Shown one piece after another: positions 1 through 64,000 of a DNA stretch of 64,000 nucleotides (position 1 is the first letter of the stretch; each line of letters begins with the position of its first letter). Source of the stretch: Saprospiraceae bacterium (lineage in GTDB: Bacteria > Bacteroidota > Bacteroidia > Chitinophagales > Saprospiraceae). The position numbers and the translations under genes were made by a program. Under the pieces are notes generated by a model. It did no database searches and was not told the DNA's origin. It was given only the letters and a program-made list of their open reading frames with translations. The DNA lies in NCBI GenBank assembly GCA_016787345.1, contig JAEUUU010000088.1, positions 1 to 64,000 of the forward strand, written 5' to 3'.

Positions 1-473
1 AGAAAAACCCGCAGGGAATCGGCTTTTCCCTGCCGCTGGCCCGTATGCAGGTATGGATGCCGGAAATAACGGAGCGATTTGCCGAATTCACCGGTCAGCG
101 GCCGCGTCAGGCGTTCGCCTTTTGTGATGTGGGCGAAATACAATTCCGTGGAAACATTGTTATAGTCGAGATGCCCGTAGGTGTGGTTGCCAAGGTCCAT
201 CCCTGCTTCCAGCCAGCGGCGCAAAAGTTTGTACCTCGCGGTGTCGAGCTGTTCGGAACCATTCGGGTACAATTTTCCTTCGTTGACAAAACCGGTGGCC
301 GGAATGTTTTCCGCCACCAGATGACCCAGCAGCTTGTTGGTCAGGTTTGCCTCAAATGCCGCTCCGGCATGCCGGTAGGGCACCACGGGCAGGTCGTCGA
401 TGGTAAAGCAGACCTGTTTTTGCGCGGAAAGCCCCGGGGTCAGCAACAGGAACAAAAGAGCGAGATTTTTCAT
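1..473 (-). CDS. Polysaccharide deacetylase family protein (NodB fold), 3' end outside window
   Basis: This minus-strand gene runs off the left edge, so only its first 157 codons are visible. It starts at an ATG at 473 and begins with a signal peptide (MKNLALLFLLLTPGLSA, cleavage after SAQ likely), so the product is exported. NodB motifs are visible in order: FTIDDLP with the metal/base Asp pair near residue 25, NHTYGHLD with the zinc-binding His pattern near residue 108, and FRHPYLHTG near residue 140. The family hydrolyses N- or O-acetyl groups on polysaccharides such as chitin oligomers, peptidoglycan or exopolysaccharide; the substrate here cannot be told. Its start lies head to head with the acetyltransferase gene at 505, with about 30 bp between them. 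Confidence 0.85.
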   Translation of the reverse strand, partial: MKNLALLFLLLTPGLSAQKQVCFTIDDLPVVPYRHAGAAFEANLTNKLLGHLVAENIPATGFVNEGKLYPNGSEQLDTARYKLLRRWLEAGMDLGNHTYGHLDYNNVSTELYFAHITKGERLTRPLTGEFGKSLRYFRHPYLHTGQRQGKADSLRVF

Positions 474-504
474 AAACATGTTTTTTCAAAAGACCTTTAC
501 CCGC

Positions 505-1029
505 ATGATACCCTTTGTTGTCCGAAAAGCAAAACCCGAAGATCTGAATGCCATCGCCGATTTGTACCGAATCGTTGCCCGACAGGGCGGCGGCATTGCC
601 CGCGGGGAATCGGAGATCACGGAAACCTACGTTCGAAATTTCACCGAAAAGGCGCAGCAAAACGGTTTTCAGGTGGTTTGCTGTGACGAAAATAAGGCTT
701 TGATCGGCGAACTGCACTGCTATCCGCCTGAGCCGCGCGCTTTTGCCCACGTACTCGGCGAACTGACCGTTGTCGTAGCGCCCGGCTTCCAGGGCCAGGG
801 TATCGGAAAAAAAATGTTTCAGACCCTGCTCGATCTCGTACAGCACGAACGCCCCGGCACCCTGCGGGTCGAACTCATTACCCGTGAATCCAATAAAAAA
901 GCCATCAAACTGTATCAAAGCCTGGGGTTTGTGATCGAAGGGCGGCTGGAAAAACGCATTCTCGGCGCCGACGGCCGGCTCGAAGCCGATATACCCATGG
1001 CCTGGTTCAACCCGGATATCCGCTCATGA
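505..1029 (+). CDS. GNAT family N-acetyltransferase
   Basis: A 174-residue protein of the Gcn5-related acetyltransferase fold, moving an acetyl group from acetyl-CoA to an unknown amine. The acetyl-CoA pyrophosphate loop is visible as PGFQGQGIGKK (Q-x-x-G-x-G pattern) near residue 93, followed by motif B NKKAIKLYQSLGF near residue 132. I chose the ATG at 505 (MIPFVVRKA) because GNAT domains usually start within a few residues of the first beta strand; an in-frame ATG at 478 would add nine residues and leave only 4 bp to the divergent deacetylase start. The stop overlaps the start of the next GNAT gene in an ATGA, so the two are probably translationally coupled. The substrate is unknown. Confidence 0.85.
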   Translation: MIPFVVRKAKPEDLNAIADLYRIVARQGGGIARGESEITETYVRNFTEKAQQNGFQVVCCDENKALIGELHCYPPEPRAFAHVLGELTVVVAPGFQGQGIGKKMFQTLLDLVQHERPGTLRVELITRESNKKAIKLYQSLGFVIEGRLEKRILGADGRLEADIPMAWFNPDIRS

Positions 1030-1520
1030 TTACGCTGCGACACGCCACCTTCGACGATCTCGCGCTGCTCCGCCACTGGGACGAACAGCCGCACGTGATC
1101 GAATCCGACCCCAACGACGACTGGGAATGGGAAACCGAATTGTTGCGCCGGCCCGACTGGCGCGAGCAACTCGTCGCCGAACTCCTCGGCCGGCCCATCG
1201 GTTTCGTCCAGATCATCGATCCGGCCCGGGAAGAAACGCACTATTGGGGCGAGGCGCCGGACAATCTGCGCGCCATCGACATCTGGATCGGGGAAGCGGC
1301 CGACACCGGCAAAGGCTATGGCGCCGTTATCATGCGGCTGGCGCTGGAACGCTGTTTTGCCGACTCGCTTGTCGAAGCCGTGCTGATCGATCCGCTGGCT
1401 TCCAATACCCGGGCGCACCGGTTTTACGAGCGAATGGGTTTCCGCTTTGTGGAAAAGCGCCGTTTCGGGGCCGACGATACTTTTGTGTACCGGCTCGACC
1501 GGACGGACTTCGCCCCGTAA
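1026..1520 (+). CDS. GNAT acetyltransferase, aminoglycoside 6'-N-acetyltransferase-like
   Basis: A 164-residue GNAT protein that overlaps the preceding acetyltransferase by 4 bp (ATGA). Visible features are an N-terminal ALLRHWDEQPHVIES stretch, a central DIWIGEAADTGKGYGAVIM acetyl-CoA loop (G-K-G-Y-G) near residue 95 and the C-terminal DPLASNTRAHRFYERMGF. This arrangement (HW..PHV, then D.xIG..xxxGKGYG, then DP...N.RA.R.YE..GF) is that of the Acetyltransf_8 branch that includes AAC(6')-Ib-type aminoglycoside acetyltransferases and siderophore-biosynthesis acetyltransferases. Membership in that branch is what the sequence supports; actual aminoglycoside activity is inference. It is unrelated in detail to its upstream neighbour, so this is not a recent tandem duplication. 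Confidence 0.8.
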   Translation: MITLRHATFDDLALLRHWDEQPHVIESDPNDDWEWETELLRRPDWREQLVAELLGRPIGFVQIIDPAREETHYWGEAPDNLRAIDIWIGEAADTGKGYGAVIMRLALERCFADSLVEAVLIDPLASNTRAHRFYERMGFRFVEKRRFGADDTFVYRLDRTDFAP

Positions 1521-1587
1521 ACTCCGCAAGAATCGGGTTGGCCGGCAGCGATCCGGCCCGGAATTTTGCTGAAAATTCAACACGACC

Positions 1588-2430
1588 ATGTCGGAAAACG
1601 AAAACATCGATTACCAGCGCGTCGCCAGGGCCATCGAATTTCTCGACGCCCGTTTCCAGCAGCAACCCGAGCTCGACGAGGTGGCCCGGCAAGTGCATCT
1701 TTCACCGCACCATTTTCAGCGCATCTTTACGGAATGGGCGGGTGTCAGTCCCAAAAAATTCATGCAGTACCTCAGTATCGACCATCTCCGCAGCAGGATT
1801 TTCGACCTGAACAACCTGAACGAAGCCGCCGAAGCCGTCGGCTATTCCACACAATCGAGGGTGTACGACCTGTTTGTCAGCATCGAGGCCGTGACGCCCA
1901 GGGAGTTTAAAACCGGCGGCCAGGGCCTCGATATCCGCTACGGGTTCCATCCGACGCCTTTCGGCGAATGCCTGATCGGTTTGACGGAGCGGGGCATTTG
2001 CGCCCTGTCGTTTGTCGATGAAACGAACAAACAGGCGGAGTTCGACGGTTTTCTCGATCGCTGGCAAGCAGCCCGCCTATGGTCCGACCCCGCGGGTACC
2101 GCCCCGACTGTCGAACAAATTTTTGGGCAAAAAGCCCCTCAAAAGGTTCATTTACTGGTTCAGGGCACCAATTTTCAACTCAAAGTGTGGGAGGCCCTGC
2201 TGAAAATACCGGCCGGCGCCGTCAGCACCTACCAGCACATCGCGCAAAACATCGGCCAGCCCGGCGCCGCACGGGCAGTAGGCACTGCCATCGGGCACAA
2301 TCCGGTCGCGTACCTCATTCCCTGCCATCGGGTGATTCGGAAAGAGGGCCTGGTGGGACAGTACCATTGGGGCAGCACCCGTAAAAAAGCCTTGCTGGGT
2401 TGCGAAATGGCAACTTCGGCGATCTCCTGA
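1588..2430 (+). CDS. AraC-type HTH / methylated-DNA-[protein]-cysteine S-methyltransferase fusion
   Basis: A 280-residue bifunctional protein. Residues about 8-105 form an AraC-type double helix-turn-helix (VARAIEFLDARF..., LSPHHFQRIFTEWAGVSPKKF); residues about 190-275 are the O6-alkylguanine-DNA alkyltransferase domain with the acceptor motif PCHRVIR (Cys246) and the upstream VWEALLKIPAGAVSTYQ wing helix. The C-terminal domain repairs O6-alkylguanine by irreversible transfer of the alkyl group to the cysteine. This is the architecture of E. coli Ada without its N-terminal zinc/phosphotriester sensor domain, so it cannot sense methyl phosphotriesters in the Ada way; whether it regulates anything is open. 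The gene stands alone on the plus strand, 67 bp after the GNAT pair. Confidence 0.92.
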   Translation: MSENENIDYQRVARAIEFLDARFQQQPELDEVARQVHLSPHHFQRIFTEWAGVSPKKFMQYLSIDHLRSRIFDLNNLNEAAEAVGYSTQSRVYDLFVSIEAVTPREFKTGGQGLDIRYGFHPTPFGECLIGLTERGICALSFVDETNKQAEFDGFLDRWQAARLWSDPAGTAPTVEQIFGQKAPQKVHLLVQGTNFQLKVWEALLKIPAGAVSTYQHIAQNIGQPGAARAVGTAIGHNPVAYLIPCHRVIRKEGLVGQYHWGSTRKKALLGCEMATSAIS

Positions 2431-2473
2431 CGCTTTATCATCCTACTTTTACATCTTCGACAACTACCCGTTT

Positions 2474-2845
2474 ATGCAAGTGCTCAGCCAAGTCCTCATC
2501 GCCCTGATCGCCCTCGAACACCTCTATATTCTTTACATGGAAATGTTCGCCTGGGAAACCCTCGGCCGCAAGACCTTTCGCGGCGCCATGCCCGACGAGC
2601 TGTTCGGCCCGACGAAAGTGATGGCCGCCAACCAGGGGCTCTACAACGGCTTTTTGGCCGCCGGACTGATCTGGAGCCTGCTGATCGGCGACCCGGCCTG
2701 GTCGCGCAACGTGGCCCTGTTTTTCCTGGGCTGCGTGGCGGCGGCCGGCATTTACGGCGGCATCACGGCTGGCCGGAAGGTGTTTTTCGTGCAGGCGCTG
2801 CCGGCGCTGATCTCCTTCGTTCTGGTGTGGTGGTCGGGTAATTGA
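2474..2845 (+). CDS. DUF1304 family membrane protein
   Basis: A 123-residue integral membrane protein with four predicted hydrophobic segments (about residues 2-22, 55-75, 80-100 and 103-120). The N-terminal LIALEHLYILYMEMF and the central ANQGLYNGFLAAGLIW match the DUF1304 family as I know it; the function is unknown. It follows the alkyltransferase gene by 43 bp and may be cotranscribed with it. Its stop codon abuts the stop of the convergent DUF6157 gene with no intervening base. Confidence 0.85.
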   Translation: MQVLSQVLIALIALEHLYILYMEMFAWETLGRKTFRGAMPDELFGPTKVMAANQGLYNGFLAAGLIWSLLIGDPAWSRNVALFFLGCVAAAGIYGGITAGRKVFFVQALPALISFVLVWWSGN

Positions 2846-3250
2846 TTATCGCCTGGAACGCATCGCCTTTACCTTTTTCACCCCGGTATCGGCCGCCAGA
2901 CGGCGGTATTCCTCCGAATCGACGGGATATATCGCCACTTTCCCCTCGGCATTGTGGTGCACGCCCCAGCCGTAGCGTTTGGGCAGGGGAGAAGAGCGCA
3001 GGCAGGCTTGTCCTTTTGAAAAAAACTGCTCCCGCTCCGTCTGCAAACTGCCCTGCAAGCCGTTTCTGGCGGCAAAAATCCCGAAAATGACTTCGTCGGA
3101 GCTGTACCGGTAGGGGTGCTCCAGCATCATTTCAAACTGAAGGCGCGCCACGGTCTTGTCCTCGCCTTTCATGGGCGGCTCTTCGGCAGCTGCCACCGGG
3201 CAATCTTCGGCAATTTCGATCAGGGTATTGAAGTAGTTGGTGGTGTGCAT
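2846..3250 (-). CDS. DUF6157 family protein
   Basis: A 134-residue soluble protein starting MHTTNYFNTLIEIAEDCPV, which is the signature start of the DUF6157 family; no biochemical role is known to me. It contains a charged central region (DEVIFGIFAARNG) and a basic C-terminus. It is the last gene of a probable three-gene minus-strand operon: WYL regulator, SRPBCC protein, then this gene with only 3 bp to the SRPBCC stop, so cotranscription is likely. DUF6157 and SRPBCC/AHSA1 proteins beside a YafY-like regulator hint at a small-ligand or stress-responsive module, but that is inference from context. Confidence 0.8.
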   Translation of the reverse strand: MHTTNYFNTLIEIAEDCPVAAAEEPPMKGEDKTVARLQFEMMLEHPYRYSSDEVIFGIFAARNGLQGSLQTEREQFFSKGQACLRSSPLPKRYGWGVHHNAEGKVAIYPVDSEEYRRLAADTGVKKVKAMRSRR

Positions 3251-3253
3251 GGT

Positions 3254-3685
3254 TCAGAGTTGGTTCGTTTCCAGGAGTTTTTTCATTTCTTTCATCAGGG
3301 CAGTCCAGTTTTGAACCGAATGGACCTTTTTTTCCAGGGTATCGATGTTGCGCTGTGTAATGGTAAAAACGGTGCCGTTGCCCTTTGCTTTCAAGGCATA
3401 CCGGATAATCTGATAATTTTCAGGCAGGTCGGGCAAGTCGGACCATGAACTGTGGTAATCGTACTCCAGCATTTTTTCCGGATCGAATTTCAGCACCCGC
3501 CCTTTGTCTTCATAGGGTTTGCCCTCCCATTCGCCCCGGAAAAAAATCGGCGTGCCGGGTTGCCAGCTGGTGACCATATCGGTGCCAAAAAAATATTTTT
3601 TCACCTGTTCCGGCCGGGTGATGGCGGCCCAAACCCTGGGCACAGCGGCGTGAATTGTACATTGAATTTTTGCCGTAAAAGTCAT
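3254..3685 (-). CDS. SRPBCC / AHSA1-like domain protein
   Basis: A 143-residue single-domain protein with the START-like (Bet v1) helix-grip fold of the Hsp90-ATPase-activator homology group. Supporting motifs are the N-terminal IHAAVPRVWAAITRPEQV, then KYFFGTDMVTSWQPGTP and GRVLKFDPEKMLEY, and a C-terminal long helix VQNWTALMKEMKKLLE. Such proteins bind hydrophobic ligands in a central cavity; the ligand is unknown. It lies 64 bp downstream of a WYL-domain regulator and 3 bp upstream of the DUF6157 gene, in the order often seen where a YafY-type regulator controls an SRPBCC gene. Confidence 0.88.
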   Translation of the reverse strand: MTFTAKIQCTIHAAVPRVWAAITRPEQVKKYFFGTDMVTSWQPGTPIFFRGEWEGKPYEDKGRVLKFDPEKMLEYDYHSSWSDLPDLPENYQIIRYALKAKGNGTVFTITQRNIDTLEKKVHSVQNWTALMKEMKKLLETNQL

Positions 3686-3749
3686 TTTTAAGTCGTTTTT
3701 GTTGTCAAAATGGATAATGCGGCAAAGGAAAAGCCCATCACTGACAACC

Positions 3750-4475
3750 TTATGTCAGCGGGTGGTCCGGCGAATGGAAAATTTCCGACCGAAGGCTGTC
3801 CAGGTATTCTTCCAGGCTGATATGATCGGTTTTGCGAAAGGGCTGCATCGTAACGACCAACTGCCGAATCCGCGAAGTGCGGAAGTCGCGGTATTCCCCG
3901 CGCAGGTGACACCAGGCAATCAGGTGCCAGTTGAGCGAATAAAAGGTCAGGCCGATGGGTTCCACCTCCCGGATACTTTCTTCCTCCTGTTGATTTATAT
4001 AGACCATTCGCACGATCCTGCATTCGGCAATGGCATTCTGGATGGGTACAAGATAATCGGTCGAGGGCATGAGGTGAGCGTAATGATCGGGGATGAAATG
4101 GGCGGTTTGCCGGCGCGTATGGTCGAGGCGCTCCTGTTGCATACGGCCCAGCACCATCCTGATTTTCGACAAAGCACTGCCGTAGTGTTGCTGCACCGAT
4201 TTGTCGGCAAAACGAATCACCAGCGGCTCGGCCAGCGACAAGGCATTGGCTTCTTCGGCGGTGAGCGAAACCGGCGGCAGAAAAAACCCGCCCCCCACCG
4301 AGTAGCCTTTTTCCGGTTCGAACGCCACGGGGACGCCGATTTCGCCGATCGCCCGCAAATCGCGGAACACTGTCCGCTCGCTGATCCCGAAATGCTGGGC
4401 AATCTGCGGCACGGTACGGTGCTTTTTGGCTTGCAAAAGGGTGATTATGCCTAATAGTCGGTCGATTCGATTCAT
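3750..4475 (-). CDS. HTH/WYL-domain transcriptional regulator (YafY-like)
   Basis: A 241-residue DNA-binding protein. Residues 1-60 form a winged HTH (MNRIDRLLGIITLLQ..., TVPQIAQHFGISERTVFRDL), residues about 130-205 a WYL domain with its typical core YSLNWHLIAWCHLRGEYRDF, and the C-terminus a short WCX-like tail. I set the start at 4475 because MNRIDRLL is the usual beginning of this family; an in-frame upstream start would add eight residues. WYL regulators sense small ligands or single-stranded nucleic acid. It is the first gene of the SRPBCC-DUF6157 operon and probably controls it, and it is divergent from the phosphoesterase gene at 4586. Confidence 0.9.
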   Translation of the reverse strand: MNRIDRLLGIITLLQAKKHRTVPQIAQHFGISERTVFRDLRAIGEIGVPVAFEPEKGYSVGGGFFLPPVSLTAEEANALSLAEPLVIRFADKSVQQHYGSALSKIRMVLGRMQQERLDHTRRQTAHFIPDHYAHLMPSTDYLVPIQNAIAECRIVRMVYINQQEEESIREVEPIGLTFYSLNWHLIAWCHLRGEYRDFRTSRIRQLVVTMQPFRKTDHISLEEYLDSLRSEIFHSPDHPLT

Positions 4476-4585
4476 AGCAGCAGGGAAATAGATGCACAAT
4501 TTACAGGGTTTTTATTGGTCGCCGTATTGGGCGGGCATACTGTACATTCGCTGCGTATTTTAATCGGTTCAGCCGTACATTTTTC

Positions 4586-6928
4586 ATGAAAACATTCTGC
4601 CTCACTCTCGCCCTGCTCCTCAGCGCTTTTTTTGCAAATGCGCAAACCCTGCTGGTACAACCCTTTTTGCAAGACGCCGAACCCCACTCCATCGTGGTCG
4701 CCTGGGAAGCCTCCGATTCTTCGGCCGGTTATGTGAGCTGGGGACCGACGGATACGCTTGGCTACTTTTCACCCAGCGAATGGGTGCAGGGCTCCGGCAA
4801 CTCCCGCATCCATCACGCGCATCTTTCCGGCCTGGATGCCGACACCCGATACTATTACCGGGTTGTGACGGGCAATGCCCAAAGCGCCGTTTTCGATTTC
4901 GTCACGCCCCCGCTCAAAAGCGCGGAACGATCTTTCGCGCTCGTCGCCATGAGCGATATGCAGCGCGACGGGTCGAATCCCTATGTATTCAATGAAATTT
5001 GCAACGAAGGCATCATCGGCTATCTGCAGGCGCAGGGTCCGGTCGATTTGCCGCGCCAACTGGCTTTTGCCGTCATCCCGGGCGACCTGGTCGACAACGG
5101 CAACGATTACCTTCAGTGGAAAAACACTTTTTTCAACCCTTCGGAAAATCTGTTCAGCCGCGTCCCGGTGTACCCCGTGCTGGGCAACCACGAAAACAAT
5201 ACGCCGACCTATTTCAAATACTTCGAACTGCCGCTCAACGGAACCCCGGGCTACGAAGAACACTGGTGGTATAAAGACTATTCCAATCTTCGCATCATCG
5301 GCCTCAACTCCAATTCGGGCTACACCATCCCCGAACAGCTGGACTGGCTCGAAATGGTGCTCGACGACGCCTGCGCCGACGAGGATATCGATTTTGTCTT
5401 TGCCCAGCTACACCACCCGCACCACTCCGAACTCTGGCCCGCCGGCAACTCCGACTACACCGGACAGGTGATTGAAAAACTGGAGGATTTCTCCACGGCC
5501 TGCGGCAAACCCAGCTTGCATATTTACGGCCACACGCACGGCTACTCGCGCGGGCAAAGCCTCGAACACAACCACAGCATGGTCAATGTGGCCACCGCCG
5601 GCGGCAATATCGATTACTGGAACGAATTCCCGCAAACCGACTACCCCGAACACAGCGTCAGCCAGGATGAATACGGCTTCGTCTGGGTGGCCGTCGAAGC
5701 CGGCGACCAGCCCCGCTTCGTGCTCAAACGCATCAGCCGGGGCAATGTGAATTTTCCGCTAGACAACGTGGTACGCGACAGCTTTTTGATCAAACGTTAC
5801 AACCTGGCGCCCCAACAACCCCAAGGCCTGTTTCCCACACCCGATCTGACGGTTTCGCCCGATTGCGTCGTCGAACTCGGCGCATCGGCGTACAACGACC
5901 CCGACGGCGACCTGCAAGGCGCCACGCAATGGCAAATCGCCACCGACTCGACGTTCGGCAACACCGTCGTCGTCGATCACTGGCGACAGTACGAAAACTG
6001 GTACCAAAACGTCGACCTGCAGGCCGGCGACGACCTCAGCGACGAACTGATCGAGGGGCTGGCCGACAATACAACCTATTTCTGGCGGGTTCGTTACCGC
6101 GACCGCAGCCTGGGGTGGAGCGACTGGAGCGCGCCGATCCGCTTTTTTACCGGCCCGACAACGGCTACTGGCAACCTGCTGGTCAATGGCGGCGCCGAAG
6201 ACGGCATCAATGGCTGGACGGCCACGCAGGGCGTGATCGAATCTATCCTCAGCGGCGAATGCGCGGGCAACAACGCCTATTCGGGCGATCGGCTGTTTGC
6301 CGTGGGCGGCGTTTGCGAAGAATATCCCTACGCCGAGGCACATCAAGTGGTCGACGTCTCCGCCTTTGCCCAGCATTTTGTCGACGGCCATGCAAAAGCC
6401 ATCTTCGGCGGTTACCTCAGCGATTATCAGGGCACCGACCGGCCCGAATTCCGCCTCGAATTTTATACCGCCACAGGCAGTCTGGTCGGCGCTACGCCCA
6501 ACTACGGCGTCAATTCGGGCGAATGGGTGAAGTTTCGCGAAACGTCAGAAATACCGGCTGCCTGCACATCCATCCACTTCGTGCTGACCGGCACGCGGCA
6601 AAGCGGCGTCGACAACGATTCGTACTTCGACGATATGTTTCTGCAACTCGATACCATGCGCTGCGAACAGCTTATTTCGACGGTCAAAAATCCGCTGTCC
6701 CGCAACAATACCATCCGCTGCTACCCCAACCCGGTTCAGTCGGCCGTAACGGTCGAGTCGCTGTTTTGGCAAAAACCGGAACCCTTTCAGGTGTACGACC
6801 TGCTGGGCAAACGGGTATTGAGCGGCCATCTGAACAGCAAAACCCACACCATCGACATGCAGGGGCTTGCCGGGGGTGCGTACGTTTTACAGGCGGCGGG
6901 CCAACAGATATTGCTGCTGAAACAGTAG
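4586..6928 (+). CDS. Secreted metallophosphoesterase with T9SS C-terminal sorting domain
   Basis: A 780-residue exported protein. Domains in order: signal peptide (1-20, ending FFANAQ), a purple-acid-phosphatase-like fibronectin III domain (about 22-110, ending ADTRYYYRVV), a calcineurin-like phosphoesterase (about 115-365) with the metal-ligand blocks SDMQRDG, IPGDLVDNG, GNHENN, HHPHH and YGHTHGYSRG, a second Fn3-like domain (about 405-525), a carbohydrate-binding-like region (about 530-690), and a T9SS type A sorting domain (about 708-780: CYPNPVQS...VYDLLGKRV). The protein should cross the outer membrane via T9SS and be anchored at the surface or released. It probably hydrolyses phosphate mono- or diesters; the natural substrate is unknown. 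Confidence 0.93.
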   Translation: MKTFCLTLALLLSAFFANAQTLLVQPFLQDAEPHSIVVAWEASDSSAGYVSWGPTDTLGYFSPSEWVQGSGNSRIHHAHLSGLDADTRYYYRVVTGNAQSAVFDFVTPPLKSAERSFALVAMSDMQRDGSNPYVFNEICNEGIIGYLQAQGPVDLPRQLAFAVIPGDLVDNGNDYLQWKNTFFNPSENLFSRVPVYPVLGNHENNTPTYFKYFELPLNGTPGYEEHWWYKDYSNLRIIGLNSNSGYTIPEQLDWLEMVLDDACADEDIDFVFAQLHHPHHSELWPAGNSDYTGQVIEKLEDFSTACGKPSLHIYGHTHGYSRGQSLEHNHSMVNVATAGGNIDYWNEFPQTDYPEHSVSQDEYGFVWVAVEAGDQPRFVLKRISRGNVNFPLDNVVRDSFLIKRYNLAPQQPQGLFPTPDLTVSPDCVVELGASAYNDPDGDLQGATQWQIATDSTFGNTVVVDHWRQYENWYQNVDLQAGDDLSDELIEGLADNTTYFWRVRYRDRSLGWSDWSAPIRFFTGPTTATGNLLVNGGAEDGINGWTATQGVIESILSGECAGNNAYSGDRLFAVGGVCEEYPYAEAHQVVDVSAFAQHFVDGHAKAIFGGYLSDYQGTDRPEFRLEFYTATGSLVGATPNYGVNSGEWVKFRETSEIPAACTSIHFVLTGTRQSGVDNDSYFDDMFLQLDTMRCEQLISTVKNPLSRNNTIRCYPNPVQSAVTVESLFWQKPEPFQVYDLLGKRVLSGHLNSKTHTIDMQGLAGGAYVLQAAGQQILLLKQ

Positions 6929-7048
6929 CGGGCAATCGTCGTCCGAATCCGGCATTCATCGTTTGATTTTGGTCATTGGGGCAGGCTGTTTTGGCGCCTG
7001 CACGGCCGGGGAAGCATCTTTGCGGGGCATCAACCCGACACCTGCTTT

Positions 7049-7684
7049 ATGAACAACACTGGTCCTGCGCCTTCGACCCTTTTCCCGCTCCCCCACTACG
7101 AGCGCTTGTGTTTTTTAAAAAACGTGATCACCCGGCCCAACATCGAAGTGGGCGATTACACCTATTACGACGATTTTGAGGATGTCCGCAATTTTGAAAA
7201 AAACGTGCGCTATCACTTCGAATTCATCGGCGACAAGTTGCGCATCGGAAAATTCTGCTCCATCGCTTCGGGCGTCGAGTTCATCATGAACGGCGGCAAC
7301 CACCTGACCGAGGCTGTTTCCGCCTACCCGTTCGCAATTTTCGGGCAGGGCTGGGAACATGCCATGGACGGCCGCCAGTATCCGCACCGGGGCGATACGG
7401 TGGTGGGCAACGACGTCTGGATTGGCTACAAAACCGTCATCATGCCCGGCGTCACCATCGGCGACGGGGCCATTGTCGCGGCCTGTTCGGTCGTGACGAG
7501 GGATGTTCCGCCCTACACCATTGTCGGCGGCAATCCTGCCCGCGAGCTTCGCCGTCGTTTTTCGGATACCGAGATCGAAACCCTGCTCGAAATGCAATGG
7601 TGGAACTGGCCCATCGAACGCATCACGGAAAACGTGCAGTGGCTCACCGGTCCGCAGGTAAACGACCCGCAGCATGGCAGTTAA
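7049..7684 (+). CDS. Vat-like CatB-related O-acetyltransferase (xenobiotic acetyltransferase family)
   Basis: A 211-residue left-handed beta-helix acetyltransferase. The protein matches the streptogramin A acetyltransferase (Vat) pattern along its whole length: ...VGDYTYYDD, then RIGKFCSIASGVEFIMNGGNH with the active-site His, the insertion AIFGQGWE, hexapeptide turns GDTVVGNDVWIGYKTVIMPG and GAIVAACSVVTRDVPPYTI, and the typical C-terminal MQWWNWPIERI. The family acetylates hydroxyl groups of streptogramin A or chloramphenicol-like molecules with acetyl-CoA. Chromosomal environmental homologues are common and need not give resistance, so drug activity is inference. The gene is monocistronic, convergent with mscL. 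Confidence 0.87.
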   Translation: MNNTGPAPSTLFPLPHYERLCFLKNVITRPNIEVGDYTYYDDFEDVRNFEKNVRYHFEFIGDKLRIGKFCSIASGVEFIMNGGNHLTEAVSAYPFAIFGQGWEHAMDGRQYPHRGDTVVGNDVWIGYKTVIMPGVTIGDGAIVAACSVVTRDVPPYTIVGGNPARELRRRFSDTEIETLLEMQWWNWPIERITENVQWLTGPQVNDPQHGS

Positions 7685-7708
7685 TCATTAGCGGGAAAGA
7701 GGGTTTTC

Positions 7709-8059
7709 CTACTTTTTCAGCAAATCCCGGATTTCCGTCAGCAAGGATTCCGTCGGGGTGGGCGGCGGCGCTTCATTGGGATTTTTACCCAAAATCCGTA
7801 GGAAAAGGTAGAGTGAAATGCCCACCATCAGAAAATTGATGACAGCCTGCACAATGGCGCCCCAACCGATCGCCACACCGGCAAGGGTGAAAACCGAGGT
7901 GGAAAAATCCAGTCCGCCGAGCAAGGCGCCGATGAGGGGAGAAAAGAATTTCTCCACCAGTGCGGTGATGATGTTGTTGAATGCGCCGCCGATAACGACG
8001 CCTACCGCGAGCGCGAGCGCGTCGCCGCGCAAGAGAAAAGCTTTGAGACTTTTGAACAT
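7709..8059 (-). CDS. mscL: Large-conductance mechanosensitive channel MscL
   Basis: A 116-residue inner-membrane channel that opens under membrane tension to release solutes on osmotic downshock. The N-terminal amphipathic MFKSLKAFLLRGDALALAVG and pore-lining TM1 with GVVIGGAFNNIITALV, the periplasmic loop, TM2 (about 65-90: AIVQAVINFLMVGISLYLFLR) and the C-terminal cytoplasmic helix (PTPTESLLTEIRDLLKK) are all present, and the length is normal (E. coli 136). The ATG at 8059 is chosen because it gives the conserved start; a longer open frame upstream has no family similarity. Confidence 0.96.
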   Translation of the reverse strand: MFKSLKAFLLRGDALALAVGVVIGGAFNNIITALVEKFFSPLIGALLGGLDFSTSVFTLAGVAIGWGAIVQAVINFLMVGISLYLFLRILGKNPNEAPPPTPTESLLTEIRDLLKK

Positions 8060-8159
8060 ATCGAAACGATTTAGTCTGTAATAATAAATGCCCTGGTACG
8101 GCATTCCATCACGAATATGCGCAAAAGAAATAAAGCGTGTGTTTTTTGCAACATTAAGT

Positions 8160-8546
8160 TTACGCCACTCCAGCCCCCGGGTTCCGGTTGTTCCGCCAAA
8201 ACATAACCGCAAGCGTCAAAAACGGGAAAGCAGAAAGAACCATTTTCCAGTTCAGCGAAAGGGCGCCGGCCAGAAAAATCAGCAATACCACCGGGCTCAG
8301 GATCAGAATACCCGCCCAGGTCAGTTTGCGCGACGGCGGGTTTTTGAACGCCGCGAATAGCAGGATCAGTTGCCCAATGAGGCCGGCCAAAATGATCGGA
8401 TGGGCGAAGTTGTCGCGCCAGCTTTCCGACTGCGTAAAAATCTGGATCTCGCTTTGAAACACGAAAGCGGAATTGCCGCCCCCCCATTCCATGTAACAAA
8501 TACCAAAAGCGATTACTAAACCAATGTTAATGAGTCTGTTATTCAT
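8160..8546 (-). CDS. Hypothetical four-helix membrane protein
   Basis: A 128-residue protein I do not recognise. It has four hydrophobic segments: about residues 5-20 (NIGLVIAFGICYMEWG), 48-68 (AHPIILAGLIGQLILLFAAF), 76-98 (WAGILILSPVVLLIFLAGAL) and 102-118. The ATG at 8546 is preceded on the minus strand by a TACCTTTC sequence that is one base off the TAnnTTTG promoter element. It sits 100 bp upstream of mscL on the same strand, so cotranscription is possible but not shown. Confidence 0.65.
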   Translation of the reverse strand: MNNRLINIGLVIAFGICYMEWGGGNSAFVFQSEIQIFTQSESWRDNFAHPIILAGLIGQLILLFAAFKNPPSRKLTWAGILILSPVVLLIFLAGALSLNWKMVLSAFPFLTLAVMFWRNNRNPGAGVA

Positions 8547-8695
8547 AAGGCGAAAGGTAAAGGAGATTGGATTTTACTCGAAACTGCGACTGTATTACAA
8601 GAATCAGTAGGCAATATGATTTTCGTCTTCCCTCCGTATTGCCGAAAATCGTCCCTTCGCTGTTTCATTCCATGCTCTTTCGACACACCCGAATT

Positions 8696-9838
8696 ATGGC
8701 AAAAAGAACTGTAATCAGCGAAGAAGAAGCCCTCAAAACAACCACCCGGCAAACGCAGGAGGGCGACGTAATCGGCGGCGATACCCCCGTGGAGGCCCGC
8801 GCCAAAACGGTCAACCGACGCATCCGGGCCAAGATCAACAAGGAAGCTGCCGCCCTCGAAGATATTCTGGATCATACCCAAACGGATAAAAAACTGACCG
8901 CCGAGGAATACCTCAAAAGTTTTCCGCCCGAAGAACGGGAATGGCTGCTCAAAATTCTTCTGGACGATATCAACCAGACGGGTATTTCCAAAAGCAAAAA
9001 GACGAAAGACGACGAGGAACTAGCGCCCGACTGGCGCAACGGAGGGTATCCGTACAAAAACCTCATGTCGCGCAAAAACTACGAGGCCCACAAATACGAC
9101 CTCCAGGTGGAACTCCTCAAACTACAGGCCTGGACCAAAAAAACCGGCAGCCGCGTCGTCATCCTGTTCGAAGGCCGCGACGCAGCCGGCAAAGGCGGCA
9201 CCATCAAACGCGTCATGGAACACCTCAATCCGCGCGGCGCGCGCGTTGTCGCCCTCGAAAAACCCACCGAAGAGGAACGCGGCCAATGGTACTTCCAGCG
9301 CTACGTCAAACACCTGCCAACGAACGGCGAAATCGTGCTGTTCGACCGCTCCTGGTACAACCGCGCCGGCGTGGAGCATGTCATGGGGTTTTGCAGCGCC
9401 GAGGAATACAACGAGTTTATGCGCCAGGTACCCGAATTCGAACGCAACCTGGTGCGCAGCGGCATTCTCCTGGTCAAATTCTGGTTTTCCGTGAGCCGCG
9501 AAGAACAAAAGAGACGCTTTAAAGACCGCGAAACCCACCCGCTGAAACAGTGGAAACTCTCTCCCATCGACCGGGCCTCGCTTGACAAATGGGACGACTA
9601 CACCGCCGCCAAGGAGAAAATGTTTTTCTACACCGATACCTCCGACGCGCCCTGGATCGTGGTGAAGTCGAATTGCAAAAAACGCGCCCGCCTCAACGCC
9701 ATGCGTTACCTGCTGCACAAGATTCCCTACGACAAAAAAGACCTGAAAAGAATCGGAAAACTCGATCCGCTGATCGTCGGCCGCTCCAACGTCATTTATG
9801 AAAAAGGAGAAAACCTGCTGATCAACGACAGGATTTGA
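8696..9838 (+). CDS. ppk2: Polyphosphate kinase 2 family protein
   Basis: A 380-residue PPK2, a P-loop kinase that transfers phosphate between polyphosphate and nucleotides. Motifs in order: Walker A FEGRDAAGKGGTIKR (near residue 157), Walker B region FDRSWYNRAGVEHVMGF (near 216), and the lid RRFKDRETHPLKQWKLSPID (near 280). The first 100 residues form a basic/acidic helical extension (AKTVNRRIRAKINKE...) longer than in short PPK2 proteins. I chose the ATG at 8696 (MAKRTVISEEE); an open frame continues upstream to 8567 but adds low-quality sequence. Direction (nucleotide phosphorylation versus polyP synthesis) cannot be told from sequence alone. It converges on the peroxidase gene with 9 bp between stops. 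Confidence 0.93.
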   Translation: MAKRTVISEEEALKTTTRQTQEGDVIGGDTPVEARAKTVNRRIRAKINKEAAALEDILDHTQTDKKLTAEEYLKSFPPEEREWLLKILLDDINQTGISKSKKTKDDEELAPDWRNGGYPYKNLMSRKNYEAHKYDLQVELLKLQAWTKKTGSRVVILFEGRDAAGKGGTIKRVMEHLNPRGARVVALEKPTEEERGQWYFQRYVKHLPTNGEIVLFDRSWYNRAGVEHVMGFCSAEEYNEFMRQVPEFERNLVRSGILLVKFWFSVSREEQKRRFKDRETHPLKQWKLSPIDRASLDKWDDYTAAKEKMFFYTDTSDAPWIVVKSNCKKRARLNAMRYLLHKIPYDKKDLKRIGKLDPLIVGRSNVIYEKGENLLINDRI

Positions 9839-9847
9839 ACCCAGGTT

Positions 9848-10789
9848 TTACTTTTTCTGAAAACGGTCGTCCGTCAGCGCATGTAAATAGTTTTCCAGAT
9901 CGACCTTTTCCTGTTCCGTCAGGCCCAGCGGGGTTTGTACAAGCGAATCGGCATTGACCGGATTTTTTACAAAATTGATCGGCTGGTCGTAGTAATCGAT
10001 CACTTCGCGCAGCGTGCGGAAACGGCCGTCGTGCATATATGGAGCGGTCACGGCCACGTTGCGCAAGCCCGGCACTTTGAACTTGCCCAGGTCGGCGGAA
10101 TCTTTGGTAACGGCAAAACGGCCCACATCGTCGTGGGCTGCGCCGGTGTACAAGCCGACATTTCGAAATTCATCTCCGGTAAAATCGGGTGAAAAATGGC
10201 AGTCGAAGCAACGGCCTTTTTTCAAAAAAATCTGCCGTCCGCGGCGCTGCGAAGCGGTCATGGCCGCTGTATCGCCGTTGAGCCAGCGATCGTTGGGGGT
10301 GTCGGCGGTTTCGAGCGTAAATTCGAAAGCGGCCAGAGCGTCGCCCAGGGCCAGCGAGTCGACCGGTCGGTGGTAAATGTCGGCAAACCAGCGTTTGTAC
10401 TGCTTGTGCTTCGCCAATCGCCGCACGGCGTCGGGGATGGGCAGCCCCATTTCGATCGGATTGCGAATAGGGTGAAGCGCCTGATCGGCCAGGGTAGCCA
10501 CCCGCCCGTCGTAGAAAAAGTAGGGCCGCGAGCCCATATTCATCGCCGTAGGCGTGTTGCGCGTCGTATGTTGCCCGCGAATACCCAAGCTGAACGGCAG
10601 GGTATCCGCAAAGGCATATTCGGGTTTGTGGCAGGAAGCACAGGAAATCGTGCGGTCGGCCGAAAGAATCGGGTCGAAAAAAAGGCGTTCACCGAGTTCG
10701 GCCGGCGTGGCCGGATCGGCACTGCGATAAGCCGGCAACGACAATACCAGCAGGGCCGTGAGTAGTAGAAAAAAAGTAAAGCGCATCAT
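9848..10789 (-). CDS. Di-heme cytochrome c peroxidase / MauG family protein
   Basis: A 313-residue periplasmic protein starting with a signal peptide (about 1-22). Two c-type heme sites are visible, CASCH near residue 50 and CFDCH near residue 193, with the distal-side C-terminal motif YMHDGRFRTLREVIDYY near 252 that is typical of the CcpA/MauG family. These enzymes reduce hydrogen peroxide with electrons from small cytochromes, or, as MauG-like members, oxidise other substrates; which applies is not resolved here. Heme attachment requires cytochrome c maturation, not encoded in this window. The gene is monocistronic on the minus strand. Confidence 0.92.
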   Translation of the reverse strand: MMRFTFFLLLTALLVLSLPAYRSADPATPAELGERLFFDPILSADRTISCASCHKPEYAFADTLPFSLGIRGQHTTRNTPTAMNMGSRPYFFYDGRVATLADQALHPIRNPIEMGLPIPDAVRRLAKHKQYKRWFADIYHRPVDSLALGDALAAFEFTLETADTPNDRWLNGDTAAMTASQRRGRQIFLKKGRCFDCHFSPDFTGDEFRNVGLYTGAAHDDVGRFAVTKDSADLGKFKVPGLRNVAVTAPYMHDGRFRTLREVIDYYDQPINFVKNPVNADSLVQTPLGLTEQEKVDLENYLHALTDDRFQKK

Positions 10790-10841
10790 AAGGCTGCAAA
10801 ATTCGGGGCTGCGCAGTCAAAATCCGACAGGATGACGTTAT

Positions 10842-10922
10842 TTAGACAGGATTTACAAGATTTACAGGATGTTAAACCGACGATGTAGCTACCCTGTCCT
10901 GTAAATTCTGAAAATCCTGTCC
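10842..10922. repeat. Imperfect palindromic intergenic repeat, copy 1
   Basis: The left arm reads TTAGACAGGATTTACAAGAT followed by TTACAGGAT; the right arm is the near reverse complement (CCTGTCCTGTAAATTCTGAAAATCCTGTC). The same unit recurs in better-preserved form at 12016-12110, so the two copies bracket the oxidoreductase gene. Such AGGATTTACAGGAT families are dispersed in many environmental genomes; there is no coding capacity. Confidence 0.8.
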
Positions 10923-10971
10923 CACCCCATCCGTAAACCCTGTCCAATCCACCACTCAACCAGTTCTCTTC

Positions 10972-11976
10972 ATGCAAAGAACCTTCCATTGGGGCATCAT
11001 CGGCCCCGGCCGTATTGCCCGAAAATTTGCCAGCGACCTGCGCCTGTTGCCCAATGCGCGCCTGCACGCCGTGGCCTCTACCGATGCCGCGCGGGCACGG
11101 AGTTTCGCCGACGAATTCGGCGCCGATTTCGCTTACGGGCGCTACGAGGATATCGTCGGCTGCCCCGGCCTAGATGCGGTGTATGTGGCCACGCCACACA
11201 TGCTGCACCACGACTGCGCCCTGCTTTGTCTGGAAAACGGCATACCCGTGCTGTGTGAAAAACCCTTCGCCATGAATGCCGCACAGGTCCGGCGCATGAT
11301 CGATGCGGCTCGGCACAACAGGGTGTTTTTGATGGAAGCCCTCTGGACCCTTTTTATTCCCGGCGTCGTAAAAGCCATCGAACTGGTTCGGCAAAATGCC
11401 ATCGGCCCCCTGCATACCATAAAAGCGGATTTCGGATTTAAAACTGTTTATGACCCGAATTCAAGGCTCTTCGACCCCAGACTGGGCGGCGGCTCACTGC
11501 TCGACATCGGTATTTATCCCGCGCTGCTGGCCCTCGACCTGTTCGGCCAACCCGCCCCAAATGACGTGCAGGCCACCGCTACCTTCACCCCCGGCGGCGT
11601 CGACGAAAGTTGCGCATTCACGTTCCGTTACCCCGGCAATCGACTGGCGCTGGGGCATTCGACCGTCGCGGCCAATACGCCCATAGAGGCCTGGCTCTAC
11701 GGCTCGGAAGGCGCCGTTTACCTGGCGCCGCGCTGGCATCATACCCAGCAGGTCAGCTTGTACGATTACGAGAACCGCGATACGCCAAAAGCGATTTTCG
11801 ACTGCGCCTACGAGGGTTTCGGCTACCAGTTTGAAGCCGACCACGTGCAGGATTGCCTCGACGCCGGCCTGACGGAGAGTACGCGCGTACCCCTCGATTT
11901 TTCGCTGGGCCTGATGCAGACGCTCGACAGGATAAGGGAACTGGTCGGCCTCGTGTATCCGGCCGACGGGGAATAA
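10972..11976 (+). CDS. Gfo/Idh/MocA family NAD(P)-dependent oxidoreductase
   Basis: A 334-residue cytoplasmic dehydrogenase. The N-terminal Rossmann fold begins HWGIIGPGRIARKFASDL (G-x-G-x-x-A pattern), followed by VYVATPHMLHHD and the conserved cofactor-binding CEKPFAMNAAQ near residue 98; the C-terminal alpha/beta domain carries GGGSLLDIGIYPALLALDLFG near 175. The length and pattern fit the branch containing trans-1,2-dihydrobenzene-diol dehydrogenase and NADP-dependent xylose dehydrogenase; the true substrate is unknown, probably a sugar or sugar derivative. The gene is a single transcription unit flanked on both sides by the palindromic repeat, a possible sign that the segment moved or was rearranged. 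Confidence 0.92.
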   Translation: MQRTFHWGIIGPGRIARKFASDLRLLPNARLHAVASTDAARARSFADEFGADFAYGRYEDIVGCPGLDAVYVATPHMLHHDCALLCLENGIPVLCEKPFAMNAAQVRRMIDAARHNRVFLMEALWTLFIPGVVKAIELVRQNAIGPLHTIKADFGFKTVYDPNSRLFDPRLGGGSLLDIGIYPALLALDLFGQPAPNDVQATATFTPGGVDESCAFTFRYPGNRLALGHSTVAANTPIEAWLYGSEGAVYLAPRWHHTQQVSLYDYENRDTPKAIFDCAYEGFGYQFEADHVQDCLDAGLTESTRVPLDFSLGLMQTLDRIRELVGLVYPADGE

Positions 11977-12015
11977 ACGGGGGCGGCATTTGCATTGCCG
12001 GGGTTTGGACAGGTG

Positions 12016-12110
12016 TTTTTTTTAGACAGGATTTACAAGATCAACAGGATGATTATCCGGCGGCGAAGCCGCATTATCCTGTAAATCTTGTAAATCCTGT
12101 CTAAAAAAAA
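12016..12110. repeat. Palindromic intergenic repeat, copy 2
   Basis: A 95-bp inverted repeat. The outer 25 bases of the two arms (T8 then AGACAGGATTTACAAGA) are perfectly complementary, followed by less perfect inner stems around a CCGGCGGCGAAGCCGC centre. It could form a long hairpin and, because one arm ends in T8 on either strand, act as a bidirectional terminator for the oxidoreductase gene. It is related to the copy at 10842-10922. Confidence 0.85.
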
Positions 12111-12173
12111 GCCTGTCTATATCACACAAGCCCAGCAAGGTTCGCAGCGTTATGGTGGAAAAAACAAACAACC

Positions 12174-13097
12174 ATGCGTATATCTCTGCTGTTGTTTACC
12201 GCCCTGCTGATCGCTGCAACTTCCTGTCAAAAAGACAACAATCCGACGGGTGAAGACGGGCCCGGCCTGAATTTTCAATTCAAATTCGACCCTGACCAGG
12301 TCCGGCTGAACAACCTCGGTCAGCCCTCGGCCATACCGCAGGGGCACGCCGCACAGACGCCCGATTTTCACCAGTTGAGCGTGCATTATATCGAGCTGGC
12401 GCCCAGCGCCCTCACACAGCTCGGCGCGGGCGCCATTCTGTACAAAGCCCCGGAAACCGCGGCCGGCGGTGAAAACGCCATCGATTTCGACAAGGCCGCC
12501 GTGGCGGGTGAAAACCAGGTTTTTACCAAAATCAGCCTGAAAAACGTGCCGCCGGGCACTTACCAGTGGGTGCGCGCCAGCGTGGCTTACCAGCGTTACG
12601 ACATCCGGTTCAACATCAACAACGTGCCCGTCGTCGGCGACCTGACCGACCAGCGCGGCACGGTAGCTTCTTTCCTCGGCTTCAACACCTACATCGGCAG
12701 CATCAAGCCCCGTGAGCGCACGCTGACGGTCAACGACGACAAAAAACAGGGTTTCTGGGTGTTCGAAACCGCGCTCACAGCGCCGTACAACGCCTACGAC
12801 CAGCTGTACTCGGGTCAGGCGCCGGCCGGGGCCACCACGGTTGTCAACCCGCTCGGGCCAGCCAATCCTGTGCCGCCGGGCTCCTGCGTCATCACGGGGC
12901 AGTTTGCACAGCCGCTCGTCGTCACCGGACAGGAAACCGAAGACATCACGGTCACCTTGTCTTTTTCCATCAATAAAAGTTTTGAGTGGGTCGACGCCAA
13001 CGGCAACGGGCAGCTCGACTTTTACGCCGACCAGAGCGCTGCGGCGGAGCAGATTGTGGATATGGGTTTGCGGGGGTTGGTGCCGAACTGGGAGTAG
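12174..13097 (+). CDS. Lipoprotein of unknown function
   Basis: A 307-residue protein with a lipoprotein signal peptide; the lipobox is AATSC with the lipidated Cys18, followed by QKDNN, so it is anchored in a membrane. The rest is mostly beta-predicted, with an early FQFKFDPDQVRLNNLG strand, a GTYQWVRASVAYQRYD segment near residue 125 typical of DUF4382-like/Bacteroidota lipoproteins with beta-sandwich folds, and a Ca-binding-like DANGNGQLDFY near 278. I cannot name a family with confidence. It is followed tail to tail by the SAM hydrolase gene with 6 bp between stops, and no operon partner is apparent. Confidence 0.8.
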   Translation: MRISLLLFTALLIAATSCQKDNNPTGEDGPGLNFQFKFDPDQVRLNNLGQPSAIPQGHAAQTPDFHQLSVHYIELAPSALTQLGAGAILYKAPETAAGGENAIDFDKAAVAGENQVFTKISLKNVPPGTYQWVRASVAYQRYDIRFNINNVPVVGDLTDQRGTVASFLGFNTYIGSIKPRERTLTVNDDKKQGFWVFETALTAPYNAYDQLYSGQAPAGATTVVNPLGPANPVPPGSCVITGQFAQPLVVTGQETEDITVTLSFSINKSFEWVDANGNGQLDFYADQSAAAEQIVDMGLRGLVPNWE

Positions 13098-13103
13098 GTC
13101 ATT

Positions 13104-13874
13104 TCACTCAAACACCACCTCCACCACATCCTCCACTTTCAAACCCAGCAAACTGGCGGCCCGACCCATGTTGATCGCGATTTCGAGGTAACCCGCGCTG
13201 TTGAACAGGCAAAGCGTGTCGCCCACGGGCACGTCGCAATAGTTGCTGCAGAGGCGGGTAATGGGGTCGTTTCGCCTGAAAAACAGGGAAAAAGAGCGAC
13301 CGTTGGCGGCCTGTTCGAACACTTCGCGGCGGATATTGAGCACCGCGTTGTCGAAATTGTCGATATGCAATACCGTACCGCGCAAGCGGGCCGGGGTGAC
13401 GACCGGTTGCAGGCTGATGCGCTGCAGGAGCGGCGGGGCGGGTTGGCCCAGTTCTTCGAAAGGCAGGCCCGATACGAGGTGGGCCGCTGCTTCGGCAAAC
13501 ACCTGTTTGACCAAAAAATGCCCGTCGACGGGGCAATCGAGCAGGCGCAGGTCGGCGGGATCGATGTCGTCGAAAAGCAGGGAGAGCAGGCCGTTGTCGG
13601 GGGCGAGGAAAAAATGCCCGTAGCGGCGCAGGGCCACGAAGCGGTAGGCGCTGTCGTACACGCAGTTGACGGCAATGAGGTGGATGGTTCCTTCCGGGAA
13701 TTCGGCCCACACGTTTTGCACCACGTACGCGGCCTGAACGATGTCGAAGGGCTTGATGTGATGGCTGATGTCGACCAATTGTCCCTCCGGCGCCCGGCGC
13801 AGCACCGCGCCTTTGAGCGCTCCGGCGTAAAAATCACGGTCGCCGAGATCGGTGGTGAGGGTGAGGAGGGGCAT
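13104..13874 (-). CDS. SAM hydroxide adenosyltransferase family protein (DUF62)
   Basis: A 256-residue protein of the fluorinase/chlorinase-related family whose ordinary members hydrolyse S-adenosylmethionine to adenosine and methionine using an activated hydroxide. Visible signatures are LLTLTTDLGDRDFYAGALKG at the N-terminus, VDISHHIKPFDIVQAAYV near residue 34, the central FFLAPDNGLLSLL, and a C-terminal barrel domain with VLHIDNFDNAVLNI. No insertion typical of halogenases is evident, so halogenation is not claimed. The gene begins 9 bp after the purF stop on the same strand, making a purF-DUF62 operon likely. Confidence 0.9.
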   Translation of the reverse strand: MPLLTLTTDLGDRDFYAGALKGAVLRRAPEGQLVDISHHIKPFDIVQAAYVVQNVWAEFPEGTIHLIAVNCVYDSAYRFVALRRYGHFFLAPDNGLLSLLFDDIDPADLRLLDCPVDGHFLVKQVFAEAAAHLVSGLPFEELGQPAPPLLQRISLQPVVTPARLRGTVLHIDNFDNAVLNIRREVFEQAANGRSFSLFFRRNDPITRLCSNYCDVPVGDTLCLFNSAGYLEIAINMGRAASLLGLKVEDVVEVVFE

Positions 13875-13883
13875 GGCTTGAGA

Positions 13884-15776
13884 TCAATAAGCGCGTTCGT
13901 CCTTGTCTTCCACAAAATTCATGAATGCCCGGTTGACCACCCGATTGCCGCCGGGCGTCGGATAGCGACCCGAAAAATACCAGTCGCCCGAATTGCCGGG
14001 ACAAGCTTCGTGCAAGCCGTCGAGGGTTTGGAAAATGACCTGCACCTCGGGTTTGATGTCTTTATGCCGCACGATTTTGGCAATTTGCTGACTGATTTGG
14101 CAATACTCGAACAGGTCGTACAGCGGCGCTACTTCGTTGCGGACCATCTCGGCCGGCAGGTTTTCCGAAGCTTTGCAGCGTTGGTAGGCTTCCTGCAGCA
14201 AATGCGAGCGGCCGGTCTCGTCCAGCAATTGCACGAGCGCCTGAAACGCCACGAAATCCTTCATTTTCGACATGTCGATGCCATAGCAGTCGGGATAGCG
14301 GATTTGCGGGGCGCTCGACAGGATGATGATTTTTTTCGGCTTCAAACGGGCGGTGATGCTCACGATACTGTCGCGCAGGGTGGTGCCGCGCACGATGGAG
14401 TCGTCGAGCAAAACGAGGGTGTCCTTGTCGTTTTCAACCAGGCCGTAGGTGACGTCGTACACGTAGCTCACCATGTCGTTGCGGCTTTTGAGGTCGGCTA
14501 TGAAGGTGCGCTGTTTTTCGTCTTTGTGGACGAGTTTTTCCACCCGGGGGTGTTGTGCCAGTATTTCCTGCACTTTTTCGGGCGTCAGTTTGCCTTTGGC
14601 TTTGAGCAGTTGTTCCTGTTTGACCAGGTTCATTTCCTTTTCCAGTCCTTCTGCCAGGCCGTAAAAAGCAGCTTCGGCGGTATTGGGTATAAAGGAAAAG
14701 ACGGTGTTTTTGAAATCGAAGTTGACGGCTTCGAGCACGGGGCGGGCGAGTTGTTCGCCGAGTTTTTTGCGTTCGAGGTAAATTTCCCGGTCGTTGCCCC
14801 GGCTGAAATAAATCCGCTCGAAGGAGCAGGCGCGTTTTTCCGGCGCATCGATGAAGGGCAGTTCGTCGACCTTGCCGTTGTATTTCATAATCAGGGCATG
14901 GCCGGGCCGGAGTTCGCGCACTTTGTCGAATCGCACGTTGAAGACCGTCTGGATGGCCGGCCGTTCGGAAGCAGCCACCACAATTTCATCGTCCTGATAC
15001 CAGTACGCAGGCCGTATGCCGTGCGGGTCGCGGATCAGGAATGCGTCGCCGTGGCCCAGCAAGCCGCCGAGCACGTAGCCGCCGTCGAATTTTTTGCAGG
15101 CGCGGCGCAGCAGTCGCTGAATATCGAGGTTGTCGAAGATGAGCCGGTTGATGGCCTGGTTGCCGTGTCCGTCGGGTTTGTACCAGGTATGCAGGCGCTG
15201 CACCTCGTCGTCGAGAAAGTGGCCGATTTTTTCGAGTACGGTGACGGTATCGCTTTTTTCCTTGGGGTACTGCCCGAGATCGACGAGTTCGTTGAACAGC
15301 TCGTCCACATTGGTCATGTTGAAGTTTCCGGCGAGCAGGAGGTTTCGGGTAATCCAGTTATTCTGGCGGTGGAAGGGGTGTACCCGTTCGATGGAATTGT
15401 CGCCGTGCGTACCGTAGCGCAGGTGGCCCAGGAGCACTTCGCCGGCGTAAGGGACGTTGGCTTTCAGCCAGGCCGGGTCATTAAACTGTTCGGGCGTAAT
15501 GTCTTTAAGGCGGCCCCAGACCATGTCGAAAAGGTCGGTGAGGTAGTTGGGGGCGTTCGAACGTTTGCGGCTGATGTAGCGGGTACCCGGCGCCGGATTG
15601 AGTTTGATGGTGGCGATGCCTGCTCCGTCCTGACCCCGGTTGCGCATTTTTTGCATCAGGAGTTGCATTTTTTGCAGGCCGTAGAAGGCGGTACCGTACT
15701 TTTTATGGTAATACTCGAGAGGTTTGAGGAGGCGAACAACGGCGATGCCGCATTCGTGATGGATCTGGTCGCTCAT
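13884..15776 (-). CDS. purF: Amidophosphoribosyltransferase (Bacteroidota long form)
   Basis: A 630-residue enzyme for the first committed step of purine synthesis (PRPP plus glutamine to phosphoribosylamine). The N-terminal glutamine amidotransferase domain has its nucleophile at Cys9 in IHHECGIAVVRLLKP, then NRGQDGAGIATIKL and LLGHLRYGTHG; the phosphoribosyltransferase domain carries the PRPP loop VLLDDSIVRGTTLRDS near residue 460. At 630 residues it is about 120 longer than E. coli PurF (505), with extra segments (for example TGRSHLLQEAYQRCKAS) found in the Bacteroidota class. The nucleophile is nine residues in, so either a short propeptide is removed or the annotated start includes it. 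I chose the ATG at 15776 because it gives MSDQIHHECG. Confidence 0.93.
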   Translation of the reverse strand: MSDQIHHECGIAVVRLLKPLEYYHKKYGTAFYGLQKMQLLMQKMRNRGQDGAGIATIKLNPAPGTRYISRKRSNAPNYLTDLFDMVWGRLKDITPEQFNDPAWLKANVPYAGEVLLGHLRYGTHGDNSIERVHPFHRQNNWITRNLLLAGNFNMTNVDELFNELVDLGQYPKEKSDTVTVLEKIGHFLDDEVQRLHTWYKPDGHGNQAINRLIFDNLDIQRLLRRACKKFDGGYVLGGLLGHGDAFLIRDPHGIRPAYWYQDDEIVVAASERPAIQTVFNVRFDKVRELRPGHALIMKYNGKVDELPFIDAPEKRACSFERIYFSRGNDREIYLERKKLGEQLARPVLEAVNFDFKNTVFSFIPNTAEAAFYGLAEGLEKEMNLVKQEQLLKAKGKLTPEKVQEILAQHPRVEKLVHKDEKQRTFIADLKSRNDMVSYVYDVTYGLVENDKDTLVLLDDSIVRGTTLRDSIVSITARLKPKKIIILSSAPQIRYPDCYGIDMSKMKDFVAFQALVQLLDETGRSHLLQEAYQRCKASENLPAEMVRNEVAPLYDLFEYCQISQQIAKIVRHKDIKPEVQVIFQTLDGLHEACPGNSGDWYFSGRYPTPGGNRVVNRAFMNFVEDKDERAY

Positions 15777-15804
15777 GCGTATGTTGAGTGGAGGAGAATT
15801 GCCG

Positions 15805-15835
15805 CAAAGGTACAAGACCGGCGGCAGAACGGCAA
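15805..15835 (-). promoter_or_regulatory. Predicted promoter of purF (TTG-N20-TACCTTTG)
   Basis: On the minus strand TACCTTTG (15805-15812) matches the Bacteroidota -7 element TAnnTTTG; a TTG lies 20 bases upstream (15833-15835). The leader to the purF ATG would be about 25 nt. Match by eye only. Confidence 0.5.
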
Positions 15836-15905
15836 CGAAACGCAGGAAACGGAATCGGGTTGAGTATTCGAAACGTATTGTGCAATCATTAAGAGACTGC
15901 ACATT

Positions 15906-16355
15906 TCACCTTGTATCAAACCGCTCCCAGTACTGTCGGCAATACTGCCCCAGGGTTTCCAGCGACAGCGGGGCGCCATTTTGGTCGTATAATGCAACAT
16001 CGGCGCAACGGATCGACAAACGCCCGCCTTTGAATTCGTCCGCGTTCCAGCATTTGCAAGTAATCAGGGTTGTATCGCCGGAACTTTCGGCGGAGAGAAT
16101 TTCGAGCTCGGCGTCGATGATCCGATCCAGTGCTGTGATGACAACCGACGTTGCGCCAGGGTCGGTCCAGGGTTCGAAAGCAAACCATTCCAGACCAATC
16201 AACCGAACGACAAATCTTTCGAACCCGGGGTCGATCAGCTCAGCCAGGTATTGACAATCGATCGACAGGATCAGGTCGCCTTCCTGTGGTGTGGCCGAGG
16301 CGATTGATCCGTCGTGCAGCATGGAAAATAAAACTTCGATTGGGTTGGAATGCAT
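15906..16355 (-). CDS. Hypothetical protein, possible immunity-like domain
   Basis: A 149-residue soluble acidic protein I do not recognise. It has no signal peptide or membrane segment; it reads as a mixed alpha/beta fold with LILSIDCQYLAELIDPGFERF near the N-terminus and a C-terminal LSLETLGQYCRQYWERFDTR helix. Proteins of this size and acidity with single-gene occurrence are often immunity proteins of polymorphic toxins, but no toxin partner is adjacent, so that idea is weak. The ATG at 16355 begins the only plausible frame. It is the first of three unrelated unknown genes on the minus strand between purF and the OmpH gene. Confidence 0.7.
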   Translation of the reverse strand: MHSNPIEVLFSMLHDGSIASATPQEGDLILSIDCQYLAELIDPGFERFVVRLIGLEWFAFEPWTDPGATSVVITALDRIIDAELEILSAESSGDTTLITCKCWNADEFKGGRLSIRCADVALYDQNGAPLSLETLGQYCRQYWERFDTR

Positions 16356-16415
16356 CGGATACTTAAGGGCTGGTCACTGGTCAACCGGAGTCTGTCTGAA
16401 AATATTCGGCTCCAT

Positions 16416-16925
16416 CTACACGCGGTTATAGTTAATTGAAAATCGTTCCAGTTCGGAAATCAATTTGCTGAAGTGTGGTATTTGCAGTCGTTCTTCTCGG
16501 TTTTCAGTTCTTAATATGAGTATATGTTTATTCATATCAACACTTATTGTACTGCCGGCAGTTTCAAATACTTTTAGATAACTCTGCTTCCCAATCCAGG
16601 CATTGAAATAGCGCTGGACTGGCAGATAGCAGGTGGTTACAATTATTTTGGCAGAAGACAGGAGGAGGATATTTTCAAAAAAATCGTGTTTTACACCATT
16701 ATCGAATATAAAAGCAGTAGCGTCATCGGGGCCGATTGTTTTCTGTTTTAAAGTTGTTGCCAGCGTTGATTTTTGAAATTCAAATAAAAACACCCCGGCC
16801 AACAAAATTACCAGGGGTATTGCGAGCAATGGCCCGTCAGGTAAAATTATAGCGGTAACGCAGCCAAAACTCAGAAAAAATACGACGGTAACAAGAGGTT
16901 TGGAATACTCGCGATATACCTTCAT
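16416..16925 (-). CDS. Hypothetical two-helix membrane protein, YcxB-like
   Basis: A 169-residue protein with two adjacent N-terminal membrane helices (about residues 10-30, LVTVVFFLSFGCVTAIILPDG, and 32-50, LLAIPLVILLAGVFLFEF) and a cytoplasmic C-terminal domain (about 65-165) rich in beta strands, ending in the helix FSKLISELERFSINYN. This layout resembles YcxB/PH-like membrane proteins, but I cannot confirm it. The codon use is AT-richer than the neighbouring purF gene. It lies 222 bp downstream of the lipoprotein gene at 17148-17909 on the same strand, separated by a strong hairpin. Confidence 0.7.
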   Translation of the reverse strand: MKVYREYSKPLVTVVFFLSFGCVTAIILPDGPLLAIPLVILLAGVFLFEFQKSTLATTLKQKTIGPDDATAFIFDNGVKHDFFENILLLSSAKIIVTTCYLPVQRYFNAWIGKQSYLKVFETAGSTISVDMNKHILILRTENREERLQIPHFSKLISELERFSINYNRV

Positions 16926-17070
16926 TTTTATGTTAATTGGAGAAAAGATGGGCTATCCCTAATATTGAAGTTACGAATACATACCGAGGCATTCTAATTC
17001 TGGTGATTGTTTTTAGAAGCCATCTCAAATCGGCGCTAAAGTCATTTGTGAAGTGGACTATCCTTAGAAA

Positions 17071-17103
17071 TATACGATTTGCCGCAATGCGGCAAATCGT
17101 ATA
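17071..17103. other. Perfect 15-bp hairpin downstream of the lipoprotein gene
   Basis: TATACGATTTGCCGC and its exact complement are separated by 3 bases. It lies about 45 bp after the stop of the minus-strand gene at 17148, which suits a transcription terminator or mRNA-stabilising hairpin, though the T-run after it is short. Confidence 0.6.
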
Positions 17104-17147
17104 AGTCGATCCCCAAAATTCGGAAAGGTCCAAGTTTATCTATTGTT

Positions 17148-17909
17148 TTACCACTGCAGTGCTGCCAGGCCTGAGCCGATAGCACCTCCCATAACAGCGC
17201 CGGGGCCTGCGCCGACGCCGCCCAGCAATGTTCCAATAGCAGCGCCGTCAGCGGCTCCACTTAGGTCGGCAGCGGCAAAACCAAGAAGTTTTTTACATTT
17301 TTCACCACAAGCACGCTCCTGAGCGCCCTGAGCTTGTGGCAGGCTGGCATAGTAGCAACTCTCCGGCGTGATTGAGAACCAGTAGGTATAACTCCCCTGG
17401 GCTACGCCGAGAATGGAGGCCAACCCCTCGTCCAACAAGATCTGATCCGGCTGATTCATCAACTGGTTGGTCTGGTTGACAAAATCAGAAATGGTTTGGT
17501 TCTCGTAATTCTCCATTGCTGATTTTATGGAACTAAGATCTCCGGCCAGATTATCAGGAAAACTTGTTTGACCTGAGAAATAGTGATTGAAAGATTCTTC
17601 AATCAATGTATTGATATCAGGATTGTTACTGCTGTTGAAGAATGCTTTTGTGAGCATTTTCAATTGCGCTACCGATTCAGGAGATTTCGTCGGATTCAAT
17701 TCTCCGGAAGCGATTTTTGCGCAGATAAAATCAAGGTAAGCATTGTGCTTTTGGAAAGCGGCATCACGTGCGGCAATAGCTTGTTGACTATTACGGCTGT
17801 CTGCGACGGAAGGTTGAAGCGTTGAAATTTCTTGTTCTTTGTCGCATGAATAAAAAAATGCTGCAGAGATCGCGAAGAGTGCAAGCAAGCTAATCTTCAG
17901 AAACTTCAT
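17148..17909 (-). CDS. Putative lipoprotein with C-terminal glycine-zipper / bacteriocin-like tail
   Basis: A 253-residue protein not recognised as a known family. The N-terminus is a lipoprotein signal with lipobox FFYSC (Cys22) followed by acidic DKEQE. Residues about 40-190 are helical and polar (AARDAAFQKHNAYLDFICAK, DFVNQTNQLMNQPDQILLDE). The last 50 residues differ sharply: a CGEKCKK pair, then small-residue helices of Gly/Ala/Ser repeats (GAADGAAIGTLLGGVGAGPG, GGAIGSGLAAL). Such glycine-zipper tails occur in class II bacteriocins and in membrane-inserting proteins. Whether the tail is a toxin, a membrane anchor or an oligomerisation segment is open. AT-rich composition distinguishes it from flanking genes. 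Confidence 0.72.
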   Translation of the reverse strand: MKFLKISLLALFAISAAFFYSCDKEQEISTLQPSVADSRNSQQAIAARDAAFQKHNAYLDFICAKIASGELNPTKSPESVAQLKMLTKAFFNSSNNPDINTLIEESFNHYFSGQTSFPDNLAGDLSSIKSAMENYENQTISDFVNQTNQLMNQPDQILLDEGLASILGVAQGSYTYWFSITPESCYYASLPQAQGAQERACGEKCKKLLGFAAADLSGAADGAAIGTLLGGVGAGPGAVMGGAIGSGLAALQW

Positions 17910-18162
17910 AATTAAAGAAATCAGAATTTAATTACCCCTACCTTGTTTTAAAGTGGTGGTCAGGAATAATTCCACCCGACCGGTTAAAACAAAATCTTTT
18001 TACAGATTGGATAAATAAATACGAATTTTTCAAGCCAAACGGTGGCTTCCCTTGATCCAAATAAATCCTTTGATTTGTTTAACCAAGTCTATTTTTGAAG
18101 GCACAAAAATATGATGAAAATTTACCCTTTGTCAAGCCCTTCAAAGAAATTTTTTTAGTTTT

Positions 18163-18825
18163 TCATTCCTTTTTCTTCTTGAAATCCCCCCTTTTCCATG
18201 CCTGGAAAAATTGTCCCCAGGCCAGCGGGCTGAAAATATTCATCGGCGGCGTCTGGCCGATGTAGACGTATTCCCGCGACTGCTGGCGGAGGTAGAAGTT
18301 GGCGCTTTCGGGGCCGCCGTAGGGCACGATGTCCGGGTTTTTGCGGGCTTCGGTGAGGTATTCGTTGGCCAGGTTTTCAGCAGCGCGGCGCTGTAGTTCG
18401 GGCGTCACGTCCATACGAAGAAACTCGATCGTGAAATGTTCGCGCGAAGGCCAGGGAAAGATCACCGTTTCGGGCAGGTTGATGGTATCGGCCGTCATGA
18501 GTTGCACGACGGAGTAGCGATCCTGTGTGAGTGTATCGGGAATGCGGATGGTGACCGGATCGAATCCGATACAGGTAAAGCGCACGCGATCGCCGCGTTC
18601 GACCACGAGGGTAAAAAAGCCCCGGTAATCGGAGTATGTGCCCCGGCCTTTGTCGGGCAGGTGGATACTGGCATAGGGCACCGGGGTGAGCCGTCCTTCG
18701 GCATCCGTGATGAGCATACCGGAAAATTGCACCAGTTGGGGTTTTGCCGGCGCGGTGGGCTGTTGGGCCTGCAATGCCGAACAAGCGATCAGGCTGAATA
18801 TGAGGAGAAAGAAATGTTTTTTCAC
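18163..18825 (-). CDS. Exported carboxypeptidase-regulatory-like domain protein
   Basis: A 220-residue secreted protein. I place the start at a GTG at 18825 because it yields a good signal peptide (VKKHFFLLIFSLIACSALQA, cleavage before QQPT), while the longer open frame to 19041 has no such feature. Residues about 35-115 form a carboxypeptidase-D-regulatory-like / TonB-plug-associated beta sandwich (FSGMLITDAEGRLTPVPYAS, DYRGFFTLVVERGDRVRFTC, IGFDPVTIRIPDTL), the C-terminal part is charged and ends GDFKKKKE. Similar proteins in Bacteroidota are envelope proteins of unknown role. It is divergent from the OmpH gene. Confidence 0.8.
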   Translation of the reverse strand: MKKHFFLLIFSLIACSALQAQQPTAPAKPQLVQFSGMLITDAEGRLTPVPYASIHLPDKGRGTYSDYRGFFTLVVERGDRVRFTCIGFDPVTIRIPDTLTQDRYSVVQLMTADTINLPETVIFPWPSREHFTIEFLRMDVTPELQRRAAENLANEYLTEARKNPDIVPYGGPESANFYLRQQSREYVYIGQTPPMNIFSPLAWGQFFQAWKRGDFKKKKE

Positions 18826-18851
18826 GAATGCTGATTTTTTAAAAACAAGAT

Positions 18852-18859
18852 CAAAGGTA
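18852..18859 (-). promoter_or_regulatory. Predicted -7 element for the gene at 18163-18825
   Basis: On the minus strand the sequence is TACCTTTG, an exact TAnnTTTG match, 26 bases before the GTG start. No clear TTG at the -33 distance was found. Confidence 0.4.
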
Positions 18860-19078
18860 CGGAAAACGGCCGCACGGTATCGGTTTGCCTGCCGCGTTCC
18901 CAGGCGGAAACCCAAAATTGTTGTGGCGCAAGACAACACACTTGCAGGCTTCAATACGTTTATGAGAAAGTAAACGCTGGCTGCGCCGGCTAATTTCATG
19001 CACAAACGTACGACCGACACAAGGTTTGATTCGCGGCGCACATCTGCCGTCTTTCGTGCAGGGTGTACCGTTTTTTGT

Positions 19079-19086
19079 TACTTTTG
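19079..19086 (+). promoter_or_regulatory. Predicted -7 element for the OmpH-like gene
   Basis: TACTTTTG followed by CGCC, matching TAnnTTTG, 46 bases before the ATG at 19133. A -33 box is not convincing. Confidence 0.4.
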
Positions 19087-19132
19087 CGCCTTCTTTTCGT
19101 TTCTTCTGAACAACAACTCTCTTTTTAAAGCA

Positions 19133-19654
19133 ATGTTCTGCAAACTTAAATTTTTGACCCTGTTGACCCTGTTCCTGGGCGCAACCGCGCTTTCGGCACA
19201 AACCCCTACGCCCAAATACGGGCACATGAACCTCGGCAACCTGCTCGAATCGCTGCCGGAAACCAAAAAAGCCAACGACGACCTCAAGGTCTTCGCCGAT
19301 AAACTCACGGCCGTCGACGACTCCCTGGCCAAATCTTTCCAGGCCGCATACGCTCAACTGGAAAAAGAATACAATGCCGGCGAGCTGACGCCCGTTCAGG
19401 CCCAAAAACGCCAGGAAGAACTGCAAAAACAGCAGGCATATATCCAGAAATTTGAAGAAGATGCCCAGCAGCAAGTCGCTCAAAAACGCGACGAACTGCT
19501 GCAGCCCATCCTCGACAAAGTGGATGCCGCCGTGAAAGCCGTTGCCAAGGAAAACGGCTATCTCATGATCTTCGATACCAGCAGCGGCGCCATGCTGTTT
19601 GCCGCCGACACGGAGGATGTGACGGAGTTGGTAAAAAAGAAAATGGCGCAATAA
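19133..19654 (+). CDS. OmpH/Skp family periplasmic chaperone
   Basis: A 173-residue periplasmic protein with a signal peptide (about 1-22, ending GATALSAQ) followed by the OmpH core: YGHMNLGNLLESLPETKKAN at the N-terminus and a long coiled coil (about 55-125) with DDSLAKSFQAAYAQLEKEYN and QAQKRQEELQKQQAYIQKF, then the closing VAKENGYLMIFDTSSGAML strand. OmpH/Skp proteins hold unfolded outer-membrane proteins during passage to the BAM complex. The ATG at 19133 gives the signal peptide; upstream open frame is rejected. It is not beside bamA here, unlike in many genomes. A strong terminator follows. Confidence 0.92.
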   Translation: MFCKLKFLTLLTLFLGATALSAQTPTPKYGHMNLGNLLESLPETKKANDDLKVFADKLTAVDDSLAKSFQAAYAQLEKEYNAGELTPVQAQKRQEELQKQQAYIQKFEEDAQQQVAQKRDELLQPILDKVDAAVKAVAKENGYLMIFDTSSGAMLFAADTEDVTELVKKKMAQ

Positions 19655-19673
19655 GCCTTACCCATGCGATAAA

Positions 19674-19710
19674 TGCAAAAAGCCGGCGAGTGTCTCGCCG
19701 GCTTTTTGCA
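19674..19710 (+). terminator. Rho-independent terminator after the OmpH-like gene
   Basis: A perfect 17-bp stem (TGCAAAAAGCCGGCGAG with its complement) around TGT, with T5 in the descending arm. It begins 19 bp after the stop codon at 19654. Confidence 0.9.
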
Positions 19711-19748
19711 TTTTCTGTTGGTTAAAGTGGCGCTTGCACGGACTTTTT

Positions 19749-19756
19749 TAGTTTTG
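19749..19756 (+). promoter_or_regulatory. Predicted -7 element for the DUF2723 gene
   Basis: TAGTTTTG followed by CGC matches TAnnTTTG, 86 bases before the ATG at 19843. It lies just after the upstream terminator. A -33 TTG at the usual spacing is not visible. Confidence 0.35.
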
Positions 19757-19842
19757 CGCTTCTTTTATCATGTCTTAGCCTAAAATATCCGCCGTCGGGC
19801 CTCGTCTGCCGGCGATCTTTTCCAAAATAACGAACACCTCGC

Positions 19843-22800
19843 ATGAATTCATTTCGTACGCTGAACAACGTCGCCGGCTGGCTGGTATTCGCCCTGGCAG
19901 CCATCGTCCTCGGGGCGGCGGCCGAACCCACGGGCAGTTTGTGGGACTGTGGAGAGTTTATCTCCGGCGCCTATAAATTACAGGTAGTACACCCGCCGGG
20001 CGCCCCGGTATTCCTTTTGGTGGGCCGCCTTTTTGCCTGGGGCGGGTCGCTGGTGTCCAACGATCCTTCTTCGATCGCCTATGCCGTCAACCTGATGTCG
20101 GCGCTTTGCACGGCGTTCGGCGCCATGTTTATTTGCTGGGGCACCACCATTATGGCGCGCATTGCGCTGGTGGGCCGAGGCAATGAGCCCGAAGGCGGTC
20201 AGGCGATCGCCGTGGTGGGCGCAGGCGTAGTAGCCGGTCTGACCTCCGCGTTCATCTCCTCGGTGTGGTTCTCCGCCGTGGAAGGCGAGGTGTACGCCAT
20301 GTCGACCTTCTTCACCTGCATGACCCTCTGGGCCGTGCTCAAATGGTACAACCTGCCCGATACCGCCCAGGCCGACCGCTGGCTGGTATTTGCCATTTAC
20401 TCCACGGGGCTGTCTATCGGAGTACACTTGCTCAGCTTGCTGACGTTCCCGGCCCTGGCCATGTTTTATTATTTTAAAAAACGGGAAAAAATCACGCTCA
20501 CCGGCACCCTGGTGGCTGCCGGCGCGGGTGTGTTGTTTATCCTGCTGGTGCAGAGCCTGATTATTACGGGTATCCCCAAACTGTGGGGTTTTTACGACAA
20601 ACTGATGGTCAACTCCTTCGGAATGCCCTTCCACAGCGGGGTGTACCCGACCTTGCTGACCCTCGGCGTAGTGTTCTGGTTTCTGCTCAAACGCGCGCAG
20701 AAAAACGGCAACGGCCTGGCTCAGCGCATGATCGTGGCTTTCGGCGTCATGATCATCGCCTACCTGGCCTACGGCATGGTGGTGATCCGCGCCAACGCCA
20801 ATACGCCGATCAATATGAACAATCCCTCCGACGCCATGCGCCTGCTGCCCTACCTCAACCGCGAGCAGTACGGCGAACGTCCGCTTTTGCGTGGCCCGGA
20901 TTTCGACGCCCGCCCGATCCGCTACGAACGCACACCGCGCTACGGCCGCGTCGGCGACCGCTACGAGATTGTGGAGCAGAAAATCGACCCGGTCTTTTCG
21001 CCCGGCGACCAATCGCTGTTCCCCCGCATGGGCGACTATACGCAGGGCCGCCCGGCATTGTACCGCAAGTGGATCGACAAACCCAACGGTAAAACCACCT
21101 TTGGCGACAACATCGAGTTTTTCTTCAAATACCAGATCGGCTGGATGTACTGGCGCTACTTCATGTGGAACTTCGCCGGCCGCCAAAACGGCGACCAGGG
21201 CTATTATTCCTGGGACCCCAGTGCCGGTAACTGGATCTCCGGTATCGACTTCTACGACGAAATGCGCCTGGGCAACCAACAGGAGTTGCCCGAATTTCAG
21301 AAAAACAGCGCGGCCCGGAACAAATACTACATGATCCCCTTCTTCCTGGGGCTCCTCGGCATGTTCTTCCACATGCAGCGCCGCCCGCGCGATTTTGCCG
21401 CCCTGATGGCCCTGTTCATCATCACCGGTATCGGTATTATCGTGTATTCCAACCAGCCGCCCAACGAACCCCGCGAACGCGACTACGTTCTGGCAGGTTC
21501 CTTCGTGACCTTTGCCATGTGGGTCGGCCTGAGCGTGCTGGCCCTGTACGACCTGCTGGGCAACCGCCTGAAAATGCCGGGCCTTGCCGGCGCCGGCGTG
21601 GCTACCGCCCTGGCCCTGACCGCCCCGCTGCTCATCGTCACGCAAAACTGGGACGATCACAGCCGCTCCAAACATTACGCCAGCCGCGACTACGCCTCCA
21701 ACTTCCTCAATTCCTGCGAACCCAACGCCATCATCTTTACCTATGGCGACAACGATACCTATCCCCTCTGGTATTGCCAGGAAGTGGAAGGTATCCGTAC
21801 CGACGTGCGCGTGGTCAACCTTTCGCTGATCGCCGTCGACTGGTACATCGAACAACTGCGGCGGACGGTGAATAACTCGCCGGCCATCAAAATGAGCATT
21901 GCTTCCGACAAGATCCGGGGCGACAAACGCACCCAGATTCCCTACCTGGCCGATCAGGACAGCGGACGCGAAATGGAACTCCAGCAATGGCTGAAATTTA
22001 TCGCCGAAGACCACCGCCTGCCGATTCCCGGCGGCGAAGAGTTCGAAACCTTCGTGCCGTCGAACAAACTGTTCATGGCCGTCGATAAAGAACAGGTACG
22101 CAAGTACAACGTCGTCAGCGACTCGGCCATCGTCGATACCATGCATTTCAGCCTGGGACTGAGTGAAAAATCGCCCTTCCTGATCAAAGATCAGCTGGCG
22201 ATGCTCGACATCATTGCCAACAACATCTGGGAGCGCCCGATCTACTGGGCCGTTACCGTGCGCGAAGAACGCCTGCTGGGTCTGCAGGATTACATGCAAC
22301 TCGAGGGTCTGGCCCTGCGCCTGGTACCCGTCAAATCGCAAAGCGACCTGCGCGCCTACGGTATGGTGGGCGCCGGACGGGTCAACGAGGACATCGCCTT
22401 CAAAAACATCATGGAGAAATGGGCCTGGGGCAATTTCGACAAGGAAAAACTCCACGTCGACCGCTCCTACATGCCCAGTTTGCAAACCATGCGCGTGGCC
22501 ATCATCCGCACGGGCCGGCAACTGGTTGCCGACGGTAAAAAAGAGCAGGCGATCCAGCTGGCCGACAAATACTTCGAGGTGTTCCCGGATTACAATTTCC
22601 CCAACGATCAGTTCACCGCTTTTATGGCCGACCTCTACGCCCGCGCCGGCGCCAACGACAAAGCCGCGGCGACGATCCGGAAAATGGCCGGCAGCCTCGA
22701 AGAACAAATGCGCTTCCACCAGTCGCTTTCCCCGCGCTTCCAGGACGGTTACGAACAGGATTACCAGTACGCCCTCGGCAACCTGCAAACCCTGTTGCGC

Positions 22801-22911
22801 GTGGCCGACGATATGAAAGACAGCACACTGGCCAACGAACTCGAACAACAATTCGAACCCTACCTGCCCAGCCAGGCGCCGCCGATGCCGGGCAACATAC
22901 CCAAGTCATAA
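19843..22911 (+). CDS. DUF2723 family membrane glycosyltransferase-like protein (TMEM260-related)
   Basis: A 1022-residue inner-membrane protein. It begins NNVAGWLVFALAAIVLGAAA and has the signature LWDCGEFISGAYKLQVVHPPGAPVFLL with the acidic catalytic-loop pattern near residue 33, followed by about 10 to 12 hydrophobic helices up to about residue 590; the remaining 430 residues are soluble and helical, with a TPR-like C-terminus (QAIQLADKYFEVFPDYNF). DUF2723 proteins are GT-C type glycosyltransferases related to human TMEM260, a protein O-mannosyltransferase, and are frequent in Bacteroidota, where they may modify exported proteins. The acceptor is unknown. The length is typical. It is a single-gene unit with its own terminator. 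Confidence 0.92.
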   Translation: MNSFRTLNNVAGWLVFALAAIVLGAAAEPTGSLWDCGEFISGAYKLQVVHPPGAPVFLLVGRLFAWGGSLVSNDPSSIAYAVNLMSALCTAFGAMFICWGTTIMARIALVGRGNEPEGGQAIAVVGAGVVAGLTSAFISSVWFSAVEGEVYAMSTFFTCMTLWAVLKWYNLPDTAQADRWLVFAIYSTGLSIGVHLLSLLTFPALAMFYYFKKREKITLTGTLVAAGAGVLFILLVQSLIITGIPKLWGFYDKLMVNSFGMPFHSGVYPTLLTLGVVFWFLLKRAQKNGNGLAQRMIVAFGVMIIAYLAYGMVVIRANANTPINMNNPSDAMRLLPYLNREQYGERPLLRGPDFDARPIRYERTPRYGRVGDRYEIVEQKIDPVFSPGDQSLFPRMGDYTQGRPALYRKWIDKPNGKTTFGDNIEFFFKYQIGWMYWRYFMWNFAGRQNGDQGYYSWDPSAGNWISGIDFYDEMRLGNQQELPEFQKNSAARNKYYMIPFFLGLLGMFFHMQRRPRDFAALMALFIITGIGIIVYSNQPPNEPRERDYVLAGSFVTFAMWVGLSVLALYDLLGNRLKMPGLAGAGVATALALTAPLLIVTQNWDDHSRSKHYASRDYASNFLNSCEPNAIIFTYGDNDTYPLWYCQEVEGIRTDVRVVNLSLIAVDWYIEQLRRTVNNSPAIKMSIASDKIRGDKRTQIPYLADQDSGREMELQQWLKFIAEDHRLPIPGGEEFETFVPSNKLFMAVDKEQVRKYNVVSDSAIVDTMHFSLGLSEKSPFLIKDQLAMLDIIANNIWERPIYWAVTVREERLLGLQDYMQLEGLALRLVPVKSQSDLRAYGMVGAGRVNEDIAFKNIMEKWAWGNFDKEKLHVDRSYMPSLQTMRVAIIRTGRQLVADGKKEQAIQLADKYFEVFPDYNFPNDQFTAFMADLYARAGANDKAAATIRKMAGSLEEQMRFHQSLSPRFQDGYEQDYQYALGNLQTLLRVADDMKDSTLANELEQQFEPYLPSQAPPMPGNIPKS

Positions 22912-22931
22912 GGCTTCTTAGCTGATGAATA

Positions 22932-22964
22932 AATAAAGGGGCGGCTCACAATCGCCCCTTTATT
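22932..22964 (+). terminator. Terminator after the DUF2723 gene
   Basis: A perfect 12-bp stem (AATAAAGGGGCG and complement) with a 9-base loop, starting 20 bp after the stop at 22911. Confidence 0.82.
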
Positions 22965-23021
22965 ATTTGGCCTCCAAAACTTCCGAACAGAGCGGCCGGT
23001 AAAGACTACCGCAATTCGATT

Positions 23022-23029
23022 TACCTTTG
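23022..23029 (+). promoter_or_regulatory. Predicted promoter -7 element directly at the ruvX start, leaderless candidate
   Basis: TACCTTTG followed by CGCC and ATG. With TAnnTTTG centred at -7, the transcription start would fall at or within a base or two of the ruvX ATG at 23034. The 15-mer TACCTTTGCGCCATG is identical to the one at the TetR gene. Confidence 0.5.
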
Positions 23030-23033
23030 CGCC

Positions 23034-23453
23034 ATGGGACGCATACTTGCCATCGATTTTGGGTTGAAACGCACCGGTATTGCCGTTACCGACCCATTGA
23101 AGATCATCGCCAGCGCCCTCACCACCGTACCGACGAGCGAGGTGTTCGATTTTCTCAGCCGATATTGCTCGACGGAAGAAGTGGAAAAATTTATCGTCGG
23201 GCTGCCGCTGTATCCCGATGGCAATCCGGCGCAAATCGCCCCGCAGGTCGATATTTTTGCGGAAAAATTGAAAAAACTTTTTCCCAACAAACCCGTTTTG
23301 CGTCAGGACGAACGCTACACTTCCAACGAAGCCAAACGTATCATCCTCGCCAGCGGGATCAAAAAACAAAAACGACGCGACAAAACGCTTGTGGATAAAA
23401 TTGCCGCCGCGCTGATTTTGGAGCAATACATGCAAGAACATTACTGGATATGA
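23034..23453 (+). CDS. ruvX: RuvX/YqgF family Holliday junction resolvase
   Basis: A 139-residue RNase H-fold nuclease with the N-terminal ILAIDFGLKRTGIAVTD (first catalytic Asp at residue 7), the central VEKFIVGLPLYPDGNPA, the RQDERYTSNEAKRI motif near 96 with a conserved acidic residue and the C-terminal KTLVDKIAAALILEQY with the last Asp. The family acts on Holliday junctions or in 16S rRNA 5' end maturation, and the sequence cannot separate the two. It overlaps def by 4 bp (ATGA), so the genes are translationally coupled. The start is marked by a promoter element only five bases upstream. Confidence 0.92.
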   Translation: MGRILAIDFGLKRTGIAVTDPLKIIASALTTVPTSEVFDFLSRYCSTEEVEKFIVGLPLYPDGNPAQIAPQVDIFAEKLKKLFPNKPVLRQDERYTSNEAKRIILASGIKKQKRRDKTLVDKIAAALILEQYMQEHYWI

Positions 23454-24019
23454 TTCTGCCCATATTCGCCTACGGCCAACCGGTGCTGAAAAAAGTCGCC
23501 GCTGAAATTGGCCCCGACTACCCCGGACTCTCCGAACTGATCGCCAACATGTGGGATACCATGTACCATGCCGACGGCGTGGGGCTGGCCGCGCCGCAAA
23601 TCGGGCTGGCCGTCCGGCTATTCGTGATCGATTCGGAACAACTCGAATCCGACAAAAAAAACAGCGACGAAGAACCCGGATTCAAACGCGTATTTATCAA
23701 TGCCAAAATACTGGAAGAAACCGGCGATCTCTGGTCGTATGAAGAAGGCTGCCTGAGCATCCCGCGCATCCGCGGCGACGTCGACCGCCCCCCGGTAATA
23801 CGCCTTCGCTGGCAGGATGAAAACTTTGACACCCACGAACAGACTTTCACCGGGATCAATGCGCGCATCATCCAGCATGAGTACGACCACATCGAGGGCG
23901 TGTTGTTTACGGAAAAACTCAAACCCTTGAAAAAACGCCTGATCCAGCGCAAACTGGAAGACATCCGGCAGGGTAAAGTCAATACCGACTACAAAATGAA
24001 ATTTTTCGCTGTACGCTAA
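23450..24019 (+). CDS. def: Peptide deformylase
   Basis: A 189-residue metalloenzyme that removes the N-formyl group from new proteins, with all three signatures: motif 1 GVGLAAPQIG (residues about 44-53), motif 2 EEGCLSIP (about 99-106) with the metal-ligand Cys, and motif 3 QHEYDHIEGVLF (about 141-152) with two metal-ligand His and the catalytic Glu. The length is normal for the bacterial type I enzyme, with a somewhat longer insert (SDKKNSDEEPGFKRV near 65) as in other Bacteroidota. It is the second gene of the ruvX-def operon and is followed by a strong terminator. Confidence 0.96.
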   Translation: MILPIFAYGQPVLKKVAAEIGPDYPGLSELIANMWDTMYHADGVGLAAPQIGLAVRLFVIDSEQLESDKKNSDEEPGFKRVFINAKILEETGDLWSYEEGCLSIPRIRGDVDRPPVIRLRWQDENFDTHEQTFTGINARIIQHEYDHIEGVLFTEKLKPLKKRLIQRKLEDIRQGKVNTDYKMKFFAVR

Positions 24020-24044
24020 ATTTTAGCCTTGGGGCCGAACTCTG

Positions 24045-24083
24045 CGCCGGGCCGTGACGTTTGTTCACGGCCCGGCGTTTTTT
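24045..24083 (+). terminator. Terminator after def
   Basis: A 13-bp GC-rich stem (CGCCGGGCCGTGA and complement), 7-base loop, then T6 at the end, 25 bp after the def stop. Confidence 0.9.
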
Positions 24084-24151
24084 ATTCTGTTTGTCGGCCC
24101 AAACTGCAACCTGAATGGAATTTTATACGTCATTTATCGAAAAACCATTTA

Positions 24152-24198
24152 AACAATGGAAACATTTTTTTGCAAAATCGTTTCCATTGTTACCTTTG
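24152..24198 (+). promoter_or_regulatory. Inverted-repeat operator overlapping the promoter of the efflux operon
   Basis: AACAATGGAAAC at 24152-24163 and its perfect complement GTTTCCATTGTT at 24180-24191 are spaced by 16 bases. A TTTG (24169-24172) is followed after 18 bases by TACCTTTG (24191-24198), which fits the Bacteroidota -33/-7 pair, so the repeat covers the promoter. The layout is that of an autoregulatory operator for the adjacent TetR-type repressor; binding is inferred. Confidence 0.75.
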
Positions 24199-24202
24199 CG
24201 CC

Positions 24203-24808
24203 ATGATAACTGAACAACAGCAAAAATGGATGCGGCGCACGACCGAGTTGTTCATGCGTTTTGGCATCAAAAGCATTACGATGGATGATGTGGCGCGCGA
24301 GTTGGGGATTTCCAAAAAAACCCTGTATCAGTTTGTTGAAAACAAAAACGACCTCGTCATGCGGGTCATCGAGCAACATATCGAGGAGGAAAAAGAGCAA
24401 TGCGTTTCGCTGGCGGGGGTGGCCGAAAATGCCATCGACGAGCTGTTTATCGTGATGGAAGCCAATACCCAGCAAATGCAGCAGATGAAATCGAACATCG
24501 TCTACGACCTCCAGAAATACCACCGCGACGCCTGGGAAAAACTGCAGGAATTCATACAGGGGTTTCTGTACGGCATTGTGCGACGCAACCTTGAACGCGG
24601 GATTCGGGAAAACATTTATCGCCCCGACATGGATGTCGATATCATTGCCAAATTACACATCGGCCTTTCCCTGCTGCTTTTTGACGAAAGTCTTTTCCCT
24701 CAACTCACATATAAAAAAGAAATCCTCTTCAAAGAATACCTCACCCATTACCTGTACGGAATTGTGTCCGAACGGGGCCTGCAGGTATTAAAAGCAAAAC
24801 TCTCCTGA
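24203..24808 (+). CDS. TetR/AcrR family transcriptional regulator of the efflux operon
   Basis: A 201-residue repressor-type protein. The N-terminal HTH (about residues 9-55) reads RRTTELFMRFGIKSITMDDV, then ARELGISKKTLYQFVENKND, the classical TetR pattern; the rest is an all-helical ligand-binding domain. It is the first gene of a four-gene operon (4-base gap to the TolC gene). The ATG at 24203 is preceded by TACCTTTGCGCC only five bases from the -7 element end, so its mRNA may be leaderless; the longer upstream frame is rejected. It probably represses the pump operon through the 12-bp inverted repeat upstream. The inducer is unknown. Confidence 0.93.
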   Translation: MITEQQQKWMRRTTELFMRFGIKSITMDDVARELGISKKTLYQFVENKNDLVMRVIEQHIEEEKEQCVSLAGVAENAIDELFIVMEANTQQMQQMKSNIVYDLQKYHRDAWEKLQEFIQGFLYGIVRRNLERGIRENIYRPDMDVDIIAKLHIGLSLLLFDESLFPQLTYKKEILFKEYLTHYLYGIVSERGLQVLKAKLS

Positions 24809-24811
24809 ACT

Positions 24812-26140
24812 ATGTTCCGCAACGTATCCTTTTATCTTCTGCTCGCGATCATGCTAGGCAGCCAGGCCGGGTTCGCCCAATCGACAGAAGGCCGGCGCCT
24901 CGAAGATTGTATCAACTACGCCCTCGAAAACAACCCGCAAATCCGGATCGCCCAACTCCAGGTAGCCGACGCCAACTGGCGCATCAAGGAAAACAAAGGC
25001 ACCGGCCTGCCCCAGATTTCCGCAGGGGTGAGTTACCAGTATTTTATCCAGCGCCCGGGTATCCCGGCCAGCGCTCTGGGCTTCGGTACCAGCGATGAAA
25101 AAATTGCTTTCAACGCTTTTCACAGCCTGACGCCCAGCATTTCGCTCAACCAGCTTTTCTTCAGCAACAGCTATCGGTTGGCCACCAAAGCTGCCGACTA
25201 CTACCGGGTTTACGTCAACGAACAACTCAACGTCAGTCGCCGCACCATACGCAACCAGGTAATCGATGCTTACCTGCCGGCTTTGCTGATTACCGAAAAC
25301 CTCGTTATTCTCGACAAAAACATCGCTAACCTGGAAAAACTGCTGGCCGAAACCCGCGCCATTCAGCAAGCCGGTTTTGCCGAACAACTGGACGTCGACC
25401 GCCTCGAACTCAGCCTGACCACCCTGCGCAGCGAACGCGACAATCTTGTTCGCCAACAGGAAATGGTCGTCAATGGCCTCAAAATGACGATGGGAATGCC
25501 CGTCAGCGAATCCCTTGCATTGTCCGACAACCTCAGCCAACTCCTGGCCAACTACGGCAGCGCCGACCTGACTTCCGAACTCAATCCGCAAAACCGCCCC
25601 GAATACGTGCAGCTGCGCCGCGGCCGCGATCTGAGCCAAATTCAGGTCGATCTCGAAAGCAAACCCTGGATGCCTACAGTGGCCGGTTTTATTCAGTACC
25701 AGCCGGGTTATCAGGGCGGGTTCGGCGACGATACCAAGTGGTTTTTTATCCCTGCAGCCGTCACCGGTATTTCCGTCAGCATGAATCTCTGGGACAGCGG
25801 TGTCTCCAAAGCGCGCAAACAAAAAGCCATGATCGGCATACAAACCATCGACGAACAGGAAAAACTGCTCCTCAACGGCATGCAACTCGAACTGGCCAAT
25901 GCCCGCAAACAATACCTCAACGCGCAGGAACGCGTCGGCAACCAGCAAAAAAACGTGGCGCTTGCCCAACGCATCTACGATACCACCCAAACCAAATACA
26001 AGGCCGGTATCGGTTCGAGCCTCGAACTGGTCAGCGCAGAACAATCGCTCTATGCGGCCCAACAAGCCCTGATGAGCGCCCAATACGACCTGCTGACGGC
26101 CAAAGTCGCCGTCCAGAAAGCCCTCGGCACTGCCAACTAA
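24812..26140 (+). CDS. TolC family outer-membrane efflux protein
   Basis: A 442-residue exported protein with a signal peptide ending AGFAQ (about residue 23). Two repeats of the TolC/OEP fold are visible: LEDCINYALENNPQIRIAQL near 30 at the first helix, and ITVTGISVSMNLWDSG-like strand-helix transition followed by the long helix NGMQLELANARKQYLNAQER near 350, closing with LELVSAEQSLYAAQQALMSA. This protein forms the trimeric outer-membrane channel of a tripartite efflux pump with the adaptor and the RND pump encoded next. Its start lies 3 bp after the TetR stop. Confidence 0.93.
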   Translation: MFRNVSFYLLLAIMLGSQAGFAQSTEGRRLEDCINYALENNPQIRIAQLQVADANWRIKENKGTGLPQISAGVSYQYFIQRPGIPASALGFGTSDEKIAFNAFHSLTPSISLNQLFFSNSYRLATKAADYYRVYVNEQLNVSRRTIRNQVIDAYLPALLITENLVILDKNIANLEKLLAETRAIQQAGFAEQLDVDRLELSLTTLRSERDNLVRQQEMVVNGLKMTMGMPVSESLALSDNLSQLLANYGSADLTSELNPQNRPEYVQLRRGRDLSQIQVDLESKPWMPTVAGFIQYQPGYQGGFGDDTKWFFIPAAVTGISVSMNLWDSGVSKARKQKAMIGIQTIDEQEKLLLNGMQLELANARKQYLNAQERVGNQQKNVALAQRIYDTTQTKYKAGIGSSLELVSAEQSLYAAQQALMSAQYDLLTAKVAVQKALGTAN

Positions 26141-26172
26141 ACCAGCACCAAGATTGATCACACGATAAAACA

Positions 26173-27303
26173 ATGAATATGAAAAATAATACCCTCGTCA
26201 CCCTGTCACTCCTTGCCGCGGCACTCTGGCTGGTCGCCTGCGGCGCTCCCGCCGGCGATAAAAGCGCCGAACTCGCCAAACTGAAAGAACAAAAGGCACA
26301 GATCGATGCGCAAATCACCGCACTTGAAAAAGAACTCGGCGCAGCCTCGGGCCAACCCAAACACCTGCACACAGTGAGCCTCGCAGAAGTACAGTCTTCG
26401 CAATTCCGCCATTACATCGACATCCAGGGCAGAGTGGACGCAGAAGAAAACGTACCGGTAACCGCCAAATCGCCCGGCGTTTTGAGCAAGGTTTTGGTGA
26501 AAAACGGCGACGTCGTCAAGCGCGGCCAGCTGCTCGCCATCATCGACGACCAACTCATGCTCAAGGGCCTGGCTGAGCTCGAACTGCAATTGCAAACAGC
26601 AATTGATCTGTACAACCGCCAAAAAGCGCTCTGGGATCAGAAAATCGGCACTGAAGTGCAATTTATCCAGGCCAAAACCAACAAAGAAGCCATCGAACAG
26701 CGCATCGCCACCACCAAAGAACAATGGCAAATGACGCGCATCTACGCCCCTATCGGCGGCTCGGTCGACTATGTGATACTGAAAGCCGGCCAGGCCATTT
26801 CGCCCGGTATGCCGCTGTGCAACATCGTCAACATGAGCCAGCTCAAAATTGCCGGCGAAGTGCCCGAAGCCTACGCCGCCAAAGTGAAAAAAGGCGACGC
26901 CGTGGTGCTGTATTTCCCGGATCTGAAAAAAGAAGTCAACTCCCGCGTGACCTACGTGAGCAAAACCATCAACCCGGTCACCCGCACCTTTGCCATCGAA
27001 TGCGCCCTGCCCACCGGCGCCGATTATCGCGCCAATATGATCGCCGTGATGAAAATCATCGACTATCAGAACAACAACGCCCTCGTCGTACCGGTCAACC
27101 TTATCCAAACCGCCTCCGACGGCGATTTTATCCTGACCCTCGAAAAAACAGGCGACAAACAGGGTACCGTGCGCAAAACCCCGGTCAAACAGGGCAACAA
27201 CTACAACGGTATGGTGGAAATCACCCAGGGCCTGAACAAAGGCGATCAGTTGATTTCCGTCGGTTTCCAGGATGTGAATCCGGGTGAAACAGTGGTGTTT
27301 TAA
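26173..27303 (+). CDS. RND efflux periplasmic adaptor (lipoprotein)
   Basis: A 376-residue membrane-fusion protein. The lipobox WLVACG gives a lipid-anchored Cys near residue 23. A coiled coil (about 35-55, AELAKLKEQKAQIDAQITAL) precedes the biotinyl-lipoyl half-motifs (GVLSKVLVKNGDVVKRGQLL near 107 and GGSVDYVILKAGQAISPGMPL near 195), the hairpin, the beta-barrel domain and the C-terminal membrane-proximal domain (GLNKGDQLISVGFQDVNPGE). It links the inner-membrane pump with TolC. It is 32 bp downstream of the TolC gene, so clearly in the operon. The leading coiled coil before the lipoyl domain is a variation also seen in other Bacteroidota adaptors. Confidence 0.93.
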   Translation: MNMKNNTLVTLSLLAAALWLVACGAPAGDKSAELAKLKEQKAQIDAQITALEKELGAASGQPKHLHTVSLAEVQSSQFRHYIDIQGRVDAEENVPVTAKSPGVLSKVLVKNGDVVKRGQLLAIIDDQLMLKGLAELELQLQTAIDLYNRQKALWDQKIGTEVQFIQAKTNKEAIEQRIATTKEQWQMTRIYAPIGGSVDYVILKAGQAISPGMPLCNIVNMSQLKIAGEVPEAYAAKVKKGDAVVLYFPDLKKEVNSRVTYVSKTINPVTRTFAIECALPTGADYRANMIAVMKIIDYQNNNALVVPVNLIQTASDGDFILTLEKTGDKQGTVRKTPVKQGNNYNGMVEITQGLNKGDQLISVGFQDVNPGETVVF

Positions 27304-27345
27304 TGAACTAAAAAAATCTGCAACAGCTCAAACGCTACTGGCGCT

Positions 27346-30300
27346 ATGAAAGAATTCAAACCAACCAGTTGGGCAATAGATAACCGGACGAGCATTTTTA
27401 TCATCACGGTTATCATCACGCTCGCCGGTCTCATGTCCTATAATTCGCTGCCCAAAGAGCAGTTTCCCGACGTGACCGTGCCCACCATCTTCGTGTCCAC
27501 CATCTACCCGGGCGCGTCGCCGAGCGACATGGAACAACTCGTCACCAAGCCCATAGAAAAACAGCTCAAGGGCATCAGCGGGGTGAAAAAAATCACCTCC
27601 AACTCCGTGCAGGATTTTTCCAGCATCATCGTCGAGTTCAATACCGACCTGGATGTAGGCGAGTGTAAGCAAAAAGTAAAGGACGGCGTGGACAAAGCCG
27701 CCCGCGACCTGCCCACCGACCTGCTCGACGACCCCGCGATCACGGAATTCGACATCTCCGAAATCCCGATCATGAACGTCAATATTGCCGGCGATTACAG
27801 TCTCGATCAGCTGAAAGACTACGCCGACCGGCTGAAAGACCGGATCGAGGAATTGCGCGAAATTACCCGCGTCGACCTGGTCGGCGCCCTGGAAAAAGAA
27901 GTGCAGATCAATGTCGACAAATACAAAATGACGGCGACCAGCCTCAGTTTTCGCGACATTGAAAACGCCCTGGCTTTTGAAAACATGACCATTTCGGCGG
28001 GCAATGTCGATATCGGCGGCATGACGCGCTCGGTCTCCATTCGCGGCGATTTTAAAAACATCGACCAGATCAAAAACATCCTCGTGACCTCCCAATCCGG
28101 CGCCTCGGTGTACCTCAAAGACATCGCCGAGGTCAAAATGGGCCACAAGGAACAGGAAAGTTACAGCCGCCTCAACGGCCGTAACGTGATCTCGCTCAAC
28201 GTCATCAAACGCACCGGCGAAAACCTCATCAACGCCTCCGACAAAATCAAGGAGATCGTCGACGAGATGAAAGCCAACGATTTCCCGACCAACCTCGAAG
28301 TCAGCATTACCGGCGACCAAAGCCGCGCCACCCGTACCACACTCACCGACCTGATCAACACCATCATCATCGGTTTCATCCTCGTGACCCTGATCCTGAT
28401 GTTTTTCATGGGCGCAACCAACGCCATCTTCGTGGCCATGGCCGTTCCACTTTCGATGGCCATTGCTTTCATGGTGCTGCCGGGTTTCGACTTTACGCTC
28501 AACATGATCGTATTGTTCGCCTTCCTGCTGGGTCTGGGTATCGTGGTCGACGACGCCATCGTGGTTATTGAAAATACGCACCGGATTTATCACGAAAACC
28601 CCAAACCGGGCATCATCGCCTCGGCCAAACAGGCCGCCGGCGAAGTATTCCTGCCGGTCTTGTCGGGTACCGCCACCACCCTGGCGCCATTTTTCCCGCT
28701 GGTATTCTGGGGTGGTATTTTTGGTAAATTCATGCACTTCCTGCCGGTTACCATCATCATCACCCTCACGGCATCTTTGCTGGTGGCGTATATCATCAAC
28801 CCGGTATTTGCCGTGTGGTTTATGCAAAAAGAGGGTGACGAACTTCGGCAGGAAAACCCGGTTAAAAAACGCCGGCGCACGATTGCCGCCTACGTCATTT
28901 TTGGTCTCGCTACCCTGTACTTCTATCTCAACGGCAGCATCGGCATGGGCAACTTCCTCGTCTTTTGCGCGCTGTTTATGGTACTGTACAAATACGTACT
29001 GGCCGGATGGGTGGATCGTTTTCAAAACAAAACCTGGCCGGCATTGCAGGATCTCTATGCCCGTTTCCTCACTTTTTCGCTGAAATACCCCATCGCGCTG
29101 CTCATCAGCGTCGTGGTGCTGCTCTTCGTTTCGCTGGGCATGACGGCTTCCCGCCAGGCCAACATCGTATTGTTTCCCAAAGCCGACCCCAACTTTATCT
29201 ACGTATACATGACCCTGCCCGTAGGCACCGACGTACAGGTGACCGACTCGCTGGCACGGGTGATGGAGAAAAAAGTTGTGGAGACGCTGGGTGAAAACAA
29301 TCCTATCGTCGAATCGGTACTGACCAACGTGGCCATCGGCGCATCGGAAGACCAGTTCGACCGGGCCGCCACCTCCAACAAAGCCAAGGTCGGCGTTGCA
29401 TTTGTGGAATTCGGTCACCGACACGGCGTCAGTACCAAAGACTATATGGACAAAATCCGCACAGCCACCAAGGGCCTGATCCCGGGTGCGGAAATCGTTG
29501 TGGATCAGGAACAAGGCGGCCCACCGACGCCGAAACCTATCTCCGTAGAAATACGGGGCGATAACCTCGACGATCTGATCGAAGCTTCGACGGCCGTCAA
29601 AAATTACCTCGACTCCCTGGCGATCCCCGGTGTGGAAGAGTTGCGTTCCGACCTCGTCGTGTCAAAACCGGAAATCAATATCCAGATCGACCGCGACCGC
29701 GCCAACCGCGAAGGCATTTCCACCGCCCAGATCGGCTCGGAATTCCGTACCGCCATTCTCGGCAAGGAAGCCACCAAATACCGCGACGGAGAAGACGAAA
29801 TCCCGGTCAATATCCGACTGATGGAAGACCAGCGCACCAACATCAATGCGGTGGAAAACCTGAACATCACCTTCCGCGACATGAACATGGGCGGCGTACT
29901 TCGCTCGGTGCCGATGGCCGCTTTGGCCGATGTGAAATACACCAACACCTATGCCGGCATCCGCCGCAAGGATCAGGAACGTATGGTCACACTGGCATCG
30001 AACATCACGACCGAATACCAGCCCAAACAAACGGAAGTGATCAATCAGGTAAAAGCCGCCGTGGCCAATTTCCCGCAACGCGAAGGCGTGACGGTCGGTT
30101 TTGCCGGTGAAGATGCCGAGTTTCAGGACGCTGCTTCCTTCCTCGGCCGCTCGCTGATCATTTCGCTGTTCCTCATCCTGCTCATCCTGGTGGCACAGTT
30201 CAACTCCATCGGCAAAACGCTCATCATCCTGACCGAGGTGGTTTTCTCCATCATCGGGGTGTTGCTGGGCATGGCCATTTTCAACATGGACTTCTCCGTG

Positions 30301-30702
30301 ATCATGATGGGTGTGGGTATCGTCGCTTTGGCGGGTATCGTGGTGCGAAACGGTATTCTATTGGTCGAATTCACCGACATACTTCGCGAAAGAGGTATGC
30401 AGGTGCGGGAAGCCATTATCGAGGCCGGCCGTATTCGTATGACGCCGGTACTGCTCACCGCCACTGCCACCATCCTTGGCCTGGTCCCGCTGGCCGTCGG
30501 TTTCAACATCGACTTTGCCAGCCTGTTCGCTACCGGCAATCCGAAAATCTTCTTCGGGGGCGATTCGGTTGCTTTCTGGGGGCCTCTGTCCTGGACGATC
30601 GTGTTTGGTCTCGGTTTCGCCACTTTTGTCACCCTGATCATTCTTCCGGTGATGTATTTGCTCGGATGGCAGGTGAAGAATTGGTGGAGTAACAAGATTT
30701 GA
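27346..30702 (+). CDS. RND efflux pump permease (AcrB/HAE1-like)
   Basis: A 1118-residue inner-membrane proton/drug antiporter with the duplicated RND architecture: TM1 near residue 15, a porter domain (PGASPSDMEQLVTKPIEKQL near 50), TM2-6 with LVTLILMFFMGATNAIF near 345 and the proton-relay GLGIVVDDAIVVIENTH (Asp-Asp pair, near 400), an extra helical region (about 500-560, with YVIFGLATLYFYLNGSIGMG), the second porter domain, and TM8-12 including AGIVVRNGILLVEFTD near 1000. Slightly longer than E. coli AcrB (1049) because of the loop after TM6. Substrate is not predictable; multidrug or lipid export fits the context. Confidence 0.94.
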   Translation: MKEFKPTSWAIDNRTSIFIITVIITLAGLMSYNSLPKEQFPDVTVPTIFVSTIYPGASPSDMEQLVTKPIEKQLKGISGVKKITSNSVQDFSSIIVEFNTDLDVGECKQKVKDGVDKAARDLPTDLLDDPAITEFDISEIPIMNVNIAGDYSLDQLKDYADRLKDRIEELREITRVDLVGALEKEVQINVDKYKMTATSLSFRDIENALAFENMTISAGNVDIGGMTRSVSIRGDFKNIDQIKNILVTSQSGASVYLKDIAEVKMGHKEQESYSRLNGRNVISLNVIKRTGENLINASDKIKEIVDEMKANDFPTNLEVSITGDQSRATRTTLTDLINTIIIGFILVTLILMFFMGATNAIFVAMAVPLSMAIAFMVLPGFDFTLNMIVLFAFLLGLGIVVDDAIVVIENTHRIYHENPKPGIIASAKQAAGEVFLPVLSGTATTLAPFFPLVFWGGIFGKFMHFLPVTIIITLTASLLVAYIINPVFAVWFMQKEGDELRQENPVKKRRRTIAAYVIFGLATLYFYLNGSIGMGNFLVFCALFMVLYKYVLAGWVDRFQNKTWPALQDLYARFLTFSLKYPIALLISVVVLLFVSLGMTASRQANIVLFPKADPNFIYVYMTLPVGTDVQVTDSLARVMEKKVVETLGENNPIVESVLTNVAIGASEDQFDRAATSNKAKVGVAFVEFGHRHGVSTKDYMDKIRTATKGLIPGAEIVVDQEQGGPPTPKPISVEIRGDNLDDLIEASTAVKNYLDSLAIPGVEELRSDLVVSKPEINIQIDRDRANREGISTAQIGSEFRTAILGKEATKYRDGEDEIPVNIRLMEDQRTNINAVENLNITFRDMNMGGVLRSVPMAALADVKYTNTYAGIRRKDQERMVTLASNITTEYQPKQTEVINQVKAAVANFPQREGVTVGFAGEDAEFQDAASFLGRSLIISLFLILLILVAQFNSIGKTLIILTEVVFSIIGVLLGMAIFNMDFSVIMMGVGIVALAGIVVRNGILLVEFTDILRERGMQVREAIIEAGRIRMTPVLLTATATILGLVPLAVGFNIDFASLFATGNPKIFFGGDSVAFWGPLSWTIVFGLGFATFVTLIILPVMYLLGWQVKNWWSNKI

Positions 30703-30724
30703 GATTCAGAGCTTTGAGAAATTG

Positions 30725-30763
30725 AAAAAGCGCCATTTCCTGGTTGGAAATGGCGCTTTTTTT
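30725..30763. terminator. Terminator after the RND operon
   Basis: A 16-bp perfect stem (AAAAAGCGCCATTTCC and complement) with a TGGTT loop, then T7. Because both arms are A/T-flanked it could work in both directions. Confidence 0.9.
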
Positions 30764-30810
30764 ATGTTATTTTTCAGCTTCTGCGGTGATTGAAAACCCT
30801 CCCTGACCAG

Positions 30811-31911
30811 ATGTTCCTGATTTTCAATACTTTTTTCTTTACAGCCTTATTGTTCTGTTCATTTGTCGCCGTTCTACAATGGCGCCAAACCCACGACCGT
30901 GCAATAGTACCGTATGTGGGATACCTGCTGGGAACTTTTGCGCATTACGGCCGGCAATTCTGGATCACATATGCCGTAGAATTTGGTGTTGAAGCCCCGC
31001 CAGATCCGCCTTTACAATGGAACACTCCGCTGAGCTATGCGGCATTGGGTTGTTATTTTTTGTTCCTCAAGTATTTGATGAACACCCGGCGGGATGCTCC
31101 TGGCTTGTCTTTTCTACTGATTCGGATATCCCGCAGTTTCTTCCTTCTCATAGGAGCGAATATCCTGGTGCAGGCACTGTTAGGAAGTGCCAAAGCAGAT
31201 CAAATACACCAGATGGTCCAAATTCTGCTGTTTCCGTTGATGATCTGGATATTGATTCAAATCTGGAAGAATACCTACTTTTTTTATCAGAAGCTGGTAA
31301 TGATTGGCAGCACAGCTTTGATCATTGGATTTGTATGCGTGCTGATGACGAGATTGGTGGAGGGTCGGCACGATTGGATACGGGATGCGATTTGTTGTTT
31401 TCCCACACCTTGGGGTGATGTATGCGTTTATCACCTGAAAGTTGGCATTTTGCTCGACGTGATTTGTTTTTCCTGGGCACTTACACTGCGTCAAAAAATA
31501 TTGTTACAAAATGCAGTTCCGAGGTATATCCAATTTCACAAAATCAGTGATGTAAAAGATTCCTTTTTGGAAGAAGTGCAGGCTTTTTTGGAAAAAAGAA
31601 TCGGTGAGGAATCTTTCCGGATACCCGAACTGGCAGCAGGCATGCACCTCAGCGTAGCCCAGACGAACCGGAAAATCAAAGAAAAAACAGGGTTGACCAC
31701 CGAACAGTATGTGCTGAAATACCGGCTTGAGAAAGCATTCGATATGCTGCAGGATACAGACAAGTCAATACGTGAAATCGGATTTGCCGTGGGTTTTCGG
31801 GAAGCGGCCCATTTCTCCAACGCATTTAAGCGGTATTTTGGAAAAAGCCCGAGGGAAATGAGAAAGAACAACGCGTCAAATGCATCAAATACACAAGAAA
31901 ATGCAGAATAA
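30811..31911 (+). CDS. Membrane-bound AraC-type transcriptional regulator
   Basis: A 366-residue protein with six to seven hydrophobic helices in its first 225 residues (MFLIFNTFFFTALLFCSFVA, LSYAALGCYFLFLKYLM, LVMIGSTALIIGFVCVLM, LDVICFSWALTL) and a C-terminal AraC DNA-binding domain (about 260-350: FRIPELAAGMHLSVAQTNRK, then IREIGFAVGFREAAHFSNAF, the second recognition helix). The ATG at 30811 is used; a TTG at 30790 is in frame. Bacteroidota encode many such membrane-anchored AraC proteins beside secreted-protein genes; it may control the following secreted genes. A membrane-tethered DNA binder would act from the inner leaflet. It starts 48 bp after the efflux operon terminator. Confidence 0.85.
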   Translation: MFLIFNTFFFTALLFCSFVAVLQWRQTHDRAIVPYVGYLLGTFAHYGRQFWITYAVEFGVEAPPDPPLQWNTPLSYAALGCYFLFLKYLMNTRRDAPGLSFLLIRISRSFFLLIGANILVQALLGSAKADQIHQMVQILLFPLMIWILIQIWKNTYFFYQKLVMIGSTALIIGFVCVLMTRLVEGRHDWIRDAICCFPTPWGDVCVYHLKVGILLDVICFSWALTLRQKILLQNAVPRYIQFHKISDVKDSFLEEVQAFLEKRIGEESFRIPELAAGMHLSVAQTNRKIKEKTGLTTEQYVLKYRLEKAFDMLQDTDKSIREIGFAVGFREAAHFSNAFKRYFGKSPREMRKNNASNASNTQENAE

Positions 31912-31981
31912 ACGTAAGCAAAGCGGGTAGGTAAGGAGGTGATATTGCGGCAGTATTTAACCGGTTCAATTCACTGCCGCC

Positions 31982-32491
31982 ATGTTGAAAACAACTTCAT
32001 TTTTTGGGCTTTTTATTCTCCTGTGCGCAAGCCTGTGCGCCCAGTCAGCGAGGAATCTTGTAGCGAGCGCCGGAAACACAGATTCAACATCTGCACTCAG
32101 CATCAGCTGGTCCCTGGGGGATATCGCTACAACCGCTACTTATACCGAAGAATGTACCCTCATCCTTGCAGAAGGATTTCAACAAATCGTACTTCCGGGC
32201 GATTATGCCTGTCCGTTCAACTTTGTTGAGATAACAGGTCCCGCCAATTCCCCTTCCTTCAAAATTTACCCCAACCCGGTCACTGCCCAGTTGAACATCG
32301 CGTTTGATCCGGCATGGACGATTCCCGTACAAGCCACGGTACGCGATGCTGTCGGCCGGACGCTTCTTTCCACTTCGCTACTTAACAACCCTGCCATACT
32401 GGACTTTCAGCCGATGCCGGCTTCATGGTACTATCTCACCCTCACAGACGATAGCGGGTGGCAGTATACCCTGAAAGTAATCAAAGAGTGA
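31982..32491 (+). CDS. Small T9SS-sorted secreted protein
   Basis: A 169-residue exported protein with a signal peptide (about 1-20, ending LCAQS), a short N-terminal region (about 21-82) of unrecognised fold, and a T9SS type A sorting domain over about residues 90-169 (SFKIYPNPVTAQLNIAF, ATVRDAVGRTLLS, PASWYYLTLTDD, LKVIKE). The mature body is only about 60 residues, beginning SARNLVASAGNTDSTSALSI, a form common in Bacteroidota small surface proteins whose N-terminal half reads ...VASAG......WSLGD. Function unknown. It starts 70 bp after the AraC gene and 57 bp before the next secreted gene. Confidence 0.83.
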   Translation: MLKTTSFFGLFILLCASLCAQSARNLVASAGNTDSTSALSISWSLGDIATTATYTEECTLILAEGFQQIVLPGDYACPFNFVEITGPANSPSFKIYPNPVTAQLNIAFDPAWTIPVQATVRDAVGRTLLSTSLLNNPAILDFQPMPASWYYLTLTDDSGWQYTLKVIKE

Positions 32492-32548
32492 TCGATAATC
32501 ACTTCTCACGACAAACAGCATTTCACCTCAACACAAAAAGTAATCAGC

Positions 32549-33859
32549 ATGAAAAAGATGAACTACTACCTGCTGGTGTTCATTTGGTTATGCGTAAGCC
32601 AAATGTTACAAGCACAAAACGTGCCGCAAGGTATGCGCTACCAGGCGCTTGCTCATGATTTGAAAGGCAACCCGATGCGTGCTCAGACGATCAGCCTGCG
32701 GGTTGAAATATTGGCCGGCGGTCCCGGGGGCAAGGTCGTTTACGCCGAAACTCATCGAGTCGTTACCGACGCGGGCGGCGCTTTTTCACTTACCATTGGA
32801 GAAGGTACTGTGCAAAATGGGCAGTTTTCCGCTATTCCCTGGAGCACGGCTGAAATCTGGCTTCGCACCGCCATCGACGAACGCGGAGGAAATGATTTTG
32901 AACTGCTGGGCTCGAGCAGGCTGCTGGCTGTTCCGTATGCATTTCATGCCGGTACGGCTGAGATGCTGTTGCAATCTGCCGGGACAAGTGAAAAACCCGG
33001 TTGCAATGTGCCCGGGATTCCTTTTTGGAATCTTCAGGGAAATACCCTGGTGAATGATACCTGTCACTTTATCGGTACCAATGTAGCGGTGGATCTGGTG
33101 TTCAAAACCAATCAGGCGGAACGGATGCGGCTTACCAAAGAAGGAAACCTGCTGGTACATGGCGAGGCAGAAATTACTGATAATCTGTATATTAAACCAG
33201 ACTCGGTGATTGTCATTAACCAGTTCTCTGTACTTGAAAATGCCAGCATCGAACAGGCCCTGGTTATTGGTGGCAAACTTGATGTAGCAGATAATCTGAC
33301 TGTTACCGATGACACTTTACTCATCAGGCATCAATTAGTAATAAACGAAGATGCTTATATCGGTCAGGATGCCCTTGTCGAAGGTAACCTGAAAGTTAAT
33401 GGGAATTTTGATCTATCTAATTCGACGCTACAGGTTAAATGTTTGAATATTCTGGGTGGCTGCGACTGGTTCGAGTGGTCGCAATCAGACGACATCCTAA
33501 AACCCGGAGAAGTAGTTGTTATCGATCCCCTGGGCGGGTTTAACGCTGTGCATCGAAGTACCAAAGCTTATGACAGAACCGTGGTAGGGGTAGTCAGCGG
33601 AGCCGGGGATATTCGTCCAGGTATCAGTCTTTCCCAACCAGGTATACTGGACGGCAATACTCCGATAGCTCTTGGCGGAAAAGTCATGGTGCGAATTACT
33701 GGAAATGTACACCCGGGAGACCTGTTATGCTCCTCCAACATACCTGGTCGCGCTATGGCAGTGAAACATAGGCGAAAAGCTCATGGTGCTGTGCTGGGTA
33801 AAGCACTTAGTTTACCTAATGAAGAAGGATTGGTATTAATGCTGGTAATGATGAAATGA
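32549..33859 (+). CDS. Secreted fibre-like protein with beta-solenoid repeats
   Basis: A 436-residue exported protein (signal about 1-22, ending MLQAQN). Residues 24-140 are the common Bacteroidota head module NVPQGMRYQALAHDLKGNPM ... SLRVEI ... LGSSRLLAVPYAFHAGTAE. Residues about 190-300 contain short repeats of GKLDVADNLTVTDDTLLI and ALVEGNLKVNGNFDLS character, suggesting a beta-solenoid or trimeric fibre. The C-terminal 120 residues (GKVMVRITGNVHPGDLLCSS...AHGAVLGKALSL) resemble the closing domain of phage-fibre and surface-fibre proteins. No T9SS sorting domain is seen. It forms a three-gene row with its neighbours. Confidence 0.78.
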   Translation: MKKMNYYLLVFIWLCVSQMLQAQNVPQGMRYQALAHDLKGNPMRAQTISLRVEILAGGPGGKVVYAETHRVVTDAGGAFSLTIGEGTVQNGQFSAIPWSTAEIWLRTAIDERGGNDFELLGSSRLLAVPYAFHAGTAEMLLQSAGTSEKPGCNVPGIPFWNLQGNTLVNDTCHFIGTNVAVDLVFKTNQAERMRLTKEGNLLVHGEAEITDNLYIKPDSVIVINQFSVLENASIEQALVIGGKLDVADNLTVTDDTLLIRHQLVINEDAYIGQDALVEGNLKVNGNFDLSNSTLQVKCLNILGGCDWFEWSQSDDILKPGEVVVIDPLGGFNAVHRSTKAYDRTVVGVVSGAGDIRPGISLSQPGILDGNTPIALGGKVMVRITGNVHPGDLLCSSNIPGRAMAVKHRRKAHGAVLGKALSLPNEEGLVLMLVMMK

Positions 33860-33890
33860 TGCCTCTTATCATTCACTCAAAACGCTCGTT

Positions 33891-35216
33891 ATGAAAAATA
33901 TACTCATTATTCTGAGGATTGTTCCTGTTGTTTTCAGTTTTTCTTCTTTCTGCCAAAACGTACCATTAGATCACTACGAAGGCTATTACCTTAAAACCGG
34001 AACCTATCCGGAAGATGTGAACAACTGGTGGATGAGTAATGGATTTGAAGTTCAAGGGGTCACTCATGATGATGATAACTGGTACTTCACCCTCACCGAT
34101 AAAGACAAGGATAATGGAGTATTATGGAGAATCCCGCGTTCGGTTCCTCTGGCATCCCCTTCACAGCCCACAGATGCAGGAATTAAAGTCGTTACAATGA
34201 ACGATGTTGACACACTATCTGAGATTTTTAAATGGCATTGGGGCGACCCTGATTGTTTTCGCTACAATGGTATAGACTATATATTGATTCCTATCCCGGG
34301 TCCAATGGTAGCCTGCTTTAAAGCCGACAACTTGGAATACGTAAATTATGCGAATTTAGATGGTAATGTTCAAGATTATGCGGGATGGTGCGCTGTGGGA
34401 AAAGACGGTTGTCTTTATACATCCAGCAACCATGCTTGGGGTATCGTTAAATACAAGATCAATTGGGATTCTTTGATCGGATCACCCGGTAATCATGACG
34501 CTTGTACTTACAGTGATAGCTTTCCTTTTCAAGATAGTAATGGCTCGCCAATGCAACTTTTCCACATGCAAGGTGGCGAGTTTACCCCTAGTGGTGAATT
34601 ACTTTACATCGTTTGTGGAAGCGCAGGCTGTGATGCCCTTGGGCCAATTTGGGATACGTTCGGACCTGGCGAACCCATGCCCTCCGATGGAATTCACGTT
34701 TTTGAAACTATAAACTGGAAAGAACTAACAAGGTCAGTAAACTCATCAGACAGCTCTACGAATTTCAGTTATGTATTCGACAATGACTGCACCTGCTATG
34801 TCCCAATCCCACTTCCTCCCCTTTTCATACCTGTACCCGTTCCTTTTGGTTCTCAAACTCCGGAAGGATTAACAATTTGGGATCTTGAAGATGGAAGTGC
34901 CCCTTATATAAGTGGGCAATTGCACGTTATCAAAGATCATTACAATACAGCATTTTGCGATGACGCAATTACTATGCAGCATTATAGCGAAAAAATTTAC
35001 ATTGACAAAAACAACTTAGATTATGACTCCTTAAGCATGGCCTTAAAAGGAACAAAAGAAAAGCCGTTTAGAACTGTTGCCGAAGCCTATAATTATTATC
35101 CGATTTGGGATGGAGCGCAAATGATAATTATATCTGGCTCTTACCCTGAGCCTGTATTTTTTAATAGGCGCATCCGGATAACAAGCAAAAACGGGATAGT
35201 TACTTTAGGGCATTGA
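33891..35216 (+). CDS. Secreted protein of unknown function, AT-rich gene
   Basis: A 441-residue protein with a signal peptide (about 1-22, FSSFCQN), no known domain that I recognise over most of its length, and a C-terminal segment (about 380-441: GTKEKPFRTVAEAYNYYP and FFNRRIRITSKNGIVTLG) that matches the start of a DUF1565/pectate-lyase-like beta helix. The body has repeated aromatic and Asp-rich stretches (THDDDNWYFTLTD, DPDCFRYNGIDYILIPI, LEYVNYANLDGN) suggesting a beta-propeller. The codons are distinctly AT-richer than those of the surrounding genes, a hint of acquisition. The gene follows the fibre gene by 31 bp. Confidence 0.75.
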   Translation: MKNILIILRIVPVVFSFSSFCQNVPLDHYEGYYLKTGTYPEDVNNWWMSNGFEVQGVTHDDDNWYFTLTDKDKDNGVLWRIPRSVPLASPSQPTDAGIKVVTMNDVDTLSEIFKWHWGDPDCFRYNGIDYILIPIPGPMVACFKADNLEYVNYANLDGNVQDYAGWCAVGKDGCLYTSSNHAWGIVKYKINWDSLIGSPGNHDACTYSDSFPFQDSNGSPMQLFHMQGGEFTPSGELLYIVCGSAGCDALGPIWDTFGPGEPMPSDGIHVFETINWKELTRSVNSSDSSTNFSYVFDNDCTCYVPIPLPPLFIPVPVPFGSQTPEGLTIWDLEDGSAPYISGQLHVIKDHYNTAFCDDAITMQHYSEKIYIDKNNLDYDSLSMALKGTKEKPFRTVAEAYNYYPIWDGAQMIIISGSYPEPVFFNRRIRITSKNGIVTLGH

Positions 35217-35260
35217 AAAAATTCTTTGTATTATGGGATTTTAATTTAACAAATTTTACG

Positions 35261-36730
35261 TCAAGTATTTCTTCTCTTCACGAATTCTTTCAATTGCCTG
35301 AGATCCATTAAGCCGAATAACAAACAACTGAATAGACCTGTACCCAGAGCTGCCCCAAACTTCACCGGCCACCGCCACCCCGTCCTTTCAAAAACCACCC
35401 AATCAGCCACTACCACCAGCACACCAAACCCCAGCACCTGCCCCAGCCCCCGCCAACTCGCCCGAAACCCGAAATCGCGACGACAAAGCCACACCATGCC
35501 CGCGGCGACAAATGCCTGCGTGCTCAATGAAGCGATAGCCGCGCCATGCGCCTTCCAGCCGGGAATCATCAGCAAGTTCAATAAAACATCGAGTAACAAT
35601 CCGAACACAAAAAAACGGTTCATCTCCATCAATCGCTCATCTGCTGTCAGTAAGGTGCTGAATATGTAGGTCGTACATACGGGCACGAAAGCCCAGATCA
35701 AAATACCCAGGGTATCCCAGCGGTAGGCAGAAGCCCGCTCCGGCATCATCAGCTCCACCAGCTCCTGCCGGGCAAAAAAGATCGCCGCGGCCAACGTGAC
35801 GCTTCCGGCCCAAATCAGTTTAAAACTGAGCGACACCAGCGGCCGAACAGCGGCTTTTTGTTTTAGCATCCGGGCAAACATGGGCAACAACAAACTCGCA
35901 AACAAATACCCAAACATATTGGCTGCATCCAGCAAGCGGTAAGCCCCCGCGTACACGTCGGCATGTTGCGCGCCTTCGAGGCGTTCGAGCAGCACGGCGT
36001 CGAGGCGCGTGTAGGCCGTCATCAGCAGGATCACAAGCGCGTACGGAAAACTTTTCCGGAACAGAAAACCCAGGTTGAGCCAGCCCATGCTCCAGTTGTC
36101 GGCCCACGAAGGGCGCAAACGGATATTACCGGCCAGTTTTTTCAGCACGAGAAAAACGATGCCGGTTGTCAGGACCAGGGCCGCGGTTTGCGCCAATGCA
36201 AAAAATTCTACTGAAAAAAACGGCTGGAACGGCGGCGCCCACAACAACAATCCGCAGGTGATCAGCATCAAAAACTTGTCGACCGACGACAGAATGCTGT
36301 CGATCCGGTAATGTCCGAGACCCGAAACGTTGGAACGCAGGAACAGGATGATTTGTACCAAAACCTGATTGAACAGCAAAATCGACAGCAGCCGGATCGC
36401 TCTGAAATCGTATTGCGAAAGGATGGCCGCCAACACCGATACCACCACATACAAAACACTCAACAAGAACTTGATCGCCAGGAAATTCGGAAAATATTTG
36501 CCCAGCAGGTGCGGGTGTTGACTGATCTGGCGGTTGTTGAAATTTTGCACCCCGAAATCATTCAGGATCTGGAACAGGTACGTAAAATTGAACAAGGTGA
36601 AATACAAGCCGTAATCGCCTTCCGGCACGCGGTTTTGCACCGTCAGGTCGATCCCGAAAATAAAAAACGGCTTTATCAGCAGGTTGATAAAGACAAGAAA
36701 AAGGATGTTGAGCAGAAATTCTCGATTCAA
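35261..36730 (-). CDS. Oligosaccharide flippase / polysaccharide biosynthesis protein (Wzx-like)
   Basis: A 489-residue membrane protein with about 12 to 14 hydrophobic helices, of the MATE/MOP flippase superfamily that moves lipid-linked oligosaccharides across the inner membrane. Typical segments include GDYGLYFTLFNFTYLFQILN near the N-terminus (Wzx E-x-YGxY pattern), LRSNVSGLGHYR near 130 and LLDAANMFGYLFASLLLPMF near 250. The frame starts with a TTG (36730, MNREFLLNILFL) because no ATG occurs before residue 200, so translation from TTG or another non-ATG start is expected. It follows the HMCES gene by 36 bp on the same strand with an odd palindrome between them. Confidence 0.86.
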   Translation of the reverse strand: MNREFLLNILFLVFINLLIKPFFIFGIDLTVQNRVPEGDYGLYFTLFNFTYLFQILNDFGVQNFNNRQISQHPHLLGKYFPNFLAIKFLLSVLYVVVSVLAAILSQYDFRAIRLLSILLFNQVLVQIILFLRSNVSGLGHYRIDSILSSVDKFLMLITCGLLLWAPPFQPFFSVEFFALAQTAALVLTTGIVFLVLKKLAGNIRLRPSWADNWSMGWLNLGFLFRKSFPYALVILLMTAYTRLDAVLLERLEGAQHADVYAGAYRLLDAANMFGYLFASLLLPMFARMLKQKAAVRPLVSLSFKLIWAGSVTLAAAIFFARQELVELMMPERASAYRWDTLGILIWAFVPVCTTYIFSTLLTADERLMEMNRFFVFGLLLDVLLNLLMIPGWKAHGAAIASLSTQAFVAAGMVWLCRRDFGFRASWRGLGQVLGFGVLVVVADWVVFERTGWRWPVKFGAALGTGLFSCLLFGLMDLRQLKEFVKRRNT

Positions 36731-36747
36731 AGCCGGGAGGGTTGCTG

Positions 36748-36766
36748 GTAGTCGGTGACCGACTAC
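36748..36766. other. 19-bp palindrome between HMCES and flippase genes
   Basis: GTAGTCGGT and its exact complement around a single central G, occupying half of the 36-bp gap between the two minus-strand genes. It could be an mRNA hairpin (8-bp stem, TGA loop) modulating flippase translation, or a protein-binding site. No T-run follows on either strand. Confidence 0.5.
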
Positions 36767-37450
36767 CTAAAACAGCGTCGGCGTATCCGCTACTTCTTCG
36801 TGCAAATCGGGTCCGTCGTGCGCCGGTGAATTGACCCGGTCGGAGACCGGATAGAGGCGAAGGTAAGCATCTGCGGGAGGATGCAGCATATCGAGTGTGG
36901 CTTCGAGCGACTGTTCGGAGAGCCAGCGTTGTTGCTCAGCCTCATTGGTCAGCAATACCGGCATACGATCGTGCAGGCCGCCGAGCTCGCGGTTGGGCGT
37001 CGTGGTGATGATGGAAAAACTGCGCAGTTTTTTCCCGTCGGGTTGTCGCCATTCGTCCCAGATACCGGCAAAGCACAACAAACTGCCGTCGGCCGGCAGG
37101 ATGCGATAGGGTACTTTTCGGCCGCCCGGCAATTTTCGCCATTCATAAAAACTGTCGGCCCACACCAGGCAGTGCCGGCGTCGGATGGGGTCGCGAAAAG
37201 ATGGTTTTTCCTCAATGCCTTCTGCGCGGGCGTTGATAAGTTTGCCGCCGTTGGCGCCGTCGCGGCTCCAGTGCGGCACCAGCCCCCAGGTCATCGCCTG
37301 CAAGAGCCCGGGCGCATCATTGGCCACCACGTATCCCTGTTGGGTGGGCGCGATGTTAAAACTCAGTTTCAACTCTGCCGGTCGTTCAAGGTCGGCGAGT
37401 TGGGTATCGATCTGCTTTTTGGTCGGTACGAAAGAATAGCGGCCGCACAT
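36767..37450 (-). CDS. SOS response-associated peptidase family (HMCES/YedK)
   Basis: A 227-residue SRAP protein, which forms a covalent thiazolidine crosslink with abasic sites in single-stranded DNA and so protects the fork. The catalytic Cys is at position 2 in MCGRYSFVP; others are INARAEGIEEKPSF near 78 with the conserved Asn and Glu, and LGGLHDRMPVLL near 158 with the active-site His. The length equals E. coli YedK (222). It reads away from the origin-like region at 37451-38131, whose first base is adjacent to its start codon, so its promoter must lie in that region. It may be cotranscribed with the flippase gene. Confidence 0.95.
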   Translation of the reverse strand: MCGRYSFVPTKKQIDTQLADLERPAELKLSFNIAPTQQGYVVANDAPGLLQAMTWGLVPHWSRDGANGGKLINARAEGIEEKPSFRDPIRRRHCLVWADSFYEWRKLPGGRKVPYRILPADGSLLCFAGIWDEWRQPDGKKLRSFSIITTTPNRELGGLHDRMPVLLTNEAEQQRWLSEQSLEATLDMLHPPADAYLRLYPVSDRVNSPAHDGPDLHEEVADTPTLF

Positions 37451-38131
37451 GGTGGTTGAAATGTGGCGTTGTCAGCGTTTTTGTTGGGTGAATTTTCGGG
37501 GGAAAATTTGGCGTGGCGGGGGGCTGATGGTGGAATAATTTTGGACCTAAAAGCCAAAGTACACTGAATCAGGTGATTAAGCGCATTGCTCAACAGACAT
37601 TTTTTGTTTCAAAACTTTATCCACACTAAAATTAAAGCTTTGCATAAGTTTCTCATTTACAGGCGTGTGATTTTTTCCGATTTCAGGAAACGACTGTGGA
37701 GAACTTCACGCTGGCTTAACATTGGCTAACACTACCCTGCCCATTTTCCCCCAATCGGGGCCTTTGCCTGAAAATGCCGTGGATAAACAGCCCCTTTGCA
37801 CACACTTCTTCACAGCTAACAGCCGTGTTAAATCGAAACGGCCCGGAAATCGAATATTTTCCCACATGGTTGTGTAAAACGTTGCAAGTAACTGATGACC
37901 AACTCATTTTTGGAGCCCATTGTGTGGAAAAAGCTGGTAACTCAAAAGGAAAACGGAGGTTCTTCAATGTGTTATGCGGTTATAAACAAGCTAACAGCCC
38001 TGATGATGACGATGGGTTTGAAATTTAAACCTGATAAAATTAACCATTAGGGTTAAGGAATGAGGATAATCGAGCAACGGAACGGTTCTACTTTTGTTTT
38101 AAAATTCGGATAAAGCCGAAACGCTATCGTT
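37451..38131. other. Candidate chromosomal origin of replication (oriC)
   Basis: A 681-bp gene-free, AT-richer stretch with a cluster of DnaA-box-like 9-mers. Exact TTWTNCACA matches: TTATCCACA at 37617-37625, TTTTACACA on the minus strand at 37871-37879, and TTTTCCACA on the minus strand at 37923-37931. One-mismatch versions: 37695-37703 (-), 37778-37786 (-), 37794-37802 (+), 37858-37866 (+) and 37980-37988 (+). An AT-rich patch at about 38020-38050 could serve as the unwinding element. Genes diverge from it on both sides. parS-like sites lie about 4 kb to the right. dnaA itself is not adjacent, which is not unusual in this phylum. Cumulative GC skew over the genome would settle it. Confidence 0.65.
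38089..38096 (+). promoter_or_regulatory. Predicted -7 element of ctaA
   Basis: TACTTTTG, matching TAnnTTTG, 35 bases before the ctaA ATG at 38132. The -33 position lacks a clear TTG. Confidence 0.35.
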
Positions 38132-39229
38132 ATGTCGACTTCTGAAACAAGCCTTGTTCTTCAACAATCTTCCCGCGCCGTTCGCATCTGGATCATCACC
38201 GGGATTATCATGGTATTCCTGCAAATTGTGATCGGAGGGGTCACGCGTCTGACCGGGAGCGGACTGAGTATCACGCGTTGGGAGGTGGTGACCGGAACTA
38301 TACCGCCTTTGTCGCAAGCCGACTGGGAAGAGGCGTTTGCCTTGTATCAGCAAACGCCGCAGTATCACAAGATCAATCGGGGGATGTCGCTGGGCGAATT
38401 CAAGTTTATTTACTTCTGGGAATACTTCCACCGGCTTTGGGCGCGCCTGATGTTTTTTGTGTTCGTTTTTCCTTTTGCCTGGTTCTGGTGGAAAGGCCTG
38501 CTGAATCCTGTTGTGCGGCGCAGGCTGCTGATCGTGGTGCTGCTGGCCGGCCTCGAAGGCTTTTTCGGCTGGATTATGGTTGCCAGCGGACTGATCAAAC
38601 GCCCTTGGGTCAATGCCTACAACCTGACGCTGCACCTTAGTATGGGCATATTAATTTTCGCTTATTTGCTCTGGACGTATTTTATCGCCCGGCAACCGCG
38701 GCCCTCCGACCGGCTGGAACCCCGCTGGCGCAAATTCGGCTGGTGGATGGTCGGTATTGCTTTCTTTCAGATTGCGCTGGGCGCCATGATGTCGGGTACA
38801 AAAGCGGGTTTGTTTTTCCCGACCTGGCCCGATATGCAAGGCATGTTTTTGCCAGGCCTGCTATTGGATGGAAGCAAATGGACGGGCGACAGTTTTATCC
38901 ACTACGACACGGATCCTTTCGTTCCTGCGCTGATCCAGTTTTTGCACCGCAATACGGCTTATTTGCTGACGGGTATGGTGCTCTATTATTTCTGGAACTT
39001 GCGCAAGTTGCCTGTCAGCGCCACCTTGCGAACCGGTTTGTGGGTACTATTGGTTGCACTGGGCATCCAGGTGCTGCTGGGCATTCTTACTTTGATCAAC
39101 TGTATTGCCAGTGTACCGGTTACCTTGGGTGTGCTGCATCAGGCCGGCGCGGTTGTGTTATTGGGCGTTCTGTTGTATGTAGTCTACCAGTCAGCACCGG
39201 TGGCTGGTTCTACGAAGAGGGGGAATTGA
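38132..39229 (+). CDS. ctaA: Heme A synthase (COX15/CtaA family)
   Basis: A 365-residue inner-membrane enzyme that oxidises the C8 methyl of heme O to give heme A for cytochrome aa3 oxidases. It has eight predicted helices in two homologous four-helix halves and the four conserved heme-ligand His contexts: EYFHRLWAR near 110, NLTLHLSMG near 168, QFLHRNTAY near 273 and GVLHQAGAV near 332. GGVTRLTGSGLSITRWEVVTG near 35 is the family hallmark. The length is closer to the mitochondrial COX15/alphaproteobacterial form than to the short Bacillus CtaA. No oxidase genes are adjacent in the window. It reads away from the candidate origin. Confidence 0.94.
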   Translation: MSTSETSLVLQQSSRAVRIWIITGIIMVFLQIVIGGVTRLTGSGLSITRWEVVTGTIPPLSQADWEEAFALYQQTPQYHKINRGMSLGEFKFIYFWEYFHRLWARLMFFVFVFPFAWFWWKGLLNPVVRRRLLIVVLLAGLEGFFGWIMVASGLIKRPWVNAYNLTLHLSMGILIFAYLLWTYFIARQPRPSDRLEPRWRKFGWWMVGIAFFQIALGAMMSGTKAGLFFPTWPDMQGMFLPGLLLDGSKWTGDSFIHYDTDPFVPALIQFLHRNTAYLLTGMVLYYFWNLRKLPVSATLRTGLWVLLVALGIQVLLGILTLINCIASVPVTLGVLHQAGAVVLLGVLLYVVYQSAPVAGSTKRGN

Positions 39230-39277
39230 ATTATCCGATTGGAAAATACGCCTGACCGGAAGGGCGGCGCGATACAG

Positions 39278-39307
39278 TTGCCGCTACGGAAGTTTTGCCT
39301 ATTTTTG
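39278..39307 (+). promoter_or_regulatory. Predicted promoter (TTG-N19-TATTTTTG) of the alpha/beta hydrolase gene
   Basis: TTG at 39278-39280 followed by 19 bases and TATTTTTG at 39300-39307, an exact fit to the Bacteroidota -33/-7 pair. The leader to the ATG at 39332 would be about 20 nt. It lies within the longer upstream frame, supporting the shorter start. Confidence 0.6.
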
Positions 39308-39331
39308 CCCGAATCAACATTTTCAGCACGA

Positions 39332-40111
39332 ATGAACGTTACGGTAAAAGAAGAACACGGCTTTCGCTACATCGAATCCGGCGCCGAGGGCGAAACCCTA
39401 TTGCTGCTGCACGGCTTGTTCGGTGCACTGAGTAACTTCGAAGGAATCATCAACCGGTTTTCAAAGGAGTATAATGTGGTCGTTCCTATCCTGCCCATTT
39501 ATGAAATGCCCATTTTTGAGGTGTCGGTAAGTGGCCTGGTCGAATTCGTCACACGCTTTGTCAATTACAAACAATACGACAAGGTACACCTGGTTGGCAA
39601 CTCTCTTGGAGGGCACGTCGCTTTGTTGTATGCACTGGCGCATCCGGTTCGTATCGCTTCGATTACACTTACCGGCAGTTCGGGTTTGTTTGAAAGCGCT
39701 TTTGGTTCGGCATTTCCCAAACGCGGCGATTACGAGTATATCAAAAAGAAAACGGCGGAAACTTTCTACAATCCGGAAGTTGCAACCAAAGAGTTGGTCG
39801 ATGAAGTATTTGGAATTGTCAACGACCGGAACAAAGCCATCCGGGTGGTCGCAACAGCCAAGTCGGCTGTGCGCCATAATCTGGGCGACAAATTGCACCA
39901 AATCAAGGCGCCGACCTTGTTGATCTGGGGCAAGCAGGATATCGTTACGCCGCCGTTTGTAGGTGAAAAGTTTCATGAACTCATTAAAGATTCCCGTCTG
40001 TACTTTCTCGATGAATGCGGTCACGCGCCCATGATGGAGAAGCAGGAGGAGTTCAATAATATCCTGGACGAGTTTTTGAAAGAGGTGGTGAATGCCAGGG
40101 TAGAGGCCTGA
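39332..40111 (+). CDS. Alpha/beta hydrolase family protein
   Basis: A 259-residue cytoplasmic hydrolase with the complete catalytic signature: oxyanion-hole LLLLHGLFGALSNF near 28, nucleophile elbow VGNSLGGHVALLYAL near 90 (Ser in G-N-S-L-G), acid LLIWGKQDIVTPPFVGEKF near 205, and the base His in ECGHAPMMEKQEEFN near 235. The cap region is helical (about 125-185). It is closest in look to esterase/acyl-transfer hydrolases of the MenH/BioH type; the substrate is unknown. A promoter with a good -33/-7 pair lies before the chosen ATG. The preceding ctaA stop is 103 bp away, so a separate unit is likely. Confidence 0.9.
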   Translation: MNVTVKEEHGFRYIESGAEGETLLLLHGLFGALSNFEGIINRFSKEYNVVVPILPIYEMPIFEVSVSGLVEFVTRFVNYKQYDKVHLVGNSLGGHVALLYALAHPVRIASITLTGSSGLFESAFGSAFPKRGDYEYIKKKTAETFYNPEVATKELVDEVFGIVNDRNKAIRVVATAKSAVRHNLGDKLHQIKAPTLLIWGKQDIVTPPFVGEKFHELIKDSRLYFLDECGHAPMMEKQEEFNNILDEFLKEVVNARVEA

Positions 40112-40137
40112 TTCTAATACGCAAACTTCGTAAAGTA

Positions 40138-40180
40138 AGGGCGCAAAGGAGATTCAATCCTTTGCGCCCTTTGTTTTATT
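40138..40180 (+). terminator. Terminator after the alpha/beta hydrolase gene
   Basis: A 13-bp perfect stem (AGGGCGCAAAGGA and complement) with a 7-base loop, then TTGTTTT. It lies between the hydrolase stop and the convergent sialidase-like gene stop, so it could serve both. Confidence 0.88.
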
Positions 40181-40191
40181 CAGCGACAAAA

Positions 40192-41739
40192 TCACATCCG
40201 CTCTACTTTAATGCTGGTTACGCCATCTGCCGTATAAAGTTGTAATATCAAAGTTTGAAAAGGTAAATGTTGTAAGGATAATTGATTGCTCACCGGTTTT
40301 TCTTCTTGTAACAGTCGGCCTGCTGTGTCGAATATTTTAACAGACAAAACATCGGAGCCTTCAAACCGGATAACATCGCGGGCCGGATTGGGGTATGCTT
40401 TGACGACGGGCAATTGCTCATCGACCAACAATTGCACGTTGCTTGCACTGCCGTTCAGGGCCTGCCGGGCAAACCAGATATTGAGTTTGTTTTGGCGGAC
40501 ATCGCCCCAAACGGCAAACAGCGTGTCGCTTTTCATATCGATACACATAAAGTCGTTACCGTTTTGAGAAAGATAAAGTCCGTTATAGGGCGCGAGGGTA
40601 TCCGAAATTCGGAAGTTGGGGGAGAATTCGGAAGTGTTTTTCCAACGCACCACACCCCATATTTCGGAGGCATTTTCATAGCCGCTGCCGGCGCCATTTC
40701 GGCGGTCGCGCCAGGCGAGGATCAGGTCGCCGTCGTCGTCGAAGTCGCTCCAGACAAGGTCCTGCATTTTACCGTTCCCAATCGGGTCGTCATTGACGCG
40801 AACAGGGGGCAACCAGGTGTCGCCGCGGTCGAAACTTTCGAGAATGAAAATGTCTAGATCGCCATTTGTCTTAAAGGGAAAAGTAAATACAAGATGGGCA
40901 GGATTGGCAGGATTACAAACCAGCCGGTACCCGATTTTTGCCAAAGTATCAGGGCCGCTCGTGTTGGAATAATACATCCCGTGATAGGTGAAACTCTCGC
41001 CACCGTTGTTGGAGCGGGCGTGGATATATCCCGGCAGAATGTTTTGCGAGATCACCCAGCTGGGGTAAACCGCATGGAAATATCCGTCGGTTGAAGTGGC
41101 CGGGGCAGCCATCGGGCCAGCGATGAAGTTGCCGGTAAGGAATCCGGGGCCGTCGAGATACTGCCAGGGCTCCCATGTTTGTCCGCCATCAAGAGAGGTG
41201 ATGAAATAAGGTCGGTTGGGCGGCGCGACCCAGGGCGCCGGTTTGGTTGTGATATAAAGATGGTTATTGGTTGGATTAATACTCAACCAGGGGCGATCGA
41301 TGGGGCGTTTGTTCCCGTCGGCATAGGCGTCGATTGCCTTGGAGGGATTGCTCCAATTGAGTCCGCCATCGGATGAACGAAGCACATAAACACCGCCGCT
41401 GTCCGGGTTTTCCCGGTAGTCGATATAACAAACAAACAGATTGCCATTCGAATCGAAAGCCATGGAAGGGTCGGCCGATTTGTACCCCGAGCCGAAATGA
41501 GGGAGGGTTTTCGTCGGTGTCCAGGTGATTCCGCCATCGAAACTAACCCTGGTTTTTATGCCGATCGGGTTGCCCAGTGTAAACCCCATCCATGCCACGG
41601 CAAGGTGTTGGACGTTCTGCGGATTGACGATGAGGTAGGGCTCTCCGTCAAAAAACAGGCCATTCGAGAGGTTGTTATTTTGTGCTGAAAGCCATGAAGC
41701 GGTGACCCAAAGGAGCAGGTAGAGGAATGATTTTTTCAT
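40192..41739 (-). CDS. Secreted sialidase-like BNR/Asp-box protein with T9SS sorting domain
   Basis: A 515-residue exported protein with a signal peptide (MKKSFLYLLLWVTASWLSAQ). It is a six-bladed beta-propeller of the sialidase superfamily; five Asp-box motifs are visible (SFDGGITWTPT, SSDGGLNWSNP, SLDGGQTWEPW, SNNGGESFTYH, SFDRGDTWLPP). The C-terminal about 75 residues are a T9SS type A sorting domain (VKAYPNPARDVIRFEGSDV, SVKIFDTAGRLLQEE). The sialidase RIP motif is not clear, so glycosidase activity is uncertain; many such propellers are binding proteins. ATG at 41739 is chosen over an upstream in-frame start because it opens a classical signal peptide. Confidence 0.88.
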   Translation of the reverse strand: MKKSFLYLLLWVTASWLSAQNNNLSNGLFFDGEPYLIVNPQNVQHLAVAWMGFTLGNPIGIKTRVSFDGGITWTPTKTLPHFGSGYKSADPSMAFDSNGNLFVCYIDYRENPDSGGVYVLRSSDGGLNWSNPSKAIDAYADGNKRPIDRPWLSINPTNNHLYITTKPAPWVAPPNRPYFITSLDGGQTWEPWQYLDGPGFLTGNFIAGPMAAPATSTDGYFHAVYPSWVISQNILPGYIHARSNNGGESFTYHGMYYSNTSGPDTLAKIGYRLVCNPANPAHLVFTFPFKTNGDLDIFILESFDRGDTWLPPVRVNDDPIGNGKMQDLVWSDFDDDGDLILAWRDRRNGAGSGYENASEIWGVVRWKNTSEFSPNFRISDTLAPYNGLYLSQNGNDFMCIDMKSDTLFAVWGDVRQNKLNIWFARQALNGSASNVQLLVDEQLPVVKAYPNPARDVIRFEGSDVLSVKIFDTAGRLLQEEKPVSNQLSLQHLPFQTLILQLYTADGVTSIKVERM

Positions 41740-41793
41740 AGGAGTAAGACGTTGGGAGGAAGGCAAAGTTTAGCGGATAAGTTATGTTTAAAC

Positions 41794-41823
41794 AAAAAAA
41801 AAGGACGCGCTTGCGCACGTCCT
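41794..41823 (-). terminator. Probable terminator of the thrC transcript
   Basis: On the minus strand AGGACGTGCGC pairs imperfectly with GCGCGTCCT and is followed by a run of nine T. It lies 35 to 65 bp past the thrC stop, on the far side of the parS-like palindrome. Confidence 0.75.
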
Positions 41824-41841
41824 GGAAAGTAATCTTGTGGT

Positions 41842-41857
41842 TGTTCCACGTGGAACA
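41842..41857. other. parS-like partition site 1
   Basis: TGTTCCACGTGGAACA, a perfect 16-bp palindrome, directly abutting the thrC stop codon. It fits the general ParB-binding parS consensus GTTNCACGTGNAAC and equals the form known in Pseudomonas-type parS sites. Such sites cluster near bacterial replication origins and seed ParB loading for chromosome segregation. It is about 3.9 kb from the candidate oriC. Confidence 0.85.
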
Positions 41858-43165
41858 CTATGTGTTTTCTTCCAAGAGATAAGATTGGAACGTATCGAAA
41901 TCGGCTGGCAAAATGGTTGATACCTTGGGGCGGTGTTGCAGTTCTGCCAACCTTTCCGGGATGTCGATAGTCCGATGCAGGATGCGTTCCATGTCTTCTC
42001 TGAACTTTGCCGGATGCGCAGTTTCCAGGATAATGCCCAGGCACTCCTTTTTTGTTGTGGCCTGATACTGCCGCAGGGCCAGATAACCGATGACCCCATG
42101 CGGGTCGAGAAGGTAGTGGTACTGCTGGTCAACCGCCCGCAAAGTCTTTTCTGTTTCGACATCAGAAAAGGCAAAGCCCGAGATGTCGTTTTTGATTGTG
42201 TTCCACGTGGAACCGTACAGGTCCATCATGCGGGCAAAGTTGGAGGGGGCGCCCACGTCCATGGCATTTGACAGGGTGCGGACGGAGGGGCGGGGACGGT
42301 ATTCGCCGCTGGTCAGGTACTTTGGTACGACGTCGTTGGCGTTCGTTGCGGCGATAAAATGCTGTACCGGCAAACCCATGCGGGAAGCCAAAAGGCCGGC
42401 AGTGAGGTTGCCGAAGTTGCCCGACGGTACGGAAAAGACAATCGGTTTGTTCAGGTGGCTAACCTGTTTGAAGGCCTCGAAGTAGTAAAATGATTGAGGG
42501 ATAAGCCGGGCGATATTGATGCTGTTGGCTGAGCTCAGCCGCAGCCGGGCGTTCAGGTCGGCGTCTAAAAAGGCTTTTTTTACAAGGGCCTGGCAGTCGT
42601 CGAAGGTGCCCTCTATTTCGAGGGCAGTGATGTTGTGGCCAAGCGTGGTGAGTTGTTTTTCCTGTAAAGGGCTCACTTTGCCCGATGGGTAGAGAATGAT
42701 GACCCGAATGCCCGGCGTTCGGTAAAATCCGGCCGCCACCGCCCCACCCGTATCGCCCGATGTGGCGACCAAAATAGTCAGTTCCTGGTCTTCTCCCCGG
42801 TTAAAATAGGACATTGTCTCGGCCATGAATCGCGCGCCGAAATCCTTGAAGGCCAGGGAAGGGCCATGGAAAAGTTCGAGAATGCCGGTGTGTTCGTCGA
42901 GCAATACAACCGGCGCCGGGAAGTTGATGGCTCTTTCTACAATGCCCCGCAAATCAGATGCCGGTATTTCAGCGCCGATCAACGTATGCGCTACGGTAAA
43001 CGCTATGTCCTGAAAACTGAAACGGGAGAGATTTCGAATAAAACTGTCTGGTAAAACCGAAAGGTCGGACGGCATAAAAAGTCCGTTGTCGGACGGTAAG
43101 CCCTGAAATAAGGCCTCGCGGAAATTGACGCGTAAGGCCGGATTGTTGGTGCTGTACAATTGCAT
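41858..43165 (-). CDS. thrC: Threonine synthase
   Basis: A 435-residue PLP enzyme that converts O-phosphohomoserine to threonine. The start MQLYSTNNPALRVNFREAL and the cofactor-Lys motif HGPSLAFKDFGARFMAE (Lys near residue 109) are diagnostic, with the PLP-phosphate loop VATSGDTGGAVAAGF near 136. The length fits the Bacteroidota/yeast-like class II form. It begins 10 bp after the stop of the OmpA-family gene and is probably cotranscribed from that gene's promoter. A parS-like palindrome is embedded in its coding region at 42199-42214 and another follows the stop, so the 3' part of the gene is constrained for chromosome partition too. Confidence 0.96.
   Translation of the reverse strand: MQLYSTNNPALRVNFREALFQGLPSDNGLFMPSDLSVLPDSFIRNLSRFSFQDIAFTVAHTLIGAEIPASDLRGIVERAINFPAPVVLLDEHTGILELFHGPSLAFKDFGARFMAETMSYFNRGEDQELTILVATSGDTGGAVAAGFYRTPGIRVIILYPSGKVSPLQEKQLTTLGHNITALEIEGTFDDCQALVKKAFLDADLNARLRLSSANSINIARLIPQSFYYFEAFKQVSHLNKPIVFSVPSGNFGNLTAGLLASRMGLPVQHFIAATNANDVVPKYLTSGEYRPRPSVRTLSNAMDVGAPSNFARMMDLYGSTWNTIKNDISGFAFSDVETEKTLRAVDQQYHYLLDPHGVIGYLALRQYQATTKKECLGIILETAHPAKFREDMERILHRTIDIPERLAELQHRPKVSTILPADFDTFQSYLLEENT
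42199..42214. other. parS-like partition site 2, inside thrC
   Basis: TGTTCCACGTGGAACC, with the 14-bp core GTTCCACGTGGAAC (42200-42213) perfectly palindromic, 357 bp from site 1. A 14-bp palindrome inside a coding region identical to the nearby intergenic one is not expected by chance. Confidence 0.85.
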
Positions 43166-43175
43166 GAGTCGGGTG

Positions 43176-44798
43176 TTATATTTTGGTGATCCGGATTTCT
43201 ACCCGGCGATTTTTTGCGCGGCTTTCCTCGTTGTCGTTCTCCGTCAGCGGCTGTCGGGCGCCATGTCCGATGGTTTCCATACGATCGGCACTGACGCCCT
43301 CGTTCGTCAAGAAATCCCGGATTGCTTTGGCCCGGTCTTCTGATAATTTTTGAAGGTCGGTGGGTTGACCAATGTTGTCCGTATGCCCCTCAATCCGGAT
43401 GTGCAAGTTGGGGTTATCGATCATGAGTGTTGCCAGCCGCGACAATTCCGGGTAGGATTGGTCGAGGATGATGGCCTTCGACTGTTGGAAAAAAATAGGC
43501 TGGAGTTCGATTTTACTTCCCACTGCCAGGGGGGCCAAAAACAGATCAACGTACTGCTCCCGAAAATAATAGTATTGCCGGGGGAAGTATACCTCCATGG
43601 GTTGGCCTGCGTAGCCGGGGTGAAACGCGGTAAAGTTGAACCGAACGCCGCGTGCTACTTTAAGGCGGAAGAGCCCTTCTTCTGCCTCAATAATATTCGT
43701 GGTGTCGCCTTCCGCGCCGTAAAGGACTCGTGCGTTGCGCACGAGCTGCCGCGAACTCTGGTCCACTACCCTTCCGATAAGCGTCAGTTCCGTTTCCTGC
43801 GGTGGTTCGATTTGTATGCGATAGATGTCGCTGCTTCCGTCGCGCTTTGACGTGAAGTACAGGTAGCCTGTCGTCATGTTGAAATACGGCTGACTCTCGT
43901 CAGAAACGGAATTGATACGGGAATCGAGCCGCTGGGGCTTGGTCCAGTTTTTCCAGCTGTCGTCGAGGCGGTGTGTTTTGAATATGTCAAAACCGCCGGA
44001 ACTTTCCTCCCGGTTGGAAGCGAAGTAAAGCGTCTCGTTGTCTTCTGATAAGAACGGCGTCAATTCTCTTTTCGGCGAATTGACTACATTGCCCAAATGC
44101 TGCGGCGCCCCCCAGCGGTTGGGGCCTTTTCGAAAACAAACGTAGAGGTCCATTTCTTTCGAGTCGAAACGCGCCGCGGCCAGGATCATCACCTTGCCGT
44201 CGAAACTCATCGTCAGGCTTACTTCCGACTGAATAGTGTAAAAGTCGTCCAGTTCGATCGGCGACGGAAAACTCCAGCCGCTGCTGTCGGTGGTGCGGCG
44301 TACGTACGAAAAACCCCGGCTCATGTTTCCATTGCGTTCAAATTGATTAATCACGTACAACATGTTCGGATCGGGTGTGATCGTCATGACGCTGTTGGGC
44401 AGTGCGTTGTTCAACGGATAACCGGGGTGCTCCACTTCGGTGAAATTAGCCAGCGAATCCTGGGCAGTGGCAATCCAGATATCCTGGTTAAAGCCGGATC
44501 GAACGGGAGCATAAACGGGTTTGCCTGCAATTTGGGTGTAAACGCCCGAAAGCGTGGCGATAAATTCCAGCGGCGATTCGCTGACTGCCCGGTCGATACT
44601 GTCGATCAAAAGTGTGCGGTTAAAATTGTCGCAACCTACCCGGGTGAAATAAAGCGTTCGCCCGTCTCTGCTCGGTACGGGCGTGATCTCATCGCAACTG
44701 GAATTGATCAAGTCAGGAAGTTTTTCCAAACGCCAGGTTTGGGCCAGTCCTGGCAACGTAAAAAACAGGAACAAAAAAACGAAAGCGGATTGTGGCAT
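43176..44798 (-). CDS. OmpA-family protein with PD40 propeller
   Basis: A 540-residue envelope protein. Order: signal peptide (about 1-20, LFFTLPGLAQ), a WD40-like/PD40 propeller (about 22-320; repeats such as SRDGRTLYFTRVG, LSEDNETLYFASNREE, NMTTGYLYFTSKRDGSSDIY), a carboxypeptidase-regulatory-like domain (about 330-410: IGRVVDQSSRQLVRNARVLY) and an OmpA C-terminal peptidoglycan-binding domain (about 420-540: IRIEGHTDNIGQPTDLQKLS, DRMETIGHGARQP, NRRVEIRITKI). This layout is shared with PorE/T9SS-associated and gliding proteins of the phylum; whether it belongs to T9SS is inference. Its promoter is close to the start (44805-44836), and thrC follows. Confidence 0.9.
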   Translation of the reverse strand: MPQSAFVFLFLFFTLPGLAQTWRLEKLPDLINSSCDEITPVPSRDGRTLYFTRVGCDNFNRTLLIDSIDRAVSESPLEFIATLSGVYTQIAGKPVYAPVRSGFNQDIWIATAQDSLANFTEVEHPGYPLNNALPNSVMTITPDPNMLYVINQFERNGNMSRGFSYVRRTTDSSGWSFPSPIELDDFYTIQSEVSLTMSFDGKVMILAAARFDSKEMDLYVCFRKGPNRWGAPQHLGNVVNSPKRELTPFLSEDNETLYFASNREESSGGFDIFKTHRLDDSWKNWTKPQRLDSRINSVSDESQPYFNMTTGYLYFTSKRDGSSDIYRIQIEPPQETELTLIGRVVDQSSRQLVRNARVLYGAEGDTTNIIEAEEGLFRLKVARGVRFNFTAFHPGYAGQPMEVYFPRQYYYFREQYVDLFLAPLAVGSKIELQPIFFQQSKAIILDQSYPELSRLATLMIDNPNLHIRIEGHTDNIGQPTDLQKLSEDRAKAIRDFLTNEGVSADRMETIGHGARQPLTENDNEESRAKNRRVEIRITKI

Positions 44799-44804
44799 AC
44801 GGGT

Positions 44805-44836
44805 CAAAATTAGATGCTCTATCGGGTTATGGCAAA
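44805..44836 (-). promoter_or_regulatory. Predicted promoter (TTTG-N20-TAATTTTG) of the OmpA-thrC operon
   Basis: On the minus strand TTTG (44833-44836) and TAATTTTG (44805-44812) are 20 bases apart. The -7 element ends only 6 bases before the ATG at 44798, so the transcript would have almost no leader. It lies just after the thiolase terminator. Confidence 0.55.
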
Positions 44837-44842
44837 AACGAA

Positions 44843-44875
44843 AAAGGCGACCCGAACATATGCCGGGTCGCCTTT
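44843..44875 (-). terminator. Terminator of the fadN-fadA operon
   Basis: A 12-bp perfect stem (AAAGGCGACCCG and complement) with a 9-base loop and T5 on the minus strand. It lies 21 bp past the thiolase stop. Confidence 0.88.
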
Positions 44876-44895
44876 ATTGATTCATAAATTTAGGG

Positions 44896-46071
44896 TCAGT
44901 TGAGCCGTTCGTAAATACCGGCAATGCCCTGCCCTCCCCCGACGCAAGCAGTAACCAAACCATAGCGCTGGTTTTGGCGAAGCATTTCGTTGAGGAGTTG
45001 AATTGACAGTTTGGCGCCGGTACAACCGAGCGGGTGACCGAGCGCTACGGCGCCGCCATTGACGTTGACGATTTCCGGATTGAGACCGGCTTCCTGGATC
45101 ACCGCCAAAGCCTGCGCGGCAAACGCTTCGTTCAGTTCGATGGCCTCGATCTGATCGAGCGATATGCCGGCTTGTTTCAACGCCTTGGGGATGGCGGCGC
45201 AAGGGCCGATACCCATGTACAAAGGCTCGACGCCGGCAACCGAACAGGCGGCCAGGCGGGCAATAGGTTGCAAACCCAGGCTTTTCACCATTTCTTCCGA
45301 CATGACGAGTACGAATGCTGCGCCATCAGAAGTTTGCGAAGAGTTGCCGGCCGTTACCACGCCGCCGTTGGCAAACGCGGGTTTCAATTTCGCAAGTCCA
45401 TCCAGAGAAGTGTCGCGGCGTACCCCTTCGTCGGTGTCGACGGTGTAAGTACGTTCCTTTCTTTTGTCATCTTCCACCCACACCTCCGGCACGCTGATGG
45501 GTAAAATTTCATCTTTGAATTTACCGGCGTCGATCGCGGCAGCCGCGCGCTGATGAGAACGCACGGAAAACGCATCGGCTGCATCGCGGCTGATGTTGAA
45601 TTTTTTGGCCACGGCTTCGGCTGTCAGGCCCATACCCACCAGGTAATCGGGCGTGGTAGCGGCGATATTGTAATTGGGCGCCAGTTTGTAGCCGGTCATC
45701 GGAATCAGCGACATGCTTTCCGCGCCGCCCGCGATAAAACAATGACCCATGCCGGCGCGGATTTTTGCGACAGCAATACTGATGGTTTCAAGGCCCGAAG
45801 CGCAATAGCGGTTGACCGTCATGCCCGGCACGTCTTTTCCGAGCGCGCGATTGGCAATGATGCGGCCGATTTGCAGGCCTTGTTCGCCTTCCGGGTTGGC
45901 ACAGCCGACGATCACATCGTCGACCATCGAATTTTCGAGCCCGGGCGTCGATTGGACCAGGTGCTGAATAAGCGCAACGGCCAGGTCGTCGGGGCGGGTA
46001 CTCCGGAAACCGCCTTTGCCAGCTTTGCCGACGGCTGTGCGAAACCCGGAGATGATATATGCTTCTTGCAT
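44896..46071 (-). CDS. fadA: Acetyl-CoA C-acyltransferase (3-ketoacyl-CoA thiolase)
   Basis: A 391-residue thiolase for the last step of beta-oxidation. Active-site residues are visible: the nucleophilic Cys in NRYCASGLETISIA (near 88), GGAESMSLIPMTG near 116, NGGAVALGHPLGCTGAK near 340 (His and Asn block), and the second Cys in VTACVGGGQGIA near 376. The length is normal. It lies 63 bp downstream of fadN on the same strand, so the two form an operon for the hydratase/dehydrogenase and thiolase steps, as in Bacillus fadNA. No acyl-CoA dehydrogenase (fadE) is in the window. Confidence 0.94.
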   Translation of the reverse strand: MQEAYIISGFRTAVGKAGKGGFRSTRPDDLAVALIQHLVQSTPGLENSMVDDVIVGCANPEGEQGLQIGRIIANRALGKDVPGMTVNRYCASGLETISIAVAKIRAGMGHCFIAGGAESMSLIPMTGYKLAPNYNIAATTPDYLVGMGLTAEAVAKKFNISRDAADAFSVRSHQRAAAAIDAGKFKDEILPISVPEVWVEDDKRKERTYTVDTDEGVRRDTSLDGLAKLKPAFANGGVVTAGNSSQTSDGAAFVLVMSEEMVKSLGLQPIARLAACSVAGVEPLYMGIGPCAAIPKALKQAGISLDQIEAIELNEAFAAQALAVIQEAGLNPEIVNVNGGAVALGHPLGCTGAKLSIQLLNEMLRQNQRYGLVTACVGGGQGIAGIYERLN

Positions 46072-46134
46072 GGTTTTTGATTTTAAAACAATTTATTATT
46101 TTTTTAATAAAATATACACAGAAAGTATATCTTA

Positions 46135-48510
46135 TTAATTCCGCAACGGCTTGCCGTTTTCCAGCATAAACTGAATCCGTTCCAGCGTCTTTTGTTCGCC
46201 GCAAAGCGACAGGAAAGCCTCGCGTTCCAGGTCGAGCAAATATTGTTCGGAAACGGCTTGCGGACTGGTCAGATCGCCGCCGCAAAGCACCCAGGCTACT
46301 TTTTGCGCGATTTTGATGTCGTGTTCGGAGGCATAATTGCCGAGTTTGAGCGAATGAGCGGCAACGTAAAGCGCTCCAAGGCCCGTCCGGCCCAATACCC
46401 ATACATCTTTGCGGGGGATGGGCTTGACGTAGCCATCGGAGAGTTCGAGCACTTTTGCCTTGGCTTCGGCGATATTTCGGGCAGTGTTGTGTACGACCTG
46501 GTCTTTTTGCGGCAATAAATAGCCGTAATTAAATGCCTCGTAGGCCGAAGTAGCCACCTGGGCAGTGGCGATGGTTTTGAATTTATCGATCAGGGTCGGG
46601 ATTTGAACGTCGCCTTCCCGTGTGATCAAGTCGGACGTGCGCACGGCGAACTCCTTGGTGCCGGCGCCGCCGGGAATGAGGCCCACGCCTACTTCCACCA
46701 GTCCGATGTAGCTTTCCGCGGCGGCCATCACGGCGTCGGCGTGCATGGAAAATTCGCAACCGCCTCCAAAAACGTAGCCTTGCGTAGCCATCACCACCGG
46801 AATGGCGGAATAGCGCATCCGCATGGAGGTTTGCTGGAAAATATTGACCGCCATGTTGAGTTCGTCCCATTCCTGTTGGTAAGCCATCATGGCGATCATC
46901 ATCAGGTTGGCGCCCACGGTGAAGTTGGCGGCATTGTTGCCGATGACAAGGCCTTTCCATCCCTGTTCTTCGGCAATCTGGATCGAATCGTTGATGCCGC
47001 GCAGGATGCCTTCGCCGATGGCGTTCATTTTCGAGTGGAACTCAAGACAAAGCACGCCGTCGCCGATATCGTGCAGGGTGCATTCGGCATTTTGGTAAAC
47101 CGGCTTGCGGTCGCGGTAGTTGTCGAGAATGATGTACGCCGCGCCGCCGGGCAAAGGTTCGTACGTTTTGCTCGCCGGGTTGTAGCACAGGCGTTGGCCG
47201 TTTTCCGATTTATAAAAGCTGCTGTGGCCGGCCGTCAGCATCTCTTCTACCCAGGGGGCTATTTTTTCACCGCGAGTTTTAGCTGCTTCCACGCCTTCGG
47301 CTACGCCCACGAGATCCCAATACTCGAACGGGCCTTTGTCCCAGGCAAAACCTGCGCGCAGGGCGTCGTCGATGGCATAAAGCGTATCGCTGATCTCTGG
47401 CACCCGGTTGCTCACATAGGCAAACAGGCCCAGGAAAGAGCGTTGCAGCAATTCCGCGCCCTTGTCCGTGCCTTTGAAAATGGCTTTCATACGGCGCGGG
47501 AGTTCATCGATTTGTTTGAGTGTATCGATGATAGGCAGTTTTTCTTTCGCAGAAGCCTGATATTCAAGGGCTTCGAGGTTGAGTGCCAGGACGACCGGTC
47601 GGCCTTTGGCATCTCTGTCGGCTGTTTTTTTGTAAAAACCCTGTCCCGATTTATTCCCCAAAAACTTGTTTTCGATCAGAAAGTCGATGTAGCGCGGGAT
47701 CGTGAAGGCGCCGGCTTGTTCGTCGGCCGGGCAATTTTGCCGAATGCCGTTGATCACGTGCACAGCGGTATCCATGCCGACCAGATCAGCCAGGCGGAAG
47801 GTGCCCGTTTTGGGGCGGCCGATAGCCGGGCCGGTGAGTGCGTCGACGGTGTCGATGCCCAGACCCAGCTCGTGGGTGAGCTGGAATATCTTGGCCATGG
47901 CGTACACTCCCACGCGATTGGCGATAAATGCCGGGGTGTCTTTGCACAGTACGGTTTGTTTACCCAGTACCAGACCGCCGAAGTGTAGGAAGAAATCAAC
48001 CACTTCCGCATCGGTATCGGCGGTCGGTATGATTTCCAGCAGGCGCATATAGCGGGCCGGATTGAAAAAGTGCGTACCGCAGAAGTGTTTGCGAAAATCT
48101 TCCGAACGCCCCTCGGCCATCAGATGAATGGGGATGCCGGAGGTATTGGAGGTCACGAGCGTACCGGGCGTGCGGAATTGCTCCACTTTTTCAAACACCT
48201 GTTTTTTGATGTCGAGCCGTTCGACGACGACTTCAAGTATCCAGTCGCAGGATTTGATTTTCGGAAAATCGTCATCAAAATTGCCGACTGTAATCCGGCC
48301 GGCGAATTTGTTGTCGAAAAAAGGCGCCGGTTTGGCTTTAAGCGCTGTTTGCAGGGCATTCTGGGCAACCATGTTGCGGTTGCTTCCTGTTTTGGGGAGA
48401 ATGTCGAGCAGCAATACTTCGAGTCCGCAACCTGCAAGGTGGGCAGCAATACCTGTGCCCATGAGGCCGGAGCCCAGGACTGCAACTTTTCGGATATGTT
48501 TATTGACCAT
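46135..48510 (-). CDS. fadN: 3-hydroxyacyl-CoA dehydrogenase / enoyl-CoA hydratase (FadN type)
   Basis: A 791-residue bifunctional beta-oxidation enzyme in the FadN domain order: NAD-binding 3-hydroxyacyl-CoA dehydrogenase first (about 1-310; VAVLGSGLMGTGIAAHLAGC at the N-terminus, GTHFFNPARYMRLLEII near 150), a C-terminal dehydrogenase domain, then enoyl-CoA hydratase (about 480-720; LEFHSKMNAIGEGIL, GNNAANFTVGANLMMIA, VFGGGCEFSMHADAVM). This is the reverse of E. coli FadB/FadJ and matches Bacillus FadN in order and length (789); even the C-terminus ends GKPLRN as there. The thiolase gene follows. No promoter of the TAnnTTTG form is clear upstream. Confidence 0.94.
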   Translation of the reverse strand: MVNKHIRKVAVLGSGLMGTGIAAHLAGCGLEVLLLDILPKTGSNRNMVAQNALQTALKAKPAPFFDNKFAGRITVGNFDDDFPKIKSCDWILEVVVERLDIKKQVFEKVEQFRTPGTLVTSNTSGIPIHLMAEGRSEDFRKHFCGTHFFNPARYMRLLEIIPTADTDAEVVDFFLHFGGLVLGKQTVLCKDTPAFIANRVGVYAMAKIFQLTHELGLGIDTVDALTGPAIGRPKTGTFRLADLVGMDTAVHVINGIRQNCPADEQAGAFTIPRYIDFLIENKFLGNKSGQGFYKKTADRDAKGRPVVLALNLEALEYQASAKEKLPIIDTLKQIDELPRRMKAIFKGTDKGAELLQRSFLGLFAYVSNRVPEISDTLYAIDDALRAGFAWDKGPFEYWDLVGVAEGVEAAKTRGEKIAPWVEEMLTAGHSSFYKSENGQRLCYNPASKTYEPLPGGAAYIILDNYRDRKPVYQNAECTLHDIGDGVLCLEFHSKMNAIGEGILRGINDSIQIAEEQGWKGLVIGNNAANFTVGANLMMIAMMAYQQEWDELNMAVNIFQQTSMRMRYSAIPVVMATQGYVFGGGCEFSMHADAVMAAAESYIGLVEVGVGLIPGGAGTKEFAVRTSDLITREGDVQIPTLIDKFKTIATAQVATSAYEAFNYGYLLPQKDQVVHNTARNIAEAKAKVLELSDGYVKPIPRKDVWVLGRTGLGALYVAAHSLKLGNYASEHDIKIAQKVAWVLCGGDLTSPQAVSEQYLLDLEREAFLSLCGEQKTLERIQFMLENGKPLRN

Positions 48511-48774
48511 GGAGAGGAGGAAAAATCATTTGAAGTAAAATGAAAAAATCCAGCGAAAGTTCGCAGCGCGAAGATAGGAATTTTGACTTCCCGTCATACG
48601 GCGGAACGAAGTTCTGAAACATATTGAGGCGATCGTTGTACATATTCAGCGTGTTTTTTTACCGGTTCCGTCAGAAATGAGCAGATGTAGTGTATCACCG
48701 GTAGCAACTTGACAAATAAGTGTATCTACATTTAACAGCCGTATCTCGTTTGAATTAAAACAAAGAACAAATCC

Positions 48775-51700
48775 ATGAAGAAATTTTACGAAACCCGTCT
48801 TTTCAGGTTTACGGGCCTTGTGCTCGGTGTATTGATCTGGCTGGCGAATGCCGGCAATCCGCTAAACGGCCGTACAGGTGCTCCGTTCGACGGAAGTTGC
48901 GCAGATTGCCACAGTGGCGGAAACTTTAACGGCAACGTTGAAATTACCGGTTTGCCATCCACAATTGAACCCAATACGACCTATCCATTGGTGATTACGC
49001 TCACCGCAACCAGCGGCAGCCCCACTACAGGCGGGTTTCAGGCTGTTTTTGTCGACAACAACAACGGCAACTGCGGCGACCTTACTGCTGGAAACGCTCA
49101 AAGCGGAACGGAGTTTTCCAACGGACGTGAATACATAGACCAACGGGGCGACAAAGCTTTTTCGGGTGGTACGGTCAGTTGGAATTTCAACTGGAAATCG
49201 CCCGTATCCGTAGCCGGTAACACGGTTAAAGTATATTACATCGGCAACTTCACCAATAATAACAACAACGATAGCGGCGATTTTCCCGTCGCCGCCTCGC
49301 AAACCTATCCTTTTTCCGGTCCGCCGCCCATGACGGCTTCCATCACCGATATTCAAAACGTGAGCTGTTTCGGCGCCAACAACGGTTCGCTCACCGTAAC
49401 GCCCGACGGCGGCGCCCCACCCTACACTTATTTGTGGTCGAACAACCAAACGAGTCAGACCGCCATCAACCTGGGGCCAGGCACCTACACAGTCACCGTG
49501 ACCAGCTCGGGCGGCGGCGGAACGGCTACTGCGTCCGCTTCCATCTCGCAACCCACCCAGTTGAACCTCACAGCATCTTCCTCCAATACAATAACCTGCG
49601 CACAACCAACGGCCACGCTCACGGCATCAGCCAGCGGCGGTACGCCGAATTATTCTTATGTCTGGTTTAATAATGATACGGATAATCAAACTACCGTCGA
49701 TGCCGGGGGATCCTATTCCGTTACAGCCACAGATATCAATGGTTGTACCAAAGTAACCACGGTAAACGTGAGCAGCAATACTGCTGTACCCAATGCTACT
49801 GCCGGGCCGGATGCCGTGCTGACCTGCTCCCAAACCAGTGTCGTCCTGAATGGCCAGGGCTCTTCTTCCGGTACTAATTTCAGCTATACCTGGACGACGA
49901 CCAACGGCAATATCGTCTCCGGCGCCAATACGCTCACTCCCACCGTCAATGCGCCTGGAACTTACATACTGGCAGTTACCAACACCATCAACGGCTGCAC
50001 TGCGACCGATGCCGCCGTGGTGACGGCCAATCAGAGCCCTCCCTCCGCAGCGGCTACCGGGGGGCAGCTGACCTGCACATCGACCAGTGTACAACTCAAT
50101 GTCACGACCAATGCAACCCAGCCGAGTTTTGCCTGGACGGGGCCCAATGGTTTTACATCCACTTTGCAGAATCCATCTGTTACGGACATAGGAACATATC
50201 AGGTTGTCGTGACCAACGGATCAAATAACTGTACAGCGACATCTACGGCCAATGTAACACTCAACAACACCCCGCCCAGCGTAACGGCCTCGGCAACCGG
50301 CCAATTGACTTGCAGTGTTTTGAGTGTCGTGTTATCAGGCAACAGCAACGGCGTAAGTTATAACTGGACGGGTCCCAATGGTTTTTCCAGCACGCAGCAA
50401 AACCCGACGGTGGGCGCGCCGGGGACATATACGCTCAGCGCAACGGGTTCAAACGGCTGTATCGCCTCCGATACGGCAGTTGTACAGCAGAACACCACGC
50501 CTCCCGGAGCAACCGCTTCCGCAAATGGTCAGTTGAACTGTGTCAGTACCACGGTGCAACTCAACGGCGGCAGTTCCGGTTCCAATCCCTCTTATTCCTG
50601 GACGGGCCCCAATAATTTTACCAGCGCCCTGCAGAATCCTGTGGTAAACACTCCAGGCGACTATTCATTGGTCGTAACATCCGGCCAAAACGGCTGTACG
50701 TCGAGCGCATCAACCACCGTTGTACAAAATATTGCCCCGCCCACCGCCAGCGCAGTTACGCCCGTGAGCCTGACCTGTGTCTCTGCTACCGTTCAACTCG
50801 ACGGTACCGCCTCTTCCCAGGGAACGGGTTTTACGGCGCAATGGACGACAACCAACGGCAATATTGTTTCCGGCGCTACCACGCTCACACCGGTAGTCGA
50901 TGCGCCGGGCACTTATCAGCTTGTAGTGACGAATAATAACAACGGTTGTACGTCGATCAGCGTCGTTACCGTTACCCAAAATCCGCCGGTTTCGGCCAAT
51001 GCTGCCGTTAACAACAATGTCAGTTGTAATGGCGGTACCGATGCCTCGGTGAGTGTGGCTGTCTCCGGTGGAAATGGCGCCTACACCTACCTTTGGTCGA
51101 CGGGGGCTACGTCTGTTTCCGTTACCGGCCTCAGCGCAGGTACTTACTCAGTGTCGGTTACCGACGGAGAAAGTTGTACAGCCGTGAGTGCTGTAACCGT
51201 TTCACAACCCTTGGCTTTATCAACCAATGCCTCGGCGACCGGAGAGACGGCAGCCGGCGCCAACGACGGAACAGCCAGCGCCGCACCGGCCGGCGGTACT
51301 TCGCCTTATTCCTATCTGTGGAGCAACAGCGCAACTACGGCCAGTATAAGCAACCTGGCGCCGGGTAATTATACTGTTTCTGTAACCGATGCCAACAACT
51401 GCACCGCCGTTCAAACGGTGACGGTTAACAGTTTCAATTGCAGTATCAATGCGACAATTTCGACACAAAACAGCAGCTGCAATGGCGACAATAACGGTAC
51501 TGCCAGCGTCAGCCTGACCGGCGCTGCCGAACCGGTCGCATACCTGTGGAGCAACAGCGCTACCACTCAATCAGTTGGAAATCTTGCTCCCGGCACTTAC
51601 ACCGTCCAGATTACCGACGCCAACAACTGCCCGGCCCAGTTGTCGGCCACCATCACCGAACCACCTGTACTACTCGCCAATGCAGTGGCTACCAACGAAA

Positions 51701-53076
51701 CGGCAGCCGGCGCCAGCGACGGCACTGCCACTGCCTCCCCGACCGGCGGCACATCGCCCTACACCTATGTGTGGAATACCGGGGCGACTACGCCCGGTAT
51801 CAATGCGCTCGCTCCCGGTACTTACACCGTCTCAGTACAGGACAATAACAACTGCCTGGCTGTCCAGACCGTTGTGGTCAACTCCTTCAACTGTGCCATT
51901 TCTGCCAATATTACCACTGCCAATGTTGCTTGCAACGGTCAAAACAACGGTCAGGCGACGGTAACCCTGAACGGCGGCGCACTGCCCTATACCTATATGT
52001 GGTCGAACGGCAACACCAATGCTACTGCCGACCAGCTGGCTGCCGGCGTCTACTCCGTCTCCGTGACGGATGCCAACAACTGCCTTGTGGTCACAAGCGC
52101 TACAATTACAGAACCCGATGTACTGATTGCTGCCGTAGCCGCCATCAGCAATGTTATTTGTCCGGAAGACCAAACCGGTTCCATCAGCCTGAACATCACA
52201 GGCGGTACGCTCCCCTACCAGCTTCAATGGTCGGGCGGCCAGGGCGGCCAAAACCTGGCGCCAGGCACTTACACCGTTTCGGTCACCGACAATAACAACT
52301 GTTCTGCCACGACGAGCGCTACAATTATTTCCACCGACAATATTCCGCCGGTCCTGAACTGCCCCACTGCTTTGCTGCTGGCTTGTCCGGGCGAGCCGAC
52401 AACTTACATTGCCCCCTCTGCCAGCGATAATTGCAATCTCAACGGCGCACAACCCGTGCTGACCGCCGGCCTGGCAAGCGGTTCGGTATTCCCCGTCGGT
52501 ACGACCACTATTGTCTACAGCATTCAGGATGCATCCGGCAATACGGCCCAGTGTTCATTCGACGTCGTTGTGGAAGCCAATCCGGGCGTGAGCGTCGACG
52601 AGGTCGTCAATGAATCCAACAGCGCCGGCAACGGCAGCATCAGTATCAGTATCGAAGGCGGCGCCCCGGCGACCTTCCTCTGGGAAAAAGAAGGTGTGTT
52701 CTATTCCAGCGATGAAGACCTCACCGGTCTGGGTGCCGGCGTCTATTCGTTGGTCGTGACATTTGCAAACGGCTGCACCCAGGTTGTCCCCGATATTCAG
52801 GTCAACAACGTGCTGGGCGCCACCGGGCTGGCAACCGACTGGGCGCTGCGCCTGACACCTAACCCGGCTACCAACTTTGTCCGTATCGATGTCCAGGGGC
52901 TGAAATTACTGAAAGCCAGTTTGTACGATATGCAGGGACAACTTGTTGTGGATTTTGATCCGGAAAACCTCGAGGCCGAGCTTCCACTGAATAATATCCC
53001 GGCAGGTTATTATTACGTCGTAATCAGCGCCGAAAACGGCATCCGCCGCGCATTGAAGCTGGTGAAGGCAGAATAA
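48775..53076 (+). CDS. Large T9SS-secreted SprB-repeat adhesin with N-terminal CxxCH module
   Basis: A 1433-residue surface protein. Order: signal peptide/membrane segment (about 10-25), an N-terminal choice-of-anchor V/reelin-like module (about 30-195) containing CADCH, a c-type-heme-like CxxCH near 42, SprB-type repeats (SCFGANNGSLTVTPDGGAPP YTYLW pattern), about six Ig-like repeats of LTCS..VQL.G......WT.PNGF form (about 345-740), a second set of five or so SprB repeats (about 745-1180; SPYSYLWSNSATTASISNLA, LAPGTYTVSVTDNNNC), an HYR domain (about 1200-1290; VLNCPTALLLACPGEPTTY), and a T9SS sorting domain (about 1360-1433; LTPNPATNFVRI). SprB is the gliding adhesin of flavobacteria; here gliding is inference. 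It is a monocistronic unit. Confidence 0.93.
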   Translation: MKKFYETRLFRFTGLVLGVLIWLANAGNPLNGRTGAPFDGSCADCHSGGNFNGNVEITGLPSTIEPNTTYPLVITLTATSGSPTTGGFQAVFVDNNNGNCGDLTAGNAQSGTEFSNGREYIDQRGDKAFSGGTVSWNFNWKSPVSVAGNTVKVYYIGNFTNNNNNDSGDFPVAASQTYPFSGPPPMTASITDIQNVSCFGANNGSLTVTPDGGAPPYTYLWSNNQTSQTAINLGPGTYTVTVTSSGGGGTATASASISQPTQLNLTASSSNTITCAQPTATLTASASGGTPNYSYVWFNNDTDNQTTVDAGGSYSVTATDINGCTKVTTVNVSSNTAVPNATAGPDAVLTCSQTSVVLNGQGSSSGTNFSYTWTTTNGNIVSGANTLTPTVNAPGTYILAVTNTINGCTATDAAVVTANQSPPSAAATGGQLTCTSTSVQLNVTTNATQPSFAWTGPNGFTSTLQNPSVTDIGTYQVVVTNGSNNCTATSTANVTLNNTPPSVTASATGQLTCSVLSVVLSGNSNGVSYNWTGPNGFSSTQQNPTVGAPGTYTLSATGSNGCIASDTAVVQQNTTPPGATASANGQLNCVSTTVQLNGGSSGSNPSYSWTGPNNFTSALQNPVVNTPGDYSLVVTSGQNGCTSSASTTVVQNIAPPTASAVTPVSLTCVSATVQLDGTASSQGTGFTAQWTTTNGNIVSGATTLTPVVDAPGTYQLVVTNNNNGCTSISVVTVTQNPPVSANAAVNNNVSCNGGTDASVSVAVSGGNGAYTYLWSTGATSVSVTGLSAGTYSVSVTDGESCTAVSAVTVSQPLALSTNASATGETAAGANDGTASAAPAGGTSPYSYLWSNSATTASISNLAPGNYTVSVTDANNCTAVQTVTVNSFNCSINATISTQNSSCNGDNNGTASVSLTGAAEPVAYLWSNSATTQSVGNLAPGTYTVQITDANNCPAQLSATITEPPVLLANAVATNETAAGASDGTATASPTGGTSPYTYVWNTGATTPGINALAPGTYTVSVQDNNNCLAVQTVVVNSFNCAISANITTANVACNGQNNGQATVTLNGGALPYTYMWSNGNTNATADQLAAGVYSVSVTDANNCLVVTSATITEPDVLIAAVAAISNVICPEDQTGSISLNITGGTLPYQLQWSGGQGGQNLAPGTYTVSVTDNNNCSATTSATIISTDNIPPVLNCPTALLLACPGEPTTYIAPSASDNCNLNGAQPVLTAGLASGSVFPVGTTTIVYSIQDASGNTAQCSFDVVVEANPGVSVDEVVNESNSAGNGSISISIEGGAPATFLWEKEGVFYSSDEDLTGLGAGVYSLVVTFANGCTQVVPDIQVNNVLGATGLATDWALRLTPNPATNFVRIDVQGLKLLKASLYDMQGQLVVDFDPENLEAELPLNNIPAGYYYVVISAENGIRRALKLVKAE

Positions 53077-53108
53077 TTTGACCCGATTTTAAGCAGAACA
53101 AATACCTT

Positions 53109-53168
53109 GCGCCATATCCAAACCAGGCTGGTTTTTGCCAAATTTGGATATGGCGCATATTTTTTTTA
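53109..53168 (+). terminator. Terminator after the adhesin gene
   Basis: A 14-bp perfect stem (GCGCCATATCCAAA and complement) with a 20-base loop followed by ATATTTTTTTTAC, starting 32 bp after the stop at 53076. Confidence 0.85.
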
Positions 53169-53317
53169 CTTTTTTACACCTTTTTGGAATCTGGCACGTT
53201 TTTACGATACCTATCATTTTAAAATAAATTAATCAGCCGTTTCAGGCCCATCCCCGCTTTTATCGGATATTTGCCTGGCTGTGTTAGTCACAACCAACTT
53301 TACGTAACCTTTTTACA

Positions 53318-54652
53318 ATGGAAGAGAAAAAACGCCGTCCTCGTTTGACCAAGACGGCACCCGGGTTTTCGCTGAAAGAGCGTCAAAAAACCTACTATCC
53401 TGAAAAAGACGACCAATCGTCTCAAGATTCCCACAACGACAACGCTGAAGAAAAGAACGTTGAAAACCGCAATACCTCGGAAGGAGGCGGTTTTGAGCGC
53501 AAGCCTTGGCAAGACCGCAACACCGAAGGTGATGGCGGCTACGAACGCAAGCCGTGGCAGGATCGCAATGCCGGCGGCGGTGGCGGCGGCTACGAACGCA
53601 AGCCGTGGCAGGATCGCAATGCCGGCGGTGGCGGTGGCGGCTACGAACGCAAACCCTGGCAAGACCGCAACCGCGAAGGCGGTGGTGGCGGCGGCTATGA
53701 GCGCAAGCCCTGGCAGGATCGCAACCGCGAAGGCGGCGGCGGTGGCTATGGCGAACGTCGTTCTTTCGACCGGAAAACTTTCGGGCAGAAACCCTACCGT
53801 AAAAAAGAAGAATTCTTTGTTGAAAAGAAACCCAAACCCGGACTGCCTACCGGGGAGGGTATGCCTTTGAATAAATATCTGGCCCACTGCGGCGTGTCCT
53901 CTCGCCGTAAAGCCGTGGAATTTGTGAAAGACGGCCAGGTCACTGTCAACGGAGAAGTTAAACTCGAACCCCACTACCGGGTACAAACCGGGGATATTAT
54001 TACCTGCGAAGGCAAGGAAATGCACATCCAGGAGCGGATGGTGTACGTGCTGATGAACAAACCCAAAAACGTCATCACCACCACCGAAGACGAACATGGT
54101 CGCGCAACGGTTATGGATATCGTCGATCCGCATTTTCCCGAGCGCCTCTACCCTGTCGGTCGCCTCGACCGCGATACCACGGGGCTCATTCTGTTGACCA
54201 ACGACGGCGACCTCGCTCAAAAACTCTCGCATCCGAGCTATCACGTGCAGAAACAATATCGTGTGGGGCTCGACCGCGGATTGAGCAATGCCGACTTCGA
54301 CAAAATTCTGGACGGTGTCGAGCTGGAAGACGGCCCCATTCAGGTCAATTGGCTGCGTTACGCCGAAGATCACCCGCGCCGCGAAGTGGTCGAACTCGAA
54401 ATCGTGGTTGGACGCAATCGAATCGTTCGCCGTTTGTTTGAATCGCTTGGATACCGCGTCGGCAAACTCGATCGCTTCTACTATGGCGGTCTGACCAAAA
54501 AAGACCTGCCGCGTGGCGCATTCCGGGAACTTACCCAGCGCGAGATCATCATGCTGAAACATTTTACCGGCCATCCGACTACCGGCGGCAAACGGGAGCA
54601 AGCAGCAGACGACTTCGAGCAGGAGGATTTTGATCAGGAAGAAGACCTGTAA
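53318..54652 (+). CDS. RluB/RsuA-type pseudouridine synthase with repetitive glycine-rich extension
   Basis: A 444-residue RNA-modifying enzyme. The C-terminal 260 residues are a standard family: S4 RNA-binding domain (about 183-240; GMPLNKYLAHCGVSSRRKAV) and the RsuA/RluB catalytic domain with the conserved Asp in YPVGRLDRDTTGLILLTNDG near 285. It converts a uridine to pseudouridine in 23S or 16S rRNA. The N-terminal about 165 residues are unusual: basic/acidic linker then five copies of [YF]ERKPWQDRN separated by Gly-rich runs, then RRSFDRKTFGQKPYRKKE. The C-terminus is acidic (EQEDFDQEEDL). Such RGG/YG tracts bind RNA in other proteins. A long antisense frame here is a shadow. Confidence 0.93.
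   Translation: MEEKKRRPRLTKTAPGFSLKERQKTYYPEKDDQSSQDSHNDNAEEKNVENRNTSEGGGFERKPWQDRNTEGDGGYERKPWQDRNAGGGGGGYERKPWQDRNAGGGGGGYERKPWQDRNREGGGGGGYERKPWQDRNREGGGGGYGERRSFDRKTFGQKPYRKKEEFFVEKKPKPGLPTGEGMPLNKYLAHCGVSSRRKAVEFVKDGQVTVNGEVKLEPHYRVQTGDIITCEGKEMHIQERMVYVLMNKPKNVITTTEDEHGRATVMDIVDPHFPERLYPVGRLDRDTTGLILLTNDGDLAQKLSHPSYHVQKQYRVGLDRGLSNADFDKILDGVELEDGPIQVNWLRYAEDHPRREVVELEIVVGRNRIVRRLFESLGYRVGKLDRFYYGGLTKKDLPRGAFRELTQREIIMLKHFTGHPTTGGKREQAADDFEQEDFDQEEDL
53492..53751 (+). repeat. Tandem repeat coding for [YF]ERKPWQDRN-glycine units
   Basis: Five imperfect units of about 48 to 51 bp in the pseudouridine synthase gene, each coding for the ERKPWQDRN decapeptide followed by a 5 to 7 residue Gly/Glu spacer. 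Copies 2 to 4 are nearly identical at DNA level, so the tract likely expands or contracts by slippage or recombination, with in-frame length changes. Confidence 0.9.
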
Positions 54653-54902
54653 ATTGACGGACGCAGCCCTGATGCAAGGGGCCGGGTCCCGATCATTAAC
54701 GGAACATTAATTGAGTATAGCCGGCCTCGAAAGTGTGGTAAGTTTGTCGGGAAATCCGCCAAGCTTCGACTTTCGGGGTCGGTTTTTCATACATAAGGTT
54801 GTTTTTGAGATCACGGGTTGTGCACGTCTTCACAATAAAGCACCCCAAAACTTACTTTTAATGGCAAATTCACCCTTTTATCGCATCAAATAAGGACCTG
54901 CT

Positions 54903-55493
54903 ATGAAACTCCTCCAATGTTGCAAACTACTTGCCCTCGCGGCTGTCTTTTTTCTCTCCCTGCCTGCTGCCCAGGCGCAAATGCCCGACGGCCGTACCCG
55001 CTTCGGCTTGAAGGCCGGCCTGAGTGCCGCCAATTTTACCCAGCAGGATTTTGAAGACCGCAAAGGCCGCGTAGGCTTCGTGGGCGGCGCATTCGCCAAA
55101 ATTCCACTCGGACCACCCAAACGAATCTCGGCTTCGCTTCGCCCCGAGGTGCTTTTTACCATGAAAGGCGCCACGGTGACCCCCGACAGCCTCTCCGACG
55201 TCAGTTTCAAACTCAACTACGTCGAAGTGCCGCTTTCGCTCGACCTCAACCTGTTTGCATTCCTCAACCTGCACGGCGGCGTGCAAGCCGGCACCCTGAT
55301 CTCCTCCGTCGATGAAAACTTCGATGTGAACAAGCTGGACTACGGCTGGCACCTCGGCGCCGGTTTCGACATCGGCAACATCGGGTTGCATGCCCGCTAC
55401 AATTCCAGCTTCAACAACCTGTTCGACGTGCCCGCACTCGACGGTACCCGAAACTGGAACCTGACGGTTTCCGCTTCTTTCTCCATTAACTAA
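54903..55493 (+). CDS. Outer-membrane beta-barrel protein (PorT/OMP_b-brl family)
   Basis: A 196-residue exported protein with a signal peptide (about 1-27, ending PAAQAQM) and an eight-stranded beta-barrel pattern: RFGLKAGLSAANFTQQDF near 33, VGFVGGAFAKIPLG near 60, SLRPEVLFTMKGATV near 80, LNYVEVPLSLDLNLFAF near 104, and a C-terminal GLHARYNSSFNNLFDVPA and LTVSASFSIN ending in an aromatic-rich strand. This is the outer-membrane beta-barrel domain family found widely in Bacteroidota; the role is unknown. The gene is preceded by 250 bp without genes and followed by a strong hairpin. Confidence 0.85.
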   Translation: MKLLQCCKLLALAAVFFLSLPAAQAQMPDGRTRFGLKAGLSAANFTQQDFEDRKGRVGFVGGAFAKIPLGPPKRISASLRPEVLFTMKGATVTPDSLSDVSFKLNYVEVPLSLDLNLFAFLNLHGGVQAGTLISSVDENFDVNKLDYGWHLGAGFDIGNIGLHARYNSSFNNLFDVPALDGTRNWNLTVSASFSIN

Positions 55494-55498
55494 GCTGC

Positions 55499-55549
55499 GC
55501 CGCTGCGTTGCTGCGTGACCTGACAAGTTGCACGCAGCAACGCAGCGGC
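55499..55549. other. 19-bp perfect hairpin between the barrel gene and nadB
   Basis: GCCGCTGCGTTGCTGCGTG pairs exactly with its complement across a 13-base loop, starting 6 bp after the barrel gene's stop. It probably ends or stabilises that transcript; T-rich sequence after it is only TTT. Confidence 0.6.
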
Positions 55550-55578
55550 ACCGCGTGGTTTAGTACTTATTTACCTAC

Positions 55579-57189
55579 ATGGCGCGCAGAAAAACTGACA
55601 TTCTTGTACTCGGTTCCGGCATCGCTGGCCTCACTTTTGCAATCAAAACCGCCCGAAAATTTCCGAAACGGGAGATACTCGTCCTGACCAAAACCTTCGA
55701 AGGCGAAAGCAATACCCGCTATGCCCAGGGCGGTGTGGCCGCGGTTTGGGATCAGGAAAAAGACAATTTTACCAAACATATCGAGGACACCCTGATTGCC
55801 GGCGATGGCCTTTGTAAACGCGATATCGTTGAAATTGTCGTTCAGGAAGGCCCCGACCGGGTGCGCGAAATCATCGACTGGGGCGCGCGCTTCGACAAGG
55901 AAAAAGACTCGCCGGCTTACGACCTCGCCCGCGAAGGCGGCCATTCCGAACACCGCATCCTGCACTACAAAGACCTGACCGGCTGGGAAATTCAGCGCGC
56001 CCTCATGGAAGAAGCAGCTCGTTACCCCAATATCCGGGTGCAGGAAAACTATTTTGCTCTCGACCTTATCACCCAGCACCATCTGGGCTACATGGTCATT
56101 CGGGTCACGCCCAATATCGAATGTTACGGCTGCTACGCCTTCAACCGCGACAACGGCGAGATCGATACCCTGCTCTCCCGCGTCACCGTGCTTTGCACCG
56201 GCGGCGGCGGTCAGGTGTATAAATCCACGACCAACCCCGTGATCGCTACCGGCGACGGCGTAGCGATGGTGTATCGCGCCAAAGGCCGCGTGGAAAACAT
56301 GGAGTTTATGCAATTCCACCCTACTTCACTCTACAACCCCGCCGGCGAAAACCCCTCGTTCCTGATTTCGGAGGCGGTGCGCGGCTTCGGCGGTATCCTG
56401 AAAACCGAAGACGGCGAGGAATTCATGCAACACTACGACGCCCGCGGTTCTCTGGCCCCCCGCGATGTTGTGGCCCGCGCTATCGACGCCGAGATGAAAA
56501 AACGCGGCGCCGAATGCATGTACCTCGATTGCCGCCACCTCAACAAGGAAGATTTCGTGGCGCATTTTCCCACGATCAATGAAAAATGCCTGAGCATCGG
56601 CATCGACCCGATGCGCAACATGATTCCCGTGGTACCCGCCTGCCACTATATGTGCGGCGGGGTGCTGGTGGATGAAATCGGCCGCAGCAGCATCCGGCGG
56701 CTCTACGCGGCCGGCGAATGTTCGAGCACGGGCCTGCACGGCGCCAACCGCCTGGCCTCCAATTCATTGCTCGAAGCCATGGTATTTGCCCATCGCATCG
56801 CCGAAGATTTGGAAAAACAACTGGAGGCCTGGGACTACCGCGACGACGTGCCCGATTGGAACGCCGAGGGCACTTCCAACCCTTCGGAAATGGTGCTCAT
56901 TACCCAAAGCCTGAAAGAACTGCGCGAGATCATGTCGTATTACGTCGGTATCGTGCGCTCCAACCTGCGTCTTCAACGCGCCATGGATCGCCTTTACCTG
57001 CTCTACCGCGAAACCGAAGAGCTGTACAAAAACACGGTCATTTCGCCGCAACTCATGGAACTGCGCAACCTCATCACCGTCGCCTATCTCATTACGCGTT
57101 CTGCCAAAGACCGGCATGAGAGCCGGGGACTGCATTTCACCACCGATTTCCCCGAAAAACTGCCCTTTATCGAACATTCGATTTTGTAA
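55579..57189 (+). CDS. nadB: L-aspartate oxidase
   Basis: A 536-residue FAD enzyme for the first step of quinolinate and NAD synthesis (L-aspartate to iminoaspartate). Landmarks: the dinucleotide-binding KTDILVLGSGIAGLTFAI at the N-terminus, NTRYAQGGVAAVWDQEKDNF near 50, EGGHSEHRILHYKDLTG near 120 with the family His, EFMQFHPTSLY near 240, CHYMCGGVLVDEIGRSS near 357, and ECSSTGLHGANRLASNSLLE near 380. The length equals E. coli NadB (540). Its neighbours are unrelated to NAD synthesis here; nadA and nadC are not in the window. The glycosyltransferase gene starts 21 bp after its stop. Confidence 0.96.
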   Translation: MARRKTDILVLGSGIAGLTFAIKTARKFPKREILVLTKTFEGESNTRYAQGGVAAVWDQEKDNFTKHIEDTLIAGDGLCKRDIVEIVVQEGPDRVREIIDWGARFDKEKDSPAYDLAREGGHSEHRILHYKDLTGWEIQRALMEEAARYPNIRVQENYFALDLITQHHLGYMVIRVTPNIECYGCYAFNRDNGEIDTLLSRVTVLCTGGGGQVYKSTTNPVIATGDGVAMVYRAKGRVENMEFMQFHPTSLYNPAGENPSFLISEAVRGFGGILKTEDGEEFMQHYDARGSLAPRDVVARAIDAEMKKRGAECMYLDCRHLNKEDFVAHFPTINEKCLSIGIDPMRNMIPVVPACHYMCGGVLVDEIGRSSIRRLYAAGECSSTGLHGANRLASNSLLEAMVFAHRIAEDLEKQLEAWDYRDDVPDWNAEGTSNPSEMVLITQSLKELREIMSYYVGIVRSNLRLQRAMDRLYLLYRETEELYKNTVISPQLMELRNLITVAYLITRSAKDRHESRGLHFTTDFPEKLPFIEHSIL

Positions 57190-57210
57190 GGCACTTTTGT
57201 TGTGAAAAAA

Positions 57211-57960
57211 ATGCCCCTCTCTGCCGTCATTATTACTTTTAACGAAGAACGAAACATCGGCCGATGCCTCGATTCACTGGTCGGTGTGGCCGATGAAATC
57301 GTGGTGGTGGACTCTTTTTCGACCGACCGGACGGAGGAAATCTGCCGGGCAAAAGGCGCGCGTTTTGTGCAACACCCCTTTAACGGGCATATCGAACAAA
57401 AAAATTACGCGCTCACACAGGCCGGTTTTGATCATGTGCTTTCGCTCGATGCCGACGAAGCGCTGAGTGACACCCTGCGGCAGTCGATCCTCGCGGCCAA
57501 AACCGACTGGAGCGCCGATGGCTACGCCATGAACCGACTGACCAATTACTGCGGCCAGTGGATTTATCATTCGGGCTGGTACCCCGATCGGAAATTGCGG
57601 CTTTTCGACCGCCGCCTGGCGCGCTGGGGCGGCCAGAACCCGCACGATAAAATTGAAATGTCGGCCGGCGCCCTTCAGATCCGTCTGAAAGGCGACCTTT
57701 TGCATTACAGTTATTACACGATAGAGGAGCACTATGCCCGCGCCCGCAAATATGCCGACATCGCCGCCCGTGCCATGTACGCCCGCGGCCGCCGCGCCCG
57801 CTGGTGGCATTTGATACTGAGTCCGGCGTTCAAATGGTTTCGCAATTATGTGTTAAAAACGGGTTTTCTCGACGGCCGCGCGGGCTGGACGATTTGCCGG
57901 ATCAGTGCCCTGGAAACGAAGTGGAAGTATCGGGCCTTGCGGGAAATGGGCAGATTGTAA
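57211..57960 (+). CDS. Glycosyltransferase family 2 (WaaE/KdtX-like)
   Basis: A 249-residue GT-A fold transferase starting PLSAVIITFNEERNIGRCLD, with the metal-binding/UDP-sugar motif LSLDADEALS near 85 (D-A-D type), and WYPDRKLRLFDRRLARWGGQ near 130 typical of lipopolysaccharide core beta-1,4-glucosyltransferase relatives (WaaE/KdtX). It likely acts on envelope glycans at the inner membrane. I chose the ATG at 57211; a GTG at 57202 would add MKK. It lies 21 bp after nadB and may be cotranscribed with it. The exact sugar and acceptor are not predictable. Confidence 0.9.
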   Translation: MPLSAVIITFNEERNIGRCLDSLVGVADEIVVVDSFSTDRTEEICRAKGARFVQHPFNGHIEQKNYALTQAGFDHVLSLDADEALSDTLRQSILAAKTDWSADGYAMNRLTNYCGQWIYHSGWYPDRKLRLFDRRLARWGGQNPHDKIEMSAGALQIRLKGDLLHYSYYTIEEHYARARKYADIAARAMYARGRRARWWHLILSPAFKWFRNYVLKTGFLDGRAGWTICRISALETKWKYRALREMGRL

Positions 57961-58119
57961 TTTCCTTTTTCAAGGAATAAAAACTCTTTCACAACCCTTT
58001 AATAACCCTTTACAATTTTAACAAATTTTACGAAGCTGCTAACAGCTTTTAAAAGCGAGTTTGCAACCGGCGCGTACATCTTGCACTCAAATTCAGAAAA
58101 CAATCAAAACGACGACCTT

Positions 58120-59313
58120 ATGCTCCGCCCGATCCGTTTTTTCAGCCTGTTCCTCCTGACGGTTTTCCTGACGACCGCCTGCCACACCGTTCAGCGATAT
58201 ACCGAAAGCGGCGACTATGATGCCGCCATCGAGCTTTGTCTCCGCAAACTGCGCGGCAAATCCAAGAAAAAAACGGAGTACGTCCGGGGTCTCGAAGAAG
58301 CTTTTGCCCGTGCCCAATCCCGCGACCTGCGCGCCATCGATGCCTTGCTGTACGAAGACCGCCCGGAAAACTGGGAGAAAATCAACGCCATTCACCGGCA
58401 AATACGCGAACGCCAGCAGAAAATATCCCCGCTCACGCCCCTGCGCTCCAAAAGCGGTTACCAGGCCAAATTCGCCTTCCTCGATATTGCCAAAATGGAA
58501 GTCGAAAGCCGCCAAAAAGCCGCCGAATTTCTCTATTCCCGCGCCGAAAACCTGCTGCTGCGCGCCGACAAGGGCGACAAACTCGCCGCCCGCGAAGCGT
58601 ATGGCGTTTTGGAAAAACTGGAAGATTGCTACTACCGCAACTATAAAAACACTGCCCAACTCAAACAGGAGGCCCGCGCGCTCGGTACGACGCACGTCCT
58701 TTTCGAAATCAAAAACCAGAGCGACAAAGTATTGCCGCGCGGATTCAACGACCGCGTGCTGGCCATCAGCAAAAACGACCTCGACAGCGAGTGGAAATCC
58801 TACCATTTCTCTGCTGAAAAAGGCATCGATTTCGACTATCGCGTCGTGTTCAACATTCGTCGCGTCGACGTAAGCCCCGAACGTGTGCTCGAACGCAACT
58901 ACGTGGATGAAAAAGAAATCCAGGATGGCTGGAACTACGTGCTCGACGCCCGCGGCAACGTGAAAAAAGACAGTCTGGGCAACGACATTAAAACCCCGCG
59001 CATGGTCCGCATCCGCGCCGCCGTAATCGAGGTTCACCAGTCCAAGGCCGTCCGCCTCACCGGCGCCGTGGAAGTGTTCGACGCCTATCGCAACAACCGC
59101 CTCGATTCGCGCGAACTGGGCACCGAGGTTATTTTTGAAAACTACGCCTCCACCTTTACCGGCGACGAACGCGCGCTCAGCGCCGATACCCGCCGTCGTA
59201 TCGGCAACCGACCCCTGCCCTTCCCGCCCGACGAAGAAATGCTCATCCAGGCTGCCGACCGTTTGAAACCGGATCTCCGGGAAGAATTGCGCCGCAGCAG
59301 GTCGATACTTTAG
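58120..59313 (+). CDS. Lipoprotein of unknown function
   Basis: A 397-residue protein with a lipoprotein signal (FLTTACHT, Cys21), then an early TPR-like helical region (about 22-150; YTESGDYDAAIELCLRKLRG, AEFLYSRAENLLLRADKGDK, AYGVLEKLEDCYYRNY) and a beta-rich C-terminal half (about 205-370; THVLFEIKNQSDKVLPRGF, VHQSKAVRLTGAVEVFDAYR, ENYASTFTGDERAL). It looks like a periplasmic scaffold, but I cannot name the family. I chose the ATG at 58120; the in-frame TTG at 58081 only adds polar sequence before the signal. A 440-bp stretch without genes follows to the convergent GH92 gene. Confidence 0.8.
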   Translation: MLRPIRFFSLFLLTVFLTTACHTVQRYTESGDYDAAIELCLRKLRGKSKKKTEYVRGLEEAFARAQSRDLRAIDALLYEDRPENWEKINAIHRQIRERQQKISPLTPLRSKSGYQAKFAFLDIAKMEVESRQKAAEFLYSRAENLLLRADKGDKLAAREAYGVLEKLEDCYYRNYKNTAQLKQEARALGTTHVLFEIKNQSDKVLPRGFNDRVLAISKNDLDSEWKSYHFSAEKGIDFDYRVVFNIRRVDVSPERVLERNYVDEKEIQDGWNYVLDARGNVKKDSLGNDIKTPRMVRIRAAVIEVHQSKAVRLTGAVEVFDAYRNNRLDSRELGTEVIFENYASTFTGDERALSADTRRRIGNRPLPFPPDEEMLIQAADRLKPDLREELRRSRSIL

Positions 59314-59470
59314 GTTATCCTGAAAAGGTTGCCGGCATGTCGTGTCGTACTGGCAGGCACAGGGCAATGCCGATTGCTGCCTAAAATCTTAAACGGAGCA
59401 ATACCGCCCAGGTCAGGATTTGGGAGAAATCCCGTATTTACAGCCATGTATTGCTGCCGTTTTTTCAGAA

Positions 59471-59514
59471 CTTCGGAGAAGTCGCGCTTTTACAAATGCA
59501 CGACTTCTCCGAAG
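59471..59514. other. Hairpin in the 440-bp gap before the GH92 gene
   Basis: CTTCGGAGAAGTCG pairs perfectly with CGACTTCTCCGAAG across 16 bases. A partial second copy of the ACAAATGCA..CTTTCTCCGAA arm follows at about 59540-59565. The rest of 59314-59753 has no gene that I see; it holds this hairpin and the heptanucleotide tract. Confidence 0.6.
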
Positions 59515-59700
59515 TGGTTTTGATCCAAAGGCTTACTCTGCTACAAATGCAGGCTTTCTCCGAAACCCACGTGCCCAGGCATGGCTGATAATTGAAAAAT
59601 CAATGACTAAAATGCGGCGGGCGCATATTTGAGTCAGTTAAAAGACAGCCCCAATCTATTCCTGCCAACAACAAATATCGAGAGAAACCACCCTCCTTTT

Positions 59701-59752
59701 CCCAACACCCAACACCCAACACCCAACACCTAACACCTAACACCTAACACCC
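59701..59752. repeat. Heptanucleotide tandem repeat (CCCAACA)4(CCTAACA)3
   Basis: Seven tandem 7-bp units, four CCCAACA then three CCTAACA, ending CCC, immediately before the stop of the GH92 gene on the minus strand. It is a short sequence repeat of telomere-like look but bacterial intergenic. Confidence 0.92.
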
Positions 59753-59753
59753 G

Positions 59754-62693
59754 TTACTCTACCAGAATTTCATCGGCAAACAGCCAGCAAGGCAAGCCGG
59801 CGCCCTTATGGCCCTCGGGGCAGACGCCTAGCGAGACGCCGGTGACGCGCAGGTAACGGGCCGATACATTTTCGGGTTTCAGGGTAAAATCCTGTTGCAG
59901 GGCGCCGGTCTGGGTGGTCGGCACGGTATTGGCGACTTCGCCGATGGGGCGGAAATTCTGACCGTCGTCGGATACTTCGAACACCACTTTGGACGGATAG
60001 AAAATCCAGGAATTTTCATCCTGTAAAAATCCCGCCGTAATCCGGCTGAGGGGTTTGACCGAGCCCAGATCGAGTGTGATGTCGAGGTTGGCGCCCTGAA
60101 AACCCTGCCATCCGCCCGAACGGAAATCGGCGCCGCCGCGCAGCAGGTCGACGAGGCCGTTGGCGCCGCGGCCGGTGTACTGGTTGTCGTAAGCGGCGCC
60201 GTAGCGCACTACTTTCAGGTTGCCTTTCAGTTTGGAAAATTCGGCGTCCACCACCGGACTGTATTCGCCTTCGGCCAGCGACACACATTTCAAAACGGTG
60301 GAATTTTCAATTTTAATGGGCCTGGTGTAGCGCTCGCTTTTGGCGGTGGGCATACTGCCGTCGAGGGTGTAGTAAATAGCCGCGTTTTTATCAGCCGAGC
60401 CCAGTTCGATCATTTGTGTGTCGGAAAAGACCCGTTGCCCCTTGGCAACAAACGGTGCAGGCAGAATCGGCGATTCGGTAATAGCCGATACCGGGCAGTT
60501 GGCCTCGGCGGCGCCCCAGGTGGAGGGTTTGCTGGTCATATCGAATGCCAGTTCGCCGCCTTCGAGCAGGGTGCTGTGGTTAATCCAGGTATTCGGCCAG
60601 GTAGCGCCGTTGAGCCGGGCGTTTTGCACGTAAAATCGGCGCGTCGAAGCGCCGGCAGCACTGATGGTGAAGGTTTTTCCGTTGTCGAGGTGGATCGTGG
60701 CTTTTTCAAACCAGGGCGTGCCGATCGCGTACTGGCCGCTGCCGGGCACCACCGGATACAAGCCCATGGCCGACCATACCAGCCAGGCCGACATTTGTCC
60801 GCAGTCTTCGTTGCCGCTCAGCCCGTCGGGGCGGTCCGAATATTGTTCGTCGAGTATCTGGCGGACGCGCTGTTGGGTTTTCCAGGGTTGGCCGGCGTAA
60901 TTGTAGAGATAGGCCATGTGGTGGCTGGGTTCGTTGCCGTGTACGTACTGCCCGATCAGGCCCGTGATGTCGGCTTGCTGGCGGCCCGTGATTTTCGGAT
61001 GGGCCGTGAACAGCGAGTCGAGTTGATTGGCAAAAGCCGTACGGCCGCCGAGCAAAGTCATCAGGCCGCTGATGTCCTGGGGTACGGCAAAACGGTACTG
61101 CCAGGCATTGGCCTCGGTATAGTTGAAGTTGACTTCGTAGGGGTCGAAGGGCGTATGCCAGGCTGCGTTGTTTTTACCCCGGAAAAAGCCGGAGCCCGGG
61201 TCGAAAATATTCTTGTACGACTGTGCCCGCCGGATGTGCCGGTCGTGTACGGTGCGTTGGTTGAGCCCCTTGGCCATTTGGGCAATGCACCAGTCGTCGT
61301 AGGCATATTCGAGGGTTTTCGAGACCGATTCGGGTTCTTTGTCGGACGGCACGTAGCCAAGGGAGCGGTACCAGGGCAGTCCGTAGCGGTCGCTGTCGGC
61401 GCTTTTTTGCATGGCGGCGAGCGCCTTGTTGGCGTCGTAATCGCGGATACCTTTTTGCCAGGCATCGTAAATGACCGGGATCGCGTGGTTGCCGATCATA
61501 CAATCGGTTTCGTTGGCGGAGAGTTCCCAGACCGGTAGCAGGCCGCCCTGTTCGTACTGGCGCAGGAAGGTTTGGACAAAATCGTTGGTTCGTTTGGGTT
61601 CGAGCAGGGTGTACAGCGGGTTGCAGGCGCGGTAGGTATCCCAAAGGGAAAACACAGAATATACGTTGTGCCCCGTGGTGGAATGAATCTGGTTGTCGCG
61701 GCCCCGGTATTGCCCGTCTACGTCGTTGAAAATATTGGGCACGATCATGGTGTGGTACAGCGCCGTGTAGAAGGCCGTTTTTTGCGCGTCGCTGCCGCCT
61801 TCCACTTCGATTTTGCCCAGTTGAGCCGCCCATTTATCCTGGGTGTTCATCCGGATTTTGTCAAAATCGTAGGCCAGCGGGCCGGCTTCTGCTTCCAGGT
61901 TGGCGCGGGCGCCGTCGATGCTGACAGCCGAGATGCCCACGGTGACGATCAGCGGGGTTTCGTCGTTGTAAAAATCCAGCAAACCCACGATGGCCTTGCT
62001 GGCAACCGAACGCTGCGAAACATGCGGCGTGCGGGTCATATCGAGCACTTTTGAGTTGAAAAAGGGTTTTGAAAAACGGGCTACGAAGTAGATATGCTGT
62101 TCTTTGGCCCAGCCTCTCGACACCCGGAACCCCATGATCTCGTGGTCGTTGACGACCGTCATACCCGATTTCAGCACCTCGTCGCGGTGGCGCAGATCGA
62201 TCAGCAGGTGGCCGACTTCCCGGCTACCGGGGAATACGTAGCGGTGTACGCCCACGCGTTCGGTCGCCGTGAGTTCGACGCGCACTTCATTGTTCAGGAT
62301 GACGGAATAATACCCGGCCTCGGCCTGTTCGGTCGATTTCTGAAATTTTTCGGCATACTGGTAGGGTTCCAGTTCGGCGCGGCCCAGAAAAGGCATGAAC
62401 AGAATATCGCAGTAATCGGGCACGCCGGTGCCGCTGAGGTGGGTATGGCTGAATCCGTAGACGATCGAATCGGAATAGTGATAACCCGAGCAGCCATCCC
62501 AGTCCATGGTATTGGGTCGGGTATCGGGACTGAGTTGCACAAAACCGAAAGGGGCTGTGGCGCCGGGATAGGTGTGGCCGTGCGCATCGGTGCCGATAAA
62601 GGGATTGACGTACTGGAGGGGTTCGGGCAGGGTTTGGGCGCAGAGCGAGGCAGCCCACAGGAGGGCGGGAAAAATCAGTATCCGGGCAGACAT
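59754..62693 (-). CDS. GH92 family glycosidase (alpha-mannosidase type) with C-terminal accessory domains
   Basis: A 979-residue exported enzyme (signal about 1-20, ending AASLCAQ). The GH92 core spans about 22-760: YVNPFIGTDAHGHTYPGATA and QLSPDTRPNTMDWDGCSGYH at the N-terminus, SGTGVPDYCDI, and the catalytic-side HGNEPSHHMAYLYNYAGQPW near 640. GH92 enzymes are exo-acting alpha-mannosidases (mostly alpha-1,2) on N-glycan or yeast mannan. Two further domains follow: a chitobiase-like Ig domain (about 775-850; IYYTLDGSMPTAKSERYT) and an F5/8 type C-like galactose-binding domain (about 865-979). No sorting domain. I chose the ATG at 62693 which opens the signal peptide. Confidence 0.93.
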   Translation of the reverse strand: MSARILIFPALLWAASLCAQTLPEPLQYVNPFIGTDAHGHTYPGATAPFGFVQLSPDTRPNTMDWDGCSGYHYSDSIVYGFSHTHLSGTGVPDYCDILFMPFLGRAELEPYQYAEKFQKSTEQAEAGYYSVILNNEVRVELTATERVGVHRYVFPGSREVGHLLIDLRHRDEVLKSGMTVVNDHEIMGFRVSRGWAKEQHIYFVARFSKPFFNSKVLDMTRTPHVSQRSVASKAIVGLLDFYNDETPLIVTVGISAVSIDGARANLEAEAGPLAYDFDKIRMNTQDKWAAQLGKIEVEGGSDAQKTAFYTALYHTMIVPNIFNDVDGQYRGRDNQIHSTTGHNVYSVFSLWDTYRACNPLYTLLEPKRTNDFVQTFLRQYEQGGLLPVWELSANETDCMIGNHAIPVIYDAWQKGIRDYDANKALAAMQKSADSDRYGLPWYRSLGYVPSDKEPESVSKTLEYAYDDWCIAQMAKGLNQRTVHDRHIRRAQSYKNIFDPGSGFFRGKNNAAWHTPFDPYEVNFNYTEANAWQYRFAVPQDISGLMTLLGGRTAFANQLDSLFTAHPKITGRQQADITGLIGQYVHGNEPSHHMAYLYNYAGQPWKTQQRVRQILDEQYSDRPDGLSGNEDCGQMSAWLVWSAMGLYPVVPGSGQYAIGTPWFEKATIHLDNGKTFTISAAGASTRRFYVQNARLNGATWPNTWINHSTLLEGGELAFDMTSKPSTWGAAEANCPVSAITESPILPAPFVAKGQRVFSDTQMIELGSADKNAAIYYTLDGSMPTAKSERYTRPIKIENSTVLKCVSLAEGEYSPVVDAEFSKLKGNLKVVRYGAAYDNQYTGRGANGLVDLLRGGADFRSGGWQGFQGANLDITLDLGSVKPLSRITAGFLQDENSWIFYPSKVVFEVSDDGQNFRPIGEVANTVPTTQTGALQQDFTLKPENVSARYLRVTGVSLGVCPEGHKGAGLPCWLFADEILVE

Positions 62694-62710
62694 AAGGCCA
62701 AATTTTTGGC

Positions 62711-62718
62711 CAAAGGTA
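62711..62718 (-). promoter_or_regulatory. Predicted -7 element of the GH92 gene
   Basis: On the minus strand TACCTTTG, exact TAnnTTTG, 17 bases before the ATG at 62693. A -33 TTG at the right distance is not visible. Confidence 0.4.
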
Positions 62719-62750
62719 AAAGACCGGGTTGTTTTCAGCAGCGCAAACAA

Positions 62751-62788
62751 AAAACCGCACAACCGGCAGGCGCCGGTTGTGCGGTTTT
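62751..62788 (-). terminator. Terminator after the small membrane protein gene
   Basis: A 17-bp perfect stem (AAAACCGCACAACCGGC and complement) with a 4-base loop and T-rich flank, between the stop of the 40-residue gene and the GH92 promoter. Confidence 0.88.
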
Positions 62789-62823
62789 GGGCAAAAAAGA
62801 AAACAAAAGTCCGCAGACTGTTC

Positions 62824-62946
62824 TTACCACTCCAGCACCATGCTGCGGCGATACAGCATAATCAGCAGGGCAATGAGAAAAAACAGGAACATGAAAAGGT
62901 AAAGCATAAAGTAACCTTTGCCGCGGGTATTCTGAATGTTGTCCAT
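62824..62946 (-). CDS. Small (40-residue) single-helix membrane protein
   Basis: A short gene on the minus strand: ATG at 62946, stop at 62824, 40 residues. The order is a polar start (MDNIQNTRGKGYF), one membrane helix (MLYLFMFLFFLIALLIMLY) and a basic then acidic tail (RRSMVLEW). Evidence that it is real: clean membrane-protein topology with positive residues after the helix, a 17-bp terminator directly after it and a gap of the right size before divergent mutL. I do not recognise the family; small subunits of oxidases or stress-induced small membrane proteins look like this. No other small frame nearby competes. Confidence 0.65.
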   Translation of the reverse strand: MDNIQNTRGKGYFMLYLFMFLFFLIALLIMLYRRSMVLEW

Positions 62947-63117
62947 GTTATTGTCAGAAGAGGATGTTGATACTTGAATGAGCGGCAAAAATACACAGGT
63001 GGGCGATAAAAAACGGCAAACCGGTAATTTTTTACCCGTTCGTCGTTGTGTGGAACGGTTTTAAACGGCAGAATAAAGCGCCGGTCGGCAGTGTTAAAAG
63101 GCTGCCGGGAAAAAAAT

Positions 63118-63125
63118 TATCTTTG
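63118..63125 (+). promoter_or_regulatory. Predicted -7 element of mutL
   Basis: TATCTTTG followed by CAGCG, matching TAnnTTTG, 24 bases before the mutL ATG at 63150. Confidence 0.45.
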
Positions 63126-63149
63126 CAGCGCCCCTGACGCACAAGAACT

Positions 63150-64000
63150 ATGGCCGATGTAATCCAATTGTTGCCGGAAAACGTGGCAAACCAGATCGCT
63201 GCCGGCGAGGTCGTTCAACGCCCCGCCTCGGTCGTGAAGGAATTGCTCGAAAATGCGATCGACGCCGGCGCCTCCCAGCTCAAGTTGATCGTACGCGACG
63301 CAGGTAAAACCCTGATTCAGGTTGTCGACAATGGCTGCGGCATGTCGGAGCCCGATGCCCGCATGTGCTTCGAACGCCATGCCACTTCCAAAATACACGA
63401 CGCCAAAGACCTGTTTGCCATCCACACCTTCGGTTTCCGGGGTGAAGCCCTGGCGTCCATTGCCGCTGTGGCGCAGGTGGAATTGCGCACCCGCCGGGCA
63501 ATCGACGAACTGGGCACCCGGATCGTGATCGAAAACTCGGCTGTCGTAACCCAGGAACCCTGCCAGTGCCCGGTGGGTACCAATCTGGCGGTCAAAAACC
63601 TGTTTTTCAACGTACCCGCCCGGCGCAATTTCCTGAAAAGCGAACCGGTCGAGATGCGTCACGTACTCGACGAATTCCAGCGGGTCGCCATGGCTTATCC
63701 CGACCTGTTTTTCTCTCTTCACCACAACGATCAGGAAATCTTTCACCTGCCCCCCGGCACCCTGCGCCAGCGGGTGGTCAAGATATTCGGCGATGCCGTC
63801 AACAAAAAACTCGTGCCGGTACAGGAGGAAACCGATATTTTGAAAATCTCCGGCTTTGTGGGCAAGCCCGATTATTTCAAAAAAGCCCGCGGCGAGCAGC
63901 TTTTTTTCGTCAACCACCGCTTTATCAAAAGCAATTACCTGCACCACGCGGTGGTGAGCGCTTATGAAGACCTGCTGCCGGCCGATACTTATCCGCTGTA
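63150..64000 (+). CDS. mutL: DNA mismatch repair protein MutL, 3' end outside window
   Basis: The first 283 codons of mutL are seen before the window ends. The GHKL ATPase motifs are clear: I ([16 protein letters not shown], with the Glu and Asn), II ([14 protein letters not shown]), III ([16 protein letters not shown]) and the L3 loop with [20 protein letters not shown]. The start [31 protein letters not shown] is the standard MutL beginning, so the ATG at 63150 is secure. MutL couples MutS mismatch recognition to strand incision; whether it carries the endonuclease motif cannot be seen because the C-terminus is missing. It is divergent from the small membrane protein gene. Confidence 0.97.

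Follow-up and report, generated by a model that had tools for sequence, protein, structure and literature searches.

A probable chromosomal parS site within the threonine synthase gene of a Saprospiraceae bacterium

Can a stretch of DNA serve as a centromere of the chromosome and at the same time encode part of an enzyme? The question is raised by a locus of a Saprospiraceae bacterium (assembly GCA_016787345.1, contig JAEUUU010000088.1), which was analyzed in a window of 64,000 nucleotides, i.e. the whole stretch of DNA under consideration. A preliminary description, made from the sequence alone, had pointed to two parS-like palindromes in this window, one within thrC and the other abutting its stop codon, and had proposed that chromosome partition is tied there to a housekeeping gene.

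The palindrome pair and the partition proteins

Both palindromes are present, at 41842-41857 and 42199-42214, with a start-to-start spacing of 357 bp. The second is internal to thrC, and the last base of the first (41857) directly adjoins the thrC stop codon (41858-41860). The features of this part of the window are as follows.

41802..41823, minus strand: terminator-like hairpin (nine pairs and a T-run) after thrC and the 3' palindrome, from a hairpin scan
41842..41857, no strand: putative parS site 3' of thrC, 16-mer TGTTCCACGTGGAACA, between the stop codon and the terminator-like hairpin
41858..43165, minus strand: thrC, threonine synthase of 435 aa (TIGR00260, 282.5 bits, cut-off 167.1)
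42199..42214, no strand: putative parS site inside thrC, 16-mer TGTTCCACGTGGAACC
43176..44807, minus strand: OmpA/PD40 protein, PorE-like

The best solved chain for ThrC is 1vb3 (E 7e-115), and the nearest named kin of the bacterium by this protein are Saprospiraceae. Six terminator-like matches were counted in the 2-kb stretch, for a shuffle mean of 2.9, the hairpin at 41802..41823 having the longest stem. Since this hairpin and its T-run lie beyond the 3' palindrome, the 3' site is probably transcribed with thrC.

The correspondence between the pair and the 16-bp parS palindrome TGTTYCACGTGRAACA is as had been proposed; the copy in thrC has one deviating outer base, owing to its GGT codon. 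At three mismatches or fewer the window contains two matches, the pair itself (shuffle mean 0.23; 1 of 100 shuffles reached two). A scatter of the motif over the genome had been named as an argument against parS. The whole assembly (191 contigs with 5,281,146 bases; completeness 94%) contains exactly two copies of the 14-bp core GTTCCACGTGGAAC, both in the window pair. Looser core matches were found at one place with one mismatch and at eleven places with two. With up to two mismatches the core pattern and its reversed control were equally frequent (14 places each), so near matches were taken as background and weight was given to exact matches only. A separate observation is the 16-mer TGTTCCACATGGAACA at L003 683-698 (contig 33 of the same genome, C33:684), one mismatch from parS and apparently outside long reading frames, which could be either background or a third, weak site.

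The absence of ParA and ParB had likewise been considered as evidence against a partition site. Both genes are present in the same genome, ParA having been looked at in this genome only, and SMC is present as well (988 bits).

L254 9637-10566, minus strand: ParB, overlapping ParA by four bases
L254 10563-11351, minus strand: ParA, adjoining ParB

ParB, located on contig 57 (TIGR00180, E 6e-53), has as its best solved chain 7bnk (E 4e-54), from M. xanthus. VGKERST and the GHA stretch of the protein agree with 7bnk by eye, outside the Caulobacter numbering in which R173 and G201 are given as reader residues of the parS type in an excerpt of PMC7383237. The protein also contains GERRFRA, in agreement with the GERRxRA motif that an excerpt of PMC7333895 gives for chromosomal ParB. 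A ParB match was obtained in 36 of 40 genomes (that of the window being one of the 40), but none in G003, G018, G031 and G037. We also note that G031, an assembly 100% complete, carries a pair of parS sites at L200 9961-10025 (contig 4), yet gave no ParB match.

The word itself has precedents. According to the portion consulted of PMC7022226, which has a table of parS words for P. putida, P. aeruginosa and M. xanthus, the parS of both Pseudomonas species, TGTTCCACGTGGAACA, is the same 16-mer as the 3' site described here, and that of Myxococcus xanthus, TGTTCCACGTGGAACG, has the same core word, although M. xanthus has 22 such sites and the present genome two. The reading of the two palindromes as parS is well supported.

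Position relative to a candidate origin

The pair had been placed close to the replication origin on account of a cluster of DnaA boxes about 4 kb away. Such a cluster is indeed found in the window: an intergenic region holds five boxes with at most one mismatch (one of them exact) at 37617-38061, and 3.8-4.2 kb separate them from the nearer palindrome.

36767..37450, minus strand: SRAP-domain protein (Pfam PF02586), on the other flank of the candidate oriC
37451..38131, no strand: candidate oriC, intergenic between SRAP and ctaA, with five DnaA-box-like 9-mers (one exact, at 37617)
38132..39229, plus strand: ctaA / COX15 heme A synthase (Pfam PF02628), flanking the candidate oriC

To assess the conservation of this cluster, a stretch of 800 bp (501 bp in G013) lying 5' of the ctaA match was analyzed in 22 genus genomes, out of 23 with such a match, a fragment in G015 being left out. 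At least two DnaA-like boxes were present in 21 of the 22. For 17 of these 21 genomes none of 100 shuffles reached the box count, and one or two did for G007, G009, G014 and G022; the remaining genome, G011, has a single box, a count that 21 of 100 shuffles reach. Outside the genus no such box was found upstream of ctaA in the seven genomes examined (seven further ctaA matches were left out, six without a locus and one, L287, with an internal stop). Three exact copies of TTATCCACA within 500 bp occur on the ctaA side, and nowhere else, in the assemblies of G014 and G001; parS in G014 is 2.3 kb from this cluster. G018 has two exact copies on the ctaA side and two at one other place. Genome-wide, the exact box is at most moderately more frequent than its reversed control (48/45 in G014, 32/23 in G018 and 36/25 in G001), so that only its clustering counts. 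ctaA and parS share a contig and are at most 20 kb apart in 17 of the 21 genus genomes containing both, and are on different contigs in the other four. Twelve named loci outside the genus set were also considered: six have at least three boxes per 500 bp near parS, beside ctaA or SRAP in L084 and L080, and six do not.

Base composition did not bring the same clarity. GC and TA skew, raw or restricted to 4-fold sites, indicated no clear origin in the window, in the sampled contig 1 of G007, in contig 1 of G012 or in 220 kb of contig 1 of G009, and raw skew mostly tracks the coding strand. The proximity to an origin is thus sustained by the conserved box cluster upstream of ctaA and left without a clear signal by skew.

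One may then ask if the sites are parS sites located far from an origin that is at dnaA, the boxes near ctaA serving otherwise, e.g. to titrate DnaA. Distances give this some weight: dnaA and parB are separated by about 61-70 kb in G007 and G009, and in G007 the contig with parS also carries parB and dnaA, at distances from parS of about 2.0 Mb and 1.9 Mb respectively (in G002 the distance between parB and parS is only about 32 kb). The 4-fold-site TA skew moreover changes sign near dnaA in G007, a flip that is not clear in its close kin G009. In G012 it is parS, at 217 kb of a 581-kb contig, that falls, weakly, among the cumulative skew minima (about 140-300 kb). The boxes also speak against an origin at dnaA, since the dnaA loci (about 4.4 kb) of eight genomes hold zero to three DnaA-like boxes and no exact one, and the only cluster of three exact boxes in G014 and G001 is that of the ctaA side. 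We therefore regard an origin at dnaA as unlikely, and consider that the genus probably has its oriC in the ctaA region, at a distance from dnaA in those genomes that were checked.

Persistence of the sites where thrC is not found

The distribution of the exact word GTTYCACGTGRAAC was examined in the 40 genomes. It is present in 34, the window's own included, and its reversed control in none; the six genomes devoid of an exact site are G001, G015, G026, G030, G037 and G039. Thirty genomes have at least two sites, and in 26 of them all sites are on one contig within 6.3 kb; in the other four (G003, G006, G013 and G038) they are split over contigs. As in the window's own assembly, where the pair accounts for two of two exact copies, the copies are few and clustered rather than scattered.

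In six of the 25 genus genomes (G001, G004, G013, G017, G018 and G021) the search with the window's ThrC gave no match, and no protein exceeded the TIGR00260 cut-off, the weaker TIGR00260 matches that they contain being possibly other enzymes of the fold. These bacteria may depend on threonine, or their assemblies may have gaps. Several of the six are fragmented or have a completeness of 84-87%, the cleanest being G021 (99%, about 50 contigs). Five of the six have an exact parS site, G001 having none, and in four of the six (G013, G017, G018 and G021) parS directly adjoins an ompA-like gene, the counterpart of the gene next to thrC in the window. In G017 and G021, as in G010, the neighbour of this gene is a pair of sites 39-43 bp apart; in G018 and G013 it is one site, located in G013 at the very end of a contig. 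In G004 the site is by a thiolase gene which itself adjoins ompA. As the sites remain beside the ompA-like gene where thrC is not found, parS seems not to depend on thrC, and the proposal that partition is tied to a housekeeping gene was too strong.

Close pairs of sites are not restricted to these genomes. Eight genomes of the order (loci L203, L201, L200, L023, L024, L245, L246 and L198) have two parS sites 38-51 bp apart from start to start, and they include genus members in which thrC is not beside parS. This close pair is possibly the older arrangement.

A functional link between site and gene could nevertheless be imagined, in which ParB loading inside thrC and transcription through thrC would affect each other and couple threonine synthesis to origin segregation, the coding location fixing the centromere while intergenic copies come and go. 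We consider such a coupling improbable. Still less credit can be given to the idea that the palindromes are not parS but operators through which thrC is controlled, by a local transcription factor or by some other protein binding to palindromes. Their placement lends itself to this idea in part, since sites are found in thrC, 5' of it or 3' of it in different relatives, the non-coding ones changing place from one relative to another. Nonetheless the word is that of the parS tables of P. aeruginosa, P. putida and M. xanthus cited above (PMC7022226, in part), it is kept beside the ompA-like gene where thrC is not found, and in G025, G031 and G035, i.e. in all three non-genus genomes that gave a thrC match, the sites are away from thrC. 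A thrC operator is thus very unlikely.

Codon conservation at the site inside thrC

If the palindromes are parS sites, what holds one of them within a gene? The internal site covers codons 318-322 of thrC, read on the coding strand as GGT TCC ACG TGG AAC A.. (G318, S319, T320, W321 and N322). In the predicted fold of ThrC (mean pLDDT 91.8; 83 and 87 for the blocks 311-320 and 321-330), residues 317-320 form a turn between a helix (310-316) and a short helix (321-324) which starts with W321 and N322. The site is found at homologous codons in all 17 genus thrC that reach this position, i.e. 16 full-length genes and the fragment G024b; the fragments of G010 and G015 stop short of it and are outside this count.

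A quick tree of 76 ThrC rows (19 genomes of the set and 57 of 80 named loci), with the residues of the site masked, limits the internal site to one clade of 34 rows (SH-aLRT 95), of which 27 have it. This clade includes 18 named rows, 12 of them titled Saprospiraceae or Phaeodactylibacter. The minimum number of state changes is five, one reading of the tree being that the site was gained once and lost four times. The seven clade rows without it are L069, L070, L071, L073, L074, L076 and L085. Two sites 50-70 bp apart are present past the thrC stop in L074 and L076, and one site 661 bp downstream in L073; no parS site is present in L071 within 10 kb to each side, and less than 0.7 kb of downstream sequence is available for L069, L070 and L085.

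The preliminary description had proposed to weigh the conservation of the palindrome against synonymous codon freedom, and this comparison turned out strongly in favour of parS. It was made on the 16 full-length genus thrC, taken for their relatedness, irrespective of whether they carry the site. Their mean amino-acid identity is 66.7%, and at shared 4-fold amino acids the third base is the same in 32% of comparisons. Among 160 invariant columns of degenerate amino acids only three use a single codon, and all three are in the palindrome: S319 (TCC), T320 (ACG) and N322 (AAC). In other words, codons are fixed in 3/3 such columns inside the site vs 0/157 elsewhere, and random placement of three single-codon columns onto these positions has a probability of about 1.5e-6. 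The longest run of invariant DNA in the 16 genes is GTTCCACGTGGAACA (15 bases), the next one having 5 bases.

In the genus, G, C or S precedes S319, with R as a further variant in Phaeodactylibacter (L075), and the codon of this residue is NGT in every case; in four named loci (L077 and L079-L081) TTC (F) replaces TCC (S) and the parS word is kept. These NGT and TTC observations are circular, as they come from thrC rows selected by having the site, a bias of which the 16-gene codon test is free. The internal site is held at the DNA level as judged from codon use: the DNA word imposes the codons of S-T-W-N, and the residue before them can vary only as far as NGT codons allow. That the palindrome is instead a by-product of protein constraint, STWN being needed by threonine synthase and its codons following usage, is hardly tenable: several relatives that lack the site do have W321 (SEWG, KSWS, SAWG, NSWD), so that part of the parS word may predate the site, yet the residues at this position vary in threonine synthases outside the clade, the S to F change and the varying residue before the invariant GT leave parS intact, and the codon fixation is confined to the site.

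As a whole, the locus is very probably to be explained by chromosomal parS (centromere) sites, one of which is built into a turn of ThrC under selection on the DNA word. We infer ParB binding, origin activity and a role in segregation from these data: ParB, encoded elsewhere in the genome, would nucleate on the two sites, its clamp would slide over adjacent DNA and recruit SMC, and ParA would move the newly replicated origin region apart.

The parS word, its clustering near the origin and its location in genes all have precedents, and parS inside genes is not unusual. According to an excerpt of PMC4368675, predictions place nine of ten P. aeruginosa sites in coding sequences. The present case differs from Pseudomonas in that there are only two sites, 357 bp apart, that the in-gene site keeps its codons across related genera, and that parAB are on another contig (in the relative G007, their distance to parS is 2 Mb). 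The Caulobacter crescentus cluster is similar in having sites within genes, essential or costly ones, near the origin (about 8 kb), and differs in having more sites per cluster and in other genes (PMC5815017, in part). Among the literature matches listed, considered by titles and starts of abstracts, no description of parS in thrC or in Saprospiraceae appeared; an earlier mention is possible. What appears new here is the codon-by-codon evidence that a centromere word would dictate part of an enzyme sequence across related genera, together with sites that seem to persist in genomes where thrC is not found and a probable oriC. The locus would thus give a probable location of oriC and parS for this group of Bacteroidota, apart from dnaA in the genomes checked, and a case where one DNA stretch is probably both a chromosome centromere and the code of an enzyme, the constraint being readable codon by codon.
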